The notes beneath the pieces were generated by a model, which was given only the letters and a program-made list of their open reading frames with translations, was not told where the DNA came from and ran no database searches. This document shows, piece by piece, positions 1-64,000 of a stretch of 64,000 nucleotides of DNA. Each line of letters starts with the position of its first letter. The first letter of the stretch is position 1. This DNA is from an uncultured Clostridia bacterium (GTDB lineage Bacteria; Bacillota; Clostridia; Christensenellales; Borkfalkiaceae): the NCBI GenBank assembly GCA_944337235.1, contig CALVLK010000002.1, forward strand, positions 123,131 through 187,130, read 5' to 3'. Made by a program: the position numbers and the translations under genes.

Positions 1-438
1 CGTGGTGTGCAGGATCTTGTCGAACAAAATGCTGCTGTCGTACACCCGGTACACCTCGCCGAGAATAAAATGCGCAAAGATGAAGAGATAGATGACGACG
101 AGCAGATAGCTCGGGATGTGCAGCTTGAACCGCTTGCGGAAGATGACAAAGGCGAAAAAGCAGAGCAGCGCCAGAACGCTCATGAGCAGCTGGTTGAGCG
201 TCGTCTCCAGCGAAGCCAGCGAATCGTCGATCAGAAACATGACGACGGAGGCGACGCCGGAGAAAAAGACGAGCGCGGTCATGACGACGAGGATCCACCA
301 GAGCACCAGATTTACCTTGTGCCCGCGCCTAAGCTGGCCGTATTCCTCTTCGACCCACAGCGCCTTCTGCTCCTCCGTCAGCGCGGTTTTGTTATCGTTT
401 TCCATTCTGTTGTTTTCGTTCATATCGTTCTCACTCAT
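1..438 (-). CDS. Partial multi-TM membrane protein (3' end beyond left edge)
   Basis: The reading frame starts with ATG at 438 and is still open at base 1, so only the first 146 codons are seen. The N-terminal 40 residues are polar and acidic (begins MSENDMNENN). Three hydrophobic segments follow, at about residues 45-70, 82-98 and 107-127. The last visible residues (VYRVYDSSILFDKILHT) resemble the loop before a further membrane helix in small uncharacterised integral membrane proteins, but I cannot assign a family with confidence. It starts 2 bases after the stop codon of the upstream LRR lipoprotein gene, so the two are probably co-transcribed and translationally coupled. Function unknown. 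Confidence 0.75.
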   Translation of the reverse strand, partial: MSENDMNENNRMENDNKTALTEEQKALWVEEEYGQLRRGHKVNLVLWWILVVMTALVFFSGVASVVMFLIDDSLASLETTLNQLLMSVLALLCFFAFVIFRKRFKLHIPSYLLVVIYLFIFAHFILGEVYRVYDSSILFDKILHTT

Positions 439-440
439 AT

Positions 441-2303
441 TCAGCTTACCTTTATCCAGATAAAATCGGTGTAGGTCTGCGTCAGATCGTATGCGATCTC
501 CCGCGCGGTCATCGTGCCGTCGATGGTCTTCGACCTGTAATAGGTCGTAAATTCGTTCTCATAGAGGTGCCAGCGCGACGCGCCGACGAACTGTACCGAG
601 GTCAGCCGGTCGCAATCGAAGAAGGCGCGGATGCCGATCTCGCTCAGGCTTGCGGGCATGACGAGCGCTGTAAGCGAGGCACAGTTTTCAAACGCATAGT
701 CGCCGATGCGCACAAGCCCCTCCGGCAACGCGATCTCGTTAAGCGCGGCGCAGGAATGGAAGGCATAGCCCTCGATGACCTGCAGCGCGGCGGGCAGATC
801 CACCCGCTCCAGCGCGGTACAGTCGGCAAAGGTGCCGCATTCGATGCGCGTGATCGCGTCGGGCAGTGCGATCTCAACAAGCGAAGTGCAGCCGTAGAAG
901 GCATACGCCCCCATCTGCGTCACGCTGTCGGGCAGTTCCACCGCCGTGAGTGCAGTGCAGTCGGAAAAGGCGCGGCAGGCGAGCATTCTTGTGCCCTCCC
1001 GCACGGAAAACACGCCAGACGTCTGCTGCGGGACGGAGAGCAGGATGTTGCCCAGATAGAGCGCCCCCTCGGCCGTGCGGTTGGATGCCGCATCAAAGAA
1101 CGCCGTCCCCTCCAGTACGCCGCCGCCCAGGTAGGTGATGATGTCGCTCGTGTAGGCAACATTCGCAAGCGCCGTACAGTCGGTGAAGGCATAGTCGCCC
1201 CACACGCATACACCCGCGAGAAAGTTGACCTCCTCCAGCGCATAACAGCGGAAGAAGGCGTAGTTCCCCAACGTGACGACCCCGCTTCCGCCCTCCTGAA
1301 TGGCGTGCGTGAGGGCATGGCACTCCGCAAACGCCCAGGGCGCGATCTCGCTGATATCGGCGGGCAGAAAAACGTCGGTCAGCCCGCCGCAGGCATAAAA
1401 GCTGCCTAAGGAGAGCTGCGTCCCCGCAGGCAGCACAAGCGTTCCGATCAGATCGCAGCCTGCAAAGGCATATTCGCCCACTTTGCCGCCCGCGGCAAAA
1501 GAGACGCTCTTCAGCTGCGTACAGTAGCGGAAGGCCTCCTTGCCGATCGCACAGCCCTCCCCCGCTATGGCGACGGAGACGAGCGCCGCGTCGCGGTAAA
1601 ATGCCCGTTCCGCGACCGAGACGACGGCCTTCCCCTGATAATATGCGGGGATGACGAGGGCAAGATCTTCGCTTTTCCCCCGCCCCGTCACGACGAGTCC
1701 GTCTTCGCCCTCCTCATAGGAGAGCCCCTCCGATCCGCCGCCCTCGTAGCCGCAGACGGTACAGGCATTGCCCTGCCAGGTATGCTCCCGCTCCTCGATG
1801 ACGCCGCATGCGTCACAGCGCACGAAATGCAGAGCGGGCGTATGGGTCATCAGCGACCAGCTGTGGCCGTATGCCGCAATCTCCTCCGCAGGCGTGAGCG
1901 TCTCGCCGCAGACGGCGCAGATCTCGCACTCCGTCGCACCCGCCTGCGTACAGGTGGCCTCGACTGCCGCCACCGTGACGGGGGTATGGCCGTACGCCGC
2001 GATCTCCTCCGCGGGCGTGATCGCCTCGCCGCAGACGGCGCAGATTTCATGCTCCGTACTGCCCGCCTGTGTACAGGTGGCTTCAACTTCCGCCACCGTG
2101 ACGAGGACGTGCCCGCGCGCGGGCAGCGTGATCTCTTCCCGCTCTCCGCATTCACAGGTGCGCACAAAGACGGACGGCTCTTCGCAGCCGACGGGTTCGG
2201 GTATCCACGCGCCAAATTCATGACTGTGCAACAAAGAGCACCCGGCAAGGCACCCCGCAGCAAGCATGGCAACGCCCGCAACAAGCATCAGCCTTTTTCG
2301 CAT
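441..2303 (-). CDS. BspA-like leucine-rich-repeat lipoprotein with N-terminal cysteine repeats
   Basis: 620 residues. An N-terminal signal peptide ends in a lipobox (LAGC, Cys about 22), so export and lipid anchoring on the cell surface are expected. Residues about 27-190 hold a repeated Cys-rich module: pairs of CxxC spaced by a segment ending in GH, with two near-identical copies (key residues ATCTQAG...ICAVCGE...AYGH) and two diverged ones. From about residue 200 to the end are LRR_5/BspA-type repeats (YAFxxCxxL followed by VxLPxxxxxIG). Such proteins usually mediate adhesion or protein binding at the surface; the ligand is unknown. A strong AAGGAG ribosome site sits 9 bases before the ATG. 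It is followed after 2 bases by the partial membrane protein. Confidence 0.9.
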   Translation of the reverse strand: MRKRLMLVAGVAMLAAGCLAGCSLLHSHEFGAWIPEPVGCEEPSVFVRTCECGEREEITLPARGHVLVTVAEVEATCTQAGSTEHEICAVCGEAITPAEEIAAYGHTPVTVAAVEATCTQAGATECEICAVCGETLTPAEEIAAYGHSWSLMTHTPALHFVRCDACGVIEEREHTWQGNACTVCGYEGGGSEGLSYEEGEDGLVVTGRGKSEDLALVIPAYYQGKAVVSVAERAFYRDAALVSVAIAGEGCAIGKEAFRYCTQLKSVSFAAGGKVGEYAFAGCDLIGTLVLPAGTQLSLGSFYACGGLTDVFLPADISEIAPWAFAECHALTHAIQEGGSGVVTLGNYAFFRCYALEEVNFLAGVCVWGDYAFTDCTALANVAYTSDIITYLGGGVLEGTAFFDAASNRTAEGALYLGNILLSVPQQTSGVFSVREGTRMLACRAFSDCTALTAVELPDSVTQMGAYAFYGCTSLVEIALPDAITRIECGTFADCTALERVDLPAALQVIEGYAFHSCAALNEIALPEGLVRIGDYAFENCASLTALVMPASLSEIGIRAFFDCDRLTSVQFVGASRWHLYENEFTTYYRSKTIDGTMTAREIAYDLTQTYTDFIWIKVS

Positions 2304-2404
2304 ATGACAAACTCCTTCCGCCCGCCATGCGGGCCGTCAAGGGGAAAACCGCCCGATCCCCTTCCGCCGCGGGAAATGCCCGCATGCAGAAAGGGCGTAT
2401 ATCC

Positions 2405-2430
2405 AAAAAAGGAACGGTCTGCGCCGTTCC
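2405..2430 (-). terminator. Rho-independent terminator of the Ppx-Maf-MreB operon
   Basis: On the minus strand GGAACGG-CGCAGA-CCGTTCC is followed directly by six Ts (bases 2405-2410 on the plus strand are A). It lies 25 bases after the stop codon of the MreB-like gene. Confidence 0.8.
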
Positions 2431-2454
2431 ATGTTCTGACAGAGCTGTTGCAGC

Positions 2455-3441
2455 CTATTCCATGCGGATCCTGCGGAGCAGCGCTGCATTCCCCACGGCC
2501 CGCCCGCCGCCGAGCACGACGGACATCTGCGGATCACTCGAAATGTGCGCCTCCATCTGCATCTTTTCCGCAACGTATTCGGGCAGCCCCGCAATGCCGC
2601 ACACGCCGCCCGAGAGGTAGAGGCCGTTCTTGCACATCGCCGCCGACACCTCGGCGGGGAGTTTCTTCAGCACAAGATCGGCATATTCGACGATCTTATC
2701 CACATACACGCGGATGGGAAAGACGATGTCGGAGGAGGAAACGGTCACCGAGCGCGGTCTGCCCGTCTGGATATCTCTGCCGTTGATAATGGTGCTCTGA
2801 TTGTCGTCCTCGACAAGGCTCCCCACGGTGTTCTTGAGTTTTTCGCTCGTAAGCGAGCCGATCTTCAGGTTAAAATTTTCCGCGATATGGTCGATGATAT
2901 GGATGTCCATATTGTTGCCGCCCACATTCATCGAAAGGCCCGCGATGATGCCGTCCAGCGAGAACGCGGCGACGGAACTGACGCCCGCCCCGATGTCGAT
3001 GGCGAAGACGGGGTTGGAATCGGAGAGCGGAACATCCTGCCCGAGCGCGCTCAGAAAGGGGACCTCTGCAAAGCTGACGCGTGCGATCCCCGCGGCCTTG
3101 GCGGCGCGGTAGATCTTTTCGCGCGAGGCCACGCTGCACCCGCAGGGGACGCTGAAGAGCGCGTCGACCGAGGTCTTTCCGCCCGTGACCTTCTTCAAGA
3201 AGTACGCAAGCAGGGCGCCCGCCAGCTTTTCGGATACGATCTCGCCCTCATACACGGGGAAGCATACGTCCGTCTGCTCGGCGGTCTTGCCCAAAAGGCG
3301 CTTTGCCTCGTTGCCGAACGCACGCACCTCGCCCGAGTCCTTGGTCACGGTGACGCACGTCGCCTCGGCAAGCACGATGCCGCTGCCGAGCTTAAAGATT
3401 TTGGTGACCGAAGTCCCGAAGTCGATTGCAAGTTTTAACAT
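2455..3441 (-). CDS. MreB-family actin-like protein
   Basis: 328 residues, close to the usual 335-345 of MreB/Mbl. The actin-fold ATPase signatures are visible: phosphate-1 loop IDFGTSVTKIF near the N terminus, the EAKRLLGKT segment typical of MreB at about 47-55, phosphate-2 loop AIDIGAGVSSVAAF at about 147, and an adenosine-loop LSGGVCGIAG near 275. MreB proteins polymerise under the membrane and direct cell-wall elongation. The sequence is divergent, and the gene sits in an operon with Maf and Ppx/GppA rather than with mreC-mreD, so it may be a paralogue with a specialised role. The start overlaps the end of maf by 7 bases. Family call is firm; exact function is inferred. Confidence 0.8.
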   Translation of the reverse strand: MLKLAIDFGTSVTKIFKLGSGIVLAEATCVTVTKDSGEVRAFGNEAKRLLGKTAEQTDVCFPVYEGEIVSEKLAGALLAYFLKKVTGGKTSVDALFSVPCGCSVASREKIYRAAKAAGIARVSFAEVPFLSALGQDVPLSDSNPVFAIDIGAGVSSVAAFSLDGIIAGLSMNVGGNNMDIHIIDHIAENFNLKIGSLTSEKLKNTVGSLVEDDNQSTIINGRDIQTGRPRSVTVSSSDIVFPIRVYVDKIVEYADLVLKKLPAEVSAAMCKNGLYLSGGVCGIAGLPEYVAEKMQMEAHISSDPQMSVVLGGGRAVGNAALLRRIRME

Positions 3442-3989
3442 AGATGTACTTCCTTTAACATCGAGCGCACCCGCTCTACGGGCAGCCCGATGACGTTAGT
3501 GTAGCTTCCGCTGTATGAACTTACGAGCATTCCGTCCTGAATGCCGTACGCCCCCGCCTTGTCCATGGGGGAGCCGCTCCGGATATACGAGCGGATCGTC
3601 TCTTCCGTAAGAACGCGAAATGTGACCAAAGTTTTGACAACGTCATGCAAAAAATAGTCACAGGACAGCAGACAGACCCCCGTGTACACCGCGTGCGTCC
3701 TGCCGCTGAGCGCCCGCAGCATGCGGGCCGCATCCTCCTTTGAGACAGGCTTTCCAAACTGCCTTCCGTCCAGCGCGACGACGGTGTCGGCGCCCAACAC
3801 GATGTTTTGCGGATAACGCGAAAACACGTCGCGCGCCTTGCCCTCGGCAAACGCAAGCGCCGTTTCTGCGGCGGAAGCGCCCGCCTGTACCTCGGCAAAG
3901 TCAGAGGGGACGATGAGAAAATCCGGTATGATTTGCGCAAGCAGCTCCCGCCGTCTTGGGGAACTGCTTGCAAGGATCAGCTGTTGCAT
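3435..3989 (-). CDS. maf: Maf nucleotide pyrophosphatase
   Basis: 184 residues, full length for the family. The N-terminal SSSPRRRELL loop, the GADTVV motif with its catalytic Asp, and the GKP...A..ML..LSGRTHxVYTGV block are all present. Maf proteins hydrolyse non-canonical or modified NTPs (dTTP/UTP or modified pyrimidines) to monophosphate and PPi in the cytoplasm; in Bacillus maf is linked to septum formation and lies near mreB. Here it begins 2 bases after the Ppx/GppA stop codon and overlaps the MreB-like start by 7 bases, a tightly coupled operon. Confidence 0.93.
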   Translation of the reverse strand: MQQLILASSSPRRRELLAQIIPDFLIVPSDFAEVQAGASAAETALAFAEGKARDVFSRYPQNIVLGADTVVALDGRQFGKPVSKEDAARMLRALSGRTHAVYTGVCLLSCDYFLHDVVKTLVTFRVLTEETIRSYIRSGSPMDKAGAYGIQDGMLVSSYSGSYTNVIGLPVERVRSMLKEVHLC

Positions 3990-3991
3990 GA

Positions 3992-5506
3992 TCAGAGGAT
4001 CTCGAGATTTTTCCGGAAGGTGCGCTTGAACTCTGCATTGGCCTTCATGGCCTGTGCGATCTCGAGCGCGGCGTCGCCGCTCACCTCCGTCTTCATGATG
4101 ACGGAGTCGCCGAGCACGTCGCAGTTGATGCCCTTGACCACCCCCTGCCCGCTCCTGTCGAGGCTTTCGGCGATGCGAAGGAGCACCCCCAGGCGTTTGA
4201 CGACGTCGAGATCTTCCTCCGAGACAATATCTTTATAGCGCGCCCAGTCCGAAGCGAGGATGTCCTCCTTGCGGTAGCACCCCGCCACAAAGGCAGCGAG
4301 CACGATCTCGCGGTGCGTGGCGCCGTAGATGCCGGCGTTGAGAATGATGTAACGACTGTGCTTCTGCCCGTCGTAAAAGCGGATGCGTCCGCCGCAGTCG
4401 TGCAGGCTTGCCGCAATGCGCAGGACCTTCAAATAGGCGCGCGGGAATTTATGCAGCACGCGCAGCTGCTTGAAGAGCTGTATGGAGAGATGCACCACGT
4501 TTTCGGCATGCTGCATATCGCACCCATAGAATTTGATGAGCGTGCTCAGCGAATAGCCCAATACGTCGGAGATGGGGCGTTCGAGCGTGATGGGCAGCAC
4601 CTGATTGAACATGATGCCCTCGCGCAGCCCGCTGCCGCTGAGCTGAAAACTGTCGAAGTGCAGATAGTCGACAAAGGACTTCATGATGGCGAGCGCCGCG
4701 GGCATGATGTCTGCGCGCGCGGGGGAAAGCCCGCGGATGCGCTTGCGCTTTTCCACATCGAGCACGCGCACCATCTCGTAGATGGACTTCAGATCCTCGG
4801 TCGCAAAGGTATAATTATGCACGATGCTGAGCGGATACTTGCGCACGAGGCGGTGAATCTTGTACAGATTGCGGAAGGAGCCGCCCACGCCGATCATCTG
4901 CGTGTCCGGCTCGACCTCGTTCAGCCACTCTACCTTCTTGAACTGCTCGGTAAAAAACTCCTCGATCTTTGCCGTCTGCTCCGCGGGGGAGACGCCGTCG
5001 TCGGCAAAGAGATCGGTGAGCGTCACCGCGCCGAAGGAGAGCGAGGCATAGTGCAGCACGGTGCGGCGGTTGTAATATACGATCTTGGTGCTGCCGCCGC
5101 CGATCTCGAGAATGATGCCCTTGGGGATATCCATCGAGTTGATGACGCCGCGGTAGACGAGCGTAGCCTCCTCCTCTTCGGAGAGTACGCTCACCTTCAG
5201 CCCGCAGGTCGCCTGGATCTCGTCCAGAAAGGAGCGCTGATTTTTTGCACGGCGAACCGCCGCCGTGGCAACGGCGATGATCTGCTCCACCCCGTCGGCG
5301 TCGCATAGTTTTTTGAACATTTTGAGCGTCTTGATGGTCTCTGCCACCCTCTGCGGCTTCAGAAAACCATCCCTGTCCATATCCTGCCCGAGCCGCACGC
5401 TCTCCTTCAGCTCGTCCTCGACCATGAAATAGCCCTCTTCAAAGATATTGACGATGACAAGGCGCGCAGAATTGGATCCTAAATCTATGATTCCTATCTT
5501 TCTCAA
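3992..5506 (-). CDS. Ppx/GppA-family exopolyphosphatase with C-terminal HD-like domain
   Basis: 504 residues. Residues 1 to about 300 form the actin-like Ppx/GppA domain (IIDLGSNSARLVI, ILEIGGGSTKIVYY, GVGGSFRNLYKI). Residues about 315-490 are helical with an HD-like core (SLHDCGGRIRFYDGQKHSRYI). Members hydrolyse polyphosphate or pppGpp and tune the stringent response. The start codon is TTG at 5506, supported by an AAGGAAGG ribosome site and by alignment of the following IGIIDLGSN block. It is the first gene of the ppx-maf-mreB-like operon, and a promoter is visible upstream. Confidence 0.9.
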   Translation of the reverse strand: MRKIGIIDLGSNSARLVIVNIFEEGYFMVEDELKESVRLGQDMDRDGFLKPQRVAETIKTLKMFKKLCDADGVEQIIAVATAAVRRAKNQRSFLDEIQATCGLKVSVLSEEEEATLVYRGVINSMDIPKGIILEIGGGSTKIVYYNRRTVLHYASLSFGAVTLTDLFADDGVSPAEQTAKIEEFFTEQFKKVEWLNEVEPDTQMIGVGGSFRNLYKIHRLVRKYPLSIVHNYTFATEDLKSIYEMVRVLDVEKRKRIRGLSPARADIMPAALAIMKSFVDYLHFDSFQLSGSGLREGIMFNQVLPITLERPISDVLGYSLSTLIKFYGCDMQHAENVVHLSIQLFKQLRVLHKFPRAYLKVLRIAASLHDCGGRIRFYDGQKHSRYIILNAGIYGATHREIVLAAFVAGCYRKEDILASDWARYKDIVSEEDLDVVKRLGVLLRIAESLDRSGQGVVKGINCDVLGDSVIMKTEVSGDAALEIAQAMKANAEFKRTFRKNLEIL

Positions 5507-5595
5507 TGCTGATCCTTCCTTTCCCTGCGAAGATCTTCCCTGATCCCGAGGATTTTTAGTATAAGGTACCCATCATATGCCTATCTTACTGGAGT

Positions 5596-5624
5596 ATTTT
5601 AACACATGAATTACGATTTGTCCA
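5596..5624 (-). promoter_or_regulatory. Sigma-A-like promoter of the Ppx operon
   Basis: On the minus strand TGGACA (5619-5624) and TAAAAT (5596-5601) are separated by 17 bases, about 90 bases before the TTG start codon. Confidence 0.6.
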
Positions 5625-5679
5625 TACCCTTTTTGAAAAAATTTTCCCGTTTCACAAAAAAATCCCCGTTCAGGCGGTT

Positions 5680-6072
5680 TCAGGCGGCACGGTGCGCCCG
5701 CTTCTCCTGCCAACCGCGCAAAAGGCGGTATCCCTGCGCCAGCGAGAGCACAAGCAAAAAGGCGCCGAAGGCGCGGCGCAGCAGCGCGGCGGGCAGGCAC
5801 ACCGAAAGCAGCGCGCCCAGCGCCGAAAAGAGCAGCGCGCCCGGCACAAGCGCCAAAAGCCCCGCCCCCTCCACGCGGCGGGCGCGGATGTGCACGGAAA
5901 GCGCGATGAGCGACATGGGCAGAAAGGACAGAAGATTCAGCCCCTGCGCCGTATGCTGCGGAAGCCCGCACACGAGCGCAAGCAGCGGGATGAGCGCCGT
6001 TCCGCCGCCCATGCCCATGCCGCCCGGCACCCCGCCCGCGACGCCGCACAAAAAAAGCAGCCAGAACGCCAT
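5680..6072 (-). CDS. TauE/SafE-family half-size permease, second subunit
   Basis: 130 residues starting MAFWLLFLCGVAGGVPGG. Four hydrophobic segments and the glycine-rich motif GMGMGGGTALIPLL are typical of one half of a TauE/SafE (sulfite/organosulfonate or acetate-type anion exporter) protein, which normally has about 250 residues and two such halves. Start and stop codons of the two halves overlap (TGATG at 6070-6074), so the subunits are translationally coupled and probably assemble as a heterodimer. Substrate unknown. The longer open frame reaching 6372 is only antisense or out-of-frame space. Confidence 0.82.
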   Translation of the reverse strand: MAFWLLFLCGVAGGVPGGMGMGGGTALIPLLALVCGLPQHTAQGLNLLSFLPMSLIALSVHIRARRVEGAGLLALVPGALLFSALGALLSVCLPAALLRRAFGAFLLVLSLAQGYRLLRGWQEKRAHRAA

Positions 6073-6431
6073 CAGAGGACCATCCTGATGCCGCAGATCA
6101 GCATGAGCACGGCAAAGATCGCCTCTGTGAGGGTGGCGGAGAGCTTGCCGAGCAGCCGCGCACCCAGCGCCCCGCCCAGCGCCACACCCAGCGCCACGGG
6201 GACAAGCAGGGCGGGCGAGATCCCGCCGCCCATCAGGTACACCGCCCCGCCCGAAAGCGAGGCGGGGGCGATGACGGCGATCGCCGTGGCATGCGCCTTC
6301 TGTACGCCCAGCCCCGTCTTTTTGAGCAGCGGAACGGCAAGCATGCCCCCTCCGCCGCCGAGCAGCCCGCACACGCAGCCGATCGCGCTGCCCGCAAACA
6401 GGCGCATTCCCGTTTTTTTGGAGATTTTCAT
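6072..6431 (-). CDS. TauE/SafE-family half-size permease, first subunit
   Basis: 119 residues if started at the ATG at 6431, which has a GAGGTGG ribosome site directly upstream; a GTG at 6437 would add two residues. The motif GLLGGGGGMLAVPLL at about residues 22-36 is the hallmark glycine-rich loop of TauE/SafE proteins, and four hydrophobic stretches follow. It is the N-terminal half-transporter partner of the downstream 130-residue protein. The predicted job is export of a small sulfur-containing or carboxylic anion across the cytoplasmic membrane. Confidence 0.82.
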   Translation of the reverse strand: MKISKKTGMRLFAGSAIGCVCGLLGGGGGMLAVPLLKKTGLGVQKAHATAIAVIAPASLSGGAVYLMGGGISPALLVPVALGVALGGALGARLLGKLSATLTEAIFAVLMLICGIRMVL

Positions 6432-6532
6432 GTCCACCTCATCTTTTCATCGAATTTATACTCTGTTCCGTTCTCAGTTTGCCCCATACGAAAAAAACTT
6501 TGCCTTTTTTGCACGTTTTCGCGTGGAATTGC

Positions 6533-6561
6533 TTGCAAGCAGAGGCGTTTTGTATTAAAAT
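6533..6561 (+). promoter_or_regulatory. Sigma-A-like promoter for the 1196-residue surface protein
   Basis: TTGCAA (6533-6538), 17-base spacer, TAAAAT (6556-6561), about 80 bases before the preferred ATG. Confidence 0.65.
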
Positions 6562-6642
6562 AGATACATATTGCTGAAATCAGGCCCGGCGCCGTCGGCA
6601 TTGCCGTACGGGGATCCGGGCAATAAAGAAAAAGGGTGTTAT

Positions 6643-9600
6643 ATGGCAAAATTTTCTAAGACAAGCAAATGGAAAAAGCGCACGCTGACGGCGCTCTCCA
6701 TCGCTCTTGCGTCCTCGTTCACGCTCGGGCTTCTTGCCGCCTGCACAACGGAGGAGACCACGCCGGAGGAGGATGACAGCACCGTTTCCGCAACCGATAC
6801 GCAGCTGCTGAGGAACGGCAACTTTGAATTTTATAATGAAAAGGAGACGGAGATCGCCGAGCGGCTCACGCTCATCAACTCTCCGACCAGCTGGGCGTTT
6901 ACGTCCGGTTCCCCCTCCTCCACGACGACCTCCGGCGTCATCGACGCAAGCGAAGAGGCGTGGGGCGACCTCACCCGCTCGGGCGGCTACAACTTTACGA
7001 CTTACACCTATTCCGGCGAAAACGACGACTACGACGGGGAGGAAGTGACGACCTTCGCCTCGATCGCAGACGCGATGGCGCACTGGACGGACGAAAATGT
7101 TTCGGCATACGACAAGCTGTATTTCCTCGAGATCTACGGCGACGACATCGACGAGCTGGACGAGACCTCTGCCGAGGCGGAGTTCTTCGCCGAATACGAC
7201 TACGGCATCGACTATGAGGATGTGCGCTATCTGACCGAGGCCTGCTCGAACGGGCGCGACTTCCGCCTGCACGAGGGCGTTGCCGAGGACGAAACGGGCG
7301 TGCTCATGCTGCACAACACCGTCACCTCGAACAACGTGGTCGGCACGGCGCAGTATTACACCTCCGCCACGACGATCACCATTCCCGCGGGGGCGGCTGC
7401 CTCCCTCTCTGTCTGGGTCAAAACGGACAACCTCTATCACTATATCTCTACCGACAACGAAAATCCCACGCAGACGGGCACGCCCGTATCGCAGCGTGCG
7501 GGTGCGTACATCGGCGTGACGAACACGGTGGGCGGCACCACGCTCGACCAGATGCAGATCAAGAACATCAACACGCAGGGCGAGTGGCAGCAGTACAACC
7601 TGTATGTGCGCGCGAGCACCTATGCGACGACGACCTTCCGCATCGTGCTCGGCCTCGGGCAGGGCAGCTCCTCCGACAGATATTATAACGTCAACGGCTA
7701 TGCCTTCTTCGACGACCTCACCTGCGAGCTGATCACGGGCGAGGAATATGAGGAGGCGGTCGGCACCAAGGAGGCGCCCGCAAACGACGCGCGCGTATGC
7801 GCCATCTCCGACAGCGCGGAAGAGAAACAGTTCGACATGGATCGCGAGACGGCGGACACCTTCGCGCTCGACCTTTATGCCGCCTTTGAGGCGGACGGGG
7901 CGCTGCTCTCCGGCGCAGAGATCGGCCTGACCGAGGAGCGCTCGGGCAGCAGAGTGTATACGAGTGAGCGCTTCGGCCTGGGCGACGACGAGAACAACTT
8001 TGCTCAGCTCACCACGCTGGGCGCGATCGCGGCCTCTTCCAACCGCTATCTGCAGAACGTATATACCAACGACATCGAGGGCAAATATCCCTTCGGCGGC
8101 GACGACAGCGAGATCCTCATGCTCATGTCGGCAAACGGCGCCGCATATACCGCAAAACTTGCCGAACTCACGCTGGGCGCCGATGAGCGCATGCTCGTCT
8201 CCTTCTTTGTGAAGACGAGCTCGATCCCGAGCGGATACAGCGGCGCAACGGCAAGCGTTGTGGAACTGCTCGACGGCGCGGCGCTGAACACGACCTCCAT
8301 CTCGGCGTTCGACTCCACGACCATCGACACGGTGGACATCGACTCCTCCGTCGAAGAGAAGACGGACATCTATGACGGATGGGTGCAGTGCTTCTTCTTC
8401 ATCGAAAACGACACGAAATACGAGCGCACCTTCCGCATCGATCTCTCTTACGGGCCCACGACCATCACGGGCACGACGCGGACGAGCTATTGCGACGGCT
8501 ATGCCGCATTCACCAACTTCGAAACAAAGACGCTGACGAGCACCGAGCTCAGCTATGCGACGACGGGCGACCAGGCGGTCTCCGTGAGCCTGACGGGCGA
8601 AACGGAGGAGACGAGATCGTTCGACAGCGTCTCGGCAACGGGGCAGAAGGACATTGAAACGGGTCTTGCCCTTCCCGCCGCATTCACGGGCGTGCTCGGC
8701 GGCAGCAAGTTCGTCACGAGCAACGGCGCGGATAACATCAAGCCCGAATCGGTATATACCGGCCTGCTCTCCTCCCGCTATGCAGAGAACTATTTCAATT
8801 CGGAAGCGGCATGGAAAGACATCCTCGGCGCAGACGCAGCGGGGGATGCGGACAGCTGGTGGAACGACGTATTCGGCAATGCGCGCCAGCCGCTCGTCAT
8901 TGCCAACGGCGAAGAGGCCTCTTACGGGTACTTCTCCTCCAACCTGACCGTTGCGGCGTCCTCCTATCAGCAGATCAGCCTGCGCGTGCGCGTATCCGAG
9001 GGCGCGAAGGCGTATATCTACCTGACCAACCTCACCAATGCGACCACGGCGTCTGAACTGCTCAGCCCGAGCGCCCCGCTTGTGACCTTCTGGTACAACG
9101 ACGAGGGCGACATCTGCAGCATCGATCCCACGTCGGACGACTACAACCGCCGCACGCACGTGCTGTTTACCCTTCAGGAGAACGGCCTGTATCAGCGCAC
9201 GGACGGGTCTGACGAGACCTACTACGCAAACCTTTACAACTACGAAACGGACGAAGAAGGCAACCTCGTCACGGCGGACGGCACCATCGCCTTCTATGCC
9301 AACGAGGGCACGTTCTACGCCTACTACGACGAAGAGACGGATACCTATTCCCAGCCCGTGGAAAACCTTCCCACCGAAGTGGACGGCACCACGATCACGC
9401 GTTACGACTTCCGCAACACCACGATGCCGCAGTCTCAGATCGTTGTGGACAATACAGATGGCAGCCTGCCCGGCTGGGTCACGGTGAGCTTCTATGTCGC
9501 AACGGGCGACGAGGAACTGACCTACCGCCTGGAGGTATTCAGCGGCGACCGCCTTGGGACCGATCCCAACCCCGCGGACAGCTACGTCCTCTTTGACAAC

Positions 9601-10233
9601 TATATCAACGCCGACGTATCCTCCGACTACACCACCCTGCGCGACGAGGCAGTCGATGCGCTGAAGCTGAAGAACAACGTCTCCGACAAGGACAACCTGC
9701 CCGAAAGCCTTGCGCTCTACTACACCTTCACCTTCTACGATGCAGACTTCTACCTGCGCTATGACGCCACGCAGGACGAGGACGACCTGGGCAACCCCTA
9801 CGGCAGCTACACGCAGTCTGAATATACCGAGAACATCATCTATCTGTATGTGGACGACATCGACGGCACGCTGCTCAACGCCGGCCCCTCGTATGCAATG
9901 TATATCGACTACAGCTCGACGGATGTCACGGTGGAAGCGGACGATCTCGGCTCTTCCGACAACAATTCTGACAGCAGCGACACCACAACGACGGACATCA
10001 ACGAGGGCCAGCTCATTCTGCTCATCTCCTCGTCGCTGATCGCGATCGTACTCTTCATCGTCATCATTCTCATGATCGTACGCAAGCTCATGAAGAAGTT
10101 CCGCAAGAAGGCAAAGCCCGTCTCGCAGGTAAAGAAGAGCAACAAGCTGCACGTCGTAGAGGACGAGGCGCCGGCACAGCCCGAGGCACCCGCCCCCGAA
10201 AAGAAGGACGAAGACGATCCTTACAACGACTGA
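6643..10233 (+). CDS. Large surface lipoprotein with CBM-like beta-sandwich repeats and C-terminal TM
   Basis: 1196 residues from the ATG at 6643, preferred over an upstream in-frame start at 6571 because AAAGGG lies 8 bases before it and the signal peptide then begins at residue 1. The signal peptide ends in a lipobox-like LLAAC (Cys about 34). The body shows at least three diverged beta-sandwich units that open like NGNFEFYN or VSFFVKT and close like YAFFDDLTCE or YVLFDNYI, reminiscent of carbohydrate-binding jelly rolls (CBM4/9-like). A membrane helix near residues 1120-1145 is followed by a lysine-rich, then proline/glutamate-rich cytoplasmic tail. Having both a lipobox and a C-terminal TM is unusual. 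Ligand unknown. Confidence 0.8.
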   Translation: MAKFSKTSKWKKRTLTALSIALASSFTLGLLAACTTEETTPEEDDSTVSATDTQLLRNGNFEFYNEKETEIAERLTLINSPTSWAFTSGSPSSTTTSGVIDASEEAWGDLTRSGGYNFTTYTYSGENDDYDGEEVTTFASIADAMAHWTDENVSAYDKLYFLEIYGDDIDELDETSAEAEFFAEYDYGIDYEDVRYLTEACSNGRDFRLHEGVAEDETGVLMLHNTVTSNNVVGTAQYYTSATTITIPAGAAASLSVWVKTDNLYHYISTDNENPTQTGTPVSQRAGAYIGVTNTVGGTTLDQMQIKNINTQGEWQQYNLYVRASTYATTTFRIVLGLGQGSSSDRYYNVNGYAFFDDLTCELITGEEYEEAVGTKEAPANDARVCAISDSAEEKQFDMDRETADTFALDLYAAFEADGALLSGAEIGLTEERSGSRVYTSERFGLGDDENNFAQLTTLGAIAASSNRYLQNVYTNDIEGKYPFGGDDSEILMLMSANGAAYTAKLAELTLGADERMLVSFFVKTSSIPSGYSGATASVVELLDGAALNTTSISAFDSTTIDTVDIDSSVEEKTDIYDGWVQCFFFIENDTKYERTFRIDLSYGPTTITGTTRTSYCDGYAAFTNFETKTLTSTELSYATTGDQAVSVSLTGETEETRSFDSVSATGQKDIETGLALPAAFTGVLGGSKFVTSNGADNIKPESVYTGLLSSRYAENYFNSEAAWKDILGADAAGDADSWWNDVFGNARQPLVIANGEEASYGYFSSNLTVAASSYQQISLRVRVSEGAKAYIYLTNLTNATTASELLSPSAPLVTFWYNDEGDICSIDPTSDDYNRRTHVLFTLQENGLYQRTDGSDETYYANLYNYETDEEGNLVTADGTIAFYANEGTFYAYYDEETDTYSQPVENLPTEVDGTTITRYDFRNTTMPQSQIVVDNTDGSLPGWVTVSFYVATGDEELTYRLEVFSGDRLGTDPNPADSYVLFDNYINADVSSDYTTLRDEAVDALKLKNNVSDKDNLPESLALYYTFTFYDADFYLRYDATQDEDDLGNPYGSYTQSEYTENIIYLYVDDIDGTLLNAGPSYAMYIDYSSTDVTVEADDLGSSDNNSDSSDTTTTDINEGQLILLISSSLIAIVLFIVIILMIVRKLMKKFRKKAKPVSQVKKSNKLHVVEDEAPAQPEAPAPEKKDEDDPYND

Positions 10234-10258
10234 CCCATTCAGCACACATAACACCAAA

Positions 10259-10291
10259 CCGCCGCGGCCCGCATGGGCTGCGGCGGTTTTT
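10259..10291 (+). terminator. Rho-independent terminator after the surface protein gene
   Basis: CCGCCGC (10259-10265) pairs with GCGGCGG (10280-10286), with an inner GCCC/GGGC pair, followed by TTTTT. Confidence 0.85.
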
Positions 10292-10296
10292 GTATA

Positions 10297-10327
10297 TGAA
10301 AAGGGCGCCCGTTGCAACAGGCGCCCT
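10297..10327 (-). terminator. Terminator of the serS-exonuclease-rsmF-like operon
   Basis: AGGGCGCC (10320-10327) and GGCGCCCT (10302-10309) form an 8-bp stem on the minus strand followed by TTTT. It sits 10 bases after the stop of the RNA methyltransferase gene. Confidence 0.75.
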
Positions 10328-10336
10328 CTGGCGGGA

Positions 10337-11626
10337 TCATCGGATGAGCCGCAGCCCCTTGGGATAGTGATTTTTGACCTGACCGCCCACAATCTTGCCG
10401 ATGCCGAGCGGAAAGACTTCGAAGCCGACGACGCACCAGCCGTCGGGCAGCGTGCTCTCTACGACCTCCCCGCGCAGGAACCTTCGGCTCTCCTCCTCGC
10501 CGAGCGAGACGAAGCGCTGCACCTCCTGCGGTTTCAACCACATCGCAAGCGCATGGGCGGGCCTGAAGATTTTTCTGTCCGTTCGCCCGAGTTCGATCCC
10601 GGCGCGCAGCACGCCGCCGAGTGCGGGAAGCGCCGCATCGGGCGGGGAGAACAGCACCTCCCCCTCCGCCGTCTTCAGCGCGCGGATCTGCCCCGCGAAG
10701 GGGCGGGTGAAGAACTCCTCGGAAAAGGCGCCGAACGCCGCCATAGCGGCAGATGATGGCCTTTCGCCAAAGTTTTCGGCGCGTATACTGCCCCCACCGC
10801 CGTCAATGCGCTCCAGGAGCGCGGCAAAATGCCCCTCCCCGCGCACCTCGTGCGGCATCAGGCGGCGCTGCGAAAGGCAGCGGTAATCGGGGTGGCGGCG
10901 CAGAAACGCCTCGATCTGTCCCTCGTTCTCCTCGTCGGAGAAGGTACAGGTGGAATAGACCATGCGTCCGCCCGCCCGCAGCATCTCCGCCGTCAGATCG
11001 AGAATGGCGGCCTGCCGCGCGGCACAGCGCGCCACATTTTCCTCGCTCCAATGCGCGATCGCGTCGGGATCCTTGCGGAACATTCCCTCGCCCGAGCAGG
11101 GCGCATCGACGAGGATCTTGTCGAAAAAGGCGGGCAGCGCCACAGAGATCGCCCCCGCATGCACGATGGCATTGCCGACGCCCATGCGTTCGAGATTGCC
11201 GCTGAGAATGCCGGCGCGGCTGCGGTCATATTCGTTGGAGAGGAGCAGGCCCCTCCCCTGCAACGCACAGGCGAGCTGCACGCTCTTGCCGCCCGGCGCG
11301 GCGCAATAGTCAAGGACGCGTTCCCCCGGCTGCACATTCAGAAGGGGCGCGGCGCACATGGCGGATGGCTCCTGTGAATAGAAGAGCCCCGCATGATAGG
11401 CGGGCAAGCCCCCTACCTTCTGTACCGGGGTATAGAAGCCGTCCGGCCCCCACGGTACACTTTCCCCGCACAGTTCGGGAAAGCGCGCACGAAACTGCGC
11501 GGCGCTTATTTTCAGCGTGTTCACGCGCACGCCCTCGGCGGGCGCATCCTCATAAGAGCGCAAAAAAGCAGGGAAATCTCCCGGCTTTTTCTTCATGCGG
11601 TCATAAAATTTCTGCGGCAGGTTCAT
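10337..11626 (-). CDS. RsmF-like rRNA cytosine-C5 methyltransferase (NOL1/NOP2/Sun family)
   Basis: 429 residues. Visible in order are an N-terminal RNA-binding part, the SAM loop DYCAAPGGKS at about residue 107, the first catalytic cysteine in DAPCSGEGMFRKD, the second in STCTFSDEENE, and a C-terminal extension typical of the RsmF/YebU group. It transfers a methyl group from SAM to C5 of a cytosine in rRNA (16S in the characterised RsmF). Its start overlaps the stop of the exonuclease gene by 4 bases (ATGA). The target nucleotide is inferred from the family. Confidence 0.88.
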   Translation of the reverse strand: MNLPQKFYDRMKKKPGDFPAFLRSYEDAPAEGVRVNTLKISAAQFRARFPELCGESVPWGPDGFYTPVQKVGGLPAYHAGLFYSQEPSAMCAAPLLNVQPGERVLDYCAAPGGKSVQLACALQGRGLLLSNEYDRSRAGILSGNLERMGVGNAIVHAGAISVALPAFFDKILVDAPCSGEGMFRKDPDAIAHWSEENVARCAARQAAILDLTAEMLRAGGRMVYSTCTFSDEENEGQIEAFLRRHPDYRCLSQRRLMPHEVRGEGHFAALLERIDGGGGSIRAENFGERPSSAAMAAFGAFSEEFFTRPFAGQIRALKTAEGEVLFSPPDAALPALGGVLRAGIELGRTDRKIFRPAHALAMWLKPQEVQRFVSLGEEESRRFLRGEVVESTLPDGWCVVGFEVFPLGIGKIVGGQVKNHYPKGLRLIR

Positions 11627-12579
11627 AGACTCTCCAGCGCGTGTTGCAGCGAATCGAGCGGGATGAATGCCGCCCCCGCCGAGATGGCATTCTGGCAGCG
11701 CACGCCCCCCTCTCCCCGCGCGATGTAGACGTTACACTCGGTCGGATGCGAGGTATATCGCCCGCCCGAGGCAAAGATGGCAGCGATCAGCTTGCGCGAG
11801 ACGGTGACGTCGTCCTCGATGTCCTTGGAAAAGCAGAACACCTTCCCGTCCAGCGCACCGCCCCGTCTGCGGCGGCCCATGTTCTTGTTGACGTAGCGGT
11901 AAAATTCTTCATGCGCCTTCGCATGCGCCTCGCGCTGCTCGTCGCGCTCCTGCAGATAGGAGAGGAAGCCCGTAGAGGTCTGCGGGCGGATGGTATAGTT
12001 CTGCAGCCTGCCCGGGCGGATGCCGTAGCGGACGGCAAAGCCCTTCAGATCGGTGCGCTCGCGCCGGCAGAGGATCTCGCACACGCGCATGGTGGCATAG
12101 GCGTCGTCGGCGGCGCGATGCGGGGTGAATTCCACGCCCAGATCCTCCGCCATGGCCTGCAGGCCGTACTGCCGCGTGTAGCTCTGCGACAGGTTCATAT
12201 AGAAGAACTGCGTATCGTAAAAGTCGAAGGAAAAGGAGGGGAGCTTGTAGCGCCGCGTCTCCAGGTTGAGGTATTTGACATCGTTGAGCGTCGCATGCCC
12301 GCAGACGATATGCTCCTTGTCCTCGAGCAGGGCGCGGATGCGCGCATATTCCGCAGGGAAGAGCGGGTGCTTTTTGAAATCCTCATATTCATAGGGGAGC
12401 ACAAGCCCCTGCCCGCCATTTCTGCCGGTCAGGTGAAATTTCCCCTTGGGATTGATGAGGATGTCCTCCTGCGCCAATACCTGAAAGTTTTCGTCCGTCA
12501 GCACATAGCCGAACGCACAGATCTTGGCGGTATTTTTATAGACGCAGGCGCACTCGATGTCAAAAAACAGATACTTCAT
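11623..12579 (-). CDS. DEDDh 3'-5' exonuclease with C-terminal BRCT domain
   Basis: 318 residues. Exonuclease motifs are FFDIEC (Asp7, Glu9), CGHATLNDVKYL and HRAADDAYATM, giving the DEDDh set of the DnaQ/epsilon family. Residues about 235-318 match a BRCT fold (LDGKVFCFSKDIE...VSRKLIAAIFASGGRYTSHP), as found in other stand-alone epsilon-like exonucleases. A role in DNA repair or RNA trimming is plausible; the substrate cannot be read from sequence. The gene starts 9 bases after the serS stop, without a good ribosome site of its own, so translation is probably coupled to serS. Confidence 0.85.
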   Translation of the reverse strand: MKYLFFDIECACVYKNTAKICAFGYVLTDENFQVLAQEDILINPKGKFHLTGRNGGQGLVLPYEYEDFKKHPLFPAEYARIRALLEDKEHIVCGHATLNDVKYLNLETRRYKLPSFSFDFYDTQFFYMNLSQSYTRQYGLQAMAEDLGVEFTPHRAADDAYATMRVCEILCRRERTDLKGFAVRYGIRPGRLQNYTIRPQTSTGFLSYLQERDEQREAHAKAHEEFYRYVNKNMGRRRRGGALDGKVFCFSKDIEDDVTVSRKLIAAIFASGGRYTSHPTECNVYIARGEGGVRCQNAISAGAAFIPLDSLQHALESL

Positions 12580-12588
12580 GTGTAAAAC

Positions 12589-13875
12589 TTATTTGTTCGG
12601 TCTGAGCTCTTTGGTGCCGCCCATATACGGCCAAAGCACTTCGGGGATCTCCACACTGCCGTCTGCGCGCAGATGATTTTCCATAAACGCAATGAGCATT
12701 CTGGGCGGCGCCACGACCGTGTTGTTGAGGGTGTGCGCATAGGCGCTGCCGTTTGCACCCTTGTAGCGGATACCCAGCCTTCTCGCCTGCGCGTCGGTCA
12801 GATTGGAGCAGGAGCCCACCTCGAAATACTTCTTCTGGCGGGGCGACCACGCCTCGACGTCTACGCTGCGGTACTTGAGATCGGCAAGATCGCCCGAGCA
12901 GCACTCCAGCGTGCGCACGGGGATGCCCATGGAGACGAACAGCTCCACCGTATAATGCCACATCTTTTCATACCACGCGCAGCTGTCCTCCGGCTTGCAG
13001 ATGACGATCATCTCCTGCTTTTCAAACTGGTGGATGCGATAGAGGCCGCGCTCTTCGATGCCGTGCGCCCCCTTCTCCTTGCGGAAACAGGGCGAATAGC
13101 TCGTGAGCGTCAGGGGCAGCTTGCTCTCGTCGATGGTCGTGCCCATAAAGCGGCCGATCATGGAGTGTTCGCTCGTGCCGATGAGGTAGAGGTCCTCGCC
13201 CTCGATCTTGTACATCATACCGTCCATCTCTTCAAAGCTCATCACGCCGGAGACGACGTCGGAACGGATCATGAAAGGCGGGATACAATAGGTGAAGCCC
13301 TTGCCGATCATGAAGTCGCGCGCATAGGCAAGCACGGCGGAATGCAGCCGCGCTACGTCGCCCGTGAGGTAGTAAAAGCCCTGCCCCGATGTTCTTCTTG
13401 CGCTGTCGATGTCTACGCCGTCCAGCCGCTCGAGGATGTCGAGGTGATAGGGGATCTCGAAGTCGGGCACGCGCGGCTCCAGAAAGCGCTGCCCCTCCAC
13501 GTTTTCGGAATCGTCCTTTCCGATGGGCGTTTCGGGGGAGATGATGTTGGGAATGCTCATCATCACCTTCTTCAGCTGCTCGGAGACCTCCGCCTCCTCC
13601 CGCTCGATCCGGGCAAGCCGGTCTGCATCCTTGGCGACCTGCGCCTTGGCTGCCTCCGCCTCCTCCGTCCGCTTTTCGCGCATGAGGACGCCGATCTGCT
13701 TGGAGAGCGCATTGCGCGCGGCGCGCAGAGAATCGCCCTCGCTCGTGAGCGCGCGCTTCTTTGCGTCGAGCGCGATCGCCTCGTCCACCAGGGGGAGCTT
13801 TTTGTCCTGAAATTTCTTTCTGATATTTTCACGCACGGCGTCGGGATTGCTGCGCAAAAAATTGATGTCGATCAT
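12589..13875 (-). CDS. serS: Seryl-tRNA synthetase
   Basis: 428 residues from the ATG at 13875 (start MIDINFLRSNPDAV), which has AGAGGAA 9 bases upstream; the open frame continues 146 codons upstream but that part is not conserved-looking. The N-terminal coiled-coil arm (about 30-105) precedes the class II core: GTSEHSM, motif 2 CFRKEKG...RIHQFEK, and motif 3 TLNNTVVAPPRMLIAFMEN. Motif 3 reads LNNT.VAPPR rather than the common LNGS.LAVGR, a variant also seen in other clostridial SerRS. It charges tRNA-Ser with serine. It is the first gene of an operon with the exonuclease and the rRNA methyltransferase. Confidence 0.96.
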   Translation of the reverse strand: MIDINFLRSNPDAVRENIRKKFQDKKLPLVDEAIALDAKKRALTSEGDSLRAARNALSKQIGVLMREKRTEEAEAAKAQVAKDADRLARIEREEAEVSEQLKKVMMSIPNIISPETPIGKDDSENVEGQRFLEPRVPDFEIPYHLDILERLDGVDIDSARRTSGQGFYYLTGDVARLHSAVLAYARDFMIGKGFTYCIPPFMIRSDVVSGVMSFEEMDGMMYKIEGEDLYLIGTSEHSMIGRFMGTTIDESKLPLTLTSYSPCFRKEKGAHGIEERGLYRIHQFEKQEMIVICKPEDSCAWYEKMWHYTVELFVSMGIPVRTLECCSGDLADLKYRSVDVEAWSPRQKKYFEVGSCSNLTDAQARRLGIRYKGANGSAYAHTLNNTVVAPPRMLIAFMENHLRADGSVEIPEVLWPYMGGTKELRPNK

Positions 13876-13909
13876 GTCCGTTCCTCTTTTTCTTTCATAA
13901 TACCGTTTT

Positions 13910-13938
13910 ATTATACCTCTTTTTGGCGTGAAAAGCAA
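13910..13938 (-). promoter_or_regulatory. Sigma-A-like promoter of serS
   Basis: On the minus strand TTGCTT (13933-13938), 17-base spacer, TATAAT (13910-13915), 35 bases before the ATG. The leader is too short for a T-box. Confidence 0.75.
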
Positions 13939-13991
13939 ATAATTCGCCGAGTGTTTTGCCACGCCCGCAAAAATTGTGTCAAAAAATTTCT

Positions 13992-14020
13992 TTGACTTTT
14001 GCCGCATGCTCGTGTATAAT
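13992..14020 (+). promoter_or_regulatory. Sigma-A-like promoter of the P-type ATPase
   Basis: TTGACT (13992-13997), 17-base spacer, TATAAT (14015-14020), 30 bases before the GTG start codon. Confidence 0.8.
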
Positions 14021-14050
14021 AGAAAAAAACACGTCACATGGGAGAGAGCT

Positions 14051-16711
14051 GTGAACAAGACCCCCAACGATTCCAAGGAACATACCCGCAACCGAAGCGG
14101 CAGATCCTTCTTCAAGAGCATTCTCGAACGCAAGGAGCTCGTCGTTTCCCCTGCGGACAAAAAGCGGCGCAAGCTCATGCGCAAATTCCGCAGAGCAAAG
14201 CATATCCCCTCCGAAACGGAAGTGGAACGCTTTACGCCCCCGCTCGACAAGGGGCTCAGCGCCGACCAGGTTGAACTGCGCTTCAACCAATTTCTGTTCA
14301 ACGACGTAAACAAGCGTTACAGCAAGACGTACACGAGCATCTTCGTCGGCAATATCTGTACCTTCTTCAACCTGCTCTGCGTGCTCGTCGCCGTGGCGCT
14401 CGCGCTTGCCAACGCGCCGCTGTCGCAGTTTCTGTTCGTCGCCATCTTCGCCGTCAACCTCACCATCGGCATCATTCAGGAGATCTTGGCAAAGCGGCAG
14501 ATCGACAAACTTTCGCTGCTCGTCTCCTCGACGGCGAACGTCATACGCGGGGGTGTTCAGATCGAGATCCCCATACGCGAGATCGTGCTCGACGACGTCC
14601 TCTGCCTGGAGGTCGGCCAGCAGATCCCCGCGGACTGCATCATTGCAGAGGGCTCTGCCGAGATGAACGAATCGCTTCTGACGGGCGAGAGCGCCTCGGT
14701 CAAAAAGGCGGAGGGCGACTCGCTGTATGCGGGCTCTTATATCGTGAGCGGAAGCTGCCTCGCCCGCGCCGAAAAGGTGGGGCATTCCTCCTACCTGAAC
14801 AACCTCGCCTCCAAGGCAAAAAAATACAAGCGCCCGAGTTCGGAGATCCTCAACTCCATCCGCCTCTTCATCCGCGCGATCGGCGGCCTGATCATTCCCA
14901 TCGCCGCCCTCATGTTCCTCTCCAACTGGAGGGGGGTGAGCGCCAATCCCGACCTGGATACTTGGACGAAGATCTCGCAATGCATTCAATACACGGGCGC
15001 CGTGATCATCGGCATGATCCCCTCCGGGCTGCTGCTGCTCACCTCCGTCGCCATGGCGATGGGTATGTGGCGGCTCTCGCGCAAGCAGACGCTCGTGCAG
15101 GATATGTACTCTCTGGAGATGCTTGCCCGCGTGAATGTGCTGTGTCTGGACAAGACGGGCACCATCACCGACGGGCGCATGACGGTGAGCGACTGCATGA
15201 TCTTAAACAACGAGACGGATCTCTCCATCGACGACATCATGGGCAGCATGCTCATGGCGCTTGACGACAACAACCATACCTCCATTGCCCTGCGCGACCG
15301 CTTCGGGCATTCCAACCTGTTACAGGCGACGGAGATTCTCCCCTTCTCCTCGGCGAGAAAGTTTTCCGCCGTCACCTTCGGCGAGGACGGGACCTATGCC
15401 TTCGGCGCCCCCGAATTTATATTGCGTCCGCTGCCACAGCGCATCGAGCGCATCAGCAAACAGTATGCGCAGATGGGGCTGCGCGTGTTGCTGCTTGCGG
15501 GGGGACCAGGCAAGCTGAACGGCGGCGACAAGCTGCCTGCCGGCATGCGCGCCATTGCGCTCATCACGCTCGCCGACAACATCCGCCCCGAGGCAATAGA
15601 GACCATAAAGTGGTTCAAGGACAATCAGGTCGACATCCGCATCATCTCGGGCGACAATCCCGTCACCGTATCCGAAGTCGCACGCCGTGTGGGCGTGCGC
15701 GACGCGAACAAATTCATCTCGCTGGACGGCCTTACGGACATTGAGGTGGAGAACGTGGCAAACCAATACACCGTATTCGGCCGCGTGACCCCCGAGCAGA
15801 AGGCGATCCTTGTAAAGACGCTCAAGCGCGAGGGCAATACCGTCGCCATGACAGGTGACGGCGTCAACGATATCCTCGCCCTGAAAGAGGCGGACTGCGC
15901 CATCTCGATCGCCTCGGGCAGCGAGGCGGCGCGCAATGTATCGCACCTGGTGCTCATCAACAACAACTTCATGAACCTGCCTTCCGTCGTGGAGGAGGGC
16001 AGGCGGGTCATCAACAACATCAAAAACAGTGCCTCGCTGTACATCATGAAGACGCTGTTCACCATGCTGCTCGCCGTCATCTGTATGCTGCTGCCCAATC
16101 AGCAATACTTCTTTACGACGAACAACCTCATCCTCTTTGAGTTCTTTGTGGCGGCCGTACCCTCGCTGTTCATCTCGCTCCAGCCCAACAAGGAGCGCGT
16201 CCGAGGGCAATTTATCCCATATGTGCTTTCCCGCTCCATCCCGGGGGCAATCACGCTGATCCTGTGCGTGCTTGCCGTGTACTTCGGCAACCTCAACCTC
16301 ACCGATGAGGTTCTGATCCCCCTTTTGGACGCCGCCGGCAATCCCCTGCTGACGGAATCGGGCGAGGTCATGGGCACCATTCAGACGGTCGTGGGCTTTG
16401 GCGTCAACTTCAAACCCATGCTCATCATGGCAGTCACCTTCGGCGGGATCGTCATGCTGTACCGCATCTTGAAGCCCCTCAACCTCATCCGCACCGTTCT
16501 CTATCTGAGCTGCTTTGCCATCTGCATCGTCGTCATCTGCGTGCCTCCCCTTGGCAACATCATATACAACGAGACCGCCTCGGGCGGCTACTGCTGGGCG
16601 GATATCAACTTTACCGTCATGCAGGTCCTGTACATCATCTGCATCATGCTGGCGGCATTCCCCGTGTCCGGCTTCCTCGTGAAGGCATGCGACCTGCTCA
16701 ACCCCGACTGA
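14051..16711 (+). CDS. P-type cation-transporting ATPase (CtpE/Exp5-like)
   Basis: 886 residues from GTG 14051, chosen because GGGAGAG lies 5 bases upstream and the promoter -10 at 14015-14020 excludes the upstream frame start at 13976. Signature motifs are all present: LLTGES in the actuator domain, the phosphorylation site LCLDKTGTITDG, and MTGDGVNDILALKEAD in the hinge. The membrane helix before the phosphorylation domain has MIPSGLLLLTS instead of PEGL, as in the CtpE/Exp5 group implicated in calcium transport. The N-terminal 85 residues are basic and soluble; several C-terminal TM helices follow the P domain. It uses ATP to move a cation, probably Ca2+, across the cytoplasmic membrane; the ion is inference. 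Confidence 0.9.
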   Translation: MNKTPNDSKEHTRNRSGRSFFKSILERKELVVSPADKKRRKLMRKFRRAKHIPSETEVERFTPPLDKGLSADQVELRFNQFLFNDVNKRYSKTYTSIFVGNICTFFNLLCVLVAVALALANAPLSQFLFVAIFAVNLTIGIIQEILAKRQIDKLSLLVSSTANVIRGGVQIEIPIREIVLDDVLCLEVGQQIPADCIIAEGSAEMNESLLTGESASVKKAEGDSLYAGSYIVSGSCLARAEKVGHSSYLNNLASKAKKYKRPSSEILNSIRLFIRAIGGLIIPIAALMFLSNWRGVSANPDLDTWTKISQCIQYTGAVIIGMIPSGLLLLTSVAMAMGMWRLSRKQTLVQDMYSLEMLARVNVLCLDKTGTITDGRMTVSDCMILNNETDLSIDDIMGSMLMALDDNNHTSIALRDRFGHSNLLQATEILPFSSARKFSAVTFGEDGTYAFGAPEFILRPLPQRIERISKQYAQMGLRVLLLAGGPGKLNGGDKLPAGMRAIALITLADNIRPEAIETIKWFKDNQVDIRIISGDNPVTVSEVARRVGVRDANKFISLDGLTDIEVENVANQYTVFGRVTPEQKAILVKTLKREGNTVAMTGDGVNDILALKEADCAISIASGSEAARNVSHLVLINNNFMNLPSVVEEGRRVINNIKNSASLYIMKTLFTMLLAVICMLLPNQQYFFTTNNLILFEFFVAAVPSLFISLQPNKERVRGQFIPYVLSRSIPGAITLILCVLAVYFGNLNLTDEVLIPLLDAAGNPLLTESGEVMGTIQTVVGFGVNFKPMLIMAVTFGGIVMLYRILKPLNLIRTVLYLSCFAICIVVICVPPLGNIIYNETASGGYCWADINFTVMQVLYIICIMLAAFPVSGFLVKACDLLNPD

Positions 16712-16719
16712 TCCCCTCT

Positions 16720-16746
16720 CCCCTGCCCCGTGCAGGGGAGTTTTTT
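16720..16746 (+). terminator. Terminator of the P-type ATPase gene
   Basis: CCCCTGC/GCAGGGG stem (16720-16726 with 16732-16738) followed by TTTTTT. Confidence 0.8.
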
Positions 16747-16751
16747 GCGCC

Positions 16752-16784
16752 AAAACAGCCCTCCGCAGGGTACGCGAAGGGCTG
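16752..16784 (-). terminator. Probable terminator of the beta-helix surface protein gene
   Basis: On the minus strand CAGCCCT (16778-16784) pairs with AGGGCTG (16756-16762), followed by TTTTG. Confidence 0.6.
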
Positions 16785-16808
16785 TATTTGTATCGTTTTC
16801 GCGCAGCA

Positions 16809-18878
16809 TCAGCGGATGCGCATCTTCTTATGTTTGACGAAGAACCAGATGAGCACGCCCGCGCCCGCAAGACAGGCGACGCCGAAGATGATAGTCGCGA
16901 CGAGATAGGAGCCGAAGGCGTTATCGGCGGCGAGGATATAGCGCGTCTGAACGGCGGAGCGCAGCGCAAAGACGAGGTATTCCCCCTCCTGCTGCGCTTC
17001 GACCTCGACGAGCGAGCCGTCCGAGAGCACGCAGAAGAGCCGAATCTCCTTCTCGCGCAGATCTTCGCTCAGCGCAAGGCGGAAGGTGATGACGCGATCG
17101 GGCTCGGTAACGAACATGTCGTCGTCGCTCAGGCTCACCTCGATCGCCGCAAGCGCGTCGAGGCTGCTGTCCAGCCCGCTGTTTGCCCCGACGCTGTCCG
17201 TGACGTCGCGCACGGTAAAACTCCAGGTGGGAGGAACACCCCCCTCGGCGGTGACCATATAGCTGCTGCCGCCCTCGATTGTGCCCTCGAGCGCGGGGGC
17301 GTTGACGATCAGCTGTGCCTGCCGCTCCCCCTCAACCGCCTCGAAGTTCTGTATGTCGCTGACGGAGAAGGTGATCGTGACCTGATACACGCCCGGCTGC
17401 AGCTGTGCCGCCGAAAGCGGGGTGTCGCCGAGCGATACCTCCGCCCCGACCCCTGCAGGCAGGGAGGGCGCAAAATCTGCCCCCGTGAGCGCGGCCGCCG
17501 CCTCGCCGCCGACGACGGTGACGGACTGCACCTCGATGGCCTCCGCAGACAGGATATATCTGGAGACATTGACCGTAAATGTCTGCGAAAAGTTGCGCGC
17601 CCCCATCACATGGGCCGTGATCACGGCAGTATCGTCCACACGAACGGACAAATTGCCCGTGAGATAGTAGTAATCTGTGATATATGCCTCGCCCTGCGCC
17701 GCCGTCTCCTCAGCCGTGGGCAAAATGGTCCGCGTGAGCCCGTCGCTGTATGTGCCGATCACGGTGAGCCCTTCGAACAGCGTTTCGAGCGGGGTGTCGT
17801 AATAGATGACCGCATCGCCCTGCTCATACAATATCGTGATCGACTCGAGCGTCGGAACGGATACCGTAACGGCAAGCGTTGCGCTCGCCTGCTCTTCACC
17901 CTCGCCCGTCGCGGTGACGGTGAGCTCGCTGCTGCCCCCCGAGAGAGTGCCCGAGAGCGTGAAGGTCAGCTGCCCGCCATAGGCGGCGCCGTTTTCGTTC
18001 AGCGCGGAAATCTGAATGCGATCGCGCAGCGCATCGAGCGCGGTGGTGGGGAAGACGGGCTCCTCGCCCGTCAGGGCGGGAGTGATGGAGGCAAGCGGGC
18101 TGAGCACGATCGCATAGCTCCCTTCGAAATAGGAAATCGTGTAGGCGGGGTCGTCCGCAAAGAGCTGCACGCCCGCGTTCCCCGTTGCGACCTCTGCCCT
18201 GCCGCCCTCCGCCGTCACGCCGACCGCGCCCGTCGTCAGATCGGAGACGTCCATGCGCACGCCCCGGACGAGATAGACATTGCTCGCCGTCCCGTTCGCG
18301 GTCGTATTGTCGCGCACGGTCGCCGTGCCGCTCAAAATCAGCGTGCCCGCGGCATAGATGCCGCCGCCGTTGCCCCGCGCCATATTGCCCGTGACGCTTC
18401 CGCCATTCATCTGAAAGGCACCGCCCGCCTCGATATAGACGCCGCCGCCGTCCTCCGCAACATTGCCGGAGATGCTGCCCCCCGCAAGCACGAATGTGGC
18501 GCCTGGCTGCACGCGGATACCGCCGCCCGAGATCGCACCGCCCGTACCGCTGTCTGTGACCGTGAGCGTGCCCGTACCCGTCACCCAAAGCGTACGCCCC
18601 GCGCCTGCCGCGACCGAAAGCGTATGCCCGTTGAGATCGAGCGTCTTGTTGACCGTCACCTCAATGGTGGAGGCGCTCTCCGCATCGGTCAGAAGCGTGA
18701 GCGTACTGCCCTCCACCCATGCGTCCAATGCATCGGAGAGCGTTGCATAATTCTCCGTGCCGACGCGGGCGACGAAGCCATCGGCACGGGCACGCAGGGC
18801 GGCCGCGCCGCCAAAGCCCAAAGCGGCAACAAAGAACAGCATTATGGCAAGAAGGAAGCATCTTCTGATGAGTTTCAT
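16809..18878 (-). CDS. Surface protein with beta-helix domain and C-terminal membrane anchor
   Basis: 689 residues. A signal peptide (residues 1 to about 32, cleaved near ARAD) is followed by a right-handed beta-helix region (about 40-215) made of short glycine-rich turns such as GGGIRVQPGATF, GGGVYIEAGGAF and GGGIYAAGTL, of the pectin-lyase-like type found in polymorphic outer surface proteins. The middle part has Ig-like/MBG-like beta-sandwich repeats. The C terminus has one TM helix (about 660-682) followed by KHKKMRIR. It is probably a membrane-anchored adhesin or wall-binding protein; the ligand is unknown. A GAGGTG ribosome site precedes the ATG. It is divergent from the germination operon. 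Confidence 0.8.
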   Translation of the reverse strand: MKLIRRCFLLAIMLFFVAALGFGGAAALRARADGFVARVGTENYATLSDALDAWVEGSTLTLLTDAESASTIEVTVNKTLDLNGHTLSVAAGAGRTLWVTGTGTLTVTDSGTGGAISGGGIRVQPGATFVLAGGSISGNVAEDGGGVYIEAGGAFQMNGGSVTGNMARGNGGGIYAAGTLILSGTATVRDNTTANGTASNVYLVRGVRMDVSDLTTGAVGVTAEGGRAEVATGNAGVQLFADDPAYTISYFEGSYAIVLSPLASITPALTGEEPVFPTTALDALRDRIQISALNENGAAYGGQLTFTLSGTLSGGSSELTVTATGEGEEQASATLAVTVSVPTLESITILYEQGDAVIYYDTPLETLFEGLTVIGTYSDGLTRTILPTAEETAAQGEAYITDYYYLTGNLSVRVDDTAVITAHVMGARNFSQTFTVNVSRYILSAEAIEVQSVTVVGGEAAAALTGADFAPSLPAGVGAEVSLGDTPLSAAQLQPGVYQVTITFSVSDIQNFEAVEGERQAQLIVNAPALEGTIEGGSSYMVTAEGGVPPTWSFTVRDVTDSVGANSGLDSSLDALAAIEVSLSDDDMFVTEPDRVITFRLALSEDLREKEIRLFCVLSDGSLVEVEAQQEGEYLVFALRSAVQTRYILAADNAFGSYLVATIIFGVACLAGAGVLIWFFVKHKKMRIR

Positions 18879-18929
18879 GCGTACACCTCGATGAGACGGA
18901 TGAAGAACCCCGCAGAGGCGGGCGATCTC

Positions 18930-18952
18930 TGTGATATGTTCATTATATCACA
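18930..18952. promoter_or_regulatory. Palindrome between the surface-protein gene and the ger operon
   Basis: TGTGATAT (18930-18937) and ATATCACA (18945-18952) are a perfect 8-bp inverted repeat with a 7-base spacer. It sits 51 bases upstream of the minus-strand ATG and about 50-70 bases upstream of the ger start. It is a candidate operator; no protein is known to me for this exact site. Confidence 0.45.
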
Positions 18953-19020
18953 TAAAAGGTGATTAGGCAAGCGAATGCGCTCACCCGCATAAAAATGCGG
19001 TGCGTCCCCATACTTTTTTT

Positions 19021-20451
19021 ATGAATATCACGGGAAAACGCGATCAGGACGCGGGCGCGATCAAAGAGATCCTGCCCGCCGAAGACATTCTTACCTTTGA
19101 CTTCCGTGCGGCGGGCGGCATGGATTTTACCATTGTATTTACCGACCCGATCACGGACAAAGAGCTGCTCGGCGTACTCGTCGTGCGGCCGCTGCTCCAT
19201 TACGAGGGCGCCGCCACCGTCGAGGCGGTCAAGGAGCGACTGACCTCGCCCGAGGTGCGCACGGAACGCGACCTTGACAAACTTGCCGAGGAGGTGCTCG
19301 CCGGCAACCCCGTTCTGCTCTTTGACGGCGCAGACGAGGGCATTATCGTCGGGACGAAGAAGATATTCTTCCGCGCCATTGCCGAGCCCTCGACGGACGT
19401 CGCCGTCAAGGGCCCGCGCGAGGGATTCATCGAAGATGTCAAGATCAACACCTCGTTGGTGCGCAGGCGGCTGAAGAGCCCGGAGCTCAAGATCGAATTT
19501 CTCAAAGTGGGAAGGCGCTCGGCGACCTTTGTGGCGATGTGCTACCTGGAGGGCACGACGCCGAGCGCCACCGTGGAGGAGGTGCGATCGCGCCTGGAGC
19601 GCATCGACATCGACGTCATCCCCGACTCCTCCTATCTGACGCATTTCCTGGTGCACAAGCCGTACTCCCTCATCAAGCAGATTGGCACGACGGAGAAGCC
19701 GGATATCTTCTGCGCCAAGATCGCAGAGGGCAAGCTGGGGCTGATCGTAGACGGTTCGCCCATCGCGCTCACGCTGCCCTACCTCGCCGTGGAGGATCTG
19801 CAATCGAGCGAGGACTACTTCGTGCCGCAGGCGCGCGCCTCGCTCACGCGCATTCTGCGCCTGCTTGCCATGGTCACCGCGATCTATCTGCCCGCCTTCT
19901 ACATTGCGGCGCAGCTGTTCAAGCTGCAGCTCTTCCCTATCAAGCTGCTTCTGACCATCTCGGGCAGCATTCAGAACATCCCGCTCTCCCCCTCCCTCGA
20001 GATGCTGCTCGTATTGTTCGTTCTGGAGATTTTAAACGAGGCGAGCATCCGCATGCCGAAATATGTGGGCATGGCGCTCTCGGTGGTGGGCGCGCTCGTT
20101 CTGGGGGAGACGGCGGTGAATGCGGGGTTCGTATCTACCCCCGCCATCATCATTATCGCGTTCAGCGGCATCGGGCTGTATGCCGTGCCCAACCTCATCG
20201 AGGTCACCTCCGTGCTGCGCCTGATCATGCTGCTCGTTGCAGGCAGCGTGGGGACCTATGGCATCATCCTCGTCACGGCGGTGCTGCTCTATCTGCTCGT
20301 CACGACGGAAAATTACGGCGTTCCCGTGCTGGCGCCCTTTTCGCCACTGCGGCGCAGAGACCTCAAGGACAGCCTGATCAAATTTAATCTGACCGCGCTC
20401 GACCGCCGCCCCAAAACGCTGAAAAGCCCCAACAAGAGGAGGCTCTCATGA
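19021..20451 (+). CDS. GerA-family spore germinant receptor subunit A
   Basis: 476 residues from the ATG at 19021; a GTG at 19000 in the same frame would add seven. Neither has a ribosome site. The N-terminal soluble region begins with the usual IKEIL...D.L...F.A...F.I.F.DPI.D.ELL...V.RPL pattern. The conserved segments IPDSSYLTHFLVHKPYSLIKQIGTTEKPD and SIRMPKYVGMALSVVGALVLGETAV mark the GerA family, and the C-terminal part has about five to six TM helices. GerA subunits form the ligand-gated germinant channel with GerB and GerC in the spore inner membrane. Its last codon overlaps the GerB start by 4 bases. Confidence 0.9.
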   Translation: MNITGKRDQDAGAIKEILPAEDILTFDFRAAGGMDFTIVFTDPITDKELLGVLVVRPLLHYEGAATVEAVKERLTSPEVRTERDLDKLAEEVLAGNPVLLFDGADEGIIVGTKKIFFRAIAEPSTDVAVKGPREGFIEDVKINTSLVRRRLKSPELKIEFLKVGRRSATFVAMCYLEGTTPSATVEEVRSRLERIDIDVIPDSSYLTHFLVHKPYSLIKQIGTTEKPDIFCAKIAEGKLGLIVDGSPIALTLPYLAVEDLQSSEDYFVPQARASLTRILRLLAMVTAIYLPAFYIAAQLFKLQLFPIKLLLTISGSIQNIPLSPSLEMLLVLFVLEILNEASIRMPKYVGMALSVVGALVLGETAVNAGFVSTPAIIIIAFSGIGLYAVPNLIEVTSVLRLIMLLVAGSVGTYGIILVTAVLLYLLVTTENYGVPVLAPFSPLRRRDLKDSLIKFNLTALDRRPKTLKSPNKRRLS

Positions 20452-21518
20452 AGACCGTCTCCGCAAGGCAGCTCTGTTTCTTCCTCGCGTTCATTGCGCC
20501 CGTGGGAAAACTCATCCTCATGCCCTCGCAGATCGTATTCGACGCCAAACAGGATCTGCTCTTTTCCGCCGCGCTCAGCTATCTGTTGCAAAGCGTCATC
20601 GTGTTTCTTGTTCTGCTGGCGGCGAAAAAGGACAAGACACTGTTTGCTCTCCTGCGTGAACGGCTCGGCACGGTGGGGGCGCGCGTCGCGCTTTCACTGC
20701 TTGCGCTCTTTTTGTTCCTTGCGGCGCTCTTGCCCATGCTGGAACAGAAATTGCTCGTGCAGAGCGTGTTCTACGATACCCTGCCCTCCATCCTCGCCTT
20801 TGCGCCCTTCTTCCTCTTCTCTGCCTATCTCTGCTTTCATCCGATCGCACACCTGGGCAGGATGTGGGATATCCTCATGCCCTTCTCCGCCGTCGGCTTT
20901 GCGGGGCTGATCGCCCTCTCGGCGGGCGCCGCAGACTTCGGCGCGCTGCTCCCTGTGGGGGCGTCGGGCATGGGTGCGATCGCCCGCGGAACGCTGCATT
21001 CGCTGAGCTGGTTCTTCGACAGCGCATTGCTCCTGCCGCTCTTGGGAAGAATCGAGCAGACGAAGCGCCTCCCCCTCAAGGGGACGCTGTGCTATCTCGC
21101 GGGCGGCGGAGCGGTGCTCCTCGTCCTTGCGGTATTCTACGGCGTCTTTTCCGACATCGCCCTGCGACAGCTGTTCGCCTTCAGCCGCATCTCGAAATAT
21201 TTTCCGGGCGTCGCCGTGCTCGGGAGGATCGACTACTTCTTTATCTTTGCGCTCACGCTCGTCATGGCGTTCTACTGCGCCATGCCGCTGCATGCGGGCG
21301 TCGAATGCCTGAAACAGGCGTTCGGCGATACGCCCGTCCGCGCAGGAGGCTATACGCTCGCCGTCAACGGCGTGATGTTCACCCTCTCCGTTCTGCTCAA
21401 TTATCACTTTTTGCGCACGCAGACGTTCATGACGCACACCGCCGCGTGGATCTTTCCGCTCTTCCCCGCCCTGCTCGTCTTTGTGCTGCTGATCGGGAGG
21501 AAACATGAAAAAGCATGA
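20448..21518 (+). CDS. GerB-family germination permease
   Basis: 356 residues with about ten hydrophobic helices throughout, of the APC-superfamily spore germination permease (GerAB/GerKB) type. It starts ISARQLCFFLAFIAPVGKLI-like after MKTV, matching the usual N-terminal pattern of that family. A GAGGAGG ribosome site lies within the end of the GerA gene. GerB subunits bind the germinant (amino acid or sugar) in the inner spore membrane. The 3' end overlaps the next gene by 14 bases. The ligand cannot be read from sequence. Confidence 0.88.
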   Translation: MKTVSARQLCFFLAFIAPVGKLILMPSQIVFDAKQDLLFSAALSYLLQSVIVFLVLLAAKKDKTLFALLRERLGTVGARVALSLLALFLFLAALLPMLEQKLLVQSVFYDTLPSILAFAPFFLFSAYLCFHPIAHLGRMWDILMPFSAVGFAGLIALSAGAADFGALLPVGASGMGAIARGTLHSLSWFFDSALLLPLLGRIEQTKRLPLKGTLCYLAGGGAVLLVLAVFYGVFSDIALRQLFAFSRISKYFPGVAVLGRIDYFFIFALTLVMAFYCAMPLHAGVECLKQAFGDTPVRAGGYTLAVNGVMFTLSVLLNYHFLRTQTFMTHTAAWIFPLFPALLVFVLLIGRKHEKA

Positions 21519-22692
21519 CCGGCTGCACAGGCTCTCTGTAAAACTTTGGCTCTTTCTGGCAGCATTCCTGGTGTTTGCATTCTTCTCCAACGACTTCGGC
21601 CTGGTCGACATTCAAAAGACCGCCGTCATCCTCGCCGCGGGCATCGACAAGGGGGAGGACGGCTATACGCTCACCGCCCATATCGCCGTACCCAAGGGGA
21701 GCGACAGAAGCAAGGGCGGAACCTCAAGCGTGAACATCAAGGGACGGGGCGACACGATCTCCGCCTGCATTTCGGATATCTATGCCGACACGGGCTGGGT
21801 GCCCAAGCTCGTCTTCTGCGATCTGCTGCTTTTGGGCGAGGAGGCGGTGCAGGAGAACAGCTTTCTCGTGCTCGACTACTTTCTGCGCAACGAGCAGATG
21901 CCGGACAGCTGCCAGATCGCCGTATGCGAGGGCAGCGCCGAAGAGATGCTCTCCTCTGCCAGCGCCATCGACGACACCTCCGCCCTCGCCATAGAAAAAC
22001 TGCTCTCAGACGCGGCGGAGAAGACGGGACAGCTCACCCGCACGACGCTGCGCGAGTTTTCGATCGGCTACTACGGCGTATCTGAAAGCGGAAAAATGCC
22101 CTACCTGGGCAGCAAGACGCAGAGCGGGGCAGAGTCGGCGCAGGGCGGCGCGCAGGCGCAGGACGCCTCCGGCGGTGCGCAAAGCGGTGATGAGAAGATC
22201 TACGAGGTGCGCGGCTCCGCCCTCTTTTCGCAGGGCCGAATGGTCGCCCTGCTCAGCCCGGACGAGACGTTTGCATACAGTCTGCTGCAGGGCGAGGTGC
22301 GCTCCGGGACCTTCCTTGCACATGAGAATGGCGAAGCGGTCACGCTGTATGTCTACAAAAACAAGGGGAGCGTTTCGCTCTCGCTCGGCGACGTACCGGA
22401 GGCAGCGCTTGAGGTGGTGCTGCGCGTGCGCGTTGCCGACCGCGACGGCGCAACGGATGTGAGCGATCTGACCTCGTCCATCCCCTCGGACGCACTGCTG
22501 CAGGACGCGACCGCGGTGATCACACAGGCGATCTCCTCGCTCTGGGCGCGCATCGGCGAAAGCGAATGCGATCTCTTTCAGCTGCGGCAACAGCTGTTCC
22601 GCCACCACCGCGGCGAATATGAACTGTGGCGCGAACGGCTGCTCTCCGTTGCACGGCCGAACATCTCTGTGACGATACGGCCCGTCGAATAA
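21505..22692 (+). CDS. GerC-family (Ger(x)C) germination protein lacking a lipobox
   Basis: 395 residues. After one N-terminal hydrophobic segment (about 12-28) comes a region matching Ger(x)C: ILAAGIDKGEDGYTLTAHIAVPK, VPKLVFCDLLLLGEE, FLRNEQMPDSCQIAVCEG, and a C-terminal domain ending in VTIRPVE. The usual signal of GerC proteins is a lipobox Cys followed by W-D-R-E. Here the corresponding stretch reads FAFFSNDFGLVDIQKTAV and has no cysteine, so the protein is more likely anchored by an uncleaved TM helix. A linker at about 205-230 is low complexity (Ala/Gly/Gln). GGGAGG precedes the ATG. Confidence 0.85.
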   Translation: MKKHDRLHRLSVKLWLFLAAFLVFAFFSNDFGLVDIQKTAVILAAGIDKGEDGYTLTAHIAVPKGSDRSKGGTSSVNIKGRGDTISACISDIYADTGWVPKLVFCDLLLLGEEAVQENSFLVLDYFLRNEQMPDSCQIAVCEGSAEEMLSSASAIDDTSALAIEKLLSDAAEKTGQLTRTTLREFSIGYYGVSESGKMPYLGSKTQSGAESAQGGAQAQDASGGAQSGDEKIYEVRGSALFSQGRMVALLSPDETFAYSLLQGEVRSGTFLAHENGEAVTLYVYKNKGSVSLSLGDVPEAALEVVLRVRVADRDGATDVSDLTSSIPSDALLQDATAVITQAISSLWARIGESECDLFQLRQQLFRHHRGEYELWRERLLSVARPNISVTIRPVE

Positions 22693-22720
22693 AAAAATAA
22701 AACTTTTTTTCCAAAACCGC

Positions 22721-22748
22721 TTGACAAATGATAAAATCATGTTATAAT
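22721..22748 (+). promoter_or_regulatory. Consensus sigma-A promoter of the large RNA locus
   Basis: TTGACA (22721-22726), 16-base spacer, TATAAT (22743-22748). Predicted transcription start is about 22755. It begins 28 bases after the GerC stop codon and drives the region without ordinary genes. Confidence 0.85.
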
Positions 22749-22810
22749 GTAGTTGCAAAGGGGAAATAAATAACAAAACTTGTTAGAACTTTTCAAAGGG
22801 GACTACTCCA

Positions 22811-22831
22811 ATGAACAACTACCGGAAGTAA
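22811..22831 (+). CDS. Possible 6-residue ORF inside the RNA locus
   Basis: ATG at 22811 reads MNNYRK and stops at 22831. AAAGGGG (22795-22801) lies 9 bases before it. It is too short to judge coding; it may be a leader peptide or chance. Confidence 0.2.
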   Translation: MNNYRK

Positions 22832-22883
22832 CAAGACCCTGACGGCGGACAGAAAAGTTCGCCCGCACCCGGAAGACAGCAGT

Positions 22884-22964
22884 ATGAACGTCTTTCCAAA
22901 CCAAAATCCATATCGGGAGGTCGACGATATGAAGAAGATTTTCCAGAGCTTGAACATCAGGTAA
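22884..22964 (+). CDS. Possible 26-residue ORF inside the RNA locus
   Basis: ATG 22884 opens a 26-codon frame (starts MNVFPNQNPYREVDD, ends QSLNIR) that stops at 22962-22964. A ribosome site is weak (CAGCAG). Its stop codon touches the strong ribosome site of the next tiny ORF, an arrangement seen in real operons. No homologue recognised. Confidence 0.3.
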   Translation: MNVFPNQNPYREVDDMKKIFQSLNIR

Positions 22965-22979
22965 AAGGAGGACAGACCA

Positions 22980-23012
22980 ATGTACACTGAGACGATAGGG
23001 GCGGATCTGTAG
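22980..23012 (+). CDS. Possible 10-residue ORF with perfect ribosome site
   Basis: ATG 22980 reads MYTETIGADL and stops at 23010-23012. AAAGGAGG at 22964-22971 is a perfect Shine-Dalgarno sequence 8 bases before the ATG, the best one in this locus. It could mark a genuine micro-peptide or be a purine-rich part of the RNA. Confidence 0.3.
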   Translation: MYTETIGADL

Positions 23013-23413
23013 AACCGATCTGAAAGAGCAAACGGAAGAAACTTTCTCCGTTACGGGCGATACCCACAGATACAGAGATCGGTGAAACTGCTAAAGCGCA
23101 AGCGCCTGCCGCCGTTGCCGAAGTAGCGGCTGACAGATGAGAAATTCCGGTAGCTCATCGACAGCGGACAGAAGCGGTGCAGCAGATAAAAGAACCATTC
23201 GCCCAACAACTGAATGTACAAAACCTTCCCCTTCGGCAATGCCGAAGGGGAAAACTTTCCTGAAAGGGCGTGTGCTGCAGGGCATGAGGCAAAGAGAACC
23301 GACAAACGCCTTTCGCGGCACAGATCACCTTCCCTCCCGGCACACCGGGCAGGCGGAAAAACAGCACGCCAAAGGCGTGTAAGGCAGGCAAGAACATCTT
23401 CTTACGGTGCCCG

Positions 23414-23434
23414 AAGATCGATAAGATCTTTTTT
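23414..23434 (+). terminator. Internal terminator-like hairpin near the RNA 3' end
   Basis: AAGATC (23414-23419) pairs with GATCTT (23425-23430), followed by TTTT. The same AAGAT bases can instead pair upstream with ATCTTC (23396-23401), so two alternative stems compete. Confidence 0.45.
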
Positions 23435-23470
23435 ATTCCCCTTTCCTGACAAGCGGGTACAAAACGAACG

Positions 23471-23507
23471 ACAGCCGTTCAGAGAGTCCTCTCTGAACGG
23501 CTGTTTT
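23471..23507 (+). terminator. Strong terminator of the large RNA locus
   Basis: ACAGCCGTTCAGAGAG and its reverse complement (23471-23486 and 23489-23504) form a near-continuous stem followed by TTTT on the plus strand. On the minus strand the tail is not T-rich, so it mainly serves the plus-strand transcript, though it may also stop the zinc-ribbon transcript. Confidence 0.75.
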
Positions 23508-23530
23508 GAAAGATTTCTGACAGGCGGCGT

Positions 23531-23728
23531 TCAATGGCAGCCGCTGCACGTTTTGCAGTTGCCGCTGCACTGTTTGGGCGGTTTGCCCGTTGCAGAGTAC
23601 ATGCAGCCGCTCCAGCTGCGGACGGCGGGCGTGCGGCAGTCGGGGCAGAGTACAGTTTCGTCATGACGACGGACAAGTTCATCGAATTTCTTCCCGCAGG
23701 CGGGACAGACGTAATCTAAAATCGGCAT
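23531..23728 (-). CDS. FmdB-family zinc-ribbon protein
   Basis: 65 residues. MPILDYVCPACGKKFDELV followed by a second CPDC pair makes the FmdB/CxxC_CxxC_SSSS zinc ribbon, and the C terminus adds CSGNCKTCSGC. The family occurs as small putative regulatory proteins; molecular role unclear. The ATG at 23728 is only 6 bases downstream of a TATAAT box with a TTGACA at the right distance, so transcription should begin at or next to the A of the ATG: the mRNA looks leaderless. No other start codon fits the conserved N terminus. Confidence 0.88.
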   Translation of the reverse strand: MPILDYVCPACGKKFDELVRRHDETVLCPDCRTPAVRSWSGCMYSATGKPPKQCSGNCKTCSGCH

Positions 23729-23734
23729 AGCTGT

Positions 23735-23763
23735 ATTATATTCATTTTCTGCCCCCTTGTCAA
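23735..23763 (-). promoter_or_regulatory. Consensus promoter of the FmdB-type gene, giving a leaderless mRNA
   Basis: On the minus strand TTGACA (23758-23763), 17-base spacer, TATAAT (23735-23740). The ATG begins 7 bases after the -10 box. Confidence 0.8.
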
Positions 23764-23767
23764 GCGA

Positions 23768-25180
23768 TCAAATGATGCAGCTGCCCGAAAGAAAGGAGAC
23801 GATGAGCTCCTCGGCATGGCCGCCGAATGCCTCGATCAGATCGGAGGATGAGGCAATCTTGCCGCAATAGTTCCGATAATACCCCTTAAGCGCGGCAAAA
23901 AATTTTCTGTCGCCGAGCAGGCCGCGCAGGCGGTCAAAGAGGATGACCCCCTTGTCGTAGATCACGGAGCGATATTCGTACGTCCCTGCAAAATCTGCAA
24001 TGGAGCGCTCCATGGCGGTATTCACCTCCCCCATCAGCTGCGACCCGACGGAAAAATAAGTCCGATATGCGCGCTCGCAATCCGAGATAAAGGATGCCGC
24101 GTCGCCGTACTCCGGATGCTGCTCGAAAAAGAGCGCCACGCTGTATTCGGCAAGCCCCTCGTCCTGCCAGGCAGAGCGGACCTGATCGCTCCCTACGCCC
24201 GCGTACCACCACATGTGCGCCGCCTCATGCGCGATCGCCTGCGGGCATTCGCGCTGCGAAAGACGATCGTCTGTCATGGCCAATCCGCAATACTCCATGC
24301 CTTCCATGACGAGGGGGAGCTCGACGAGCACAAACGTCTCGTACGGGTAATCGCCAAACAGCTGTGAAAACGTCTGAATACTTTGCGCCGCGATGGCAAG
24401 CGACTGCGCGCGCGGCGTACCGACCGCGGCATATGTGACGGTGACCGACCCGCTTTCGAGCGCGACCGTCTCGCTTGAGACGTTCCACTGCTCGGCAAGC
24501 AGCCATATGATGTCGCGCACGCCCCGTGCCTGCATGTGCGCCGTCGTCGTATCGTCTGCGGTGCTGCTTGTAACCGTTCCGTTCCCGATCGCCTGATAGC
24601 GTGCGGGAAAGGTGAGCGTCATATCATAGTCTGCACAGCGCGAAAAGAGCGGATCGCCGTACGGAGAGGAGACGACCTCCCCCTCGGCAAGGACGGGATA
24701 GAAACAGGAGAGCCGTACGACCCCCTCTGCGTCCCCCAGGCGGTGTGCGATCGCGGGCACAAAGACGCTGAACGCGATATCGATCGTTGTGCTCTCGTGC
24801 GGTGCAAGCGATTGCGCGAGCGTGACGCAGAGAGCGCTGCCGTTCTGCTCAAGCGTGAACGACTGCGCCCCCTGCACCTGCCCGATCTCCATCCCCCCAT
24901 ACCGCTTCTGCTCGTACATTGCCCCGAGCGCGGCGCCGTATACGCCCTCTTCCCGATAATCGTTGGCGGGAAGATGAAAGGTGAGTGCATCGACGGGCTG
25001 CTCCGTCTGATTGGGAACGGTGACGCGCATCTGCGCAGAGAGCGTACGCGACATGTCGTCGTACGTTGCAACGATCTCATAGACGGGGGCAGAAAGCGCC
25101 TCTGCGCCGCGGCAGGCAGAGAGCGGCAGCCCCGCCAGCAGAATAAACAGGACGGCAAAGATGCAGGTCGGTATTTTCAT
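23768..25180 (-). CDS. M1-family metallopeptidase lipoprotein
   Basis: 470 residues from the ATG at 25180, which has GGAGGAG 5 bases upstream. The signal peptide has the lipobox PLSAC (Cys about 23). The zinc site is HEAAHMWW with the third ligand Glu in DEGLAEY about 18 residues further on, the gluzincin pattern of M1 aminopeptidases. The substrate loop reads VMEGMEYCGLAM in place of GAMEN. A beta-sandwich N-terminal domain precedes the catalytic part. It is predicted to trim peptides outside the membrane. A GACGCC/GGCGTC inverted repeat (25191-25208) lies just before the ribosome site and could fold in the leader. Confidence 0.87.
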   Translation of the reverse strand: MKIPTCIFAVLFILLAGLPLSACRGAEALSAPVYEIVATYDDMSRTLSAQMRVTVPNQTEQPVDALTFHLPANDYREEGVYGAALGAMYEQKRYGGMEIGQVQGAQSFTLEQNGSALCVTLAQSLAPHESTTIDIAFSVFVPAIAHRLGDAEGVVRLSCFYPVLAEGEVVSSPYGDPLFSRCADYDMTLTFPARYQAIGNGTVTSSTADDTTTAHMQARGVRDIIWLLAEQWNVSSETVALESGSVTVTYAAVGTPRAQSLAIAAQSIQTFSQLFGDYPYETFVLVELPLVMEGMEYCGLAMTDDRLSQRECPQAIAHEAAHMWWYAGVGSDQVRSAWQDEGLAEYSVALFFEQHPEYGDAASFISDCERAYRTYFSVGSQLMGEVNTAMERSIADFAGTYEYRSVIYDKGVILFDRLRGLLGDRKFFAALKGYYRNYCGKIASSSDLIEAFGGHAEELIVSFLSGSCII

Positions 25181-25331
25181 AGGCTCCTCCGACGCCGAAC
25201 AGGGCGTCAAAGATATCTATGCGCGCCGGGACAATTTCATGCACGCCTGCCCGGATTTACTCTGATTTCTACAAAATGCGAAAAAACCTCACGCAAACTT
25301 GTACAAATTATCACAAAATTTTTTTTTGCCC

Positions 25332-25360
25332 TTGACAAACACCGAAGAGTGTACTATAAT
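25332..25360 (+). promoter_or_regulatory. Perfect consensus sigma-A promoter
   Basis: TTGACA (25332-25337), 17-base spacer, TATAAT (25355-25360), 33 bases before the ATG of the small membrane protein. Confidence 0.88.
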
Positions 25361-25393
25361 AAAGTAAATCTTAATCCATATGGGGGAAATCAT

Positions 25394-25864
25394 ATGCTTG
25401 CGCTTGGCATCGTAACTCTTTTCCTGACATGCTTTGTGATGATCTATTACGCCTATCTGTCCCATCATACCGACAGCGACGTATCCTTCTTTATGAGCGT
25501 TGGGATCATCTCTCTTGTCATGAACCTTCTGACAAACGGCAGTGCAGGTGCCGTACAGCTTGCCTGGCTGTATCTCATCCTCGCCGTGCTCTTCTTGGGG
25601 GTCGGTTTCGCCGTCAATCTTCACGGCACGATCGCCTTCTACGGCTCGATCGGGCCCTGGTTCGCGGGATTTTTCCGTTCCCCGACACTTCTCTTGGAGA
25701 TCGTATCCTTCCTGCTTCCGCCCGTCGGCATCGTGCTGTATTTTGTCTACAGCAAGTCCGACCTTGAAAAAGCGTGCGTCTGCGGCAAGCGGGGCATGTG
25801 GGGGCTTCTGTTCTGGTTCCTCGTCATCATGATGATCCTCGGGATCGTTGCATACGGCAACTGA
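25394..25864 (+). CDS. Small five-TM membrane protein, unknown function
   Basis: 156 residues from the ATG at 25394, placed by the promoter and a TGGGGGAAA ribosome site; the frame is open far upstream but that is antisense to the peptidase gene. About five hydrophobic segments: residues 1-22, 35-50, 52-77, 92-118 and 135-155. A short cytoplasmic loop before the last helix has KSDLEKACVCGKRG with two cysteines. I do not recognise the family. It is monocistronic, between divergent and convergent genes, with its own consensus promoter and terminator, so it is probably well expressed. Confidence 0.75.
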   Translation: MLALGIVTLFLTCFVMIYYAYLSHHTDSDVSFFMSVGIISLVMNLLTNGSAGAVQLAWLYLILAVLFLGVGFAVNLHGTIAFYGSIGPWFAGFFRSPTLLLEIVSFLLPPVGIVLYFVYSKSDLEKACVCGKRGMWGLLFWFLVIMMILGIVAYGN

Positions 25865-25877
25865 ACAAAAAAATTTC

Positions 25878-25905
25878 GGGCGGAACAGCAGTTCCGCCCT
25901 TTTTT
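25878..25905 (+). terminator. Terminator of the small membrane protein gene
   Basis: GGGCGGAAC-AGCA-GTTCCGCCC followed by TTTTTT. Confidence 0.9.
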
Positions 25906-25983
25906 CATGCGCTGCAAGGGACCCGCGTATGCGGATCCCTTGCCTGTTTTCTGCCCCGCCCGCAAGATGCGGGCTATGCGCCG

Positions 25984-26658
25984 TCACTTCTCTTCATACA
26001 TGAGGTCGAGATATGCCGCGGGATCGACATACTCGCCGTTGAGCTGCATTTCAAAGTGCAGATGCGTGCCGTCCTTATACTCCGTGCCGTACGCCGCCGC
26101 AACCGTTCCGATCTCCTGCCCCATGGCGACGGCGATCCCCTCGCGCAGCGTATCGCGCGGCTCAATAAAGCGGTAGCAGCTCTTCAGTCCGTCGCCGTGA
26201 TCGATGACGACAAGGTTGCCGAGCGTCTCGCTGAAGCTGATCTCCTCGACGACGCCCGTCGCGATCGCGCGCACGGGCACACCCTCCTCCGCCGAAAAAT
26301 CCACGCCCATGTGGCGATAGATGCTGCCGCCCAGTGTTGCGTTGGTGTAGATGCTCGCATACTCCACGGTGTATGTGGCGTCGGAGAGGGGCAGGACAAA
26401 TGTCTCTGTGTCGCCGCTCGTCGGCTCATCGGGCGTCTCGTCGGGCTGCTCCTCGTCCGGCTCGGTCGGCTCGTCCGGTTCCGTTGGCTCGTTCTGCGTC
26501 GGCCCGGATGCCACGGGGGGCAGTTCCTCCCCCGTATCCCGCGTGACAAAGTACACGGTAAGAATGGTCGCCGCGATGAGAATGAGCGCGCACGCCGCCG
26601 CTGCGACGGAATAGATGATCTTTCGCTTTCTGGTGATCTCACCTTTGTTCTCGTTCAT
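25984..26658 (-). CDS. M23-family membrane-anchored endopeptidase, SpoIIQ-like
   Basis: 224 residues. One N-terminal TM (about 13-37), then a Pro/Glu/Thr-rich linker (about 48-80), then an M23 (LytM) domain with HMGVDFSAEEGVPVRA, VIDHGDG and GTHLHFEM. The metal ligands of active M23 enzymes (H..xD and HxH) are kept. Size and topology fit SpoIIQ, the forespore protein that contacts SpoIIIAH in the engulfment septum; clostridial SpoIIQ can be catalytically intact. The YwmB-like gene directly upstream supports this, because ywmB, spoIID and spoIIQ are neighbours in Bacillus. A generic cell-wall endopeptidase is the alternative. TTCGGAGGATC precedes the ATG. Confidence 0.78.
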   Translation of the reverse strand: MNENKGEITRKRKIIYSVAAAACALILIAATILTVYFVTRDTGEELPPVASGPTQNEPTEPDEPTEPDEEQPDETPDEPTSGDTETFVLPLSDATYTVEYASIYTNATLGGSIYRHMGVDFSAEEGVPVRAIATGVVEEISFSETLGNLVVIDHGDGLKSCYRFIEPRDTLREGIAVAMGQEIGTVAAAYGTEYKDGTHLHFEMQLNGEYVDPAAYLDLMYEEK

Positions 26659-26740
26659 AATTGATCCTCCGAATTTTTATGTAATGATTGCCCGTTTTTT
26701 TCTGCGCTATACCCGTGCATCGAAAAAAAACGCATGATCT

Positions 26741-27160
26741 CTAAAATGAGGAGAATATGACGGGCGTTCCGACCGTCGTATCCGTGCCGACGGCGATGTG
26801 CAGATTGACCAGGGCGCCGCGCAGGAGTATGCCGCCAGCGATGCAGGGAGAATACAGATAATAGCTGACGGTACCCGCCGCCTCTTCGACAAATTGCAGC
26901 CTGGCGCGATACAGACGGATCAGCTCCTCTGCCCGATCGCCGCGGTAACGGGTGCATTCCCCCGCCACTCCATGAAGCAGCGGCTTCTCCCACCCCTCTG
27001 CATACACAAAGGGCGCCGAGGAGTGCGCCTGCGCATAAAAGACATATTCCTCCCCCTGCGCAAAGACAGGGGAACGCCAGAGCAGATAGCAAAACACAAG
27101 ACAACAGAGCGAAATTGTGACAACGGCGCCCTCTTTCAGGCAGCGGAGCAAACAACGCAT
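26741..27160 (-). CDS. YwmB-like exported protein
   Basis: 139 residues from the ATG at 27160 (GGGAGG 6 bases upstream). An N-terminal hydrophobic segment (about 12-32) is a signal or anchor. The C terminus reads ALVNLHIAVGTDTTVGTPVIFSSF in two visible blocks, NLHIA and TVGTPVI, which match the NLQIA...VGTPI ending of YwmB proteins encoded next to sporulation genes in Bacillus. The protein is shorter than YwmB (about 240). It lies 82 bases upstream of the SpoIIQ-like gene on the same strand. The role is unknown even in Bacillus; the family assignment is tentative. Confidence 0.6.
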   Translation of the reverse strand: MRCLLRCLKEGAVVTISLCCLVFCYLLWRSPVFAQGEEYVFYAQAHSSAPFVYAEGWEKPLLHGVAGECTRYRGDRAEELIRLYRARLQFVEEAAGTVSYYLYSPCIAGGILLRGALVNLHIAVGTDTTVGTPVIFSSF

Positions 27161-27221
27161 GGTACCCTCCCGATCGCACAGCATGATTGCCCCCTGCGCC
27201 CGCTTTTATACACCGAATGCA

Positions 27222-27246
27222 AAAAACCTGCCGAAGCGGCAGGTTA
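27222..27246 (-). terminator. Distal terminator of the long MoxR/VWA operon
   Basis: AACCTGCCG-CTT-CGGCAGGTT on the minus strand, followed by TTTT. Confidence 0.75.
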
Positions 27247-27310
27247 TTTTGTTTTTGTGCCATACACAAGGGCAAAAGCGCTTCCCTTTGCAAAAAAAGG
27301 CTTTTCGCAC

Positions 27311-27347
27311 AAAAAAGGCCAGCCCCTCAGACAGGGACAGGCCTTTT
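27311..27347 (-). terminator. First terminator of the long MoxR/VWA operon
   Basis: On the minus strand AAAAGGCC (27340-27347) pairs with GGCCTTTT ahead of a six-T run (27311-27320), 13 bases after the last stop codon of the operon. Confidence 0.75.
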
Positions 27348-27359
27348 GATGCGGTCAAT

Positions 27360-30300
27360 TCAGATATCAAGGCTGGTAATATCGCTGCAGACATCCATAT
27401 AATACTCGTACATGGCGCCGAATGCTGCGTCGAACACGTCCTTGTCTGCGGCAGAGAGCGCCGCATATGCCGTCTGCAATGCGGTGCGCAGCCGGACGAT
27501 CGCTTCGCGATACAGTTCTCCGTTGGGGAACACGTCGGTCGGATCGTGCAGATAGTGCGCATAGCTGTATTCCAGTTCCAGAAGAATATCTGCCAGCGCG
27601 GCGACGCTCTCCGAATAGTGCTCCTCCACGAAGGCAGAAACGGCGTTGCGGTAGGAGTTATAGTCGCCGTCGAGTGCATAGAACGCATACAGCTGTTCCG
27701 CCCCGAGCGCGCGCAGCGAATTGATGAGCGCAAGGGCCTCCTCTTCGGTGCCGCCATACGATTCGCCCTCGAGTGTGGCCCAGATAAAATCGGAGACGCC
27801 GAGCACGGTCTGTTGCAGCGCGCCGCTGTACAGCGACAGGATCTGCATGCCGCCGATACTGTTGAAACCGAGCAGATCGCCGTAGTATCCGCGAAAATAA
27901 TTAAGCACAAAGTCGAGCGACATTCTGTAACTGGTTCCGTCGATCGTAACGACAAAAGGCTCGATATAATATGCCTGAATGATCTCTTCGGGGGCGCGGA
28001 CGAGCAGGTCGGCAACGAGACTCTGCATCTTCTCGTAGGCTGCGAGGAAGGCAAGATACGCCTCCCGACGGTCGTTGATCTCGGCATACGCGCTGTCTAC
28101 ATACAGCGCCTGCTGCCTGATCGCCTCGAACTCGTCTGCCCATTCGCCGAGATTGGTCGTCTGCGTCATGCTGCCTGTCGAGGTATCGTACCGATCATAG
28201 AGCGCCGTATATTCATTGTACACGAATCCCATTCTGGCAGAAAATGCCATAGCGTCGCTGATCCCGAGCTCGCCGTAGGCGGAATCGATATACTCCATGC
28301 CCTGGAAGAAATAGCTAAGGAACGAATTATACTCACGGCGGGCATAATTTTCGACCGCCTGCATCAGGTAGTAGACCATGTTCTTAGCCGTATCGTTGCT
28401 GAACAGGCTGACATAATATTCGGTGACCACAAGCCCGAAATAGGAATAATACCCATCCGACGTAGGCACCATGATGTAGCTCGGCGCACCGGAAGCATAC
28501 AATCCGCTCTCTGAGCAGAGGAAGAGATGCTGCTCTGCAGGCGAAAGCGCAAGGAAGGCGCGGAACATCGCATCGATCGAGTCTGCATACCCCTGCAGGA
28601 ACGATGCCGTGAGCCCGTCCTCGGGCATATTGGCAAGAATGGGCTCCATCGTGTCGAGGTACAACTCCCAAAACGCCGCGACCGCCTCGTTGCCCAGGAA
28701 GGGATAGGTGATCCCGTTATAGCTCACGGGAGCGTTGCTGCTCGTCATCATCTGATACCACCGCTGACTGGTATAGGAATAGCCGGCAACGGACAGGGTG
28801 AGGTTTTCAAAGATCCATACGTCGCGCTCGCTGCCGCTGGCATCCCAATCTGCCATCAGCGCGGCGACGTCGCGATAAGCCAGCATAAAGGCAGTATTGT
28901 CGTAGGCCGCACCATTCTGATAATAATAGAGATTATTATAAAATGCTGTTGCGGCGGGCGCAAACAGATCAGCCAGGGTGTCGAAGGGAGCGATGCGATA
29001 GACGGTCGCCACGCGGTTGAGCAACGTGGTGTCCTGCTCCAGCCAGGCGTAGGTATAGATAATTTCGTAAAAATCTGCGCGCCAGTTGACGATCAACGCA
29101 TGCAGCTCGCTGTACTCCTCCGAAATAAATCCGCCATTGAGCAGCATTTCGACCGCGGCGAAGACGACGCTCTCCTGTGCGGTGATCGTCTCCTCCGTCC
29201 AATCCTGCGGGAAGGCCTCCAGCGCCTGATACAGCTGAAGCAGATAATCGAGCTGCTCCGTCACACTCTCAAAGGCGCGGATGTTGCCAAGATAGCCCTC
29301 GAGCGTCGTCGTGCCGGACATGATGACGTCGCCGTAGTTGATGATGATATTCTCGAGCGCCATGCCCTCCGTCTCAAAGGCCTGCAGGCGGGCAAGCGCC
29401 GCTTCGGCGTTCTCAAGCGTCGCACCTTCGGCATAGAGGATCGTGCCGTCTGCAATGGTAAAGACGTTTCTGCATGCATTGAGCAACGCGTTCCAATGCT
29501 GCCTTCCGTAAGCGACGGCGGCACGGAACACTGTATCGCGCTCGGTCTCGTCGATCAGGTTTCTGTCGTCGCGCGAGACGGAGAAATACAGGCCCGCCGC
29601 CTCGATCGCGCGGGCGCCCTGCTCTTCGTCGATCGCGGGAATACCGTTCGTCCAGTCGAGCGACGAAAGCGCGGCAGCGCAGCTCTTAATCAGGCTGACG
29701 CTGCTGTATGTGATCTGAATGTCGAAGGTCTTTGTAATGCCTGCATAGCTGACTGTAAGCGTCTGCACAAGCGGCGTCTCGCGGTTCGCCTCGGTTGCGG
29801 CGCTCAGGTCGAATCCGCTGATCATGCTCTCAGTCAGCGTAATGTATTTGACAAGGGAGCCGTCCTCATTCTGCAGGGTAAGATATCCGCCCGAGAGCGA
29901 AAGCCCCTCGTCATGGCTCTGATAGCTCGTCTTGGCGGGCGAGCGCAGGAGGGAGCTGTCGGCATCTGCATCGTAGATCGCCACGACAAATTCGCCCGTA
30001 TAGGTCGCATCCCCGCTCTCGTACACGACGTCGACGGAGAGCGCCTCGTTGGCGACGGAGGAATCGAATCCGCTCACCGTGACGCCCTCGTCCGTGAGCG
30101 GCACACTGAAGGTGCTTCCGTCCTCCTCCGTGATGTTCAGCGTTCCCCTGCTCATATCGAGGGGCTCGCCGATAAAATAGTCCGTGGGGATCCCGCTGAC
30201 CTGAAGGGGCGACACCACGGTGACGGTGAGCGTGGTGCTGAGCCCGCCGTATTCCACGGTGAGCCGCTGATCGCCGACCGTATCCTTATCGTATCCCGAC

Positions 30301-30524
30301 ACCGTGATATCGGGATCGTCGAGTGCGATCGTCTCTTTGTCGTCGCCGCGCCATACGCTGAGCAGCCCGCCCGAAAGGTCAAGCTCCTGCCCGAGCACAT
30401 ATTCCGTGCGCGGCCTGTTTCTGTTTTCGATATCGATGCGCGTGATCGCGCCGCAGGCAGTCAATGCAAACAGTGCGCCAATCAGAAGCACCAGCGCCGC
30501 CGTCAGTTTTGCCAGTCGTTTCAT
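27360..30524 (-). CDS. Large secreted lipoprotein with N-terminal Ig-like domains
   Basis: 1054 residues. Signal peptide with lipobox ALTAC (Cys about 24). Residues about 25-270 contain three or four bacterial Ig-like/MBG-type modules, each with a Y.LGQELDLSGG.L or GEPLDMSRGTL start and a V.V.VSP-like end. Residues about 280-1054 are mostly helical, rich in Tyr, Ala and Glu, without recognised enzymatic motifs. This combination suggests a long surface protein with a helical ectodomain. It is the last gene of the long operon, 79 bases after the LRR lipoprotein gene. GGAGAA precedes the ATG. Family not recognised beyond the Ig-like part. Confidence 0.8.
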   Translation of the reverse strand: MKRLAKLTAALVLLIGALFALTACGAITRIDIENRNRPRTEYVLGQELDLSGGLLSVWRGDDKETIALDDPDITVSGYDKDTVGDQRLTVEYGGLSTTLTVTVVSPLQVSGIPTDYFIGEPLDMSRGTLNITEEDGSTFSVPLTDEGVTVSGFDSSVANEALSVDVVYESGDATYTGEFVVAIYDADADSSLLRSPAKTSYQSHDEGLSLSGGYLTLQNEDGSLVKYITLTESMISGFDLSAATEANRETPLVQTLTVSYAGITKTFDIQITYSSVSLIKSCAAALSSLDWTNGIPAIDEEQGARAIEAAGLYFSVSRDDRNLIDETERDTVFRAAVAYGRQHWNALLNACRNVFTIADGTILYAEGATLENAEAALARLQAFETEGMALENIIINYGDVIMSGTTTLEGYLGNIRAFESVTEQLDYLLQLYQALEAFPQDWTEETITAQESVVFAAVEMLLNGGFISEEYSELHALIVNWRADFYEIIYTYAWLEQDTTLLNRVATVYRIAPFDTLADLFAPAATAFYNNLYYYQNGAAYDNTAFMLAYRDVAALMADWDASGSERDVWIFENLTLSVAGYSYTSQRWYQMMTSSNAPVSYNGITYPFLGNEAVAAFWELYLDTMEPILANMPEDGLTASFLQGYADSIDAMFRAFLALSPAEQHLFLCSESGLYASGAPSYIMVPTSDGYYSYFGLVVTEYYVSLFSNDTAKNMVYYLMQAVENYARREYNSFLSYFFQGMEYIDSAYGELGISDAMAFSARMGFVYNEYTALYDRYDTSTGSMTQTTNLGEWADEFEAIRQQALYVDSAYAEINDRREAYLAFLAAYEKMQSLVADLLVRAPEEIIQAYYIEPFVVTIDGTSYRMSLDFVLNYFRGYYGDLLGFNSIGGMQILSLYSGALQQTVLGVSDFIWATLEGESYGGTEEEALALINSLRALGAEQLYAFYALDGDYNSYRNAVSAFVEEHYSESVAALADILLELEYSYAHYLHDPTDVFPNGELYREAIVRLRTALQTAYAALSAADKDVFDAAFGAMYEYYMDVCSDITSLDI

Positions 30525-30558
30525 ATGAGTTCTCCGAAAAATGTCATTTTACCAAGAT

Positions 30559-30586
30559 ATCACCGTGCGAAAAACCACACGGTGAT
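30559..30586 (-). other. Intergenic hairpin between two operon lipoprotein genes
   Basis: ATCACCGTG and CACGGTGAT form a 9-bp perfect stem with a 10-base loop in the 79-base gap. No T tail follows on the minus strand, so it looks like an mRNA processing, stability or attenuation element rather than a full terminator. Confidence 0.5.
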
Positions 30587-30603
30587 TTCTTGTCTGTTTC
30601 CGC

Positions 30604-33459
30604 TCAGAACGCCTCAGCGCCGACCTCCGTTTCGGGCGTCTCGGGCGCCTCCAGCCAGACGGCATAGACCGTCGTTCCCTGCGGGATCTCCATGAGCTCT
30701 TCGTTCGTGTACTCTGCATTCGTGCTGCCCGCCGCGGTGGACCAGCCGGCACAGATATACCCGTCGCGATAGGGCGCCGTGATGTTATAGGTGTTTGGAT
30801 TGAAATACTCGACCGTATTCTCGCCCATCGTAAATGATTCTACGTATGTGCCATCCGCCGAAAGTGTGCAGCCCCAGATGATAGCATAGCGCGCGGAATT
30901 CCACCTAACGCCCCAGCCGGAGGGCGCGCTCTCCCCCGTCAGATAGAAGGTGACAAGCGGGCAGCCGTAAAAGGCGTGATTGCCGACCGTGGTGAGCGTG
31001 GGACCGATCACAACCCCGGCAAGCGCAGTGCAGCGGAAGAACGCATAGCTGTCCACCGTCTCGACCGATGCGGGGAACACGGCATGCGTCAGCGCAGAAC
31101 ATTCGGCAAAGGCATATCTGCCGATGGTGCGCAAGTCCGCAAGATCGATGCCCGTCAGCGCCGTACAGCCGCGGAAGGCGCCCTGACCGATTTCTTCGAC
31201 GCCGCCCAGATCGACGTCTGTCAGCGCCGTGCAGCCGCGGAAGGCATAGTTGCCGATGGTGCGCAGGCCGCTGCCCAACGTGACCTCGGTAAGCCGCGCG
31301 CAGTCGCGGAAGGCGTAATCGCCAAGGGTCGTCACACTGTCGGGAATGGTGATCGAGCTCAGACCGGAGTTGGCAAAGGCACGGTTGCCGATGCTCTCAA
31401 GCCCCTCGTTGAGCGTGATCGAAGAGAGGAAGCCGCAGCCGTAGAAGGCATACTCGCCGATGCTCCGAATGGATGCAGGCAGCGCATTGTCCAACGTAAG
31501 AAGCGCACAGCCATAAAAGGTATAGGGTGCGATCTCGGTAAGACCGGCCGGAATTTTAAATCCGCCCTGCAAGTTTGTACAGCGCCAGAAGGCATAGGCG
31601 CCGATCTCCCTCACAGTGTCAGGCAGTCCGGAGCCGTCTTCAAGCCCGACATACCGGAGATAATCACAACTGTAGAATGCACCGCGGCCGATATAAGTGA
31701 GCGATTCCGGCACATTGAGCGTCCAGATCTGATCGCTCATATAGAAGGCATAATTTGCAATGCCGCGCGTGCCCTCGCGCACGGTCTGCGAGGTGCCCGC
31801 GTCCTCGGTGATCCCGACAACCCAGTCGCCTGCATAGATGATGTCCGTCTCCGTCTCATCATAGAGAGCGGTATTTTCAAACACGCTCGTGCCGATGTAT
31901 TGCAGCGTAGAGGGCAGAGTGACGGTTTCAAGCGTAGAACAGCCATAGAAGGCATAGCTTCCGATACGTTCAACGCCTTCGGGCACATTGACCGCCGTGA
32001 GGCGCAACCCCTGATAGAAGACGTATTCGCCGATCTCCCTCAGACTGGAATTTTCTGCAAAGCGCACCGTCGTAAGCCGCGCGCACTGCCCGAACGCGCC
32101 CTCGGAAAGGATCTCGACCCCGCTGCCGATCGTGACATACATCAGATTGGAGCAGTAGGCAAATGCGTAGTCGTTGACATAGCGTACGCTGTCGGGAATG
32201 ACGACGCTTCCGTTCAGCGATTCGATGCGCGCGAAAGCCGTGGCGGCAACGCCGACCGTGCCCTCGCGCCATGTAACGGCTGCATCGGTGAAATTATTGA
32301 CCCCGACGATCCAGTTATCCACATAGACGATGCCCTCTGCGCCGGTCATCAGCTCCGTACCGGAGAAGGCCGCCGCGCCGATGTATTCGAGCTCGTCGCC
32401 CAGATTGACCTCGGCAAGCGCGGCACAGTTGTTGAAGGCATACGTCTCGATGCGCCTAAGCCCATCGGGCAGCGTAACCGAGGTGAGTGCTTGGTTGCCG
32501 CTGAAGGCGCGCACGCCGATCGTTTCGACATCCGTGCCAAAGGTCACCTGCGCCAAGGCAGAGCAATTTTCAAAAACACTATCGGGTAGCTCGACGACAC
32601 CGTTGCCGATCACGGCAGACGTTGCGGCGATGCAGCCGGAATAGGCACTGACGCCGATGCTCGTCACGCTGTCGGGAATGACGATACTCTGCAGCGCGGA
32701 ACACTGCGTAAATGCGCTTTCGCCGATGCGCGTCACCGCCCCTTCGAACGTGACGCTCGTAAGGGAGCGGCAGTAAGAGAAGGTGAACGGCTCTATCGCC
32801 GTGACCCCTTCAGGGATCGTGATGCTCTCGAGCAGGCGGCAGCTTTGGAAGGCGTATTCGCCGATCGAAGTGAGCCGGTCGTTCAGCGTAACGCTCTGCA
32901 GGAAGGAACAGTTATAGAATGCGCGCGCGCCGATCGTGGTGACGTTTGCGCCGATCACAATGCTCTCCAGTGTGCCTCTGCCCGAGAAGGCGCCGTCTGC
33001 AATGGTGGTGACGGGTTTCCCGCGGTAATAGTCATCGACGACGACCGCGCCGGAGGCGGTACCGATGCCGGTCACCGAATACTCCGTATTGTCGTTGATG
33101 AGTGTATAGGTGAGACCGCTCTCCTCCTCTCTGGTGAACGAGATGGCCTCTGTCCAGGGCGAGTCGGAATAGGTCTCGTCATCGCCGCGCGCCTTAAGGC
33201 GGATGCTGTACTCCCCGGCAGAGAGATCTGCCAGATCGTACGAGTTGTCGCGCACTGTCTCTTCGGTCCCGTTAAAGCTGATGACATAGCCCCTTGCGTC
33301 CTCGATGGGCGCCCAGGTCATGATCAGCGTATCGGAATTGATATTGATATGATCGGGCTGCGGAAGAGCATTTTCGTTCGTGCACGCCGCAGTCAGGACG
33401 ACCGCAGACAGCGAGCAGATGAGCAGGCACAGCCCTGCCAACAGGCGAATTTTTTTCAT
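30604..33459 (-). CDS. BspA-like LRR lipoprotein with C-terminal InlB-type repeat
   Basis: 951 residues. The signal peptide ends in LTAAC (Cys about 26). Residues about 35-120 resemble a fibronectin type III domain (TLIMTWAPIEDARGYVISF). About 120-870 are LRR_5/BspA repeats of roughly 23 residues (YAFxxCxxLxxVxLPxxLxxIG). The C-terminal 70 residues match one Listeria-Bacteroides (InlB B) repeat, ending TTVYAVWLE. It is predicted to be displayed on the cell surface and to bind proteins or host ligands. Located within the MoxR/VWA operon, 43 bases downstream of the VWA gene, with its own CTGGAGG ribosome site. Confidence 0.9.
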   Translation of the reverse strand: MKKIRLLAGLCLLICSLSAVVLTAACTNENALPQPDHININSDTLIMTWAPIEDARGYVISFNGTEETVRDNSYDLADLSAGEYSIRLKARGDDETYSDSPWTEAISFTREEESGLTYTLINDNTEYSVTGIGTASGAVVVDDYYRGKPVTTIADGAFSGRGTLESIVIGANVTTIGARAFYNCSFLQSVTLNDRLTSIGEYAFQSCRLLESITIPEGVTAIEPFTFSYCRSLTSVTFEGAVTRIGESAFTQCSALQSIVIPDSVTSIGVSAYSGCIAATSAVIGNGVVELPDSVFENCSALAQVTFGTDVETIGVRAFSGNQALTSVTLPDGLRRIETYAFNNCAALAEVNLGDELEYIGAAAFSGTELMTGAEGIVYVDNWIVGVNNFTDAAVTWREGTVGVAATAFARIESLNGSVVIPDSVRYVNDYAFAYCSNLMYVTIGSGVEILSEGAFGQCARLTTVRFAENSSLREIGEYVFYQGLRLTAVNVPEGVERIGSYAFYGCSTLETVTLPSTLQYIGTSVFENTALYDETETDIIYAGDWVVGITEDAGTSQTVREGTRGIANYAFYMSDQIWTLNVPESLTYIGRGAFYSCDYLRYVGLEDGSGLPDTVREIGAYAFWRCTNLQGGFKIPAGLTEIAPYTFYGCALLTLDNALPASIRSIGEYAFYGCGFLSSITLNEGLESIGNRAFANSGLSSITIPDSVTTLGDYAFRDCARLTEVTLGSGLRTIGNYAFRGCTALTDVDLGGVEEIGQGAFRGCTALTGIDLADLRTIGRYAFAECSALTHAVFPASVETVDSYAFFRCTALAGVVIGPTLTTVGNHAFYGCPLVTFYLTGESAPSGWGVRWNSARYAIIWGCTLSADGTYVESFTMGENTVEYFNPNTYNITAPYRDGYICAGWSTAAGSTNAEYTNEELMEIPQGTTVYAVWLEAPETPETEVGAEAF

Positions 33460-33502
33460 GACATCCTCCAGGTAATATACGTAGCAGCCTCAGCGTACTG
33501 CA

Positions 33503-36226
33503 TCAGCTGCCCGCCTTTTCGGCCCTTTTGGCCTTGTAGTCGCGGTAGATCTCGTGCGGCCATTTGAACTTGAACTTGCGCACGGCGACGTCGAGCAGGA
33601 AGAGTACGATGGCCGCAATGATGAAGGGCAGGCGCGGGTCGTAAGCAAAGTGCAGCGTGCGCTGGATCCCCTCAAGTACCTCGTATGCGTCTTCGATCAC
33701 GGCGCCCCGTCCGCTCTCGGCAAGATCTGCCATGAGCTGAACGCCCTCCCCGCTGTCGCGGAACATGTTGTATTCTTTGGAATAGGAGAAGGTGGTGTAC
33801 GTCGTATAGCTGGAGATGACCGTTCCCTCGGCGTCAAGCTTTTCGACGACGATCGTATAGAGCCCCTCCTCCATGGTGAAGATGTTCGTTCTGCCGTAGT
33901 TCTGATAGGTGCCGCCGTCGTAAAGCGTCTCCGTGCCCGAAGGATCGGTCACGCGCAGCTGCAACGTCTGCCCCTCCTCCATGCCCGTATAGATGGTCAC
34001 CTGTGTGCGGTAGTTGTCCGGGGTCAGCTCTACCGTGACATCGTAGGCGCGCAAATCGTGCTGCGGCAGCAGACTTCGCACCGCATTTTCGAGCAGTGTT
34101 CCGCCCGTATCGCTCTGCAAGAACTCCTGCATCCACCCGACGCTGGACAGGAAACTTGCCACATTGCCCGCGCCGTAATCCCATTCGGCATAGACGGGGA
34201 CAAATTCCCCCATCAGCACGGTCGTTGCCGCACTCTTGGGCGAGGTACCGAAGTATCCGCCGAACTCAGGCGCCTCGTTGAGCATCGCCTGCGAGATGCC
34301 GCTGACGGCGGGGCTGTAGGCGTTGATCGTGGGCGTGAAAGCCTGATCGTTCATCTCGTCGACCATGCTCATCTGCACGTCCTCAACCATGGCGTTTTCA
34401 ACCGTGCCCGACGTCGCGGCGATGTGCTGATTGCCCGGCATGTTGTCGGGATCGAGCGCGGCGATCATATTCGCCTGCGCGCTTGCCGATGCGTCAATGG
34501 TGACGATCGAAGTTGTGATGCCGTTCGCCCAGTTCTGTGCAATGACGGCGGGATAATTCTCATGATCGCTCGGCATACCATCCGTTACGAGCAGGATGTG
34601 CTTCTTGGCAACGGCGTTATTGGCGAGCAGCTCCTGCCCGGCGCGCAGCAGCGCGGGAGCAAAGGTCGTGCCGCCAGAACCGCTGATGTTGGAGATCTGA
34701 TTGGTGAGCGTGCGCTTGCCCGCCAGGGTGGTCGGCGTGAGGAAGGCCAGGCTGTCGTAACTGGAAGCCAACGTCATGATGCCGCAATAGTCCTTTGCGG
34801 AAAGCTCATTGATACAGCCCATCGCTCCCCTTCTTGCAGCGGTAACCTTACTCGTCTCGCTGCTGCCGCTGCCCATGGAGCCGGAGATATCGAGGACGAT
34901 CATGAGTGCGATCGGCGGCGTATAGTCCTCGATCCAGACGGGCAGCATATCCTGCAGCAGCGTACCGTACATGTCGCTGCGGTTATAGGCATGCGCCTCC
35001 GTTTCATCGTACTCCTCATGGCCGCCAAAGGTGAGCAAGGCGCCCCCGTAGGTGTACACATATTCGTTGAGGATGACGTCAAACCCCATGGCGCGCTCGT
35101 CGATGTCGGCGCTTGCGATGTTGACAAGTACGACTTCGTCGTAGTCACGCAGCTCGTCGACGGTCGCGGGAAGCTCGGAATCGTTGATATTCATGGTTGT
35201 GACCTGAAGTTCGGAATCCTCTGCCCCGCCGCCCAGCTCCTCTGCGATCGTCGCGGACTCGCCGTCGATCGATTCCAGAATGAGCACGCGATAGGTATCC
35301 TTGAGCAGGATATAGGTGGTATAGACGTTGTTGGCGGTATTCGTGTCGATCATATCCGCCGTGAGACTGATGACCACGCTGAGTTCGTGCAGCCCGGGGA
35401 CGGAAAAGCTGTAGTTGAGCACCGCCGTATTGGTGCCGCTCACCACCGTGGCGGACTGGGCGGGATACGCCTCGTTGGGTTCCCCGTTGTCGTAGATCTG
35501 CAGATAGATGCTGCCGATATAGTTGCTCGAAAGCGTAACTTCGACGGAGAACTCCGTACCGACGGATACGTTGTACTCGGGCGTCGTCACAGAGTCGATC
35601 TGGATCTCTCTGTCGTTAAACTCCGAGGTGTAGCACACGGTATCGACCGTCGTTCCGTCCGCCGCGATGGAGCGGATGACGGAGCGCGCCGCCTGATCGG
35701 TCTCAAGACCATCTGAGAGAATGACGATCTTGGAGGTCTCTGGATAATGAAAAAGCGTGCGCGCATAGCTGAGTGCCGCGGCGATGTCCGTTGCGCTCGT
35801 ATCGGGCAGTTCTGCGCTCTCATACTGCTCCAGGATATAATCGCCGTTCATGCCCAGTTCGGCGGCATAGATCTGATCGAACCCGAAGGTGACGATGCCG
35901 AGATTGCATACGCCGTCGCATTCGTCGATGGCGTCAAGAATAAACTGCTCCCGCTGCCGCTCCGTCTGTTCTCCGCTCGAAGACATGTCGACGAGCAGCA
36001 GGATCTCGTTTTCAGTATTGACAAGTTCGTACGAGAACCCAATCCCCGAAAGGACGCCGATGCACAGCGTCATGACGATCAGGTGCAGGATCATGGAAGT
36101 GATACGGTTTCTGTTGCGTCTGTACCGCTTCTTCTTGCGGAAGTACAGGAAGAAAGTCAAACCAAACGCGGGGATGAGCAGCAACAGCAGCCAGGGATAA
36201 TCAAATGTGATCGTAAAATTTGACAT
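33503..36226 (-). CDS. Double VWA-domain membrane protein with GATase-like region
   Basis: 907 residues. N-terminal TMs at about 10-28 and 44-62. The first VWA domain carries an intact MIDAS motif DMSSS (Asp80). An Ig-like stretch follows, then a region resembling the class I glutamine-amidotransferase fold (YRVLILESIDG ... GGALLTFGG). A second VWA domain starts at about residue 440 with DISGSMGSGSS and TDGMP. A C-terminal TM (about 868-890) is followed by a basic tail. Both VWA domains face outward if the N-terminal hairpin is right. Such proteins accompany MoxR ATPases, probably as metal-dependent assembly or adhesion factors. GGAGG precedes the ATG; the gene follows the BatA-type gene after 12 bases. 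Confidence 0.87.
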   Translation of the reverse strand: MSNFTITFDYPWLLLLLIPAFGLTFFLYFRKKKRYRRNRNRITSMILHLIVMTLCIGVLSGIGFSYELVNTENEILLLVDMSSSGEQTERQREQFILDAIDECDGVCNLGIVTFGFDQIYAAELGMNGDYILEQYESAELPDTSATDIAAALSYARTLFHYPETSKIVILSDGLETDQAARSVIRSIAADGTTVDTVCYTSEFNDREIQIDSVTTPEYNVSVGTEFSVEVTLSSNYIGSIYLQIYDNGEPNEAYPAQSATVVSGTNTAVLNYSFSVPGLHELSVVISLTADMIDTNTANNVYTTYILLKDTYRVLILESIDGESATIAEELGGGAEDSELQVTTMNINDSELPATVDELRDYDEVVLVNIASADIDERAMGFDVILNEYVYTYGGALLTFGGHEEYDETEAHAYNRSDMYGTLLQDMLPVWIEDYTPPIALMIVLDISGSMGSGSSETSKVTAARRGAMGCINELSAKDYCGIMTLASSYDSLAFLTPTTLAGKRTLTNQISNISGSGGTTFAPALLRAGQELLANNAVAKKHILLVTDGMPSDHENYPAVIAQNWANGITTSIVTIDASASAQANMIAALDPDNMPGNQHIAATSGTVENAMVEDVQMSMVDEMNDQAFTPTINAYSPAVSGISQAMLNEAPEFGGYFGTSPKSAATTVLMGEFVPVYAEWDYGAGNVASFLSSVGWMQEFLQSDTGGTLLENAVRSLLPQHDLRAYDVTVELTPDNYRTQVTIYTGMEEGQTLQLRVTDPSGTETLYDGGTYQNYGRTNIFTMEEGLYTIVVEKLDAEGTVISSYTTYTTFSYSKEYNMFRDSGEGVQLMADLAESGRGAVIEDAYEVLEGIQRTLHFAYDPRLPFIIAAIVLFLLDVAVRKFKFKWPHEIYRDYKAKRAEKAGS

Positions 36227-36238
36227 GCGTTACCTCCG

Positions 36239-38200
36239 TCAGTAATTTTCCCGCGTCTGCAGCCACCATTCCAGGAAGAGCAGCGCCACAAGTGCCGCAG
36301 CGAAGTAGACAAGCAGATCGATATCCTCCATCTCCGTCTCTTCAACGTAGACGGGGTTGGCAAGTTCATCCTCGGTGCGGAAGATGTTGCTCTGTACCGC
36401 GGCGACCTTGACGAAGAAGTTATCGGTCAGGATCTCGTCGTTGAGCAGCGTCTGCATGAGTGTATAAGTGCCGGGCGTGTAGAGCGTCATGTCGAGGGGA
36501 AGCGATTCGTAGACCGCCTCAGAGCCGTCTGCGCCCGTCAGCATCAGAGAGCTGCCGCGCGTATTCAGACGAACGGTCTCACCGATCTCGAACAGGGTCT
36601 GCATGCCGTAGATGCCGCTGCTGCTCGCCTGGGAGCTTGCCGCAGGCAGGTAGTAGTTGAACATATTCATCATGAGAATACCGAAGTCATAGTTCAGCGG
36701 GAAAGATGAATAGTTGAGGTCGAGCGAGAAGATGACCACCTTCTCCGTCGGCGTATTTTTGAGCACGACCATGGGGTCGCCCGCGCAGTACATCAGTTCC
36801 ACAAAGTCGGGGGCGTCGAGCCGCCTGTATTTTGTCACCGAGATGTGCGCAGGGTTGACGTAGTTCATGACCTCGTGCGAGGCCGCCGTATTGGCGCTCA
36901 ACTCGTCCCAGGAGCCCGTGAGTTCCTGACCCAGCGTGATGTTCAGCCCGCTCGGTACGGCGGTGATGTCAAAGAAGATTACAACGCCGTCCGTCGGCAT
37001 CTGTGTGGGGACGACGTGCTCATAGATATACACGTCATAGCCCTCGATGGGCGCACTCTGATCGATGCCGCTCGCAACGCTGCCCGTCTGCTGGTCAATG
37101 ATGATCGTCCAATTTTCGGAGGTCTCGCGCAGCGTCATGAGCATGGCATAGATGAAGCTGTTCGGGCGGGGGCTGTAATAGAGCACGTCGATCTCTTCGC
37201 GCGTGCCGCCGTACAGATATACGCCGTTGTCCTCGTTGAAGGAGTCGTCCTCCTCAATATAGATATGGATGTAGTCATACGAAGAGACGCCGCCGTCCTC
37301 GGCATTGCCCCAGGTACGTGTATCGAATACGACCTGCTCGGCGTTTTCGCCGTCGCACTGCACGGATTCCGTCATGGAGAGGTCGGTACCTCCATCGCCC
37401 TCCACATAGTTTGCGCCAAACACCTCACAGTTGACGATAAGGGTGTCGGGATTGCCGTAACAGGCCACATCCACCGTAAAGACATAGGAATTTTCGCGCA
37501 AATCGGTCGTCACTTCCAGAATGGCGGCATTCCACTCCCCCGTTCCGTCAACGTTCACGACATGCACATTGCCCGAATCGACATAACTAATCCCCGTATA
37601 ATAATAGATCGCGGCGTCGGGATTGCTGTCCACCGTAACCTGCGCAATGGACATGGCGCCCGAGACGTCCGCCGCACCGTACCAACAGGGAGAATTGTCC
37701 GGATCGAGCAGCGAATCGAGCTGTTCGTTCACCACATCGAGATTTCCCTCGGATTGAACGACGGCCGAGGCATTCTGCCCGGCGAGCAGAATGGTGACGT
37801 AGCCGCCGCCCTCCTGCAAGAGCACCTCTTCGGCGCGTTCTCTTGCCATTTCGACGGCACGTTCAAAACGCGTCTCGCCACTGCGATCCGTCGCATACAT
37901 ATTGGCAGAGGCGTCGATAATGAGCACCTCTTCGCTGTGCACGACCTCCTCGCCCGCCTCGATGATGGGCCACGCCAAGATCATGGCACACGCCGTGATG
38001 ATGAGGATCTGGCAGAGCAGAATGAGGAGATTGCGCAGCCTGTTGATGGGAACGCGTTTTTTCTTATACTTTAAACTGAGTTTCCAAACATAGGTACTGG
38101 AAACGATCTTCTGCTGATAATTGGGTTTCAACAGATAGATGAGCACAAGCACCGCGATTCCGAGTAGTCCCAAAAAACCCAAAGGAGCAGCCCAACTCAT
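36239..38200 (-). CDS. BatA/VWA membrane protein with degenerate MIDAS
   Basis: 653 residues. The N terminus is a BatA (aerotolerance) domain with TM helices at about 8-25 and 57-80 and the usual LGLLGIAVLVLIYLLKP start. A VWA-like domain begins with IIDASANMYATD at residue 96: the MIDAS consensus DxSxS has become DASAN, so metal binding may be lost. A C-terminal TM lies at about 625-642. It is a typical partner of MoxR and DUF58 proteins. Its start overlaps the DUF58 stop by 4 bases. Confidence 0.87.
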   Translation of the reverse strand: MSWAAPLGFLGLLGIAVLVLIYLLKPNYQQKIVSSTYVWKLSLKYKKKRVPINRLRNLLILLCQILIITACAMILAWPIIEAGEEVVHSEEVLIIDASANMYATDRSGETRFERAVEMARERAEEVLLQEGGGYVTILLAGQNASAVVQSEGNLDVVNEQLDSLLDPDNSPCWYGAADVSGAMSIAQVTVDSNPDAAIYYYTGISYVDSGNVHVVNVDGTGEWNAAILEVTTDLRENSYVFTVDVACYGNPDTLIVNCEVFGANYVEGDGGTDLSMTESVQCDGENAEQVVFDTRTWGNAEDGGVSSYDYIHIYIEEDDSFNEDNGVYLYGGTREEIDVLYYSPRPNSFIYAMLMTLRETSENWTIIIDQQTGSVASGIDQSAPIEGYDVYIYEHVVPTQMPTDGVVIFFDITAVPSGLNITLGQELTGSWDELSANTAASHEVMNYVNPAHISVTKYRRLDAPDFVELMYCAGDPMVVLKNTPTEKVVIFSLDLNYSSFPLNYDFGILMMNMFNYYLPAASSQASSSGIYGMQTLFEIGETVRLNTRGSSLMLTGADGSEAVYESLPLDMTLYTPGTYTLMQTLLNDEILTDNFFVKVAAVQSNIFRTEDELANPVYVEETEMEDIDLLVYFAAALVALLFLEWWLQTRENY

Positions 38201-39096
38201 GCCATGACACCTACCTTTAACAACTCACTGAACAGCATTTTTTCAATGGGGTTGTCCGTTCTGACCGTAATGAAGCCGGCATCGCGCGAGGCACAGAAGG
38301 AACTGATATCCTCGATGAAATCCTTCATCGCCTCGTCGTAAGCGAGCCGCATACTGCGCGTAATGCGCATTTTCATATTGCGCGCGTCCATGAGATCGGC
38401 CGATTCCGCATCGATAAGATTGACCCTTCCGTCGTAGGCGGGATCGACCTCGTCCGGAGTGAGCACCTGAATGAGCAGCACCTGCCTCTTTTTATAGGTG
38501 AGGTAGTCGATCGCCTTTTTCCAATCGTACTCGGTAAAGAAGTCCGAAATGATCACAGAGAGCCCGTCGTTCGAGCCCGCATTCGGGCAGTTCTGAACGG
38601 CCTTGGAGATGTTTACGTCATCGTCAAACTCCAAAGCTTCGAGCGTGCGCATCGTCTTGAAGAAGGTGTTTTTGCCCACGATGACCCCGAAGGGGTCCTC
38701 GCAGCGGTCCTCCTTCATAAGTTTGAAAGATACTTTATCCATATTGTGTACAGATAAAAATCCCAATGCCGCCGCCACACCTACGGCGTAAGCAGCTTTA
38801 TTGGGATCTTCTCTTCCCATTGAAGCCGAGCAATCCAGAAAGATCTGGGTGTGCATCTGCCTCTCGTCCGTAAACAATTTGAGAAAGTACTTTTCAAAAC
38901 GGCTGTAAAGATTCCAGTCGATACGACGAATGTCGTCTCCCAACATATATTCGCGGTAATCGGCGAATTCCACCGTCTGACCGTACGTCCTGACAAGGTG
39001 TTTTCCGCCGAAAAAGCCCGCTAAATTTGCTCTGAGATTTAATGCCAACGTCTCTAACCGACTGAAAAATCCATCGTTCAGATAAGAGACTTTCAT
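38197..39096 (-). CDS. DUF58 domain protein
   Basis: 299 residues. The family signature EFADYREYMLGDDIRRIDW spans residues about 43-61. It is followed by a VWA-like strand with DCSAS (Asp88) and a second part with SVIISDFF. DUF58 proteins are cytoplasmic, encoded next to MoxR ATPases, and thought to be adaptors between the ATPase and the membrane VWA proteins. The start overlaps the MoxR stop by one base; GGAGAAAA is the ribosome site. Confidence 0.92.
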   Translation of the reverse strand: MKVSYLNDGFFSRLETLALNLRANLAGFFGGKHLVRTYGQTVEFADYREYMLGDDIRRIDWNLYSRFEKYFLKLFTDERQMHTQIFLDCSASMGREDPNKAAYAVGVAAALGFLSVHNMDKVSFKLMKEDRCEDPFGVIVGKNTFFKTMRTLEALEFDDDVNISKAVQNCPNAGSNDGLSVIISDFFTEYDWKKAIDYLTYKKRQVLLIQVLTPDEVDPAYDGRVNLIDAESADLMDARNMKMRITRSMRLAYDEAMKDFIEDISSFCASRDAGFITVRTDNPIEKMLFSELLKVGVMA

Positions 39097-40220
39097 TATT
39101 TTCTCCCGAAGATACCACGCTTAGCCTTTTTGGACTCTGCCTGCTCGGTCGCCTCGGCCTCCGCTGCGGCAGGCGCCGCTGTCTCGGACTCTGCCGTTGC
39201 CGCCTCTGCAGACAGCTTTGCGCCGTCCGATACATTCTTGCTTTTGCCGAGCTCTGCAATGATCATCTTGATGATCGTATCCGGGCTGATGCGCTCTGCA
39301 ACTGCCTCGAAGTTGAGCTTCATTCTGTGGCGCAGAACGGGATAGGCAAGCGTATTGATGTCGTTATACGACACGTTGAATCTGCCCTGCAGCAGCGCAC
39401 GCACCTTTGCCGCGGAGATCAAAGCCTGACCTGCACGGGGGCTGGCGCCGAGGCGGACATACTTCTTCGCCGTCTCGGTGGCGCAATCGCCCGTGGGGTG
39501 CGTGGCGGAGCAGAGCGTCATGGCATAGCGCATGACCTCGCGCGCGACGGGGATCTGGTTGGCAGTCTTGCGCATTTCGAGAAGTTCTTCGCCGCTGCAG
39601 GCCGCATCAGCGACCTCGGCCATCGTCTTCTGCGTCATGTCGACAATGCCCATCAGTTCGTCAAGGGAAGGATTTTCCACGATCAGTTTGAACATGAAGC
39701 GGTCCATCTGCGCTTCGGGAAGCGGATAGGTACCGTCCTGCTCGATGGGGTTCTGCGTCGCGAGCACGAAGAAGGGCTCGTTGAGCTTTCTCGAAACACC
39801 CATGACGGTAACGGTATGCTCCTGCATCGCCTCGAGCAGAGCGCTCTGCGTTTTTGGCGTTGCACGGTTGATCTCATCCGCAAGAATGATGTTGCTGAAG
39901 ATGGGGCCCGGCTGGAAGTCGAACCTGGAATTCCCCTCGTCGTCCTTCACGATGATGTTGGTACCGGTGACGTCCGCAGGCATCAGGTCGGGCGTGAACT
40001 GGATACGCGAGAACGGAAGATTGAAAACTCTTCCGAGCGAACGGACAAGACGGGTCTTGCCGACACCGGGCACGCCCTCAAGGAGCACGTTGCCCCCTGC
40101 GATCATGGCGATGACCGTGCCTTCGACGACCTCTTTCTGGCCGATCACGTCGCGGGACAGCTGCTCGAAGATGCCCTCGCACTGTTTACTGAACTGCTTG
40201 ATGTTTTCCTCTGTGATCAT
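39096..40220 (-). CDS. MoxR-family AAA+ ATPase
   Basis: 374 residues. Walker A GVPGVGKT at 49-56, Walker B IILADE at 111-116, sensor 1 VLATQNPIEQDGTYPLPEAQ in two visible blocks, and the C-terminal lid. Residues about 335-374 are a low-complexity Ala/Glu tail ending in KKAKRGIFGRK, not usual for the family. MoxR ATPases act as chaperones that mature or activate the partner VWA and DUF58 proteins. It is the second gene of the operon, after the three-TM protein. Confidence 0.93.
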   Translation of the reverse strand: MITEENIKQFSKQCEGIFEQLSRDVIGQKEVVEGTVIAMIAGGNVLLEGVPGVGKTRLVRSLGRVFNLPFSRIQFTPDLMPADVTGTNIIVKDDEGNSRFDFQPGPIFSNIILADEINRATPKTQSALLEAMQEHTVTVMGVSRKLNEPFFVLATQNPIEQDGTYPLPEAQMDRFMFKLIVENPSLDELMGIVDMTQKTMAEVADAACSGEELLEMRKTANQIPVAREVMRYAMTLCSATHPTGDCATETAKKYVRLGASPRAGQALISAAKVRALLQGRFNVSYNDINTLAYPVLRHRMKLNFEAVAERISPDTIIKMIIAELGKSKNVSDGAKLSAEAATAESETAAPAAAEAEATEQAESKKAKRGIFGRK

Positions 40221-40297
40221 ATCTCTTTTAGCCTTCCTTCACGAATTATTCCTTTATTATTTTTCGACAAATAATTTTACGATATACAGATCCCGCA

Positions 40298-41398
40298 TTA
40301 CAGGATGCCATAGAAGTTCTCAAGGAACTCAAGGATCTCTTCGGGCACCTCTTCGCCGCGCTGCGTGTACTCGTTGTAAAGGTCCAGATACTGTTGATAG
40401 ACATCTTTGTAGTCCGTATGGCCGTCAAGGACCTTGTCGTTCTCGTCATTAGCACCGCCGCCGGCACCGTCGCCCTGTCCGTCGCCGAAGCCGTTGTTGC
40501 TTTCGCCGCTGCCCCCCTGACCGTTCTCGCCTTGCTGGCCTTCGCCCTGGCCCTCGCTGCCGGGCGCATCGCTGGGTGCGCTGCCTTCGCCCTGATCGCC
40601 TTCGCCTTCCCCTTCGCCTTCGCCTTCACCGTCGCTCATTTCGACCTCGACGAAGACTGCGGTATAGGTGACGTTCGCCTGAATGTTCGTATCCGTTCTG
40701 ACTGCTTCGGTATAGCCGTCCTCCAGCCAGGAATCGAACATCCAGCCGTCGTCGGCAACTGCCGTAACGGGCTGCGTCGACTCGCCCTTGAGCACGATCT
40801 GGATCTCTTCACCGTCGATCATGCCGCCGCCGTCGACCATATATACAACCTCGTAGAAGACCTCTTCCTCGCTCGTGACGATATCTTCGATCCCACCGCC
40901 GACTTCCTCTGCAGGAGGGACGATGCCGCTGTAGCTGAGTGCGGAATAAGTTGTCATGCCCACGCCGACCAGCGCGACCACGACCGCTGAGGCGATGGCA
41001 ACCTTGGAAAAGTTAAAACGAATGCTCTTTTTATCGACCCTTCTGAGGTGCTCTTTGGCGTCTTCGCGCTGACGCATCGCGATGTAAGATTCATCGTTCT
41101 CAAGCTCGAGCATCGTGATAAGGCGTTCCTCAAGGCCCAGTCCATCCACGCGTTCTGCGATCTTCTTCGCCGTGGGACGGAACAACCAAACATAAAATAC
41201 AGGAGCAGAGATCGCGATGAAGGCAACACCGACGCAGATGGCGATCCACCAAAGCTGCTCGACCCCGGCGCACCACAGAGCAAATGCAGTAATAAAGTTC
41301 GCTGCAAATCCAACGATGACGCCGCTGATCAGTGCTTTCAGCCAACCCTCTTTGGCGAGGCGGGAATAACACTGCCGAAAAATTTCATTACCCTTCAT
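40298..41398 (-). CDS. Three-TM protein with an InlB-like module and acidic Gly/Glu tail
   Basis: 366 residues, first gene of the operon. TM helices at about 20-42, 46-70 and 130-152, with a helical cytoplasmic segment between the second and third. After the third TM comes one divergent Listeria-Bacteroides-type module (GWMFDSWLEDG...NVTYTAVFVE), then a GEGEGEG low-complexity, Gly/Asp/Glu/Asn-rich stretch and a short C-terminal helix (YQQYLDLYNEYTQRGEEVP). A protein with two or three TMs and a long helical part often accompanies MoxR-VWA clusters, but I cannot name the family. AAGGAG ribosome site. Confidence 0.78.
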   Translation of the reverse strand: MKGNEIFRQCYSRLAKEGWLKALISGVIVGFAANFITAFALWCAGVEQLWWIAICVGVAFIAISAPVFYVWLFRPTAKKIAERVDGLGLEERLITMLELENDESYIAMRQREDAKEHLRRVDKKSIRFNFSKVAIASAVVVALVGVGMTTYSALSYSGIVPPAEEVGGGIEDIVTSEEEVFYEVVYMVDGGGMIDGEEIQIVLKGESTQPVTAVADDGWMFDSWLEDGYTEAVRTDTNIQANVTYTAVFVEVEMSDGEGEGEGEGEGDQGEGSAPSDAPGSEGQGEGQQGENGQGGSGESNNGFGDGQGDGAGGGANDENDKVLDGHTDYKDVYQQYLDLYNEYTQRGEEVPEEILEFLENFYGIL

Positions 41399-41455
41399 AG
41401 CCTTCTCCTTCCGTCATGAGTATATACATGACGATGAATAAAATTATATATTATC

Positions 41456-41484
41456 ATTATAGTTTAAGCGCGCAAGTTTGTCAA
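41456..41484 (-). promoter_or_regulatory. Perfect consensus promoter of the MoxR/VWA operon
   Basis: On the minus strand TTGACA (41479-41484), 17-base spacer, TATAAT (41456-41461), about 58 bases before the first ATG. No further promoter of this quality is seen before 27,360, so it may drive all seven genes. Confidence 0.88.
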
Positions 41485-41632
41485 CAGAAAACTGCCACTT
41501 TTATTATAATTTCTTTTTTGTGCTTTATTTTCATTTATTTATCCGTTTTATACGATATGTAACACATAAATGCCAAATACGCTTATGATGAAAATTCGCA
41601 TATATACACAAAATAACGATTCATTGTAAAAC

Positions 41633-41667
41633 AAAATTCTGCCGGCCATAGAAATGACCGGCAGAAT
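41633..41667 (-). terminator. Terminator of the giant LRR gene
   Basis: ATTCTGCCGG (41658-41667 read on the minus strand) pairs with CCGGCAGAAT (41636-41645) and is followed by TTTG and TTTT. Confidence 0.82.
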
Positions 41668-41683
41668 GTATGTTATAAATTAT

Positions 41684-44600
41684 TTATGCATTCCATACAA
41701 TGATCGCCGAGCAATCGAGATTCCACAGGGTATCCCAACCGCTGGGAGCCTCGGCATGGCCGATCCTGATTTCCTGCATATCTGTCCATCCGGAGAATAC
41801 ACCCTCACCGAGGGAAAGCACATTCTCGGGGATATACAGCGAATTGATCAATGTGCAGTTCGCAAACGCACACGAGCCAATATCCGCTATATGAGAGAGA
41901 TTGAACGAAGTGAGCCCCGCGCCATAGAACGCGTATTCGCCGATCTCCACAATGGAGGAAGGCAAATTAATCGATTCGAGCGACGTGCATCCTGCAAACA
42001 TGTATTCCGGGATCGCCGTTTCGTGATCGGGGAATGTTACCGAGGTAAGCGCGGTGCAGTTTGCAAACATGCCGCGGTTGTCGGCAGCCGTCTCCGAAGT
42101 GGGCGCATCGAGCGTGGAACCGTCGGTGTACGACATATCGCTGAGCATTGCCTGGATGGTTACCGTGGTCAGACGTGCGCAGTCCGTAAACAGTCCTCTG
42201 CCCACACTTACGAGCGTAGCGGGAAGCGTGATGTTTCTCAGCCCCGAATTCGAGAAGGTACCCGATGCCATGTACTGCAGACTTTCGGGCAGGCGAATGC
42301 TTCTGAGCGACGTGCAGTCGCGGAAGGTATAGCCCGAGCCCGTGACGGTCGACACAGAATATGAGCTGGTTCCGATCCGCGTCAGGGTGGAAGGAAGCGA
42401 TACGCTCTCCAGCATCTCGCAGCCGTCGAACACATAGGCCCCCATCCAGATAAACCCTTCGGGAAGCTCTATCTCTTCAATGCCGCTATCCTGGAATGCA
42501 TAGCCGTAGAGATACAGCAGCGATTCAGGCATCTCGATGGTGTACAGCGAGGTGCAGCCCTGGAAGGTGCCTGCGCTGATCCGATCGAAATGAGCGGGAA
42601 GCGTTACTTCTCTCAGCGAGGTGCAGTTCCGGAACAGATAGGTAGCCATCGATTTCGTCGTAGTAGAATAAGTGTTGCGATAGCCCAGATAAGTTTCGGG
42701 ATAATCCTCTGCGACCGTCACGCTCTCCAGCGCGGATCCGTCAAAGACATAACCTCTGACCTCGGTCATGTTCGCCGTGAAGGTGAAGGACCTGAGGCCG
42801 GAATTCTGGAAGGCGTATCCGCCGATCGCCGTTACGCTTTCGGGAATGTCGAGCGATTCGAGCGAAGTGCAGCCCGCGAAGTCGTAGGGACGGATGATCT
42901 CAAGCGCCTCGGGGAGCACGACGCGCCGCAGCGAAACACAGTTTTCGAAGATGCGCGAGTCGCTCGTACGGCTTTCGGGACGCGTAGAGGTACTGCTGTA
43001 CGGCGTACCGAACATGGTGATCGGGCTGCCAGCTTCAAAGATGACCTCCTCCAGGTCGGCGCACTCCGAGAAGGCGCGTCTGCCGATCACCTCGACCGAA
43101 GCAGGAATGGTAATGGAAACAAGACCCGAGCCATAGAACGTATATCCGCCGATGTAGGTGAGGCGCTCGGGCAGCGTGATGCTCGTCAGCGCCGTGCATC
43201 CCTGGAACGCGCCCACGATCTCTGTAGTAGAGGTCGTCGTATCGTAGGCGGTAGACCTGATCTCGAGCGGAGTAGTGCTCTCTTCGAAGATGACCTCCCT
43301 CAGCGCGGTGCAGTTATAGAACGCGGTGCGATCGATCTGCGTGACGCTGCCGGGGATGGTGATCGACTCAAGCGCCGTGCAGGAATGGAATGCACGATAG
43401 CCGATGACCTGCAGCGTGGAGGGAAGGATGATCTCCTCCAGCGAATAGCACTGCAGGAACAGCGCTTCAGGGATTTCGGTCATCCCTGTGGGAAGCGTGA
43501 TCGTACGGATATTTGCGCACCCGAAGAAGCTTCCGAAGCTGAGCTCCGTGGTAGGGTTGGCAAAGGTGACCGACTCTACCTCCGAACCGCCGAATCCCTG
43601 CAGACCGATCCGTGTGACCGAAGCGGGAACGGTGAAGTTGCCCGTACCGGTAAAGCCGACCAGCGTCGTTCTGTCTGCGTTGTACAGAACGGCATATTCC
43701 GGCGTACTCTCGCTGGAGAAATGCGTGCTGCTTGCCGCGACATTGATCGTTCTGAGGTTGATATCATAGATGAAGGGATTGTAATCGGCGACCGATTCCA
43801 GCGAGGCGGGGATCGTAACGGTGGTCAGGTTTTCGTTCCGCGAGAATGCCATGTAGCCACCCGTCGTGACGCCCTCCTCCAGAATGAGCGTACGATAGGA
43901 GCCGTACTGGAACGCATAGTTGCCGAAGGAGTAGACGGTACCGGGAATGGTGAGCGTATCGGGACCGGGGCAATATGAAAATGCATAGTTGCCGATCGAG
44001 GTCGCGCTTGCGGGAATGTTGTAGTCGGTGAGCGACGTACAGTTGTAGAACATATACGCAGGGATGGAAGTCGCCCGGTTTGAAAGGACGACCCTCTCCA
44101 GCGAGAAACAATCGGAGAAGATACCTGACGATGCCGGCGAGGTCGAGGTGTTGCTCGATCCGGCACTCAGCGTGAGATCGGATGCCGCAGTGCCTGCAGC
44201 GGGTTCCTCGAACACCGCCTCCTCCAGAGCGGAGCAGTTGTGGAACACGCCCGCATAGATACGCGTGACGGAGGCGGGAATTGTGATGCTCTCGAGTGCG
44301 GTACAGTTGAGGAAGGCACACGCATTGATGGTTGCAAGCGTGCTGCCTGCCTCGAAGGTGACATTGCGCACGGCGGAATCACGGAAGGTATAGGAACCGA
44401 TCGAGGTGAGGCGTGCGGGGAGCACAATGCTCTCAAGCGCCGGCGTCTCGCCAAAGACGCCTGTCGAGGTGGTGCCCGAAGCCGTGGTCAGGTTTGCCGT
44501 GCCGTTTGCCTCGAACACGACCGAACTGAGGTTTGCGCAGCGCAGGAATGCACCGCTCGACAGCGTGGTCACCGTTTTGGGGATGACGATGCTCTCAAGC

Positions 44601-47600
44601 CCGCTGTCTGCAAAGGCATTGGTGCCGATGCTCGTCACCGAAGCGGTACCCGTCGTGGCGTCCGCCTCGAACGTGACCGAACGCAGTTCCGTGCAGTACT
44701 GGAAGGCATAGGTGCCGATGCTCGTCACAGACGCAGGAATGCTGATGCTCGTGAGCGCCGTTTCGTAGAACGCATAGGTCGGAATGGAGGTCAGCGCAGA
44801 AGGAAGCGTGATGCTTTCGATCGCAGAAGACCTGAAGGCATAACTGCCGAGCGACGTGAGACCATCGGGAAGCGTGACCGTTGTAAGGTAGTCACAGTTG
44901 GCAAACACATAGGTACCAAAGCTTGCTACTGTGTCGGGAACATCAATGCTCGTAATCCCGCTGTAGCGGAATACGCTGTTACCGATCGCCGTAAGACCTT
45001 CGGGGAAGATGACGCTCTGCAGCGACTCCGTGTATTGGAACATATAGTTCGGGAACGCCGTGACCCCGCTGCCCTCTTCGAAGCTGACCGTCTGCAGACG
45101 CTCTGCATGATTGAACATATAGGTAGACCTGCTGATGCTGGTAATGGTCAGTCTTGCAGGGAGGACGATGCTCGTCAGCCCGCTGTAGGCAAATACATTG
45201 GTACCCAGCGTAAGATCGGCGGCATTTTCACCCGACTCGAAGGTGACGGAACTCATGCGCTCCGTGCCGTAGAAGGCGTAATTGCCGATCGAAGTTACCG
45301 TTGCTGGAATGACGATCGATGCCAGTCCGGTATTTCTGAATGCATAGGTGCCAATCGAGGTAACCGATGCAGGGATCGTGAAGCTGCTGAATGAAGAGCA
45401 ACCGTCAAACAGGTAGTTGGGGATGTTCGTAAGATTCGCGGGCAGCGTAACATTGGTAAGCATCACGTTGTTTGCGATCGCATAGTTGCCGAACGTGGAC
45501 GAGCTGCCGAGATTGACGTTGCTGAGATCGATACTGCTGATCGAAGTGTTTGCAAGCGCATAGGTGCCGAGCGAGTTCACGTTGTTGAGATCGATGCTCC
45601 TCAGTCCGCTGTAACGGAAGGCGCTGGCGCCAAGCGAAGTAACGCTGTTCGGAAGATCGATCGAGGTGAGCGCAGAGCAGTATGCGAAAGCAAAGCTTTC
45701 GATCGAGGTGATCGATTGAGGAAGCACGACGTCGCTGAGCACATAACACTGATAGAAGGTGTAGGTGGGAAGCTCAGACAGCGTGCTGCCGCTTTCAAAT
45801 TCAGCGCTTGTAAGCGAACGGCACTGATAGAACACATCCTGTTCCATCTCGGTGACGCTTGCGGGGATCACGACGCTTGTCAGACCGCTGTACGCAAAGG
45901 CGTAGCTGCCGATCGTAGTTACGCTGCTGGGGATCGTAATACTCGTAAGCGAAGAACAATTGGCAAAAGTATAGCTGCCGATCTCGGTGACGCTGCTGGG
46001 AATGATGACATCCGAGAGCGCCGAGCAATAGTAGAACAGACGATCGGGAAGCACCGCAAGTCCTTCAGGATACCCGGTGATGGTGGTCAGCGAGTAGTTG
46101 TACGCGATCGCGTAGCTTCCGAACTCGGTCATGCTGCTCAGATCGAGCGAGACGACATTGGTGTACGCCAGCGCATAGTCGCCGAGCGAAGTGACATTGC
46201 TCAGATTGATCTCGGCAAGGGCAGAAGACCGGAAAGCCTGATCGCCGATCTGAGTGATCGTTGCGGGCAGATTGATGCTCGTAAGCGCGGTGCAGTACGA
46301 GAAGGCATACGCGCCGATCACAACGGTACGATTGTTGAAGTTGACGGTCGTGAGCGACTCGTTGCGGGCAAACGCGCCATTATCAAGCACATACGAACTG
46401 GAGGTGGAGTAGCTGTCTCCGTCTGCCAGCGTAAGGGGCATCGTGCTCGCGGCAAAGTTGACCTCGCGCAGGGAATCGCAGAACGCGAATGCAGCAGGCG
46501 CGATTGTAAGAACCGAAGCGGGAATGGTGATGCTTTCGATCGCGTCACATTCTGCAAAGGCGCCGTTGCCAATCTCAGTCAGATTGCCGTTTGCGGCAAA
46601 GTTGACCGTTTCGAGTGCGGTACAGCCGCGGAACGCCGCCTCTTCGATCGCGGTGAGCGTTCTGGGCATGGTGATCGCGCGCAGATGCTCGTTGTAGGCA
46701 AAGGCGTTCGCGTCGATCGTGAGCACACCTTCGGGAATGGTATAGCTTTCGTCCAGCTTGCCGACCGGGTAACTCATCAGCGTGGTCGCATTGGCGTTAT
46801 AGAGGACGCCGTCGATCGAGCTGAACCTCGTGCTGTTTTCGGGCACGTCGATGACTGAGATCGCAGGGCAGTCGGGGAAGACTGCCGTGAACGAGAAGTC
46901 CTCTGCCAGATTGTCGTGAAGGACGACGCGCACAAGGCTTTCGCATTCTGCAAAGATGTTATCGCTCAGCGAGCGAATAGACTCGGGCAGCACGACCTCC
47001 GTCAGACCCGTCGCGCGGAAGGCGTACTCGCCGATCGACTCAAAATCAGCGGAAGCGAAGTCCACGTTCGTGAGCAGTGCGCAGTAGGCGAACGCACTCT
47101 CCCCGATCGCTTCCAGTCCGGAATCGGGGAAATTGACCGTTGCCAGAGCGTCGCAGTCGTAGAAGGCGTAATTGCCGATCGAGACAACGCTGCTGCCAAA
47201 GGTGACGCTGACAAGGCTGTCGTTGTTGCCGAATGCGCCATAAGTCGAGGAGGTGCTGTCTGCAATCTCGAGCGTACCGCTGCCTGCCTCGAAGGTGATG
47301 CTCTCAAGCCCGGTGGCATAGAATGCGCGCTGCGCGATCGTTTCGAGCGAGCCGGGCAATGTGATCGAAGTGAGGTCGTCGACCGAGTAGAATGCGGCTT
47401 CTGCGATCTCTACAAGGTTGCTGCCCTCGGCAAAGGTGATCGTTTCGATCACGCTGTTGTTGTAGAAGGCGTATTCGCCGATCCTGGTAAGCCGTGCAGG
47501 GAAGTTGATCGTCGTAAGACTGCTTACCGTCGATCCATAGAAGATGCCGTAGGACGACGATGCCGTACCGCTCGAAGTGACGCCGTCGGGAATCTCGAAG

Positions 47601-50600
47601 GGCACATCGCTCTCTTCAAAGTTGAGCACTTCAAGATCGTCGGCATAGTAGAACGCATAGCGGTTGACAATGCCCGTCGCAGAGCCCGCGATCGTCGCCT
47701 CCGTCATGTGATAGGGAACGAAGAGCACTTCGTTGTTGTAATACACGATACCGTTGTAGGAAGTATATGCCCCGCTGCCGCCGTTTTCGATATTCAGGCT
47801 GGCAATTCCCGCGTTACTTGTTGAAGTGCCGAACATATAGTACACATAGTTATTTGTGTAGCCGCCCAAAGCATAGAGGGTAGCGCCGGAAGCATTGCGT
47901 GCTTCGGCAAGGCGATCGGGAAGGGTGAGCGTTGTAAGATTTCGTGTGTTGCTGAATGCATACTGGCCGATGGTCAGTTCTCCCGTACCGCCCGATGCAA
48001 AGTCAACATTTGTAAGGGCATAGCAGTATGCAAACGCATAGTTGCCGATTCCAAGGTTCTGCGCCTGGCCGTTGACGTATGCCTCGTTCGCAACATTTGC
48101 GGGGATATACACGCTGGTCAGTTCCTCGCAGCGATAGAAGGCGTAGTTACCGATGCGCGTAAGGCGGTCGGGAAGATTGAGCATAACGATACTGGTATAG
48201 GCGAACGCACCCGTGGCAGAACCCGATCCGCTGTCGATGACCAGAGATACTTCTTCGCCCGCAGATTCCTCAAAGGTGAGACTGGTAAGACCGGCATTGT
48301 TGTAGAATGCGCCGGGGCCGATGTAACTCACCGTTGCAGGAATTTCCAGCGATGTGATCGCGCAATTTGCGAAGGCGGAAGTTCCGATCGTGAGCGGCTC
48401 TGTTCTGCCCGATTCAAAGGTGAGCGAGGTAAGCCCGACGCAGTTGTAGAACGCTTCGGTACCGATCTCTACCACGTTTCTGCCGATGACGACCGAGGTG
48501 ATCCCCTTGCCGCGGAAGATAGCCGAGCCGATGACCCGGAGCGTTTCAGGCGTCACATATGCACCCGTATATTCCGCAGGGAAGAAGAGCAGTCCGATCG
48601 GGTCGCCGTCGCTGTTGATCTCGTACAGAGCGCCCGTTGCGTCATCGGTGGTGTAGTGCGTATTGTCGGGATGAACGATGACCTCTTCCAGGTTATCGGC
48701 GCCGGCAAACACGCTCGAACCGAGGTTGTATGCGTTTGCGCCGATGTAGGCGGTCGTAAGGCGGGTACAGCCGTCAAACATGAGGTCGCCGTATGTCGTC
48801 TGATTGGTTGTAAACGTGACCTCTGTGAGATAGGAGCAGCTGCGCAGCACATAGCTGCCGACCACTCTGACCGACTCGGGGAAGGTGAATGAAGTCAATC
48901 CTATGCAGGAATAGAAGGCATAATTGCCGATCTCAACGACGTTGCTGCCCGTCTCAAAGGTGACGGAAGTCATATCTGCACTGTAGAAGGCGCCGCTCGA
49001 TGTCGACGTGCCGCCCTGGATGACCAGCTCTTCCGCCGTCTGCCCCTCGGCAGGAGCGGCGAATACAAGCGCGTCGATGCCGGCGTTGTAGAACGCGCCG
49101 TAGCCGATGCGGCGAACGGTCGCAGGAATGGTAAGCGTACCCGTCAGCGAGGAGCGGGAATAGAATGCATAGTTACCGATCTCGACGACGTTGCTGCCCT
49201 CTTCAAAGATGATGGTTGTAAGAGAACTCATCGAATAGAAGGCGCCGCTGGTCGTGCTGGAAGCGTCTGCAATGCGCAGTTCTGCCGCCGTCTCGCCCTC
49301 GGCAGGGGCCGCAAAGCGGATCGTGGAGTACCGCGTACCGTAGAAGGCAGACATTCCGATATATTCGACCGTTGCGGGAATGACGAGCTCGCCCGTCAGA
49401 GAGCTGCAGCTGCGGAAAGCATGATTGCCGATGTATCCGAGCGAACGCCCCGTTTCGTACACGATCTCGCTGACGCCGCTGCTATAGAACACGCCCTGAG
49501 AATAGTCGTCGGAAGTGGTGCCTGCGGGAGCGTCTTCCAGATAGATCGGTTCCGCGACCTGACCTTCGAGCGGCGACGTGAAGACGACGCGGTCCAGATC
49601 GTCGGTGTTGGAGAATGCGCCCGTGTGGATCATGGCGACAGACGCAGGGATATAGATCTCTTCCACGGCGGAATCGGCAAATGCGTTCGCGCCGATCTCG
49701 GTGGTGGAGTTGGGCACGGTGTACGAGCCGTCTCTTGCCACGGGGAAGTAGATGAGTACCTCTTCCGCCCCGACAAGCTCAAAGACGACGCCGTCGTTGG
49801 AGAAGTAATTCGGGCTGCCGCTTGCAATATTGATCTCGGTAAGGTTGGAGCAGCTTGCAAACGTCGCCGCAGAGAAGACGGTCAGCTGCGCCGGCAGCGT
49901 GATCGACGTAAGCCCAGAACAGGAATCGAACGCATTCTCGGCGATCTCAAGCCCCGTGGCGTTGGGATCGGACTCAAACACGATGTTCGTGATCGAGCTG
50001 CAATTCGCAAAGGTATTGCTTGCAATGTACTCCACGCTTGCAGGAACGGTGACGGAGAGCAGGTTCGTGTTGTTCATAAAGACCTCTGCACGAAGCTCCG
50101 TGACCATGTTGGGAATGGTGTAATAGCCGCCCTTTCCACGCGGGAAGAGGTAGAGCTGATAGTTGCCGTAATCGTAATCGTGAATGTCGGAATCCGTTCC
50201 TTCTTCCCCTGCCCCGGGCGCCGTATAGTAGATGACGACGCCGTCGACGGAGAAATAAACGGGCTCGTTATTGGCCTCCGCATGGAGGATGTTGATCTCT
50301 TCGAGATTGGTCGTACTGGTGAACGCCGAAATGTCGATACGGGTGACCCAGTCGTACATATTGATGATGATCAGGTTGTTCAGACCTGTGAAGTCGCTCA
50401 CCGCCGTGACGTAGCGCGTGCCGTGCTCGCCGTCGTCGTGCGTCTCAGGGATGGTGACTTCGGACATCAGCGGAATGCCTTCGCCCTTCGAGACGGTGTA
50501 GCTGTCCGTGGTGGCGTTGTAGGTATAGCTGAATGCCGATGCCCAGTAGGCATATACGGTGAGATCCTCTGCATAGTTCCAGACGTTCAGGCTGTTACCC

Positions 50601-53077
50601 TCGGCATTGGTGAGCTGGATACCGCCGCCGCCCGGCGCCGTGAACCAGCCGACAAAGCCATATTCCTCCTGTCCGTCTCTGACGGTGGGGGATTCAAGCA
50701 GATAGGACTCACGGTAGGTCACGCTCGCCTGCGCATTGATACTGTTCACATCGCCGATATCGCCCAGATCATATGTGATGGTATATACGTTTGCCCTCCA
50801 GTTTGCATAGAGCACCATATCGCCGCCCGCAAACAGTTCATCGCTGTACTGTGCGCCGTTGCTGCCTGCTGCGCCGGGCACGGTATACCAGCCCGTAAAG
50901 GTATAGCCGGTATAGGAGGACTCGGGCAGTGCAACGCGATCGCCGATTGCGAGGTATACGGGCTCGACGCCCGCCCCCGAACGGCTGTCGAAGGTGACGG
51001 TATAGGCATAGACCTCAATCTCGGCCCAATCGGAGTAGCCCGATTCCGCATAGAAGCGCACGGACAGCGTATTGACGCCGGCGCGGGTCAGTTTGATCTC
51101 GGTATAGTTCAGGCCGTCCTCCACGCGGATGGCGTTAACCGCATTGTTGTTGACGCGTACTTCATAGTACTCTGCGCCGATGACGTGCCGCCAGCTGAGT
51201 ATGCTTTCGGAATACAGCAGCGTGGAATACAGCGCCGCATAGCGCATGTCGACGTCGTCGCTCCAGGGGGAGGATGCGCTTGCGCCGATCGCGCGCACAT
51301 TCAGCATGTAATCGCTGCCCTCCGTCCAGGACATGTTGGCGGTGGAAAGATCGAAGCCGGGTTCGCTCACCGTATAGGTGGCGCCGCCCAGGGAGATCTC
51401 GTAACTCGTTGCGCCTTCCACAGCATCCCACGAAACGAGCGTACCCTGTACGCGGAAGTTGTCGGGCGTGGCAAGCGAAACCTTGGTGCAGGTGAGTTCG
51501 GTCGCCGCGGGAGAATTGTAGCCGGAGGTGACGGGGCAGACGGTGATGAGAAGCTCACCTGCGCCGTAGCCCTTCAGGCTGTAGCTCGTCGCACCCGAAA
51601 CAGTCGCCGTGGTCGTATTGCCGCCGGCGGTAACGGTGACGCGATAGCTTGCCGCATTGGGGACGGGATCCCACATCACGCTCTCGCTCTCGCTGTCGTA
51701 ATAGAGCGTCGTCACGGTGCCGAGCACGCGTTCAAAGACGAACGTCTCAGACGTGGACGCCGCATAGCCGTCTGCGACCGCGGTGACGACAAAACGGATG
51801 CCGCCCTCCTGCATGGTACAGTTGGCAAAGTTATAATAGGTGGAAGTGCCGTTGTCGAGCATGGTATGCCGATGCTCTTCGTTACCGCACTCGATGGTGA
51901 TGTAGTAACGCTCTGCATTTGCAACGCCTTCATAGATGAGCGTAGAGGGCTCCACGACGGAGAAGTTCGAAACGCGGGAGAGCGCCTTGTTCTTATAATA
52001 TCTGTATGCGGAAACGCGGTCGGTGCTGATCATGCCCGTCGCGGTGACCCTGATCTCGTAATCGCCCGCGGGCTGCGATGCAAAGTCGAACGCATACGAA
52101 GTCTGGCCGCCCAGGTTGACGCGGATCATGGTGAAGTCCTCGGGGCCGCTGATCTCGATCTGATATGCGGTCGCGTTGGGATCTGCCGCCCAGCTGATGA
52201 GACCGGAGCCGACGTTGACGACGGGCGCCGCAAGTTCGCTCGCGCCTTCCTCCGTCCAGAGCGCATACAGCGTCATCCCCTCGGTAAAGACCATATCCTC
52301 CGTCCAGCGATAGGCGAGCTGATCTGCATTGCCGTACATGCTGACCCACCAGCCGCCAAAGGTATAGCCTTCGCGCGTGGGCGTGGGCGCATTGTAGAGG
52401 ATGCCGCCGATCGTCTGCATGCTGTCGATGGCTTCGGCGCCCTCATAGCACGCATCAAAGCGGATGGTATATTCCGTCTGACCGGGCGTTCTGTCCGCCC
52501 AGCGCGCATACAGCGTAAGATCGGACGTGACGATATCCGTTCCGAATGCAAACGCGTCGCTGTATTCTGCATCGAGATACCAACCGATAAAGACGGAGGA
52601 CCCGCGGGAAGGATCCGCAGGCTTTTCCAACGTCTTTCCGTTGATCACGGTAACGCTCTCGACCGCGCTGCCGCCCGTACTGTCGAAGGAGACAGTGTAG
52701 GGGATCCGCTTGAGGAAGCGCATCTCAGAGCCGTCGTAGGTGAGTGTGATGACGTCGTTCGAAAGGCTTGCGGTCAGCGTCTCGCTCTCCTCGCCATAGA
52801 ACGAGAAGGTGAGTGCCGTATCCGCAAGGGTATAGGTGCCCGAACGATTCTCATCTCTTACCAAAAAGGCAAACTGATTGCCGCTGTTCAGCGTGATGAG
52901 GTATTCATCTCCGTCGCCGTCATAATAGTAGACGCCGCTTTCGGGGCCTTCCGCCGTCGGATTCTCCGGCGTTTCGGGCGTTTCCGTGCAGGCGGCCGCA
53001 GCTACGCCGAACAGCGCAGCCATGACGAGCAGGAAGGAGATGAGCCAAAATCTTGTCTTTTTAAGGCACAATCCCAT
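41684..53077 (-). CDS. Giant BspA-like LRR surface lipoprotein (about 3,797 residues)
   Basis: Start at ATG 53077, chosen for the AAAGGAG site 8 bases upstream and the signal peptide that follows; an upstream in-frame start at 53116 would precede the hydrophobic core by extra charged residues. The lipobox-like end is VAAAAC (Cys about 30). Residues about 110-270 hold two InlB-type B repeats (FDSTGGSAVESV...LYARW and a diverged copy). About 280-680 are fibronectin III-like domains, about 680-850 two more B repeats, and from about 870 to the end LRR_5/BspA repeats (FxxCxxLxxVxLPxxVxxIGxxAF), on the order of a hundred copies. The last 25 residues form a short cap. It is probably a long surface fibre for adhesion or biofilm contact. 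It is a single uninterrupted frame with no frameshift. Confidence 0.92.
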   Translation of the reverse strand: MGLCLKKTRFWLISFLLVMAALFGVAAAACTETPETPENPTAEGPESGVYYYDGDGDEYLITLNSGNQFAFLVRDENRSGTYTLADTALTFSFYGEESETLTASLSNDVITLTYDGSEMRFLKRIPYTVSFDSTGGSAVESVTVINGKTLEKPADPSRGSSVFIGWYLDAEYSDAFAFGTDIVTSDLTLYARWADRTPGQTEYTIRFDACYEGAEAIDSMQTIGGILYNAPTPTREGYTFGGWWVSMYGNADQLAYRWTEDMVFTEGMTLYALWTEEGASELAAPVVNVGSGLISWAADPNATAYQIEISGPEDFTMIRVNLGGQTSYAFDFASQPAGDYEIRVTATGMISTDRVSAYRYYKNKALSRVSNFSVVEPSTLIYEGVANAERYYITIECGNEEHRHTMLDNGTSTYYNFANCTMQEGGIRFVVTAVADGYAASTSETFVFERVLGTVTTLYYDSESESVMWDPVPNAASYRVTVTAGGNTTTATVSGATSYSLKGYGAGELLITVCPVTSGYNSPAATELTCTKVSLATPDNFRVQGTLVSWDAVEGATSYEISLGGATYTVSEPGFDLSTANMSWTEGSDYMLNVRAIGASASSPWSDDVDMRYAALYSTLLYSESILSWRHVIGAEYYEVRVNNNAVNAIRVEDGLNYTEIKLTRAGVNTLSVRFYAESGYSDWAEIEVYAYTVTFDSRSGAGVEPVYLAIGDRVALPESSYTGYTFTGWYTVPGAAGSNGAQYSDELFAGGDMVLYANWRANVYTITYDLGDIGDVNSINAQASVTYRESYLLESPTVRDGQEEYGFVGWFTAPGGGGIQLTNAEGNSLNVWNYAEDLTVYAYWASAFSYTYNATTDSYTVSKGEGIPLMSEVTIPETHDDGEHGTRYVTAVSDFTGLNNLIIINMYDWVTRIDISAFTSTTNLEEINILHAEANNEPVYFSVDGVVIYYTAPGAGEEGTDSDIHDYDYGNYQLYLFPRGKGGYYTIPNMVTELRAEVFMNNTNLLSVTVPASVEYIASNTFANCSSITNIVFESDPNATGLEIAENAFDSCSGLTSITLPAQLTVFSAATFASCSNLTEINIASGSPNYFSNDGVVFELVGAEEVLIYFPVARDGSYTVPNSTTEIGANAFADSAVEEIYIPASVAMIHTGAFSNTDDLDRVVFTSPLEGQVAEPIYLEDAPAGTTSDDYSQGVFYSSGVSEIVYETGRSLGYIGNHAFRSCSSLTGELVIPATVEYIGMSAFYGTRYSTIRFAAPAEGETAAELRIADASSTTSGAFYSMSSLTTIIFEEGSNVVEIGNYAFYSRSSLTGTLTIPATVRRIGYGAFYNAGIDALVFAAPAEGQTAEELVIQGGTSTSSGAFYSADMTSVTFETGSNVVEIGNYAFYSCIGLTSFTFPESVRVVGSYVLRSCSYLTEVTFTTNQTTYGDLMFDGCTRLTTAYIGANAYNLGSSVFAGADNLEEVIVHPDNTHYTTDDATGALYEINSDGDPIGLLFFPAEYTGAYVTPETLRVIGSAIFRGKGITSVVIGRNVVEIGTEAFYNCVGLTSLTFESGRTEPLTIGTSAFANCAITSLEIPATVSYIGPGAFYNNAGLTSLTFEESAGEEVSLVIDSGSGSATGAFAYTSIVMLNLPDRLTRIGNYAFYRCEELTSVYIPANVANEAYVNGQAQNLGIGNYAFAYCYALTNVDFASGGTGELTIGQYAFSNTRNLTTLTLPDRLAEARNASGATLYALGGYTNNYVYYMFGTSTSNAGIASLNIENGGSGAYTSYNGIVYYNNEVLFVPYHMTEATIAGSATGIVNRYAFYYADDLEVLNFEESDVPFEIPDGVTSSGTASSSYGIFYGSTVSSLTTINFPARLTRIGEYAFYNNSVIETITFAEGSNLVEIAEAAFYSVDDLTSITLPGSLETIAQRAFYATGLESITFEAGSGTLEIADSTSSTYGAFGNNDSLVSVTFGSSVVSIGNYAFYDCDALATVNFPDSGLEAIGESAFAYCALLTNVDFASADFESIGEYAFRATGLTEVVLPESIRSLSDNIFAECESLVRVVLHDNLAEDFSFTAVFPDCPAISVIDVPENSTRFSSIDGVLYNANATTLMSYPVGKLDESYTIPEGVLTIDANAFAYNEHLRAITMPRTLTAIEEAAFRGCTALETVNFAANGNLTEIGNGAFAECDAIESITIPASVLTIAPAAFAFCDSLREVNFAASTMPLTLADGDSYSTSSSYVLDNGAFARNESLTTVNFNNRTVVIGAYAFSYCTALTSINLPATITQIGDQAFRSSALAEINLSNVTSLGDYALAYTNVVSLDLSSMTEFGSYAIAYNYSLTTITGYPEGLAVLPDRLFYYCSALSDVIIPSSVTEIGSYTFANCSSLTSITIPSSVTTIGSYAFAYSGLTSVVIPASVTEMEQDVFYQCRSLTSAEFESGSTLSELPTYTFYQCYVLSDVVLPQSITSIESFAFAYCSALTSIDLPNSVTSLGASAFRYSGLRSIDLNNVNSLGTYALANTSISSIDLSNVNLGSSSTFGNYAIANNVMLTNVTLPANLTNIPNYLFDGCSSFSSFTIPASVTSIGTYAFRNTGLASIVIPATVTSIGNYAFYGTERMSSVTFESGENAADLTLGTNVFAYSGLTSIVLPARLTITSISRSTYMFNHAERLQTVSFEEGSGVTAFPNYMFQYTESLQSVIFPEGLTAIGNSVFRYSGITSIDVPDTVASFGTYVFANCDYLTTVTLPDGLTSLGSYAFRSSAIESITLPSALTSIPTYAFYETALTSISIPASVTSIGTYAFQYCTELRSVTFEADATTGTASVTSIGTNAFADSGLESIVIPKTVTTLSSGAFLRCANLSSVVFEANGTANLTTASGTTSTGVFGETPALESIVLPARLTSIGSYTFRDSAVRNVTFEAGSTLATINACAFLNCTALESITIPASVTRIYAGVFHNCSALEEAVFEEPAAGTAASDLTLSAGSSNTSTSPASSGIFSDCFSLERVVLSNRATSIPAYMFYNCTSLTDYNIPASATSIGNYAFSYCPGPDTLTIPGTVYSFGNYAFQYGSYRTLILEEGVTTGGYMAFSRNENLTTVTIPASLESVADYNPFIYDINLRTINVAASSTHFSSESTPEYAVLYNADRTTLVGFTGTGNFTVPASVTRIGLQGFGGSEVESVTFANPTTELSFGSFFGCANIRTITLPTGMTEIPEALFLQCYSLEEIILPSTLQVIGYRAFHSCTALESITIPGSVTQIDRTAFYNCTALREVIFEESTTPLEIRSTAYDTTTSTTEIVGAFQGCTALTSITLPERLTYIGGYTFYGSGLVSITIPASVEVIGRRAFSECADLEEVIFEAGSPITMFGTPYSSTSTRPESRTSDSRIFENCVSLRRVVLPEALEIIRPYDFAGCTSLESLDIPESVTAIGGYAFQNSGLRSFTFTANMTEVRGYVFDGSALESVTVAEDYPETYLGYRNTYSTTTKSMATYLFRNCTSLREVTLPAHFDRISAGTFQGCTSLYTIEMPESLLYLYGYAFQDSGIEEIELPEGFIWMGAYVFDGCEMLESVSLPSTLTRIGTSSYSVSTVTGSGYTFRDCTSLRSIRLPESLQYMASGTFSNSGLRNITLPATLVSVGRGLFTDCARLTTVTIQAMLSDMSYTDGSTLDAPTSETAADNRGMFANCTALTSVTFPDHETAIPEYMFAGCTSLESINLPSSIVEIGEYAFYGAGLTSFNLSHIADIGSCAFANCTLINSLYIPENVLSLGEGVFSGWTDMQEIRIGHAEAPSGWDTLWNLDCSAIIVWNA

Positions 53078-53136
53078 AATAACACTCCTTTCACAAATTT
53101 TAATCTGCATAACCAAGTTTACAGTTGTGTATAAAT

Positions 53137-53165
53137 ATTATATAGTTTGTCACACGCGATGTCAA
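53137..53165 (-). promoter_or_regulatory. Perfect consensus promoter of the giant LRR gene
   Basis: On the minus strand TTGACA (53160-53165), 17-base spacer, TATAAT (53137-53142), about 60 bases before the ATG. Confidence 0.88.
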
Positions 53166-53248
53166 TCGTTTGGGCAAAATTCCGGAAAATGTTCAAAATA
53201 AACCCTACCTACCCCCTCGCCTGTGCTTTTCGGCGCAAAAGTGTGAAC

Positions 53249-53282
53249 ATTTTACATAAATTATGTCATATTTTACATAAAT
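53249..53282. promoter_or_regulatory. Direct-repeat/palindrome operator candidate upstream of the giant LRR gene
   Basis: ATTTTACATAAAT occurs at 53249-53261 and again at 53270-53282, exactly 21 bases (two helical turns) apart. The first copy is also part of the 13-base palindrome ACATAAATTATGT (53254-53266). Located 85-120 bases upstream of the -35 box. The rest of 53166-53380 is AT-rich then pyrimidine-rich, with nothing else I can name. Confidence 0.5.
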
Positions 53283-53385
53283 GCGTTTTTCCTTTGCAAT
53301 AATGCGCATATTTTTTTCTTGCCGCCGCCACGCATATTTCACCTGCACGACACAAACGTCTCCCCCTTTTCCCCCTTTTCCGGCA

Positions 53386-53436
53386 AAAAAAGGCGGGTCC
53401 TTTCCCCCGTTTTGCAGGGTCCGTTCCGCCTTTTTT
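53386..53436 (-). terminator. Terminator of the YolD-polymerase operon
   Basis: AAAAAAGGCGG and CCGCCTTTTTT arms (11 bp, 53426-53436 and 53386-53396) with a 29-base loop, 66 bases after the YolD-like stop codon. Confidence 0.65.
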
Positions 53437-53501
53437 CCGCGGCAGGATGTTCCCCGCCGCCATATGAAATTTATAAATTCGTATATTTTATGCGGCCATT
53501 T

Positions 53502-53918
53502 TTACGGCTCCTCCTCGACGGAATCGATCAGCGCAAAGGGGATGCAGACACCGCCCTGCAGGATCAGCCGCCGGCCCTCGGCGTCGACGCACCGCAGCCT
53601 GCCGCTCACAATACGATATGCCCCGCCCTCCTTGCGCGCGTCGGGCTCAAAACAGCGGACGCTCATGCGGGGCGCCTCGCCCTCCCGCGCCATGAGCTGC
53701 CGCAGCGCGGCGTCGAGCTCGTCGGCATAAGCGTCGTCGCGCAAAACGCGCGCCTCGGTAAACCGCGCCGCCTCTTCGATCTCCTCGTCGTAGCCTTTGA
53801 GCGCCGCAAAGGGCGCAAACTGCGCCGCGCGGTCGCCGATCGGCATAGGCGCATGCCGCGCAGAGCGGTGATGGGGCAGATGGATGATGTCGCTGTAATC
53901 GTCCTTTTGTGTGCTCAT
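53502..53918 (-). CDS. YolD-like protein
   Basis: 138 residues. The N-terminal block YSDIIHLPHHRSARHAPM followed by DRAAQFAPFAALKGYDEEI is the YolD-like family signature in Firmicutes. YolD proteins are encoded with Y-family polymerases (UvrX) in Bacillus phage SPbeta and many Clostridia and probably assist or control the polymerase. Here it follows the polymerase gene after 21 bases. No enzymatic motif seen. Confidence 0.85.
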   Translation of the reverse strand: MSTQKDDYSDIIHLPHHRSARHAPMPIGDRAAQFAPFAALKGYDEEIEEAARFTEARVLRDDAYADELDAALRQLMAREGEAPRMSVRCFEPDARKEGGAYRIVSGRLRCVDAEGRRLILQGGVCIPFALIDSVEEEP

Positions 53919-53939
53919 GCAGTGCTCCTTCCCTTCGTT

Positions 53940-55442
53940 CTATGCCTTGTGCCCGCCGATTTGGCCGTTGCGCTCGACGGACGTGGCGCCCTCCTCCAGA
54001 TTCATCCCTTTGATGAGCGCATTCTTGCCGAATTTCTTTCGGATCTCGAGCGCCGCCTGCTGCAATCCCCGCTCCCGCTGCAGAGAGGTCTCCTCTTCCT
54101 CCTGCAGCCGCGCCGCTTCGGCGTAGTCGGTGAACAGGTCGAGCTGCTCCGCCTTGGGTGCGGGCACAGACCCCCGGGGCAGCACGCGCGCGGCGACCAC
54201 ATACATGCGGCGTACACTCAGCGCGGGTTCGACGATCCGCTCATACAGCGCGACCGCCGCCTGCACGATCTTGCGCGTGGAGGAGGTGTAATGTTCCAGA
54301 TTCTGCGTACCGTGCGCATGTTTCGGGATCTCGCGGCCGTAGCGGTCGACAGTGACCTCGCCGCGATAGTGCGCCCGCTTTGCTGGATCGGCGAGATTTT
54401 CGCGGTCATACCCCACCGTAAGCACGATCTGATCGGTCTCTAGCCCGCGGTCGACAAGGTCGAGCACGAGCAATTCCGTCATCTCACGCACGATGAGCCT
54501 GCCCTCCGCAAAGGAATAGGGACGCTGCAGCACCTGCCCCGAACCGACGCTGTTGCGTGCGGGGCGATAGCTGCGAATATCGGCGATCGTACACGGCTCC
54601 CACCCCCATGCGTGGTCGATGAGCAGCTCGGCATTCACGCCGAACAGGCGGTACAGCAGCTCCTCGTTCTGCACGGAACAGCGCGCCACATCGCCCATCG
54701 TGTGCATGCCGTACGCCGCAAGTTTATTGGCGTAGCCCCGCCCGACGCGCCAGAAATCCGTGATGGGCGTATGCCCCCACAGCTGCGCGCGATAGGACTG
54801 CTCGTCGAGCGCCGCGATGCGCGCACCCGTCTCGTCGGCGGGGAGCTTTTTGGCGACGATATCCATTGCCACCTTGCTCAGATACAGATTGCTCCCGATG
54901 CCCGCCGTCGCCGTGATCCCCGTGCGTTCAAACACCGTGCGCACGATCTTTGCGGCAAGCTGCGTCGCCGTCATGCGATATGCGGAGAGATAATCTGTGA
55001 CGTCGAGAAATACCTCGTCCACCGAATAGACGTGCATGTCCTCCGGCGCGACAAACTCCTGATAGATGTTGTAGATGCGCGTGCTGTACTGCATATACAG
55101 CGCCATGCGCGGCGGCGCGACCAAATAGTCGACCGCCGCGGAAGGATCGCTTTGCAGCACCTCCGCCAAACAGGAGCGCTCCGTCAGCCTCTGCCCGGGC
55201 GCACGGCATCGGCGCGCCGCATTCACCTCGCGCACGCGCTGCACGACCTCGAACAGCCGCGGCCGCCCCGGAATGCCATAGGCCTTGAGTGCGGGCGATA
55301 CGGCAAGGCAGATCGTCTTTTCCGTGCGGCTCTCATCCGCCACGACCAGATTGACCCGCATGGGGTCCAATCCCCGCTCGACGCACTCCACCGAGGCATA
55401 AAACGATTTCAGATCGATCGCGATATAGTTGCGCTCCTTCAT
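53940..55442 (-). CDS. Y-family DNA polymerase (UvrX/DinB-type)
   Basis: 500 residues, longer than DinB (about 350-420) as usual for UvrX-type enzymes. Palm residues are IAIDLKSFYASVE (Asp9) near the N terminus and YSVDEVFLDVTDY (DE pair). Helix-hairpin-helix segments such as IGSNLYLSKVAMDIVAKK and FWRVGRGYANKLAAYGMHTMGDVA follow, then a C-terminal little-finger domain. It performs error-prone translesion synthesis in the cytoplasm. With the YolD-like gene it forms a two-gene DNA damage-tolerance operon; no SOS box was recognised. Confidence 0.93.
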   Translation of the reverse strand: MKERNYIAIDLKSFYASVECVERGLDPMRVNLVVADESRTEKTICLAVSPALKAYGIPGRPRLFEVVQRVREVNAARRCRAPGQRLTERSCLAEVLQSDPSAAVDYLVAPPRMALYMQYSTRIYNIYQEFVAPEDMHVYSVDEVFLDVTDYLSAYRMTATQLAAKIVRTVFERTGITATAGIGSNLYLSKVAMDIVAKKLPADETGARIAALDEQSYRAQLWGHTPITDFWRVGRGYANKLAAYGMHTMGDVARCSVQNEELLYRLFGVNAELLIDHAWGWEPCTIADIRSYRPARNSVGSGQVLQRPYSFAEGRLIVREMTELLVLDLVDRGLETDQIVLTVGYDRENLADPAKRAHYRGEVTVDRYGREIPKHAHGTQNLEHYTSSTRKIVQAAVALYERIVEPALSVRRMYVVAARVLPRGSVPAPKAEQLDLFTDYAEAARLQEEEETSLQRERGLQQAALEIRKKFGKNALIKGMNLEEGATSVERNGQIGGHKA

Positions 55443-55530
55443 CCTGCCCTCCTGCCCCCATTATACCGCCGGATGCGCGCTTTGTCAAACATTTGTTTCT
55501 GGATTTTTTGGGCGATTCTGCCATATGACA

Positions 55531-55559
55531 AAGGCGCCGCCCCGTAACCGGGGCGGCGC
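55531..55559 (-). terminator. Terminator-like hairpin after fucO
   Basis: An 11-bp perfect GC-rich stem (GCGCCGCCCCG and its complement) with a 4-base loop, 14 bases after the stop codon; the T tail is short (CTTTG). Confidence 0.65.
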
Positions 55560-55573
55560 AAATTTCTATGCGA

Positions 55574-56722
55574 TCAGAGCAGCGACTTATACAGCGCGAT
55601 GATATCTTCCTTGGTGGGATCCTTGGGGTTGCCGGGGCGGCATGCGTCGTCCATGGCAGACTGTGCGAGGAAGTCGAGATCCTCTTCCCTGACGATGCCC
55701 TTGAGATCCTTCGGGATGCCCACATCCTCGGAGAGCTGTCTGACGGCGTCGACGGCGGCCTTTCTTGCCTCGTCCAGCGTCATCTCGTCCACGCCTGCAA
55801 CGCCCATCGCCTTGGCGATGTCGCGGTATTTCTCGCCCGTCGCCTCGGCGTTGTATGCCATGACGGTGGGCAGAAGGATGGCGTTTGCGACCCCGTGCGG
55901 CGTATCGTACAGCGCGCCCAAGGGATGCGCCATCGAGTGGACGATGCCCAGGCCCACATTCGAAAAGCCCATGCCCGCGATATACTGGCCCAAAGCCATG
56001 CCCTCTCTGCCCTCGGGCGTGTTTGCGACCGCGCCGCGCAGGTTCTTTGCGATGATCTCGATCGCCTTCAGATGGAACATGTCGCTCATTTCCCATGCGC
56101 CCTTGGTGATGTAGCCCTCGATCGCGTGGGTGAGCGCGTCCATGCCCGTTGCGGCGGTCAGACCTTTCGGCATCGTGCTCATCATGTCAGGGTCGACGAC
56201 GGCGACGACGGGGATGTCATGCACGTCCACGCACACCATCTTGCGGTTCTTCTCCGTATCGGTGATGACATAGTTGATCGTGACCTCGGCAGCCGTGCCC
56301 GCCGTTGTGGGAACGGCGATGATGGGCACGCACTTATTTTTCGTGGGCGCGACACCCTCGAGCGAGCGCACGTCCGCAAATTCGGGGTTGGCGATGATGA
56401 TGCCGATCGCCTTCGCCGTGTCCATGGATGAACCGCCGCCGATCGCGATGATGCAGTCCGTGCCGCTTGCCCGGAACGCCGCAACGCCCGTCTGCACGTT
56501 TTCAATGGTGGGGTTGGGCTTGATCTGAGAATAGATCTCGTAGGGAATGCCCGCATTTTCAAGAACGTCCGTCACCTTCTTGGTCACGCCAAACTTGAGA
56601 AGGTCGGGGTCGGAGCAGACGAACGCCTTTTTGAAGCCCCTGCCCCTGACCTCGGCCGCGATCTCCTGAATCGCGCCCTTGCCGTGATAGCTCGTCTCAT
56701 TGAGTACAAAACGATTTGCCAT
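55574..56722 (-). CDS. fucO: Lactaldehyde reductase (iron-containing alcohol dehydrogenase)
   Basis: 382 residues, full length and very close to Escherichia coli FucO in remembered blocks: MANRFVLNET, IAIGGGSSMDTAKAIGI, NPEFADVRSLEG, PTTAGTAAEVTINYVI, TGMDALTHAIEGYIT, GMGFSNVGLGIVHSMAHP and TPHGVANAILLP. The metal-binding Asp and three His residues lie in the last three blocks. It reduces L-lactaldehyde to 1,2-propanediol with NADH in fermentation of fucose or rhamnose. No other deoxy-sugar gene is nearby, so a broader aldehyde-reducing role is possible. AAGGAGA precedes the ATG. Confidence 0.93.
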   Translation of the reverse strand: MANRFVLNETSYHGKGAIQEIAAEVRGRGFKKAFVCSDPDLLKFGVTKKVTDVLENAGIPYEIYSQIKPNPTIENVQTGVAAFRASGTDCIIAIGGGSSMDTAKAIGIIIANPEFADVRSLEGVAPTKNKCVPIIAVPTTAGTAAEVTINYVITDTEKNRKMVCVDVHDIPVVAVVDPDMMSTMPKGLTAATGMDALTHAIEGYITKGAWEMSDMFHLKAIEIIAKNLRGAVANTPEGREGMALGQYIAGMGFSNVGLGIVHSMAHPLGALYDTPHGVANAILLPTVMAYNAEATGEKYRDIAKAMGVAGVDEMTLDEARKAAVDAVRQLSEDVGIPKDLKGIVREEDLDFLAQSAMDDACRPGNPKDPTKEDIIALYKSLL

Positions 56723-56767
56723 AAATTTCCATCTCCTTATCGTTACAGAATTATTAATTATAAAGAT

Positions 56768-56796
56768 ATTATACTCCGTTTTGTCCTGCCCGTCAA
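56768..56796 (-). promoter_or_regulatory. Sigma-A-like promoter of fucO
   Basis: On the minus strand TTGACG (56791-56796), 17-base spacer, TATAAT (56768-56773), 45 bases before the ATG. Confidence 0.83.
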
Positions 56797-56842
56797 GACC
56801 GAAGGAGATTTTTTTCTGCCTTCGGCGGCAAAAAAGCCCGCC

Positions 56843-57706
56843 TTATTTGCGCAGCACGATCTCCGCCTCCACGGGATATACGCTGTCCTCCGTGCGGATG
56901 ATCTCGCCCACGCCGTCGGCGACGATCCTGCCCTTCCTCGGGTTCTTGACCGAGTCGATGCACCCCTGCACCGTCGCATCCACCTCGCTGTATTCAAAGG
57001 CGAGGTCGCAGTTCTCCATCGTGCAGTCGATCAGCTTCAGCCGCTTGCAATAGCACAGGGGCTGCGTCCCCTTGATGCGGCAGCGGATAAGCGTGAGCCC
57101 CTCGGAATACCAGCCCAGGTACTCCCCGTCCAGTTCGCTGTCCGTCACCGTCACGTCTTTGGCGTGCCAGAAGGCGTCCTTGGTGTTCAGATAGGAATTT
57201 TTGATGGTGACGTCCTGCGTGTATTGAAAGGAATACTTCCCCTCAAAGTGCAGCCCCTCGGCGCGGATCCCCTTCGTCTCGAAAAAGGCGTACTCAGATA
57301 CAAGGCTGCTCTCCGAAAGGGTTACGTTCTCGCACCGCCACCCGAACTCGGGCGAGTTCCCGCGGCAGTCGGAGATGGTCACATTTTTGCACTCGCGCAG
57401 CGCCTTGATGCCGTCGAGCGTGCAGCGTTTCAGCGTGACGTCGCTGTCGTACCACAGCGCGGCGCGGCAGTTCACGGTCAGCGTGCAGTCCTCCGCCCAA
57501 AGCGTATGTATATGCCAGAATGGATAGCGCAGGTCCATAAAGCAGCGCTCCACGCGCACATTGCGCCCCTCCTTCAGGGCAGATTCGCCGTCCTCCTCTC
57601 CCGCAAAGCGGCAATCGCGCACCAAGACATTTTCCGCATGATAGAGCGCGCGCTCCTCGCCGAAGCGCTGCCCCTCGATGATCGTCCTCTCCTTTCTCTC
57701 TTCCAT
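56843..57706 (-). CDS. DUF3737 family protein (beta-helix fold)
   Basis: 287 residues, full length. The whole protein is made of short repeats with the patterns NVTISDCRG, DVTLKRCTLDG and DVTVTDSELDG, which fold as a right-handed beta helix, and starts with IIEGQRFGEERALYHA as in DUF3737 proteins. No signal peptide, so cytoplasmic. The family is common in gut Firmicutes and Bacteroides; function unknown. AAGGAAAC precedes the ATG. Monocistronic as far as can be seen. Confidence 0.88.
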   Translation of the reverse strand: MEERKERTIIEGQRFGEERALYHAENVLVRDCRFAGEEDGESALKEGRNVRVERCFMDLRYPFWHIHTLWAEDCTLTVNCRAALWYDSDVTLKRCTLDGIKALRECKNVTISDCRGNSPEFGWRCENVTLSESSLVSEYAFFETKGIRAEGLHFEGKYSFQYTQDVTIKNSYLNTKDAFWHAKDVTVTDSELDGEYLGWYSEGLTLIRCRIKGTQPLCYCKRLKLIDCTMENCDLAFEYSEVDATVQGCIDSVKNPRKGRIVADGVGEIIRTEDSVYPVEAEIVLRK

Positions 57707-57785
57707 GATGTTTCCTTCGCGTTTTTATCGTTAGCAGATATATTTACCACAGAATATGCCGCTTCAAACACGCGGCATCAAAAAG

Positions 57786-57806
57786 GTGCGGAAGGATCTT
57801 CCGCAC
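57786..57806 (-). terminator. Terminator of the zinc-ribbon gene
   Basis: GTGCGGAAG-ATC-CTTCCGCAC followed by CTTTTTG on the minus strand. Confidence 0.85.
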
Positions 57807-57863
57807 GCAAAAATGTACAGATGCACAGCCCGGCACCCGTATTTCGATTTTGATCGAATTATA

Positions 57864-58148
57864 TTATCGCCTGCCCCCGGGCCCATGCGGACCCCTCGGG
57901 CCGCCAAACCCGTGCGGGCCAAGGCGCGGTCCGTGCGGCACGGGCGGCGGAAGATATCTTCTGCGCCTGTGCAAAAGACTGCCCAGGAGGGAAACGCCCG
58001 CAGCCGTGCCCGCCGCGACGGCGATCGTCTTTGCGGTATCCGAACCCCCCTTCTGCGCCTGCGCACCGGACAGCTGCGCCCCGCACGCGGGACAGAAATT
58101 CGCATTTTCGTCTACGCTTGCGCCGCAGTTGCTGCAAAATCTTGCCAT
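57864..58148 (-). CDS. Zinc-ribbon membrane-associated small protein
   Basis: 94 residues. An N-terminal zinc ribbon (FCSNCGA...NFCPACGA, two CxxC pairs), a linker, one hydrophobic segment (about 41-58), then a basic and Pro/Gly/His-rich tail (RRRRYLPPPV...GPHGPGG). This layout is common in clostridial proteins of unknown function that may sense metal or bind partners at the membrane. GGAGG lies 7 bases before the ATG. Between 58,149 and 58,437 I see only the terminator and no gene. Confidence 0.8.
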   Translation of the reverse strand: MARFCSNCGASVDENANFCPACGAQLSGAQAQKGGSDTAKTIAVAAGTAAGVSLLGSLLHRRRRYLPPPVPHGPRLGPHGFGGPRGPHGPGGRR

Positions 58149-58313
58149 GTCATACCTCCATACGATATATCAACGCATTTTCTTCTATCATAAACAAAAA
58201 TCGTGAAATTGCCGTGTTCCCTCCGTGACGCACCGAAAAACATCGCCGGCCGTGCCGAGTTACCCTCGCCTCCTCTGACCCCCCAGACCATCGCGGGGGA
58301 CATTTACACATAT

Positions 58314-58348
58314 AAAAGGCTGCGGAACAATTTGTCCGCAGCCTTTTT
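58314..58348. terminator. Bidirectional terminator downstream of malG-like gene
   Basis: AAAGGCTGCGGA (58315-58326) pairs with TCCGCAGCCTTT (58335-58346), with T runs on both strands. Confidence 0.85.
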
Positions 58349-58437
58349 CTGAATGGCGACTTGGAGGAAGGGCGCCATTCTCTGTTTATCCGGCAAGGCA
58401 GATCAGGGGGAGATCGCCCCGCCGCGGGGGAAGGAAG

Positions 58438-59283
58438 TCACTCTTTGACCGCACCTGCCGACATGCCGTTGACCATGTACTTGACAAGGCAGAAATAGAG
58501 AATGACGATGGGGACGCCGATGAAGATGGAGCCTGCCGCAAAGCGCGCAAATTCTGTCTCATCCAGGTACATGAGCCCCACCGCGACCGTCCAGTTGTCC
58601 ATGGTCGGAAGCAGAAGCTGGGGCAGAATGAAATCTGACCACGGCCAGGTAAAGGATGTCAGCGCCGTGTACACCAGAATGGGCTTGGAGAGCGGCAGAA
58701 TGATCTTCAAAAACACCTGGAAATTGGTTGCGCCGTCCAGCCGCGCCGCCTCGTCGATGGAGGACGGGATGGTATCGAAGAAGCCCTTTTGCACCATGTA
58801 CCCCATGGGCGCCTGCGCCGAGTAGATGAGGATGAGCCCCCAGTGGTTATTGATAAAGTTGAATTGCGTCATCAACAGGAACACCGCCGTCATTGCCATG
58901 AAGGACGGGAACATGCCCAGGACCAGCGTCGTCTTCATGAGCGCCTTGCGGCTTTTGAACTTGAAACGCGACATACAGTACGCTGTCAGAATGGTGAGCA
59001 GCGTGCCGAAGATACAGCTCATGACGGCCACGAACAGCGTATTGCCGAACCACTCGGGGTAGTTGTACATCTGCGTATCGGTGAACAGATCGATATAGTT
59101 CTGAAAGCTGAACGCCTCCGGGAAAAACCCGTTGAGCGTATAGAGCGACCCCGAATCGGAGAAGGACGATAAGATCAGCCAAAGACAGGGGAAGAAAAAG
59201 AAGATTGCCACAGCAATGAGGATCGCATAGGTTATGACCACGTCCGCCGTTCTTGAAACTTTGATACTCTTGCTCTTTTTCAT
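58438..59283 (-). CDS. Sugar ABC transporter permease, MalG type
   Basis: 281 residues with six predicted TM helices. The EAA loop that docks the ATPase reads EAARLDGATNFQVFLKIILP, and the C terminus MVNGMSAGAVKE is typical of MalG/CUT1 permeases. It pairs with the MalF-type protein to import oligosaccharides such as maltodextrins, energised by a MsmX/MalK-type ATPase that is not in this window. Its start overlaps the MalF stop by 4 bases. Confidence 0.92.
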   Translation of the reverse strand: MKKSKSIKVSRTADVVITYAILIAVAIFFFFPCLWLILSSFSDSGSLYTLNGFFPEAFSFQNYIDLFTDTQMYNYPEWFGNTLFVAVMSCIFGTLLTILTAYCMSRFKFKSRKALMKTTLVLGMFPSFMAMTAVFLLMTQFNFINNHWGLILIYSAQAPMGYMVQKGFFDTIPSSIDEAARLDGATNFQVFLKIILPLSKPILVYTALTSFTWPWSDFILPQLLLPTMDNWTVAVGLMYLDETEFARFAAGSIFIGVPIVILYFCLVKYMVNGMSAGAVKE

Positions 59284-60662
59284 CGGTAGGTTTCCTCCTG
59301 CCTGTACGAAGGCGAAAAGACATAGACGACGAGCGAGATGACCGACGTGATGATGAAGATGATGAGGCTGATCGCTGCGCCGATGGAGTAATAGTTGTTA
59401 TCGATGGACATCTTGTACAGCCAGTTGATAAGAAGATCGGTATCGTTGGCAAGGACGTAGCCCGCCGAAGTCGATACATCGCTGCGCAAAAAATAGAACA
59501 CGCCGAAGTTGTTGAAGTTTCCGATGAACTGCGACAGGATGACGGGCATCGTGGCAAAGACGACGAAGGGAAGCGTCAGATACCAGAACTGCTGGAAGGC
59601 GTTGGCGCCGTCGATCTTTGCCGCCTCGTACTGGTCCTTGCTGGCGTTGGAGAGGATCCCCGTTGCAAGCAGCATAGAGGAGGGAATGCTGATCCACGCA
59701 TTCACCATCAGACCGATCAGGCGCGCGGGCCATGTGGAGTTTGCGCCCAGAAAGAAGATGGCTTCCCCGCCGCCCTGCGTGATATAATAGTTGATGGGCC
59801 CTCCGTTCGCAAACATATACTTGAAACCGAGCATGGTGATAAACCCGGGGATCGCGTAGGCAAGAATGGGAAAGAACCGCCAGAACACCTTTCCCTTAAC
59901 GCACTTTTTGTTGAGCAAAAGAGCAAGCGCCAATCCGCCGAAATAGTTGATCGCGGTGGAGGCGACCGCCCACAGGATATTCCATCCTAAAATTTTGAAG
60001 AAAGTCGTAGTATATTCGCCGACGGCGACGAGCTTGCCAAAGTTTTCAAACCCCACCCAATCGACGAGCTTCGGGGGGACGATGTCCCCGCCGTAGTTGG
60101 TGAATGCAATGAGGATCATGAACACGATGGGCAGGACATTGAAAATGCACACGCCGATGACGGGCAAAAAGAGCACGGTGCGGTAAAACTTCCGGTCAAA
60201 CATCTGCGCGACGTCCTGCCGGAACGTCGTCGGCTTTTTGCCCGCCTCCACGCGCAGCTGGGTCGCATAGATCCCGCGCACGTTTGCAACGTACAGCGAG
60301 ACATATATCACCATCACGATGATGGACAATATCCCCGTGATGAGCATGATGACGGAGTTGTCGCCTTCAATGCCGTACCAGGGGTTCGCCTCGACCGAGC
60401 CGAGCGTAAACAGCCCGAAAAAGTCTCTTGCGCCCGCCATGACGAGATAGACGATAAATCCCGCCTGCACCAGAAGATACAGCGCGCCCTTGACCCACTG
60501 CCGGTACATCATCTGCCCCGTGCCCATCAAGAGCATGGAGCACGCGACGCGGATGTTGCCGTGCCGCAGCATTGCACAGAATGCATCCCACTTTTCTTTT
60601 AACTTCTTGGCGAGATGTTCCAACCACTCCCGCGGGGCACTCTTGTACCCGATATCTGCCAT
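59280..60662 (-). CDS. Sugar ABC transporter permease, MalF type, with N-terminal extension
   Basis: 460 residues. The C-terminal 290 residues are a CUT1 permease with the EAA loop EAAKIDGANAFQQFWYLTLP. The first 150 add about three TM helices (about 60-80 and 105-128 clearest) and a short amphipathic start, as in MalF proteins of E. coli and some clostridia that are longer than the usual 290-320. AAAGGAGG precedes the ATG. The solute-binding protein gene that should precede it is reduced to a 3' remnant. Confidence 0.9.
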   Translation of the reverse strand: MADIGYKSAPREWLEHLAKKLKEKWDAFCAMLRHGNIRVACSMLLMGTGQMMYRQWVKGALYLLVQAGFIVYLVMAGARDFFGLFTLGSVEANPWYGIEGDNSVIMLITGILSIIVMVIYVSLYVANVRGIYATQLRVEAGKKPTTFRQDVAQMFDRKFYRTVLFLPVIGVCIFNVLPIVFMILIAFTNYGGDIVPPKLVDWVGFENFGKLVAVGEYTTTFFKILGWNILWAVASTAINYFGGLALALLLNKKCVKGKVFWRFFPILAYAIPGFITMLGFKYMFANGGPINYYITQGGGEAIFFLGANSTWPARLIGLMVNAWISIPSSMLLATGILSNASKDQYEAAKIDGANAFQQFWYLTLPFVVFATMPVILSQFIGNFNNFGVFYFLRSDVSTSAGYVLANDTDLLINWLYKMSIDNNYYSIGAAISLIIFIITSVISLVVYVFSPSYRQEETYR

Positions 60663-60674
60663 ACTTCCCTCCTT

Positions 60675-61020
60675 TCAGTTCAATGTATGGATGGCGCTGT
60701 AAATTTCTGCATCCAGCGCCTCCAGGGCTGCAACAAGTTTTTCATCGCTGTCGTAGGTGCTGCCGCCCCGCAGACCGTCCTCCGCAATAAAGCGCAAGAG
60801 GCTGCCAAAACTCGCCCATACCTGCGTCATGGCGCGCTCGCCGGGCATGATATAGATGCGGTCGGCAATGAGGTCGCCATAGACGTCCGCTGCGACGCCG
60901 CCCTCCGCCTCCACAACGTCCGTGCGTGCAGGCACGATGCCCAGAAGTTCGCACCGCCGCGCGATCCATTCCTCGCTCGTGGCGAACTCGATGAAGGCGA
61001 GCGCGGCATTTGGCGATTGT
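60675..61020 (-). pseudogene. 3' remnant of a sugar-binding protein gene (MalE-like), truncated by the island
   Basis: The frame reads PNAALAFIEFATSEEWIARR, then a typical MalE C-terminal helix set ending in AIHTLN, and stops 12 bases before the MalF start. This corresponds to the last roughly 115 residues of an extracellular solute-binding protein of about 400. Upstream of about 61,020 the similarity ends, base composition turns AT-rich, and an in-frame TAA follows within 11 codons. No signal peptide or start with a ribosome site remains. I infer interruption by an insertion, or less likely an assembly join. Confidence 0.75.
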
Positions 61021-61081
61021 GTATATAAAATACTTGTTTTTTATTGTCAGCGATGCGTAACGGTTATTTCTAATTCTCGCT

Positions 61082-61102
61082 TATAATCAACCTCTGATTA
61101 TA
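61082..61102. repeat. Short inverted repeat near the island boundary
   Basis: TATAATCA (61082-61089) and TGATTATA (61095-61102), 5-base spacer, about 60-80 bases inside the AT-rich side of the boundary. Possible recombinase or regulator site; function unknown. Confidence 0.35.
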
Positions 61103-61141
61103 TCAGCCTTACCACGAAAAGCTAAAATTCTCGATTATAAC

Positions 61142-61190
61142 ATAACGATTCCCGCCCATGGCAACTTACGTCACGGGCGGGAATCGTTAT
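61142..61190. repeat. 16-bp perfect inverted repeat, terminator-like
   Basis: ATAACGATTCCCGCCC (61142-61157) and its exact complement (61175-61190) with a 17-base loop, just after the stop of the RumA-tail ORF. No long T tail follows on the minus strand, so it could be a terminator or a mobile-element end. Confidence 0.55.
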
Positions 61191-61199
61191 ATCGGGATT

Positions 61200-61547
61200 T
61201 CATACGCTTTCATTGATGAGATCAAAATGTGCCGATTTTTCCTTGATTTCCACTACCATATGCTGTGTAGGATGCGGCCGCGAATGTTTCAGCTCCTCCA
61301 CAGCATTGGGAGCGTCATACGTCGGCAGACTTAAACTTCGTTTTATTTCCACAATGTACGCAGTATACACCTTAAAACCGTAATACTCTTCTATATATTG
61401 TTGTATCATCTTATAGGTCGCTTTTCCTTTCGGTTTGCGCGCTTCCGCTTTCTTTTCCACTTCTTTCAAAGAGAGCTGACACTCCACTTCACCGAACTCT
61501 ATATCAACGTTGATATGACTATCCGATTTTTTGAAAAGGAAAACCAA
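61200..61547 (-). pseudogene. Fragment resembling the C-terminal tail of RumA/RlmCD-type proteins
   Basis: 115 residues from a TTG; the frame extends six to nine codons further (RQTTNVET) to an in-frame TAG. Segments KATYKMIQQYIEEYYGFKVYTAYIVEIKR and YDAPNAVEELK...HPT, here cited in blocks, match a helical tail found after truncated 23S rRNA uracil methyltransferase genes in many anaerobes and mobile elements. The methyltransferase domain itself (SAM loop, catalytic Cys) is absent. It is either a decayed gene or a small stand-alone protein; no ribosome site is seen. Confidence 0.6.
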
Positions 61548-61702
61548 CGTCTCAACATTAGTCGTTTGCCGCTATATATCCGAATTGTCGCACAGATGTC
61601 GATAGTTCAAATCCTGTTTTTCTGATAAATTACAAAAAACAGCCATAAAATATTATCTTTACTTAACTTTGCATCAATGCTCGTTTTCGCCGCTAAAACA
61701 GC

Positions 61703-61743
61703 AAAAAAGCCACGAAAAACGTATTGTTTTTCGTGGCTTTTTT
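61703..61743. terminator. Long bidirectional terminator beside the tRNA fragment
   Basis: An 18-bp perfect stem (AAAAAAGCCACGAAAAAC, 61703-61720, with 61726-61743) and a 5-base loop, T runs on both sides. It probably terminated the tRNA-Asn transcript. Apart from this and the tRNA remnant, 61,548-61,871 holds nothing I can support. Confidence 0.8.
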
Positions 61744-61770
61744 GTCTTGCAGCCTTTTCGTCTGCAATCA

Positions 61771-61832
61771 TGGCTGCTCCTGTCAGACTCGAACTGACGA
61801 CACCGCGGTTAACAGCCGCGTGCTCTACCATT
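61771..61832 (-). tRNA. 5'-truncated tRNA-Asn (anticodon GTT), attachment-site remnant
   Basis: On the minus strand, GGTAGAGC of the D arm, an anticodon stem with loop CTGTTAA (anticodon GTT), the T arm GTCAG-TTCGAGT-CTGAC, the 3' acceptor strand AGGAGCA, discriminator G and an encoded CCA are all present. The 5' acceptor strand (expected TGCTCCT) and the first half of the D arm are missing; the bases before GGTAGAGC do not fit. This 3' piece is what is left at a tRNA integration junction, so the copy is not functional. Confidence 0.8.
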
Positions 61833-61871
61833 CGTTACGGTTTAAGAGGGAAAATTAGAAAAATTAGCCCC

Positions 61872-62483
61872 TCATCCGCCTATTATAACCTCATCATTTT
61901 CTGTTGATTTAAAAACTAAATCTTTCGCCGGTGTATATCTTCTATGCCAATTTAATAACGAAAAAAACTTTGAGTCTTCATCCGGTATATCCATCTCATT
62001 AAGTTGTTCGGTAAACTTTTTTAGCAAATAATTTTCTATGATATATAAACAAGCCAAAAGATTAAGCACGTATTCCAACTTGGCATCTTTTATATTCTCC
62101 ACTCTCCCATGCTTGACATTATTATATGCCTTCCATCCTTTAAGAGTATCCGACGATTTATTTTTATCCCATCCCTCAAAAGGTTTTATTGGTGAATCAA
62201 GCCCTTGAATTTTTACCTCTCTTGTTACGATATCAGGATAATGCGTTAATATATAATCTGCATAAGCACAAATCTTTGAACTCACAGTCTGTGGAATATT
62301 AGATAACAGTTTCATTGTTACATCCAATTCAGAACCTATCAATAAAATTAAATTTACAAATTCAAACGAATACGTATTGTAATTATCTTCATTAACCGCT
62401 ACATAATTTGTTGAGCTGATAAATTTTTTCTCCAAAACAATATAATAATTCCAATAATTTTGTAAAAAAGTTTCTCTATTCAT
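61872..62483 (-). CDS. Helical protein, possibly HEPN-like, second gene of the island module
   Basis: 203 residues, no signal peptide or TM. Predicted mostly alpha-helical. The motif GWKAYNNVKHGRVENIKDA at about 118-136, followed by a long helix (YVLNLLACLYIIENYL), resembles the W..YN.VKH.R pattern of uncharacterised HEPN-like proteins, where the Arg and His would be catalytic for RNA cleavage. This is a weak fold-level guess. The ATG overlaps the stop codon of the DUF2971 gene (ATGA), so the two are made together. Codon use and composition are AT-rich like the rest of the island. Confidence 0.55.
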   Translation of the reverse strand: MNRETFLQNYWNYYIVLEKKFISSTNYVAVNEDNYNTYSFEFVNLILLIGSELDVTMKLLSNIPQTVSSKICAYADYILTHYPDIVTREVKIQGLDSPIKPFEGWDKNKSSDTLKGWKAYNNVKHGRVENIKDAKLEYVLNLLACLYIIENYLLKKFTEQLNEMDIPDEDSKFFSLLNWHRRYTPAKDLVFKSTENDEVIIGG

Positions 62484-63343
62484 TTTATAATCTCCTCTAA
62501 TTTGTATTGAATTCTAAAAGAATTTCCGCTAATATATGACGAGTATCTTGGAGCCAAACAATTTTGACTTTCTAGAATTTCAATCATTTCTTTTTTATAT
62601 TCTGCCAATGTATTCATTCCCCAATATATACCTTTAATACACTGCACATCATATTTTACACCATAAAATTTATTTAAATCAAATCCTAAGCAGTCTTCCA
62701 AATGTAAAATCAACCGAACTTCTTTTTCATATTCCCACACCTTTGATTTAATTTGAAGAAAGTCTTCCATGGAGTCATGAGTAACACCATTATCAAATTG
62801 GAAAATCTGCGGCTTATCTTTGTATTGCACTCTTTTAAATTCACTGCGACCAGAAGGAAAATGCAATTCTTCATGCCCAGAAGGAAAACGCTCTCCTTCA
62901 TCCGACAATTTATATATTTGAATGCCTCCAGTCTCTTCATCTTTTACAAAGTTATCTTCTGGTTTTTCAGAGAACTCAAATTTTATACAGTAACCAAAAT
63001 GACTATTTGCATAATGTGCCCACATCAGGTCTACAAATGGATTGTCTTTAAAATCCCTGACAAAACAGCACACAATATTTTTATTGGTTACAATACTATT
63101 TTTCGTCCAAAAAAGAGATTTCTTATTTGATGGTATCTGCTTTTCTACCTTTCTTTTATACTCCTCAATTTCTAATGATTCTTGTTCCGAAATACCTTTC
63201 GCAAACAAAATACCTTCAAATGGGTCATTGAATAAAATTGGATGATTGCACGTCAAAATATTATCTCTAAGATTTTTAATATTATAGTGGTCTTTATCCT
63301 GATTATATTTTTCAGGCAAAGAAAAAAATTTGTACAAAATCAT
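62480..63343 (-). CDS. DUF2971 family protein, first gene of the island module
   Basis: 287 residues. The family pattern is visible: ILYKFFSLPE at the start, FNDPFEG at about 36-42, MWAHYANSHFGYCIKFEF in the middle and VWEYEKEVRLIL near residue 205. DUF2971 proteins are found on genomic islands and near phage-defence genes and lack an agreed biochemical role. GAGGAT lies 9 bases before the ATG. It shares an overlapping ATGA with the helical partner and lies between the tRNA remnant and a serine recombinase, so it is horizontally acquired cargo. Confidence 0.8.
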   Translation of the reverse strand: MILYKFFSLPEKYNQDKDHYNIKNLRDNILTCNHPILFNDPFEGILFAKGISEQESLEIEEYKRKVEKQIPSNKKSLFWTKNSIVTNKNIVCCFVRDFKDNPFVDLMWAHYANSHFGYCIKFEFSEKPEDNFVKDEETGGIQIYKLSDEGERFPSGHEELHFPSGRSEFKRVQYKDKPQIFQFDNGVTHDSMEDFLQIKSKVWEYEKEVRLILHLEDCLGFDLNKFYGVKYDVQCIKGIYWGMNTLAEYKKEMIEILESQNCLAPRYSSYISGNSFRIQYKLEEIIK

Positions 63344-63394
63344 TCAGATTATCCTCACTCGTTGAATTTGTCATCAGTATACCATATCGCGAAT

Positions 63395-63436
63395 AAAAAA
63401 GCAAGGGACTATTTCAAATAGCCCCTTGCTTTTTTA
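63395..63436. terminator. Bidirectional terminator downstream of the recombinase
   Basis: AAAAAAGCAAGGG with its complement CCCTTGCTTTTTT, and TATTT/AAATA inside, span 63395-63436. The stop codon of the recombinase overlaps its T run. Confidence 0.82.
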
Positions 63437-64000
63437 TTCTCCCACAAACTGCCCGTAATTCATATTCAGGATAATGTTTACTTTGTATCCCCTGCCCACC
63501 TCAATACGACTAATAAGTTTACAGATGATCATTTTCTTTTCTTCATTGGTCGCTGCGTCAAACGATTCTGCCCATCCTTTAAATTGTTCATAATAGGCGT
63601 CAAGATGCTCTATTATCGACTTCTGCTCATTCAACTCTTTCAATGCCGTTGGTATTTTCTCGTCGAACTCAGCAAGTTTTTCCTTCGTCAACTCTATCGC
63701 CCTATTCAGCGTTTCCAAAGAAAAACTCGATTCGTTCATCAATACATTGCCTACTTCTGCGAGCAGACGATTCAACTTCTCTTGTTCTTTTGCTTGCTCC
63801 CGCAAAAGTTCCGCATAAATCGCCTTCTTACTTTTCAATGTTTTTTCGTAGCTCTTTTTCAGCGATTCATCCTTAACGCTCCCCTGCATTTTTCCTAAAA
63901 CAGCATGTACTGTTTCTAAAACGACGGCATCTATCTTTTTCGACGCATATTGGGTTTGCCCATCACAAGGAGCGCGCTTTCGCGCACGATTCGCACATAT
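63434..64000 (-). CDS. Large serine recombinase, C-terminal part (5' end beyond right edge)
   Basis: The frame is open to base 64,000 and gives 188 codons. At the edge it reads CANRARKRAPCDGQTQYASKKIDAVVLE, here as the end of the recombinase zinc beta-ribbon (second Cys pair) and the YxSxKID block. A coiled-coil follows (about 45-150 of the visible part) and then the ending TNEEKKMIICKLISRIEVG...NYGQFVGE that is typical of large serine recombinases of clostridial integrative elements. The catalytic N-terminal domain lies outside the window. It probably catalysed integration and excision of this island. Confidence 0.85.
   Translation of the reverse strand: MCANRARKRAPCDGQTQYASKKIDAVVLETVHAVLGKMQGSVKDESLKKSYEKTLKSKKAIYAELLREQAKEQEKLNRLLAEVGNVLMNESSFSLETLNRAIELTKEKLAEFDEKIPTALKELNEQKSIIEHLDAYYEQFKGWAESFDAATNEEKKMIICKLISRIEVGRGYKVNIILNMNYGQFVGE

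Follow-up and report, generated by a model that had tools for sequence, protein, structure and literature searches.

A probable new family of structured RNAs with tandem micro-ORFs in Clostridia

A stretch of 64,000 nucleotides of DNA from an uncultured Clostridia bacterium (hereafter the window) encodes, behind a germination operon, a structured RNA that almost certainly belongs to a conserved family transcribed independently of its neighbors. Sequence comparison supports the family itself, its helices, its short reading frames and its independence, and points to a new RNA family that is nearly universal in one genus, common in the bacterial family around it, and perhaps present beyond. Usually two to four, and at times about five, micro-ORFs per RNA lie among the conserved helices, and these are quite probably translated. 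The best explanation of the observations as a whole, to which we would give somewhat less than an even chance, is an independently transcribed structured RNA in which occupancy of the micro-ORFs would set the fold of the 3' part.

The locus and the conserved transcribed unit

The gap between gerAC, which ends at 22692, and a zinc-ribbon gene on the minus strand (23531-23728) measures 838 bases, as given in the preliminary description. The three genes of the operon show Pfam matches to GerA, Spore_permease and GerAC, and the zinc-ribbon gene, which lies 3' of the RNA, is convergent with it. A protein gene in the gap was considered and set aside; ORFs of between 64 and 150 codons are present there on either strand. 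A long minus-strand ORF adjoining the germination operon (16809-18878) gives, from its sequence, the impression of a surface protein. The features of the locus are the following:

22721..22748, plus strand: promoter, TTGACA - 16 nt - TATAAT with extended -10 (TG); 12 of 12 consensus positions, also present in homologues
22755..23260, plus strand: conserved transcribed unit (the RNA family), from nhmmer and covariance-model homologues
22771..22785, plus strand: 5' hairpin of the window copy, TAACAA/TTGTTA
22811..22831, plus strand: micro-ORF1, MNNYRK-stop, with a GGGG Shine-Dalgarno-like site at 22798-22801
22844..22863, plus strand: hairpin H2, GGCGGAC..GTTCGCC
22909..22931, plus strand: hairpin H4, CATATCG/CGATATG; its loop shows GGGAGGT and its 3' arm holds the ORF2 start
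22929..22964, plus strand: micro-ORF2, MKKIFQSLNIR-stop; start found by pattern in genus copies
22965..22978, plus strand: Shine-Dalgarno site of ORF3, AAGGAGGACAGACC, abutting the ORF2 stop
22980..23012, plus strand: micro-ORF3, MYTETIGADL-stop
22999..23005, plus strand: closing helix of the 3' domain, 5' strand GGGCGGA, inside ORF3
23198..23204, plus strand: closing helix of the 3' domain, 3' strand TTCGCCC, just before ACAACTGAAT
23206..23215, plus strand: conserved 3' motif ACAACTGAAT; the motif or a variant in 65 of 73 genus homologues (by pattern)
23226..23252, plus strand: terminator-like hairpin, with a U-poor tail in the window copy
23471..23504, no strand assigned: second, perfect 16-bp hairpin, outside the conserved unit

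The promoter, which had been called near-perfect, is confirmed as a sigma-70-type element with TG before the -10 box. Its counterparts in the genus have TTGACA in 72 of 74 cases, the two exceptions apparently being L090 and L105, both cut at the 5' end; the spacer is 16 nt in 72 and TGn is present in 71, while the -10 box reads TATAAT in 59, TATACT in 9 and TACAAT in 4. A promoter of this type suggests vegetative expression.

The start of the unit is placed from the promoter, and its end from the first terminator-like hairpin. With its promoter the conserved unit spans approximately 22721-23260, and the stretch on to 23507, where the 3' boundary had been drawn in the preliminary description, is not part of the conserved RNA, as homologues terminate soon after ACAACTGAAT. 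Lengths in the genus range from about 350 to 720 nt, as taken from homology spans rather than transcripts. When G-U pairs are allowed, a terminator stem with a T-run is found in 63 of 67 homologues versus 31 of 1340 shuffled controls, and a stricter scan for perfect stems finds it in only 15 of 65. The window copy is one of the four exceptions that have no proper stem and T-run. The hairpin at 23471-23504 probably acts as a common terminator for the RNA and the convergent zinc-ribbon gene and, because the hairpin at 23226-23252 has no good T-run, read-through to it is possible in this genome, giving an RNA of about 750 nt. The match between 22757-22770 and 23431-23444, which had been proposed as a 13-bp helix joining the two ends of the RNA, does exist (86% over 14 nt); a functional closing role for it finds no support, and since homologues end at the terminator soon after ACAACTGAAT, 23431-23444 falls outside the conserved unit.

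Phyletic distribution

When the genome itself and 100 related ones were searched with blastn, many members of the same genus had matches at E<1e-5, mainly over the promoter plus the initial 306 bases. Beyond the genus the lowest E-value was 0.0039. From the blastn matches 58 stretches were taken, in 54 of which nhmmer finds the RNA, making 55 sequences with the window. Scanning the named genome contigs with a pattern yielded 49 stretches, 46 of which are the RNA (L121, L132 and L138 are not); these 46 are MAG contigs, (uncultured) Clostridia bacterium, with isolates mostly named Lapin, and the 19 of them that were new complete a genus set of 74 sequences. As homologues are linked by descent, none of the counts in this work are of independent events, and the shuffles and permutations ignore relatedness.

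A covariance model of the RNA core (R1) matched 97 of 103 genomes of the genus at E<=0.01, including 59 of the 60 good-quality genomes, these matches being mostly counted by score with few read individually; one of the 59 (L182, in genome G103) was read as false, leaving 96 of 103 and 58 of 60. Across the family, 81 of 201 genomes had an R1 match, and with a broader, sequence-only family-wide model (R2) the tally was 135 of 251 at E<=0.001, in 12 of 18 genera. Most genomes of the genus have one strong match. Genome G005 has two diverged copies, both strong (L067 on contig C11 and L058 on C36); elsewhere in the genus no genome has more than a single strong match, and a weak additional one occurs in some.

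Inspection by eye of 28 weaker or out-of-genus matches judged 22 to be homologous and six not (L159, L182, L184, L185, L196 and L197). Two of the latter, L184 (G142:C3) and L185 (G007:C13), carry nearly the same element, in which a hairpin displays an AUG together with a Shine-Dalgarno-like site and which further has a frame of three codons and a second site, AAGGAGG. This element is similar to the H4-ORF2-ORF3 core (R1 E-values 5.0e-6 and 1.9e-5) but has other surroundings, and was counted as non-homologous. Fifteen further matches were also judged by eye. Thirteen of these are in the family, 12 with at least two micro-ORFs and one (L209) with a single one; of the two outside it, L217 (G902) looks real and L218 (G821) was rejected, the latter matching the beginning of a small ORF that resembles a cyclic-lactone autoinducer precursor.

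The order-wide search gave six genomes outside the family at E-values of 5e-4 to 5e-3, among which L196 and L197 were read and rejected. In the class-wide search R2 matched 12 of 391 genomes, of which eight do not belong to the family; three of these eight were read, with G902 and G797 accepted as real and G821 (L218) rejected. A class-wide pattern search found two of 391 genomes, G1018 (two sites, one RNA) and G710, whose match sits in an apparent protein gene. In a second family, f82, three of 21 genomes were matched, and L217/L201 (one place), L219 and L220 show tandem micro-ORFs and terminators by eye. L217 and L219 are likely to share descent with the window RNA, and L220 may do so.

Fold and conserved helices

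The fold of 22740-23510 lies well below shuffled sequences (z -8.16, 0 of 20), as does that of the conserved unit 22755-23260 (z -4.32, 0 of 100); the minus strand folds less well (z -1.95, 2 of 100 shuffles). Homologues share the order promoter, H1, micro-ORF1 region, H2, H3, H4, ORF2, Shine-Dalgarno site, ORF3, 3' domain, ACAACTGAAT and terminator. In relatives a longer H1 in another register occupies the site of the window's 5' hairpin (22771-22785), and the window copy forms only part of the counted H1 pairs.

Helices H1-H4 were evaluated together (29 pairs, 31 sequences), in a test that leans towards them as they were hand-picked from the alignment. The paired share of their cells is 82.1%, compared with 76.8% for shuffles (0 of 500) and no more than 40.3% once partners are slid; the covariation score is 0.194, compared with 0.122 for shuffles (0 of 500) and no more than 0.091 once partners are slid. 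Changes on both sides occur in 16 pairs and 46 cells (10.3 pairs in shuffles, 0 of 500), a count that is weaker than the score given that a slide by +2 still yields 14 pairs and 40 cells. Five of the six counted pairs of H2 have such changes, and H3 is the weakest helix, with 64.8% paired. H4, whose loop presents GGAGG in homologues, has a compensating change in one of its seven pairs (CATATCG to CATAACG) while the others hardly vary; taken alone its signal is modest, with 95.5% paired versus 92.3% in shuffles and one both-side pair versus 0.5. RNAalifold alone recovered four pairs on the MAFFT alignment of the 5' part and none in another run.

The evaluation of the helix closing the 3' domain was alignment-free. 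Patterns located both arms in 78 out of 95 sequences, from which a non-redundant set of 59 was drawn. The arms of the same RNA pair at -16.4 kcal/mol versus -14.1 kcal/mol for arms of different RNAs, a result reached in none of 10000 permutations by either measure. As judged visually, the best helix joins a GGGGC-like element of ORF3 to the end of the 3' arm in about 43 of the 59 sequences; L067, L072 and L080 are among the sequences in which another helix scores best. The ORF3 arm is GGGGCG and variants thereof, and the helix appears as GGGCGGA/TCTGCCC, AGAGGC/GCCTCT and GGAACG/CGTTCC, or as CAGGGGCG/CGCTCCTG beside TAGGGGCG/CGCTCCTA. The length of the 3' domain that it encloses varies much among homologues.

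The micro-ORFs

The RNA had been described as noncoding, a designation that the comparison does not support, as the copies carry the Shine-Dalgarno, start and stop signals of micro-ORFs. Across 74 RNAs, Shine-Dalgarno sites with an ATG number 2.36 per RNA (range 1-4) versus 0.42 in dinucleotide shuffles, and 161 of the 175 frames at such sites end within 20 codons versus 49% in shuffles. A stricter Shine-Dalgarno definition admits, in the window, only the starts at 22929 and 22980 and not that at 22811. These frames and the helix closing the 3' domain were absent from the preliminary description.

The start sites of ORF2 and ORF3 were placed by pattern in 73 of 74 genus copies (L074 was missed), the patterns calling for ATG in ORF2 and for an A/G-T/C-G start followed by TA[CT] in ORF3, so that the start counts are partly built in. 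Frames were scored in 71 copies, a set that excludes L060 and L115. The ORF3 start codon is ATG in 60, GTG in 6 and ACG in 5 of them, four of the five ACG copies forming one close group, and the frame reaches a stop within 13 codons in all 71, versus more than 13 codons in 27 and 40 of the 71 in the other two frames. ORF2 is likewise no longer than 13 codons in 67 of 71, that is, in all but L051, L055, L057 and L061; its +1 frame is also short (more than 13 codons in one of 71), making the length of ORF2 alone a weak indication. In these four copies ORF2 has no stop and is fused in frame to an ORF3 with an ACG start; L082 and L183 have ACG in ORF3 without such a fusion. The distance between the ORF2 and ORF3 starts is a multiple of three in 63 of 73 copies. 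ORF2 ends in TAA (33), TAG (29) or TGA (9), and ORF3 in TAA (36), TAG (11) or TGA (24).

The GGGG of ORF1 (22798-22801) can pair with a CTCC 5' of the AUG. Some copies (L049, L123) lack ORF1, and others repeat it: three ORF1-like frames are present in L051, L055, L057 and L061, and L183 has about five frames. Very short frames occur in a number of copies, such as MG, MHR and MNK, each followed by a stop, and AUG-UAA. The codon after the start of ORF1 and ORF3 very often ends in C (TAC, CAC, GAC, AAC, GGC), giving AUGNAC or AUGGGC; ORF1 of L046 and L112 is an exception, with GAA.

Comparison with known RNAs

At the gathering cut-off, none of 4227 Rfam models, among which are OLE, ROOL, GOLLD, raiA, 6S and tmRNA, matched in the window or in ten homologous loci (130514 bases), in line with the preliminary description, which recognised no OLE, ROOL or GOLLD motif; a search of 22690-23740 gave eight matches, all at E-values of 0.19 or worse. 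The analysis bears out the proposal of a structured RNA separate from the germination operon, one that shows compensating changes among relatives and fits no Rfam family. Literature searches of open-access PMC papers brought up none with a title or displayed abstract that describes such an RNA.

The nearest RNAs in size or host are the large ornate RNAs OLE, ROOL and GOLLD, and the raiA motif or ModT. The large ornate RNAs (PMC12286853) are likewise long, structured, intergenic and at most partly understood in function, and all three are marked by homo-oligomeric assembly. ROOL and GOLLD are borne by phages or prophages, often near tRNAs. In contrast, the window RNA had no blastn match in 50,697 phage records, its core pattern was found in three stretches of viral_contigs, none of which contains the RNA by nhmmer, and nothing similar was detected by blastn in plasmid records; an origin from phages or plasmids was rejected on these grounds. 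The window RNA further differs from all three in its tandem micro-ORFs, in having mostly one strong match per genome and in its frequent position beside sporulation genes. The raiA motif or ModT is a trans-acting structured RNA of Clostridia that affects sporulation (PMC11706538). Unlike it, the window RNA contains micro-ORFs, and it and ten relatives have no Rfam raiA match; a separate search for raiA RNA found none in 26 genomes, the positive control being silent as well. A likeness to tmRNA lies in a structured RNA with an internal short frame read by ribosomes. An identity with tmRNA was rejected, as the tmRNA of the same genome lies elsewhere (G000:C12:66-454, 144.9 bits), and tmRNA was above the cut-off in 23 of 26 genomes.

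SgrS/SgrT and RNAIII are dual-function small RNAs with a small ORF. They and the sORF and uORF motifs met among structured motifs by the pipeline of PMC6429828 resemble the window RNA in combining an RNA with a small reading frame; the latter differs in having several micro-ORFs with undetectable peptide selection and no consistent downstream gene, and nothing like it appears in the relevant part of that source.

Genomic context

The surroundings of 106 loci, the window not among them, were searched for GerAA, GerAB, GerAC and SpoIIE. Three of them duplicate a contig in the set, and L191 has its core in common with L048. Relative to the RNA, these genes are on the same strand in 67 loci, inverted in 18 and mixed in one (L047), and none occurs in the stretch covered at 20. 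For SpoIIE, a Pfam match confirmed the assignment at a single locus, L046. Synteny with the gerA operon and spoIIE is seen in further genera of the family too, g47 among them, and may reflect either descent or a link to sporulation. Because these genes adjoin the RNA in either orientation, and because the RNA has its own promoter and terminator, the comparison of loci indicates that it is an independent gene.

Possible mode of action

We propose, tentatively and from the pattern of conservation, that this might be a previously undescribed class of RNA that senses translation, in which the micro-ORFs would be landing pads for ribosomes and their occupancy would set the fold of a trans-acting 3' domain. 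The strong promoter would keep the RNA abundant, and ribosomes would initiate at Shine-Dalgarno sites displayed by hairpins, run mostly for fewer than 20 codons and stop, with coupling carrying them from ORF2 to ORF3. Occupancy of ORF2 and ORF3 would open H4 and the closing helix of the 3' domain, the latter being melted by a ribosome on ORF3. How this domain folds, along with its putative function in trans, would then track the supply of initiating ribosomes, so that the RNA would serve as a gauge of translation status in which the peptide sequence is largely irrelevant.

An alternative is that the RNA is a sink for ribosomes or initiation, whose tandem start-stop units would sequester 30S subunits, initiator tRNA or particular tRNAs through peptidyl-tRNA drop-off, in the manner of the lambda bar minigenes, and thereby brake translation; we consider this unlikely. 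ORF2 and ORF3 are mostly 9-13 codons long and classic drop-off minigenes are shorter, and both the 3' domain and the helix running through ORF3 would be needless in a sink. Consistent with it are the strong promoter, the absence of detectable selection on the peptide sequence and the tandem start-stop units themselves, among which are the single-codon frame AUG-UAA of L208 and frames of two codons in L050, L058, L208 and L210. Minigenes are reported to inhibit translation (papers cited in PMC8012679), and the lambda bar RNA, with a start, one or few codons and a stop, is the nearest known system in the act of translation, although it differs from the window RNA, which is chromosomal, has its tandem frames set in a conserved structure and is conserved across genera.

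A second unlikely alternative is a micropeptide mRNA, encoding an often cationic ORF2 peptide and an ORF3 peptide of the form MYxxMIGAEK, in which the structure merely tunes translation. It would account for the maintenance of frames and stops and for the similarity of ORF3 peptides across genera (MYxxMIGAEK, MYNFxxGAVK). However, single-nucleotide codon changes between pairs that are at most 25% different reveal no synonymous excess in either frame: 108 of 378 (0.286 observed, 0.259 expected) in ORF2, and 114 of 690 (0.165 observed, 0.234 expected) in ORF3, in a test limited by the few codons and confounded by RNA constraint. Moreover, the conserved GGGGC in ORF3 is accounted for by the closing helix, and the second codon of ORF3 is TAC in all of the 40 copies compared and never TAT, though the pattern allowed both, which argues for a constraint at the RNA level. 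The preliminary description had set conserved frames with synonymous substitutions, in place of covarying helices, against a structured RNA; the Shine-Dalgarno, start and stop sites of the frames are indeed kept, but the synonymous excess is absent and helix compensation is present. As stop positions are kept without synonymous excess, it is the act of translation rather than the peptide that seems to be selected, and the most economical reading of the sequences would be selection on starting and stopping at these places, with the peptide either free or bound by RNA structure.

It is still less probable that the RNA is an ordinary structured noncoding RNA, with micro-ORFs arising by chance from conserved purine-rich loops. 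Conservation at the RNA level is strong, such loops could mimic Shine-Dalgarno sites, and start codons do lie within conserved RNA elements such as H4; against this stand the enrichment of sites over shuffles, the frame-specific stops of ORF3, the 3-nt periodicity of the spacing and the extra modules. A particular form of this alternative, a CsrA sponge of the CsrB/RsmZ type, is unlikely, as CsrA was found in none of 61 genomes, in a search whose control responds in only three of 14. A cis-acting leader or leader-peptide attenuator of spoIIE or the germination operon, which the synteny in many loci would favor, is very improbable and largely refuted by the inversions, given the RNA's own promoter and terminator, the inverted loci and those with neither neighbor, the lack of a consistent same-strand downstream gene and the convergent gene that follows in the window.

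Implications

For RNA discovery the family is a warning that sorting motifs into short ORFs or noncoding RNAs is too binary. If it is true that Shine-Dalgarno, start and stop sites are selected and the peptides are not, the translation-sensing proposal would describe a new way for an RNA to read the translational state of the cell, and the homologues provide a large comparative set on which this idea can be tested. The presence of the RNA in nearly all genomes of the genus, with a near-consensus promoter, makes it likely to be important to its hosts, as are tmRNA or 6S RNA.
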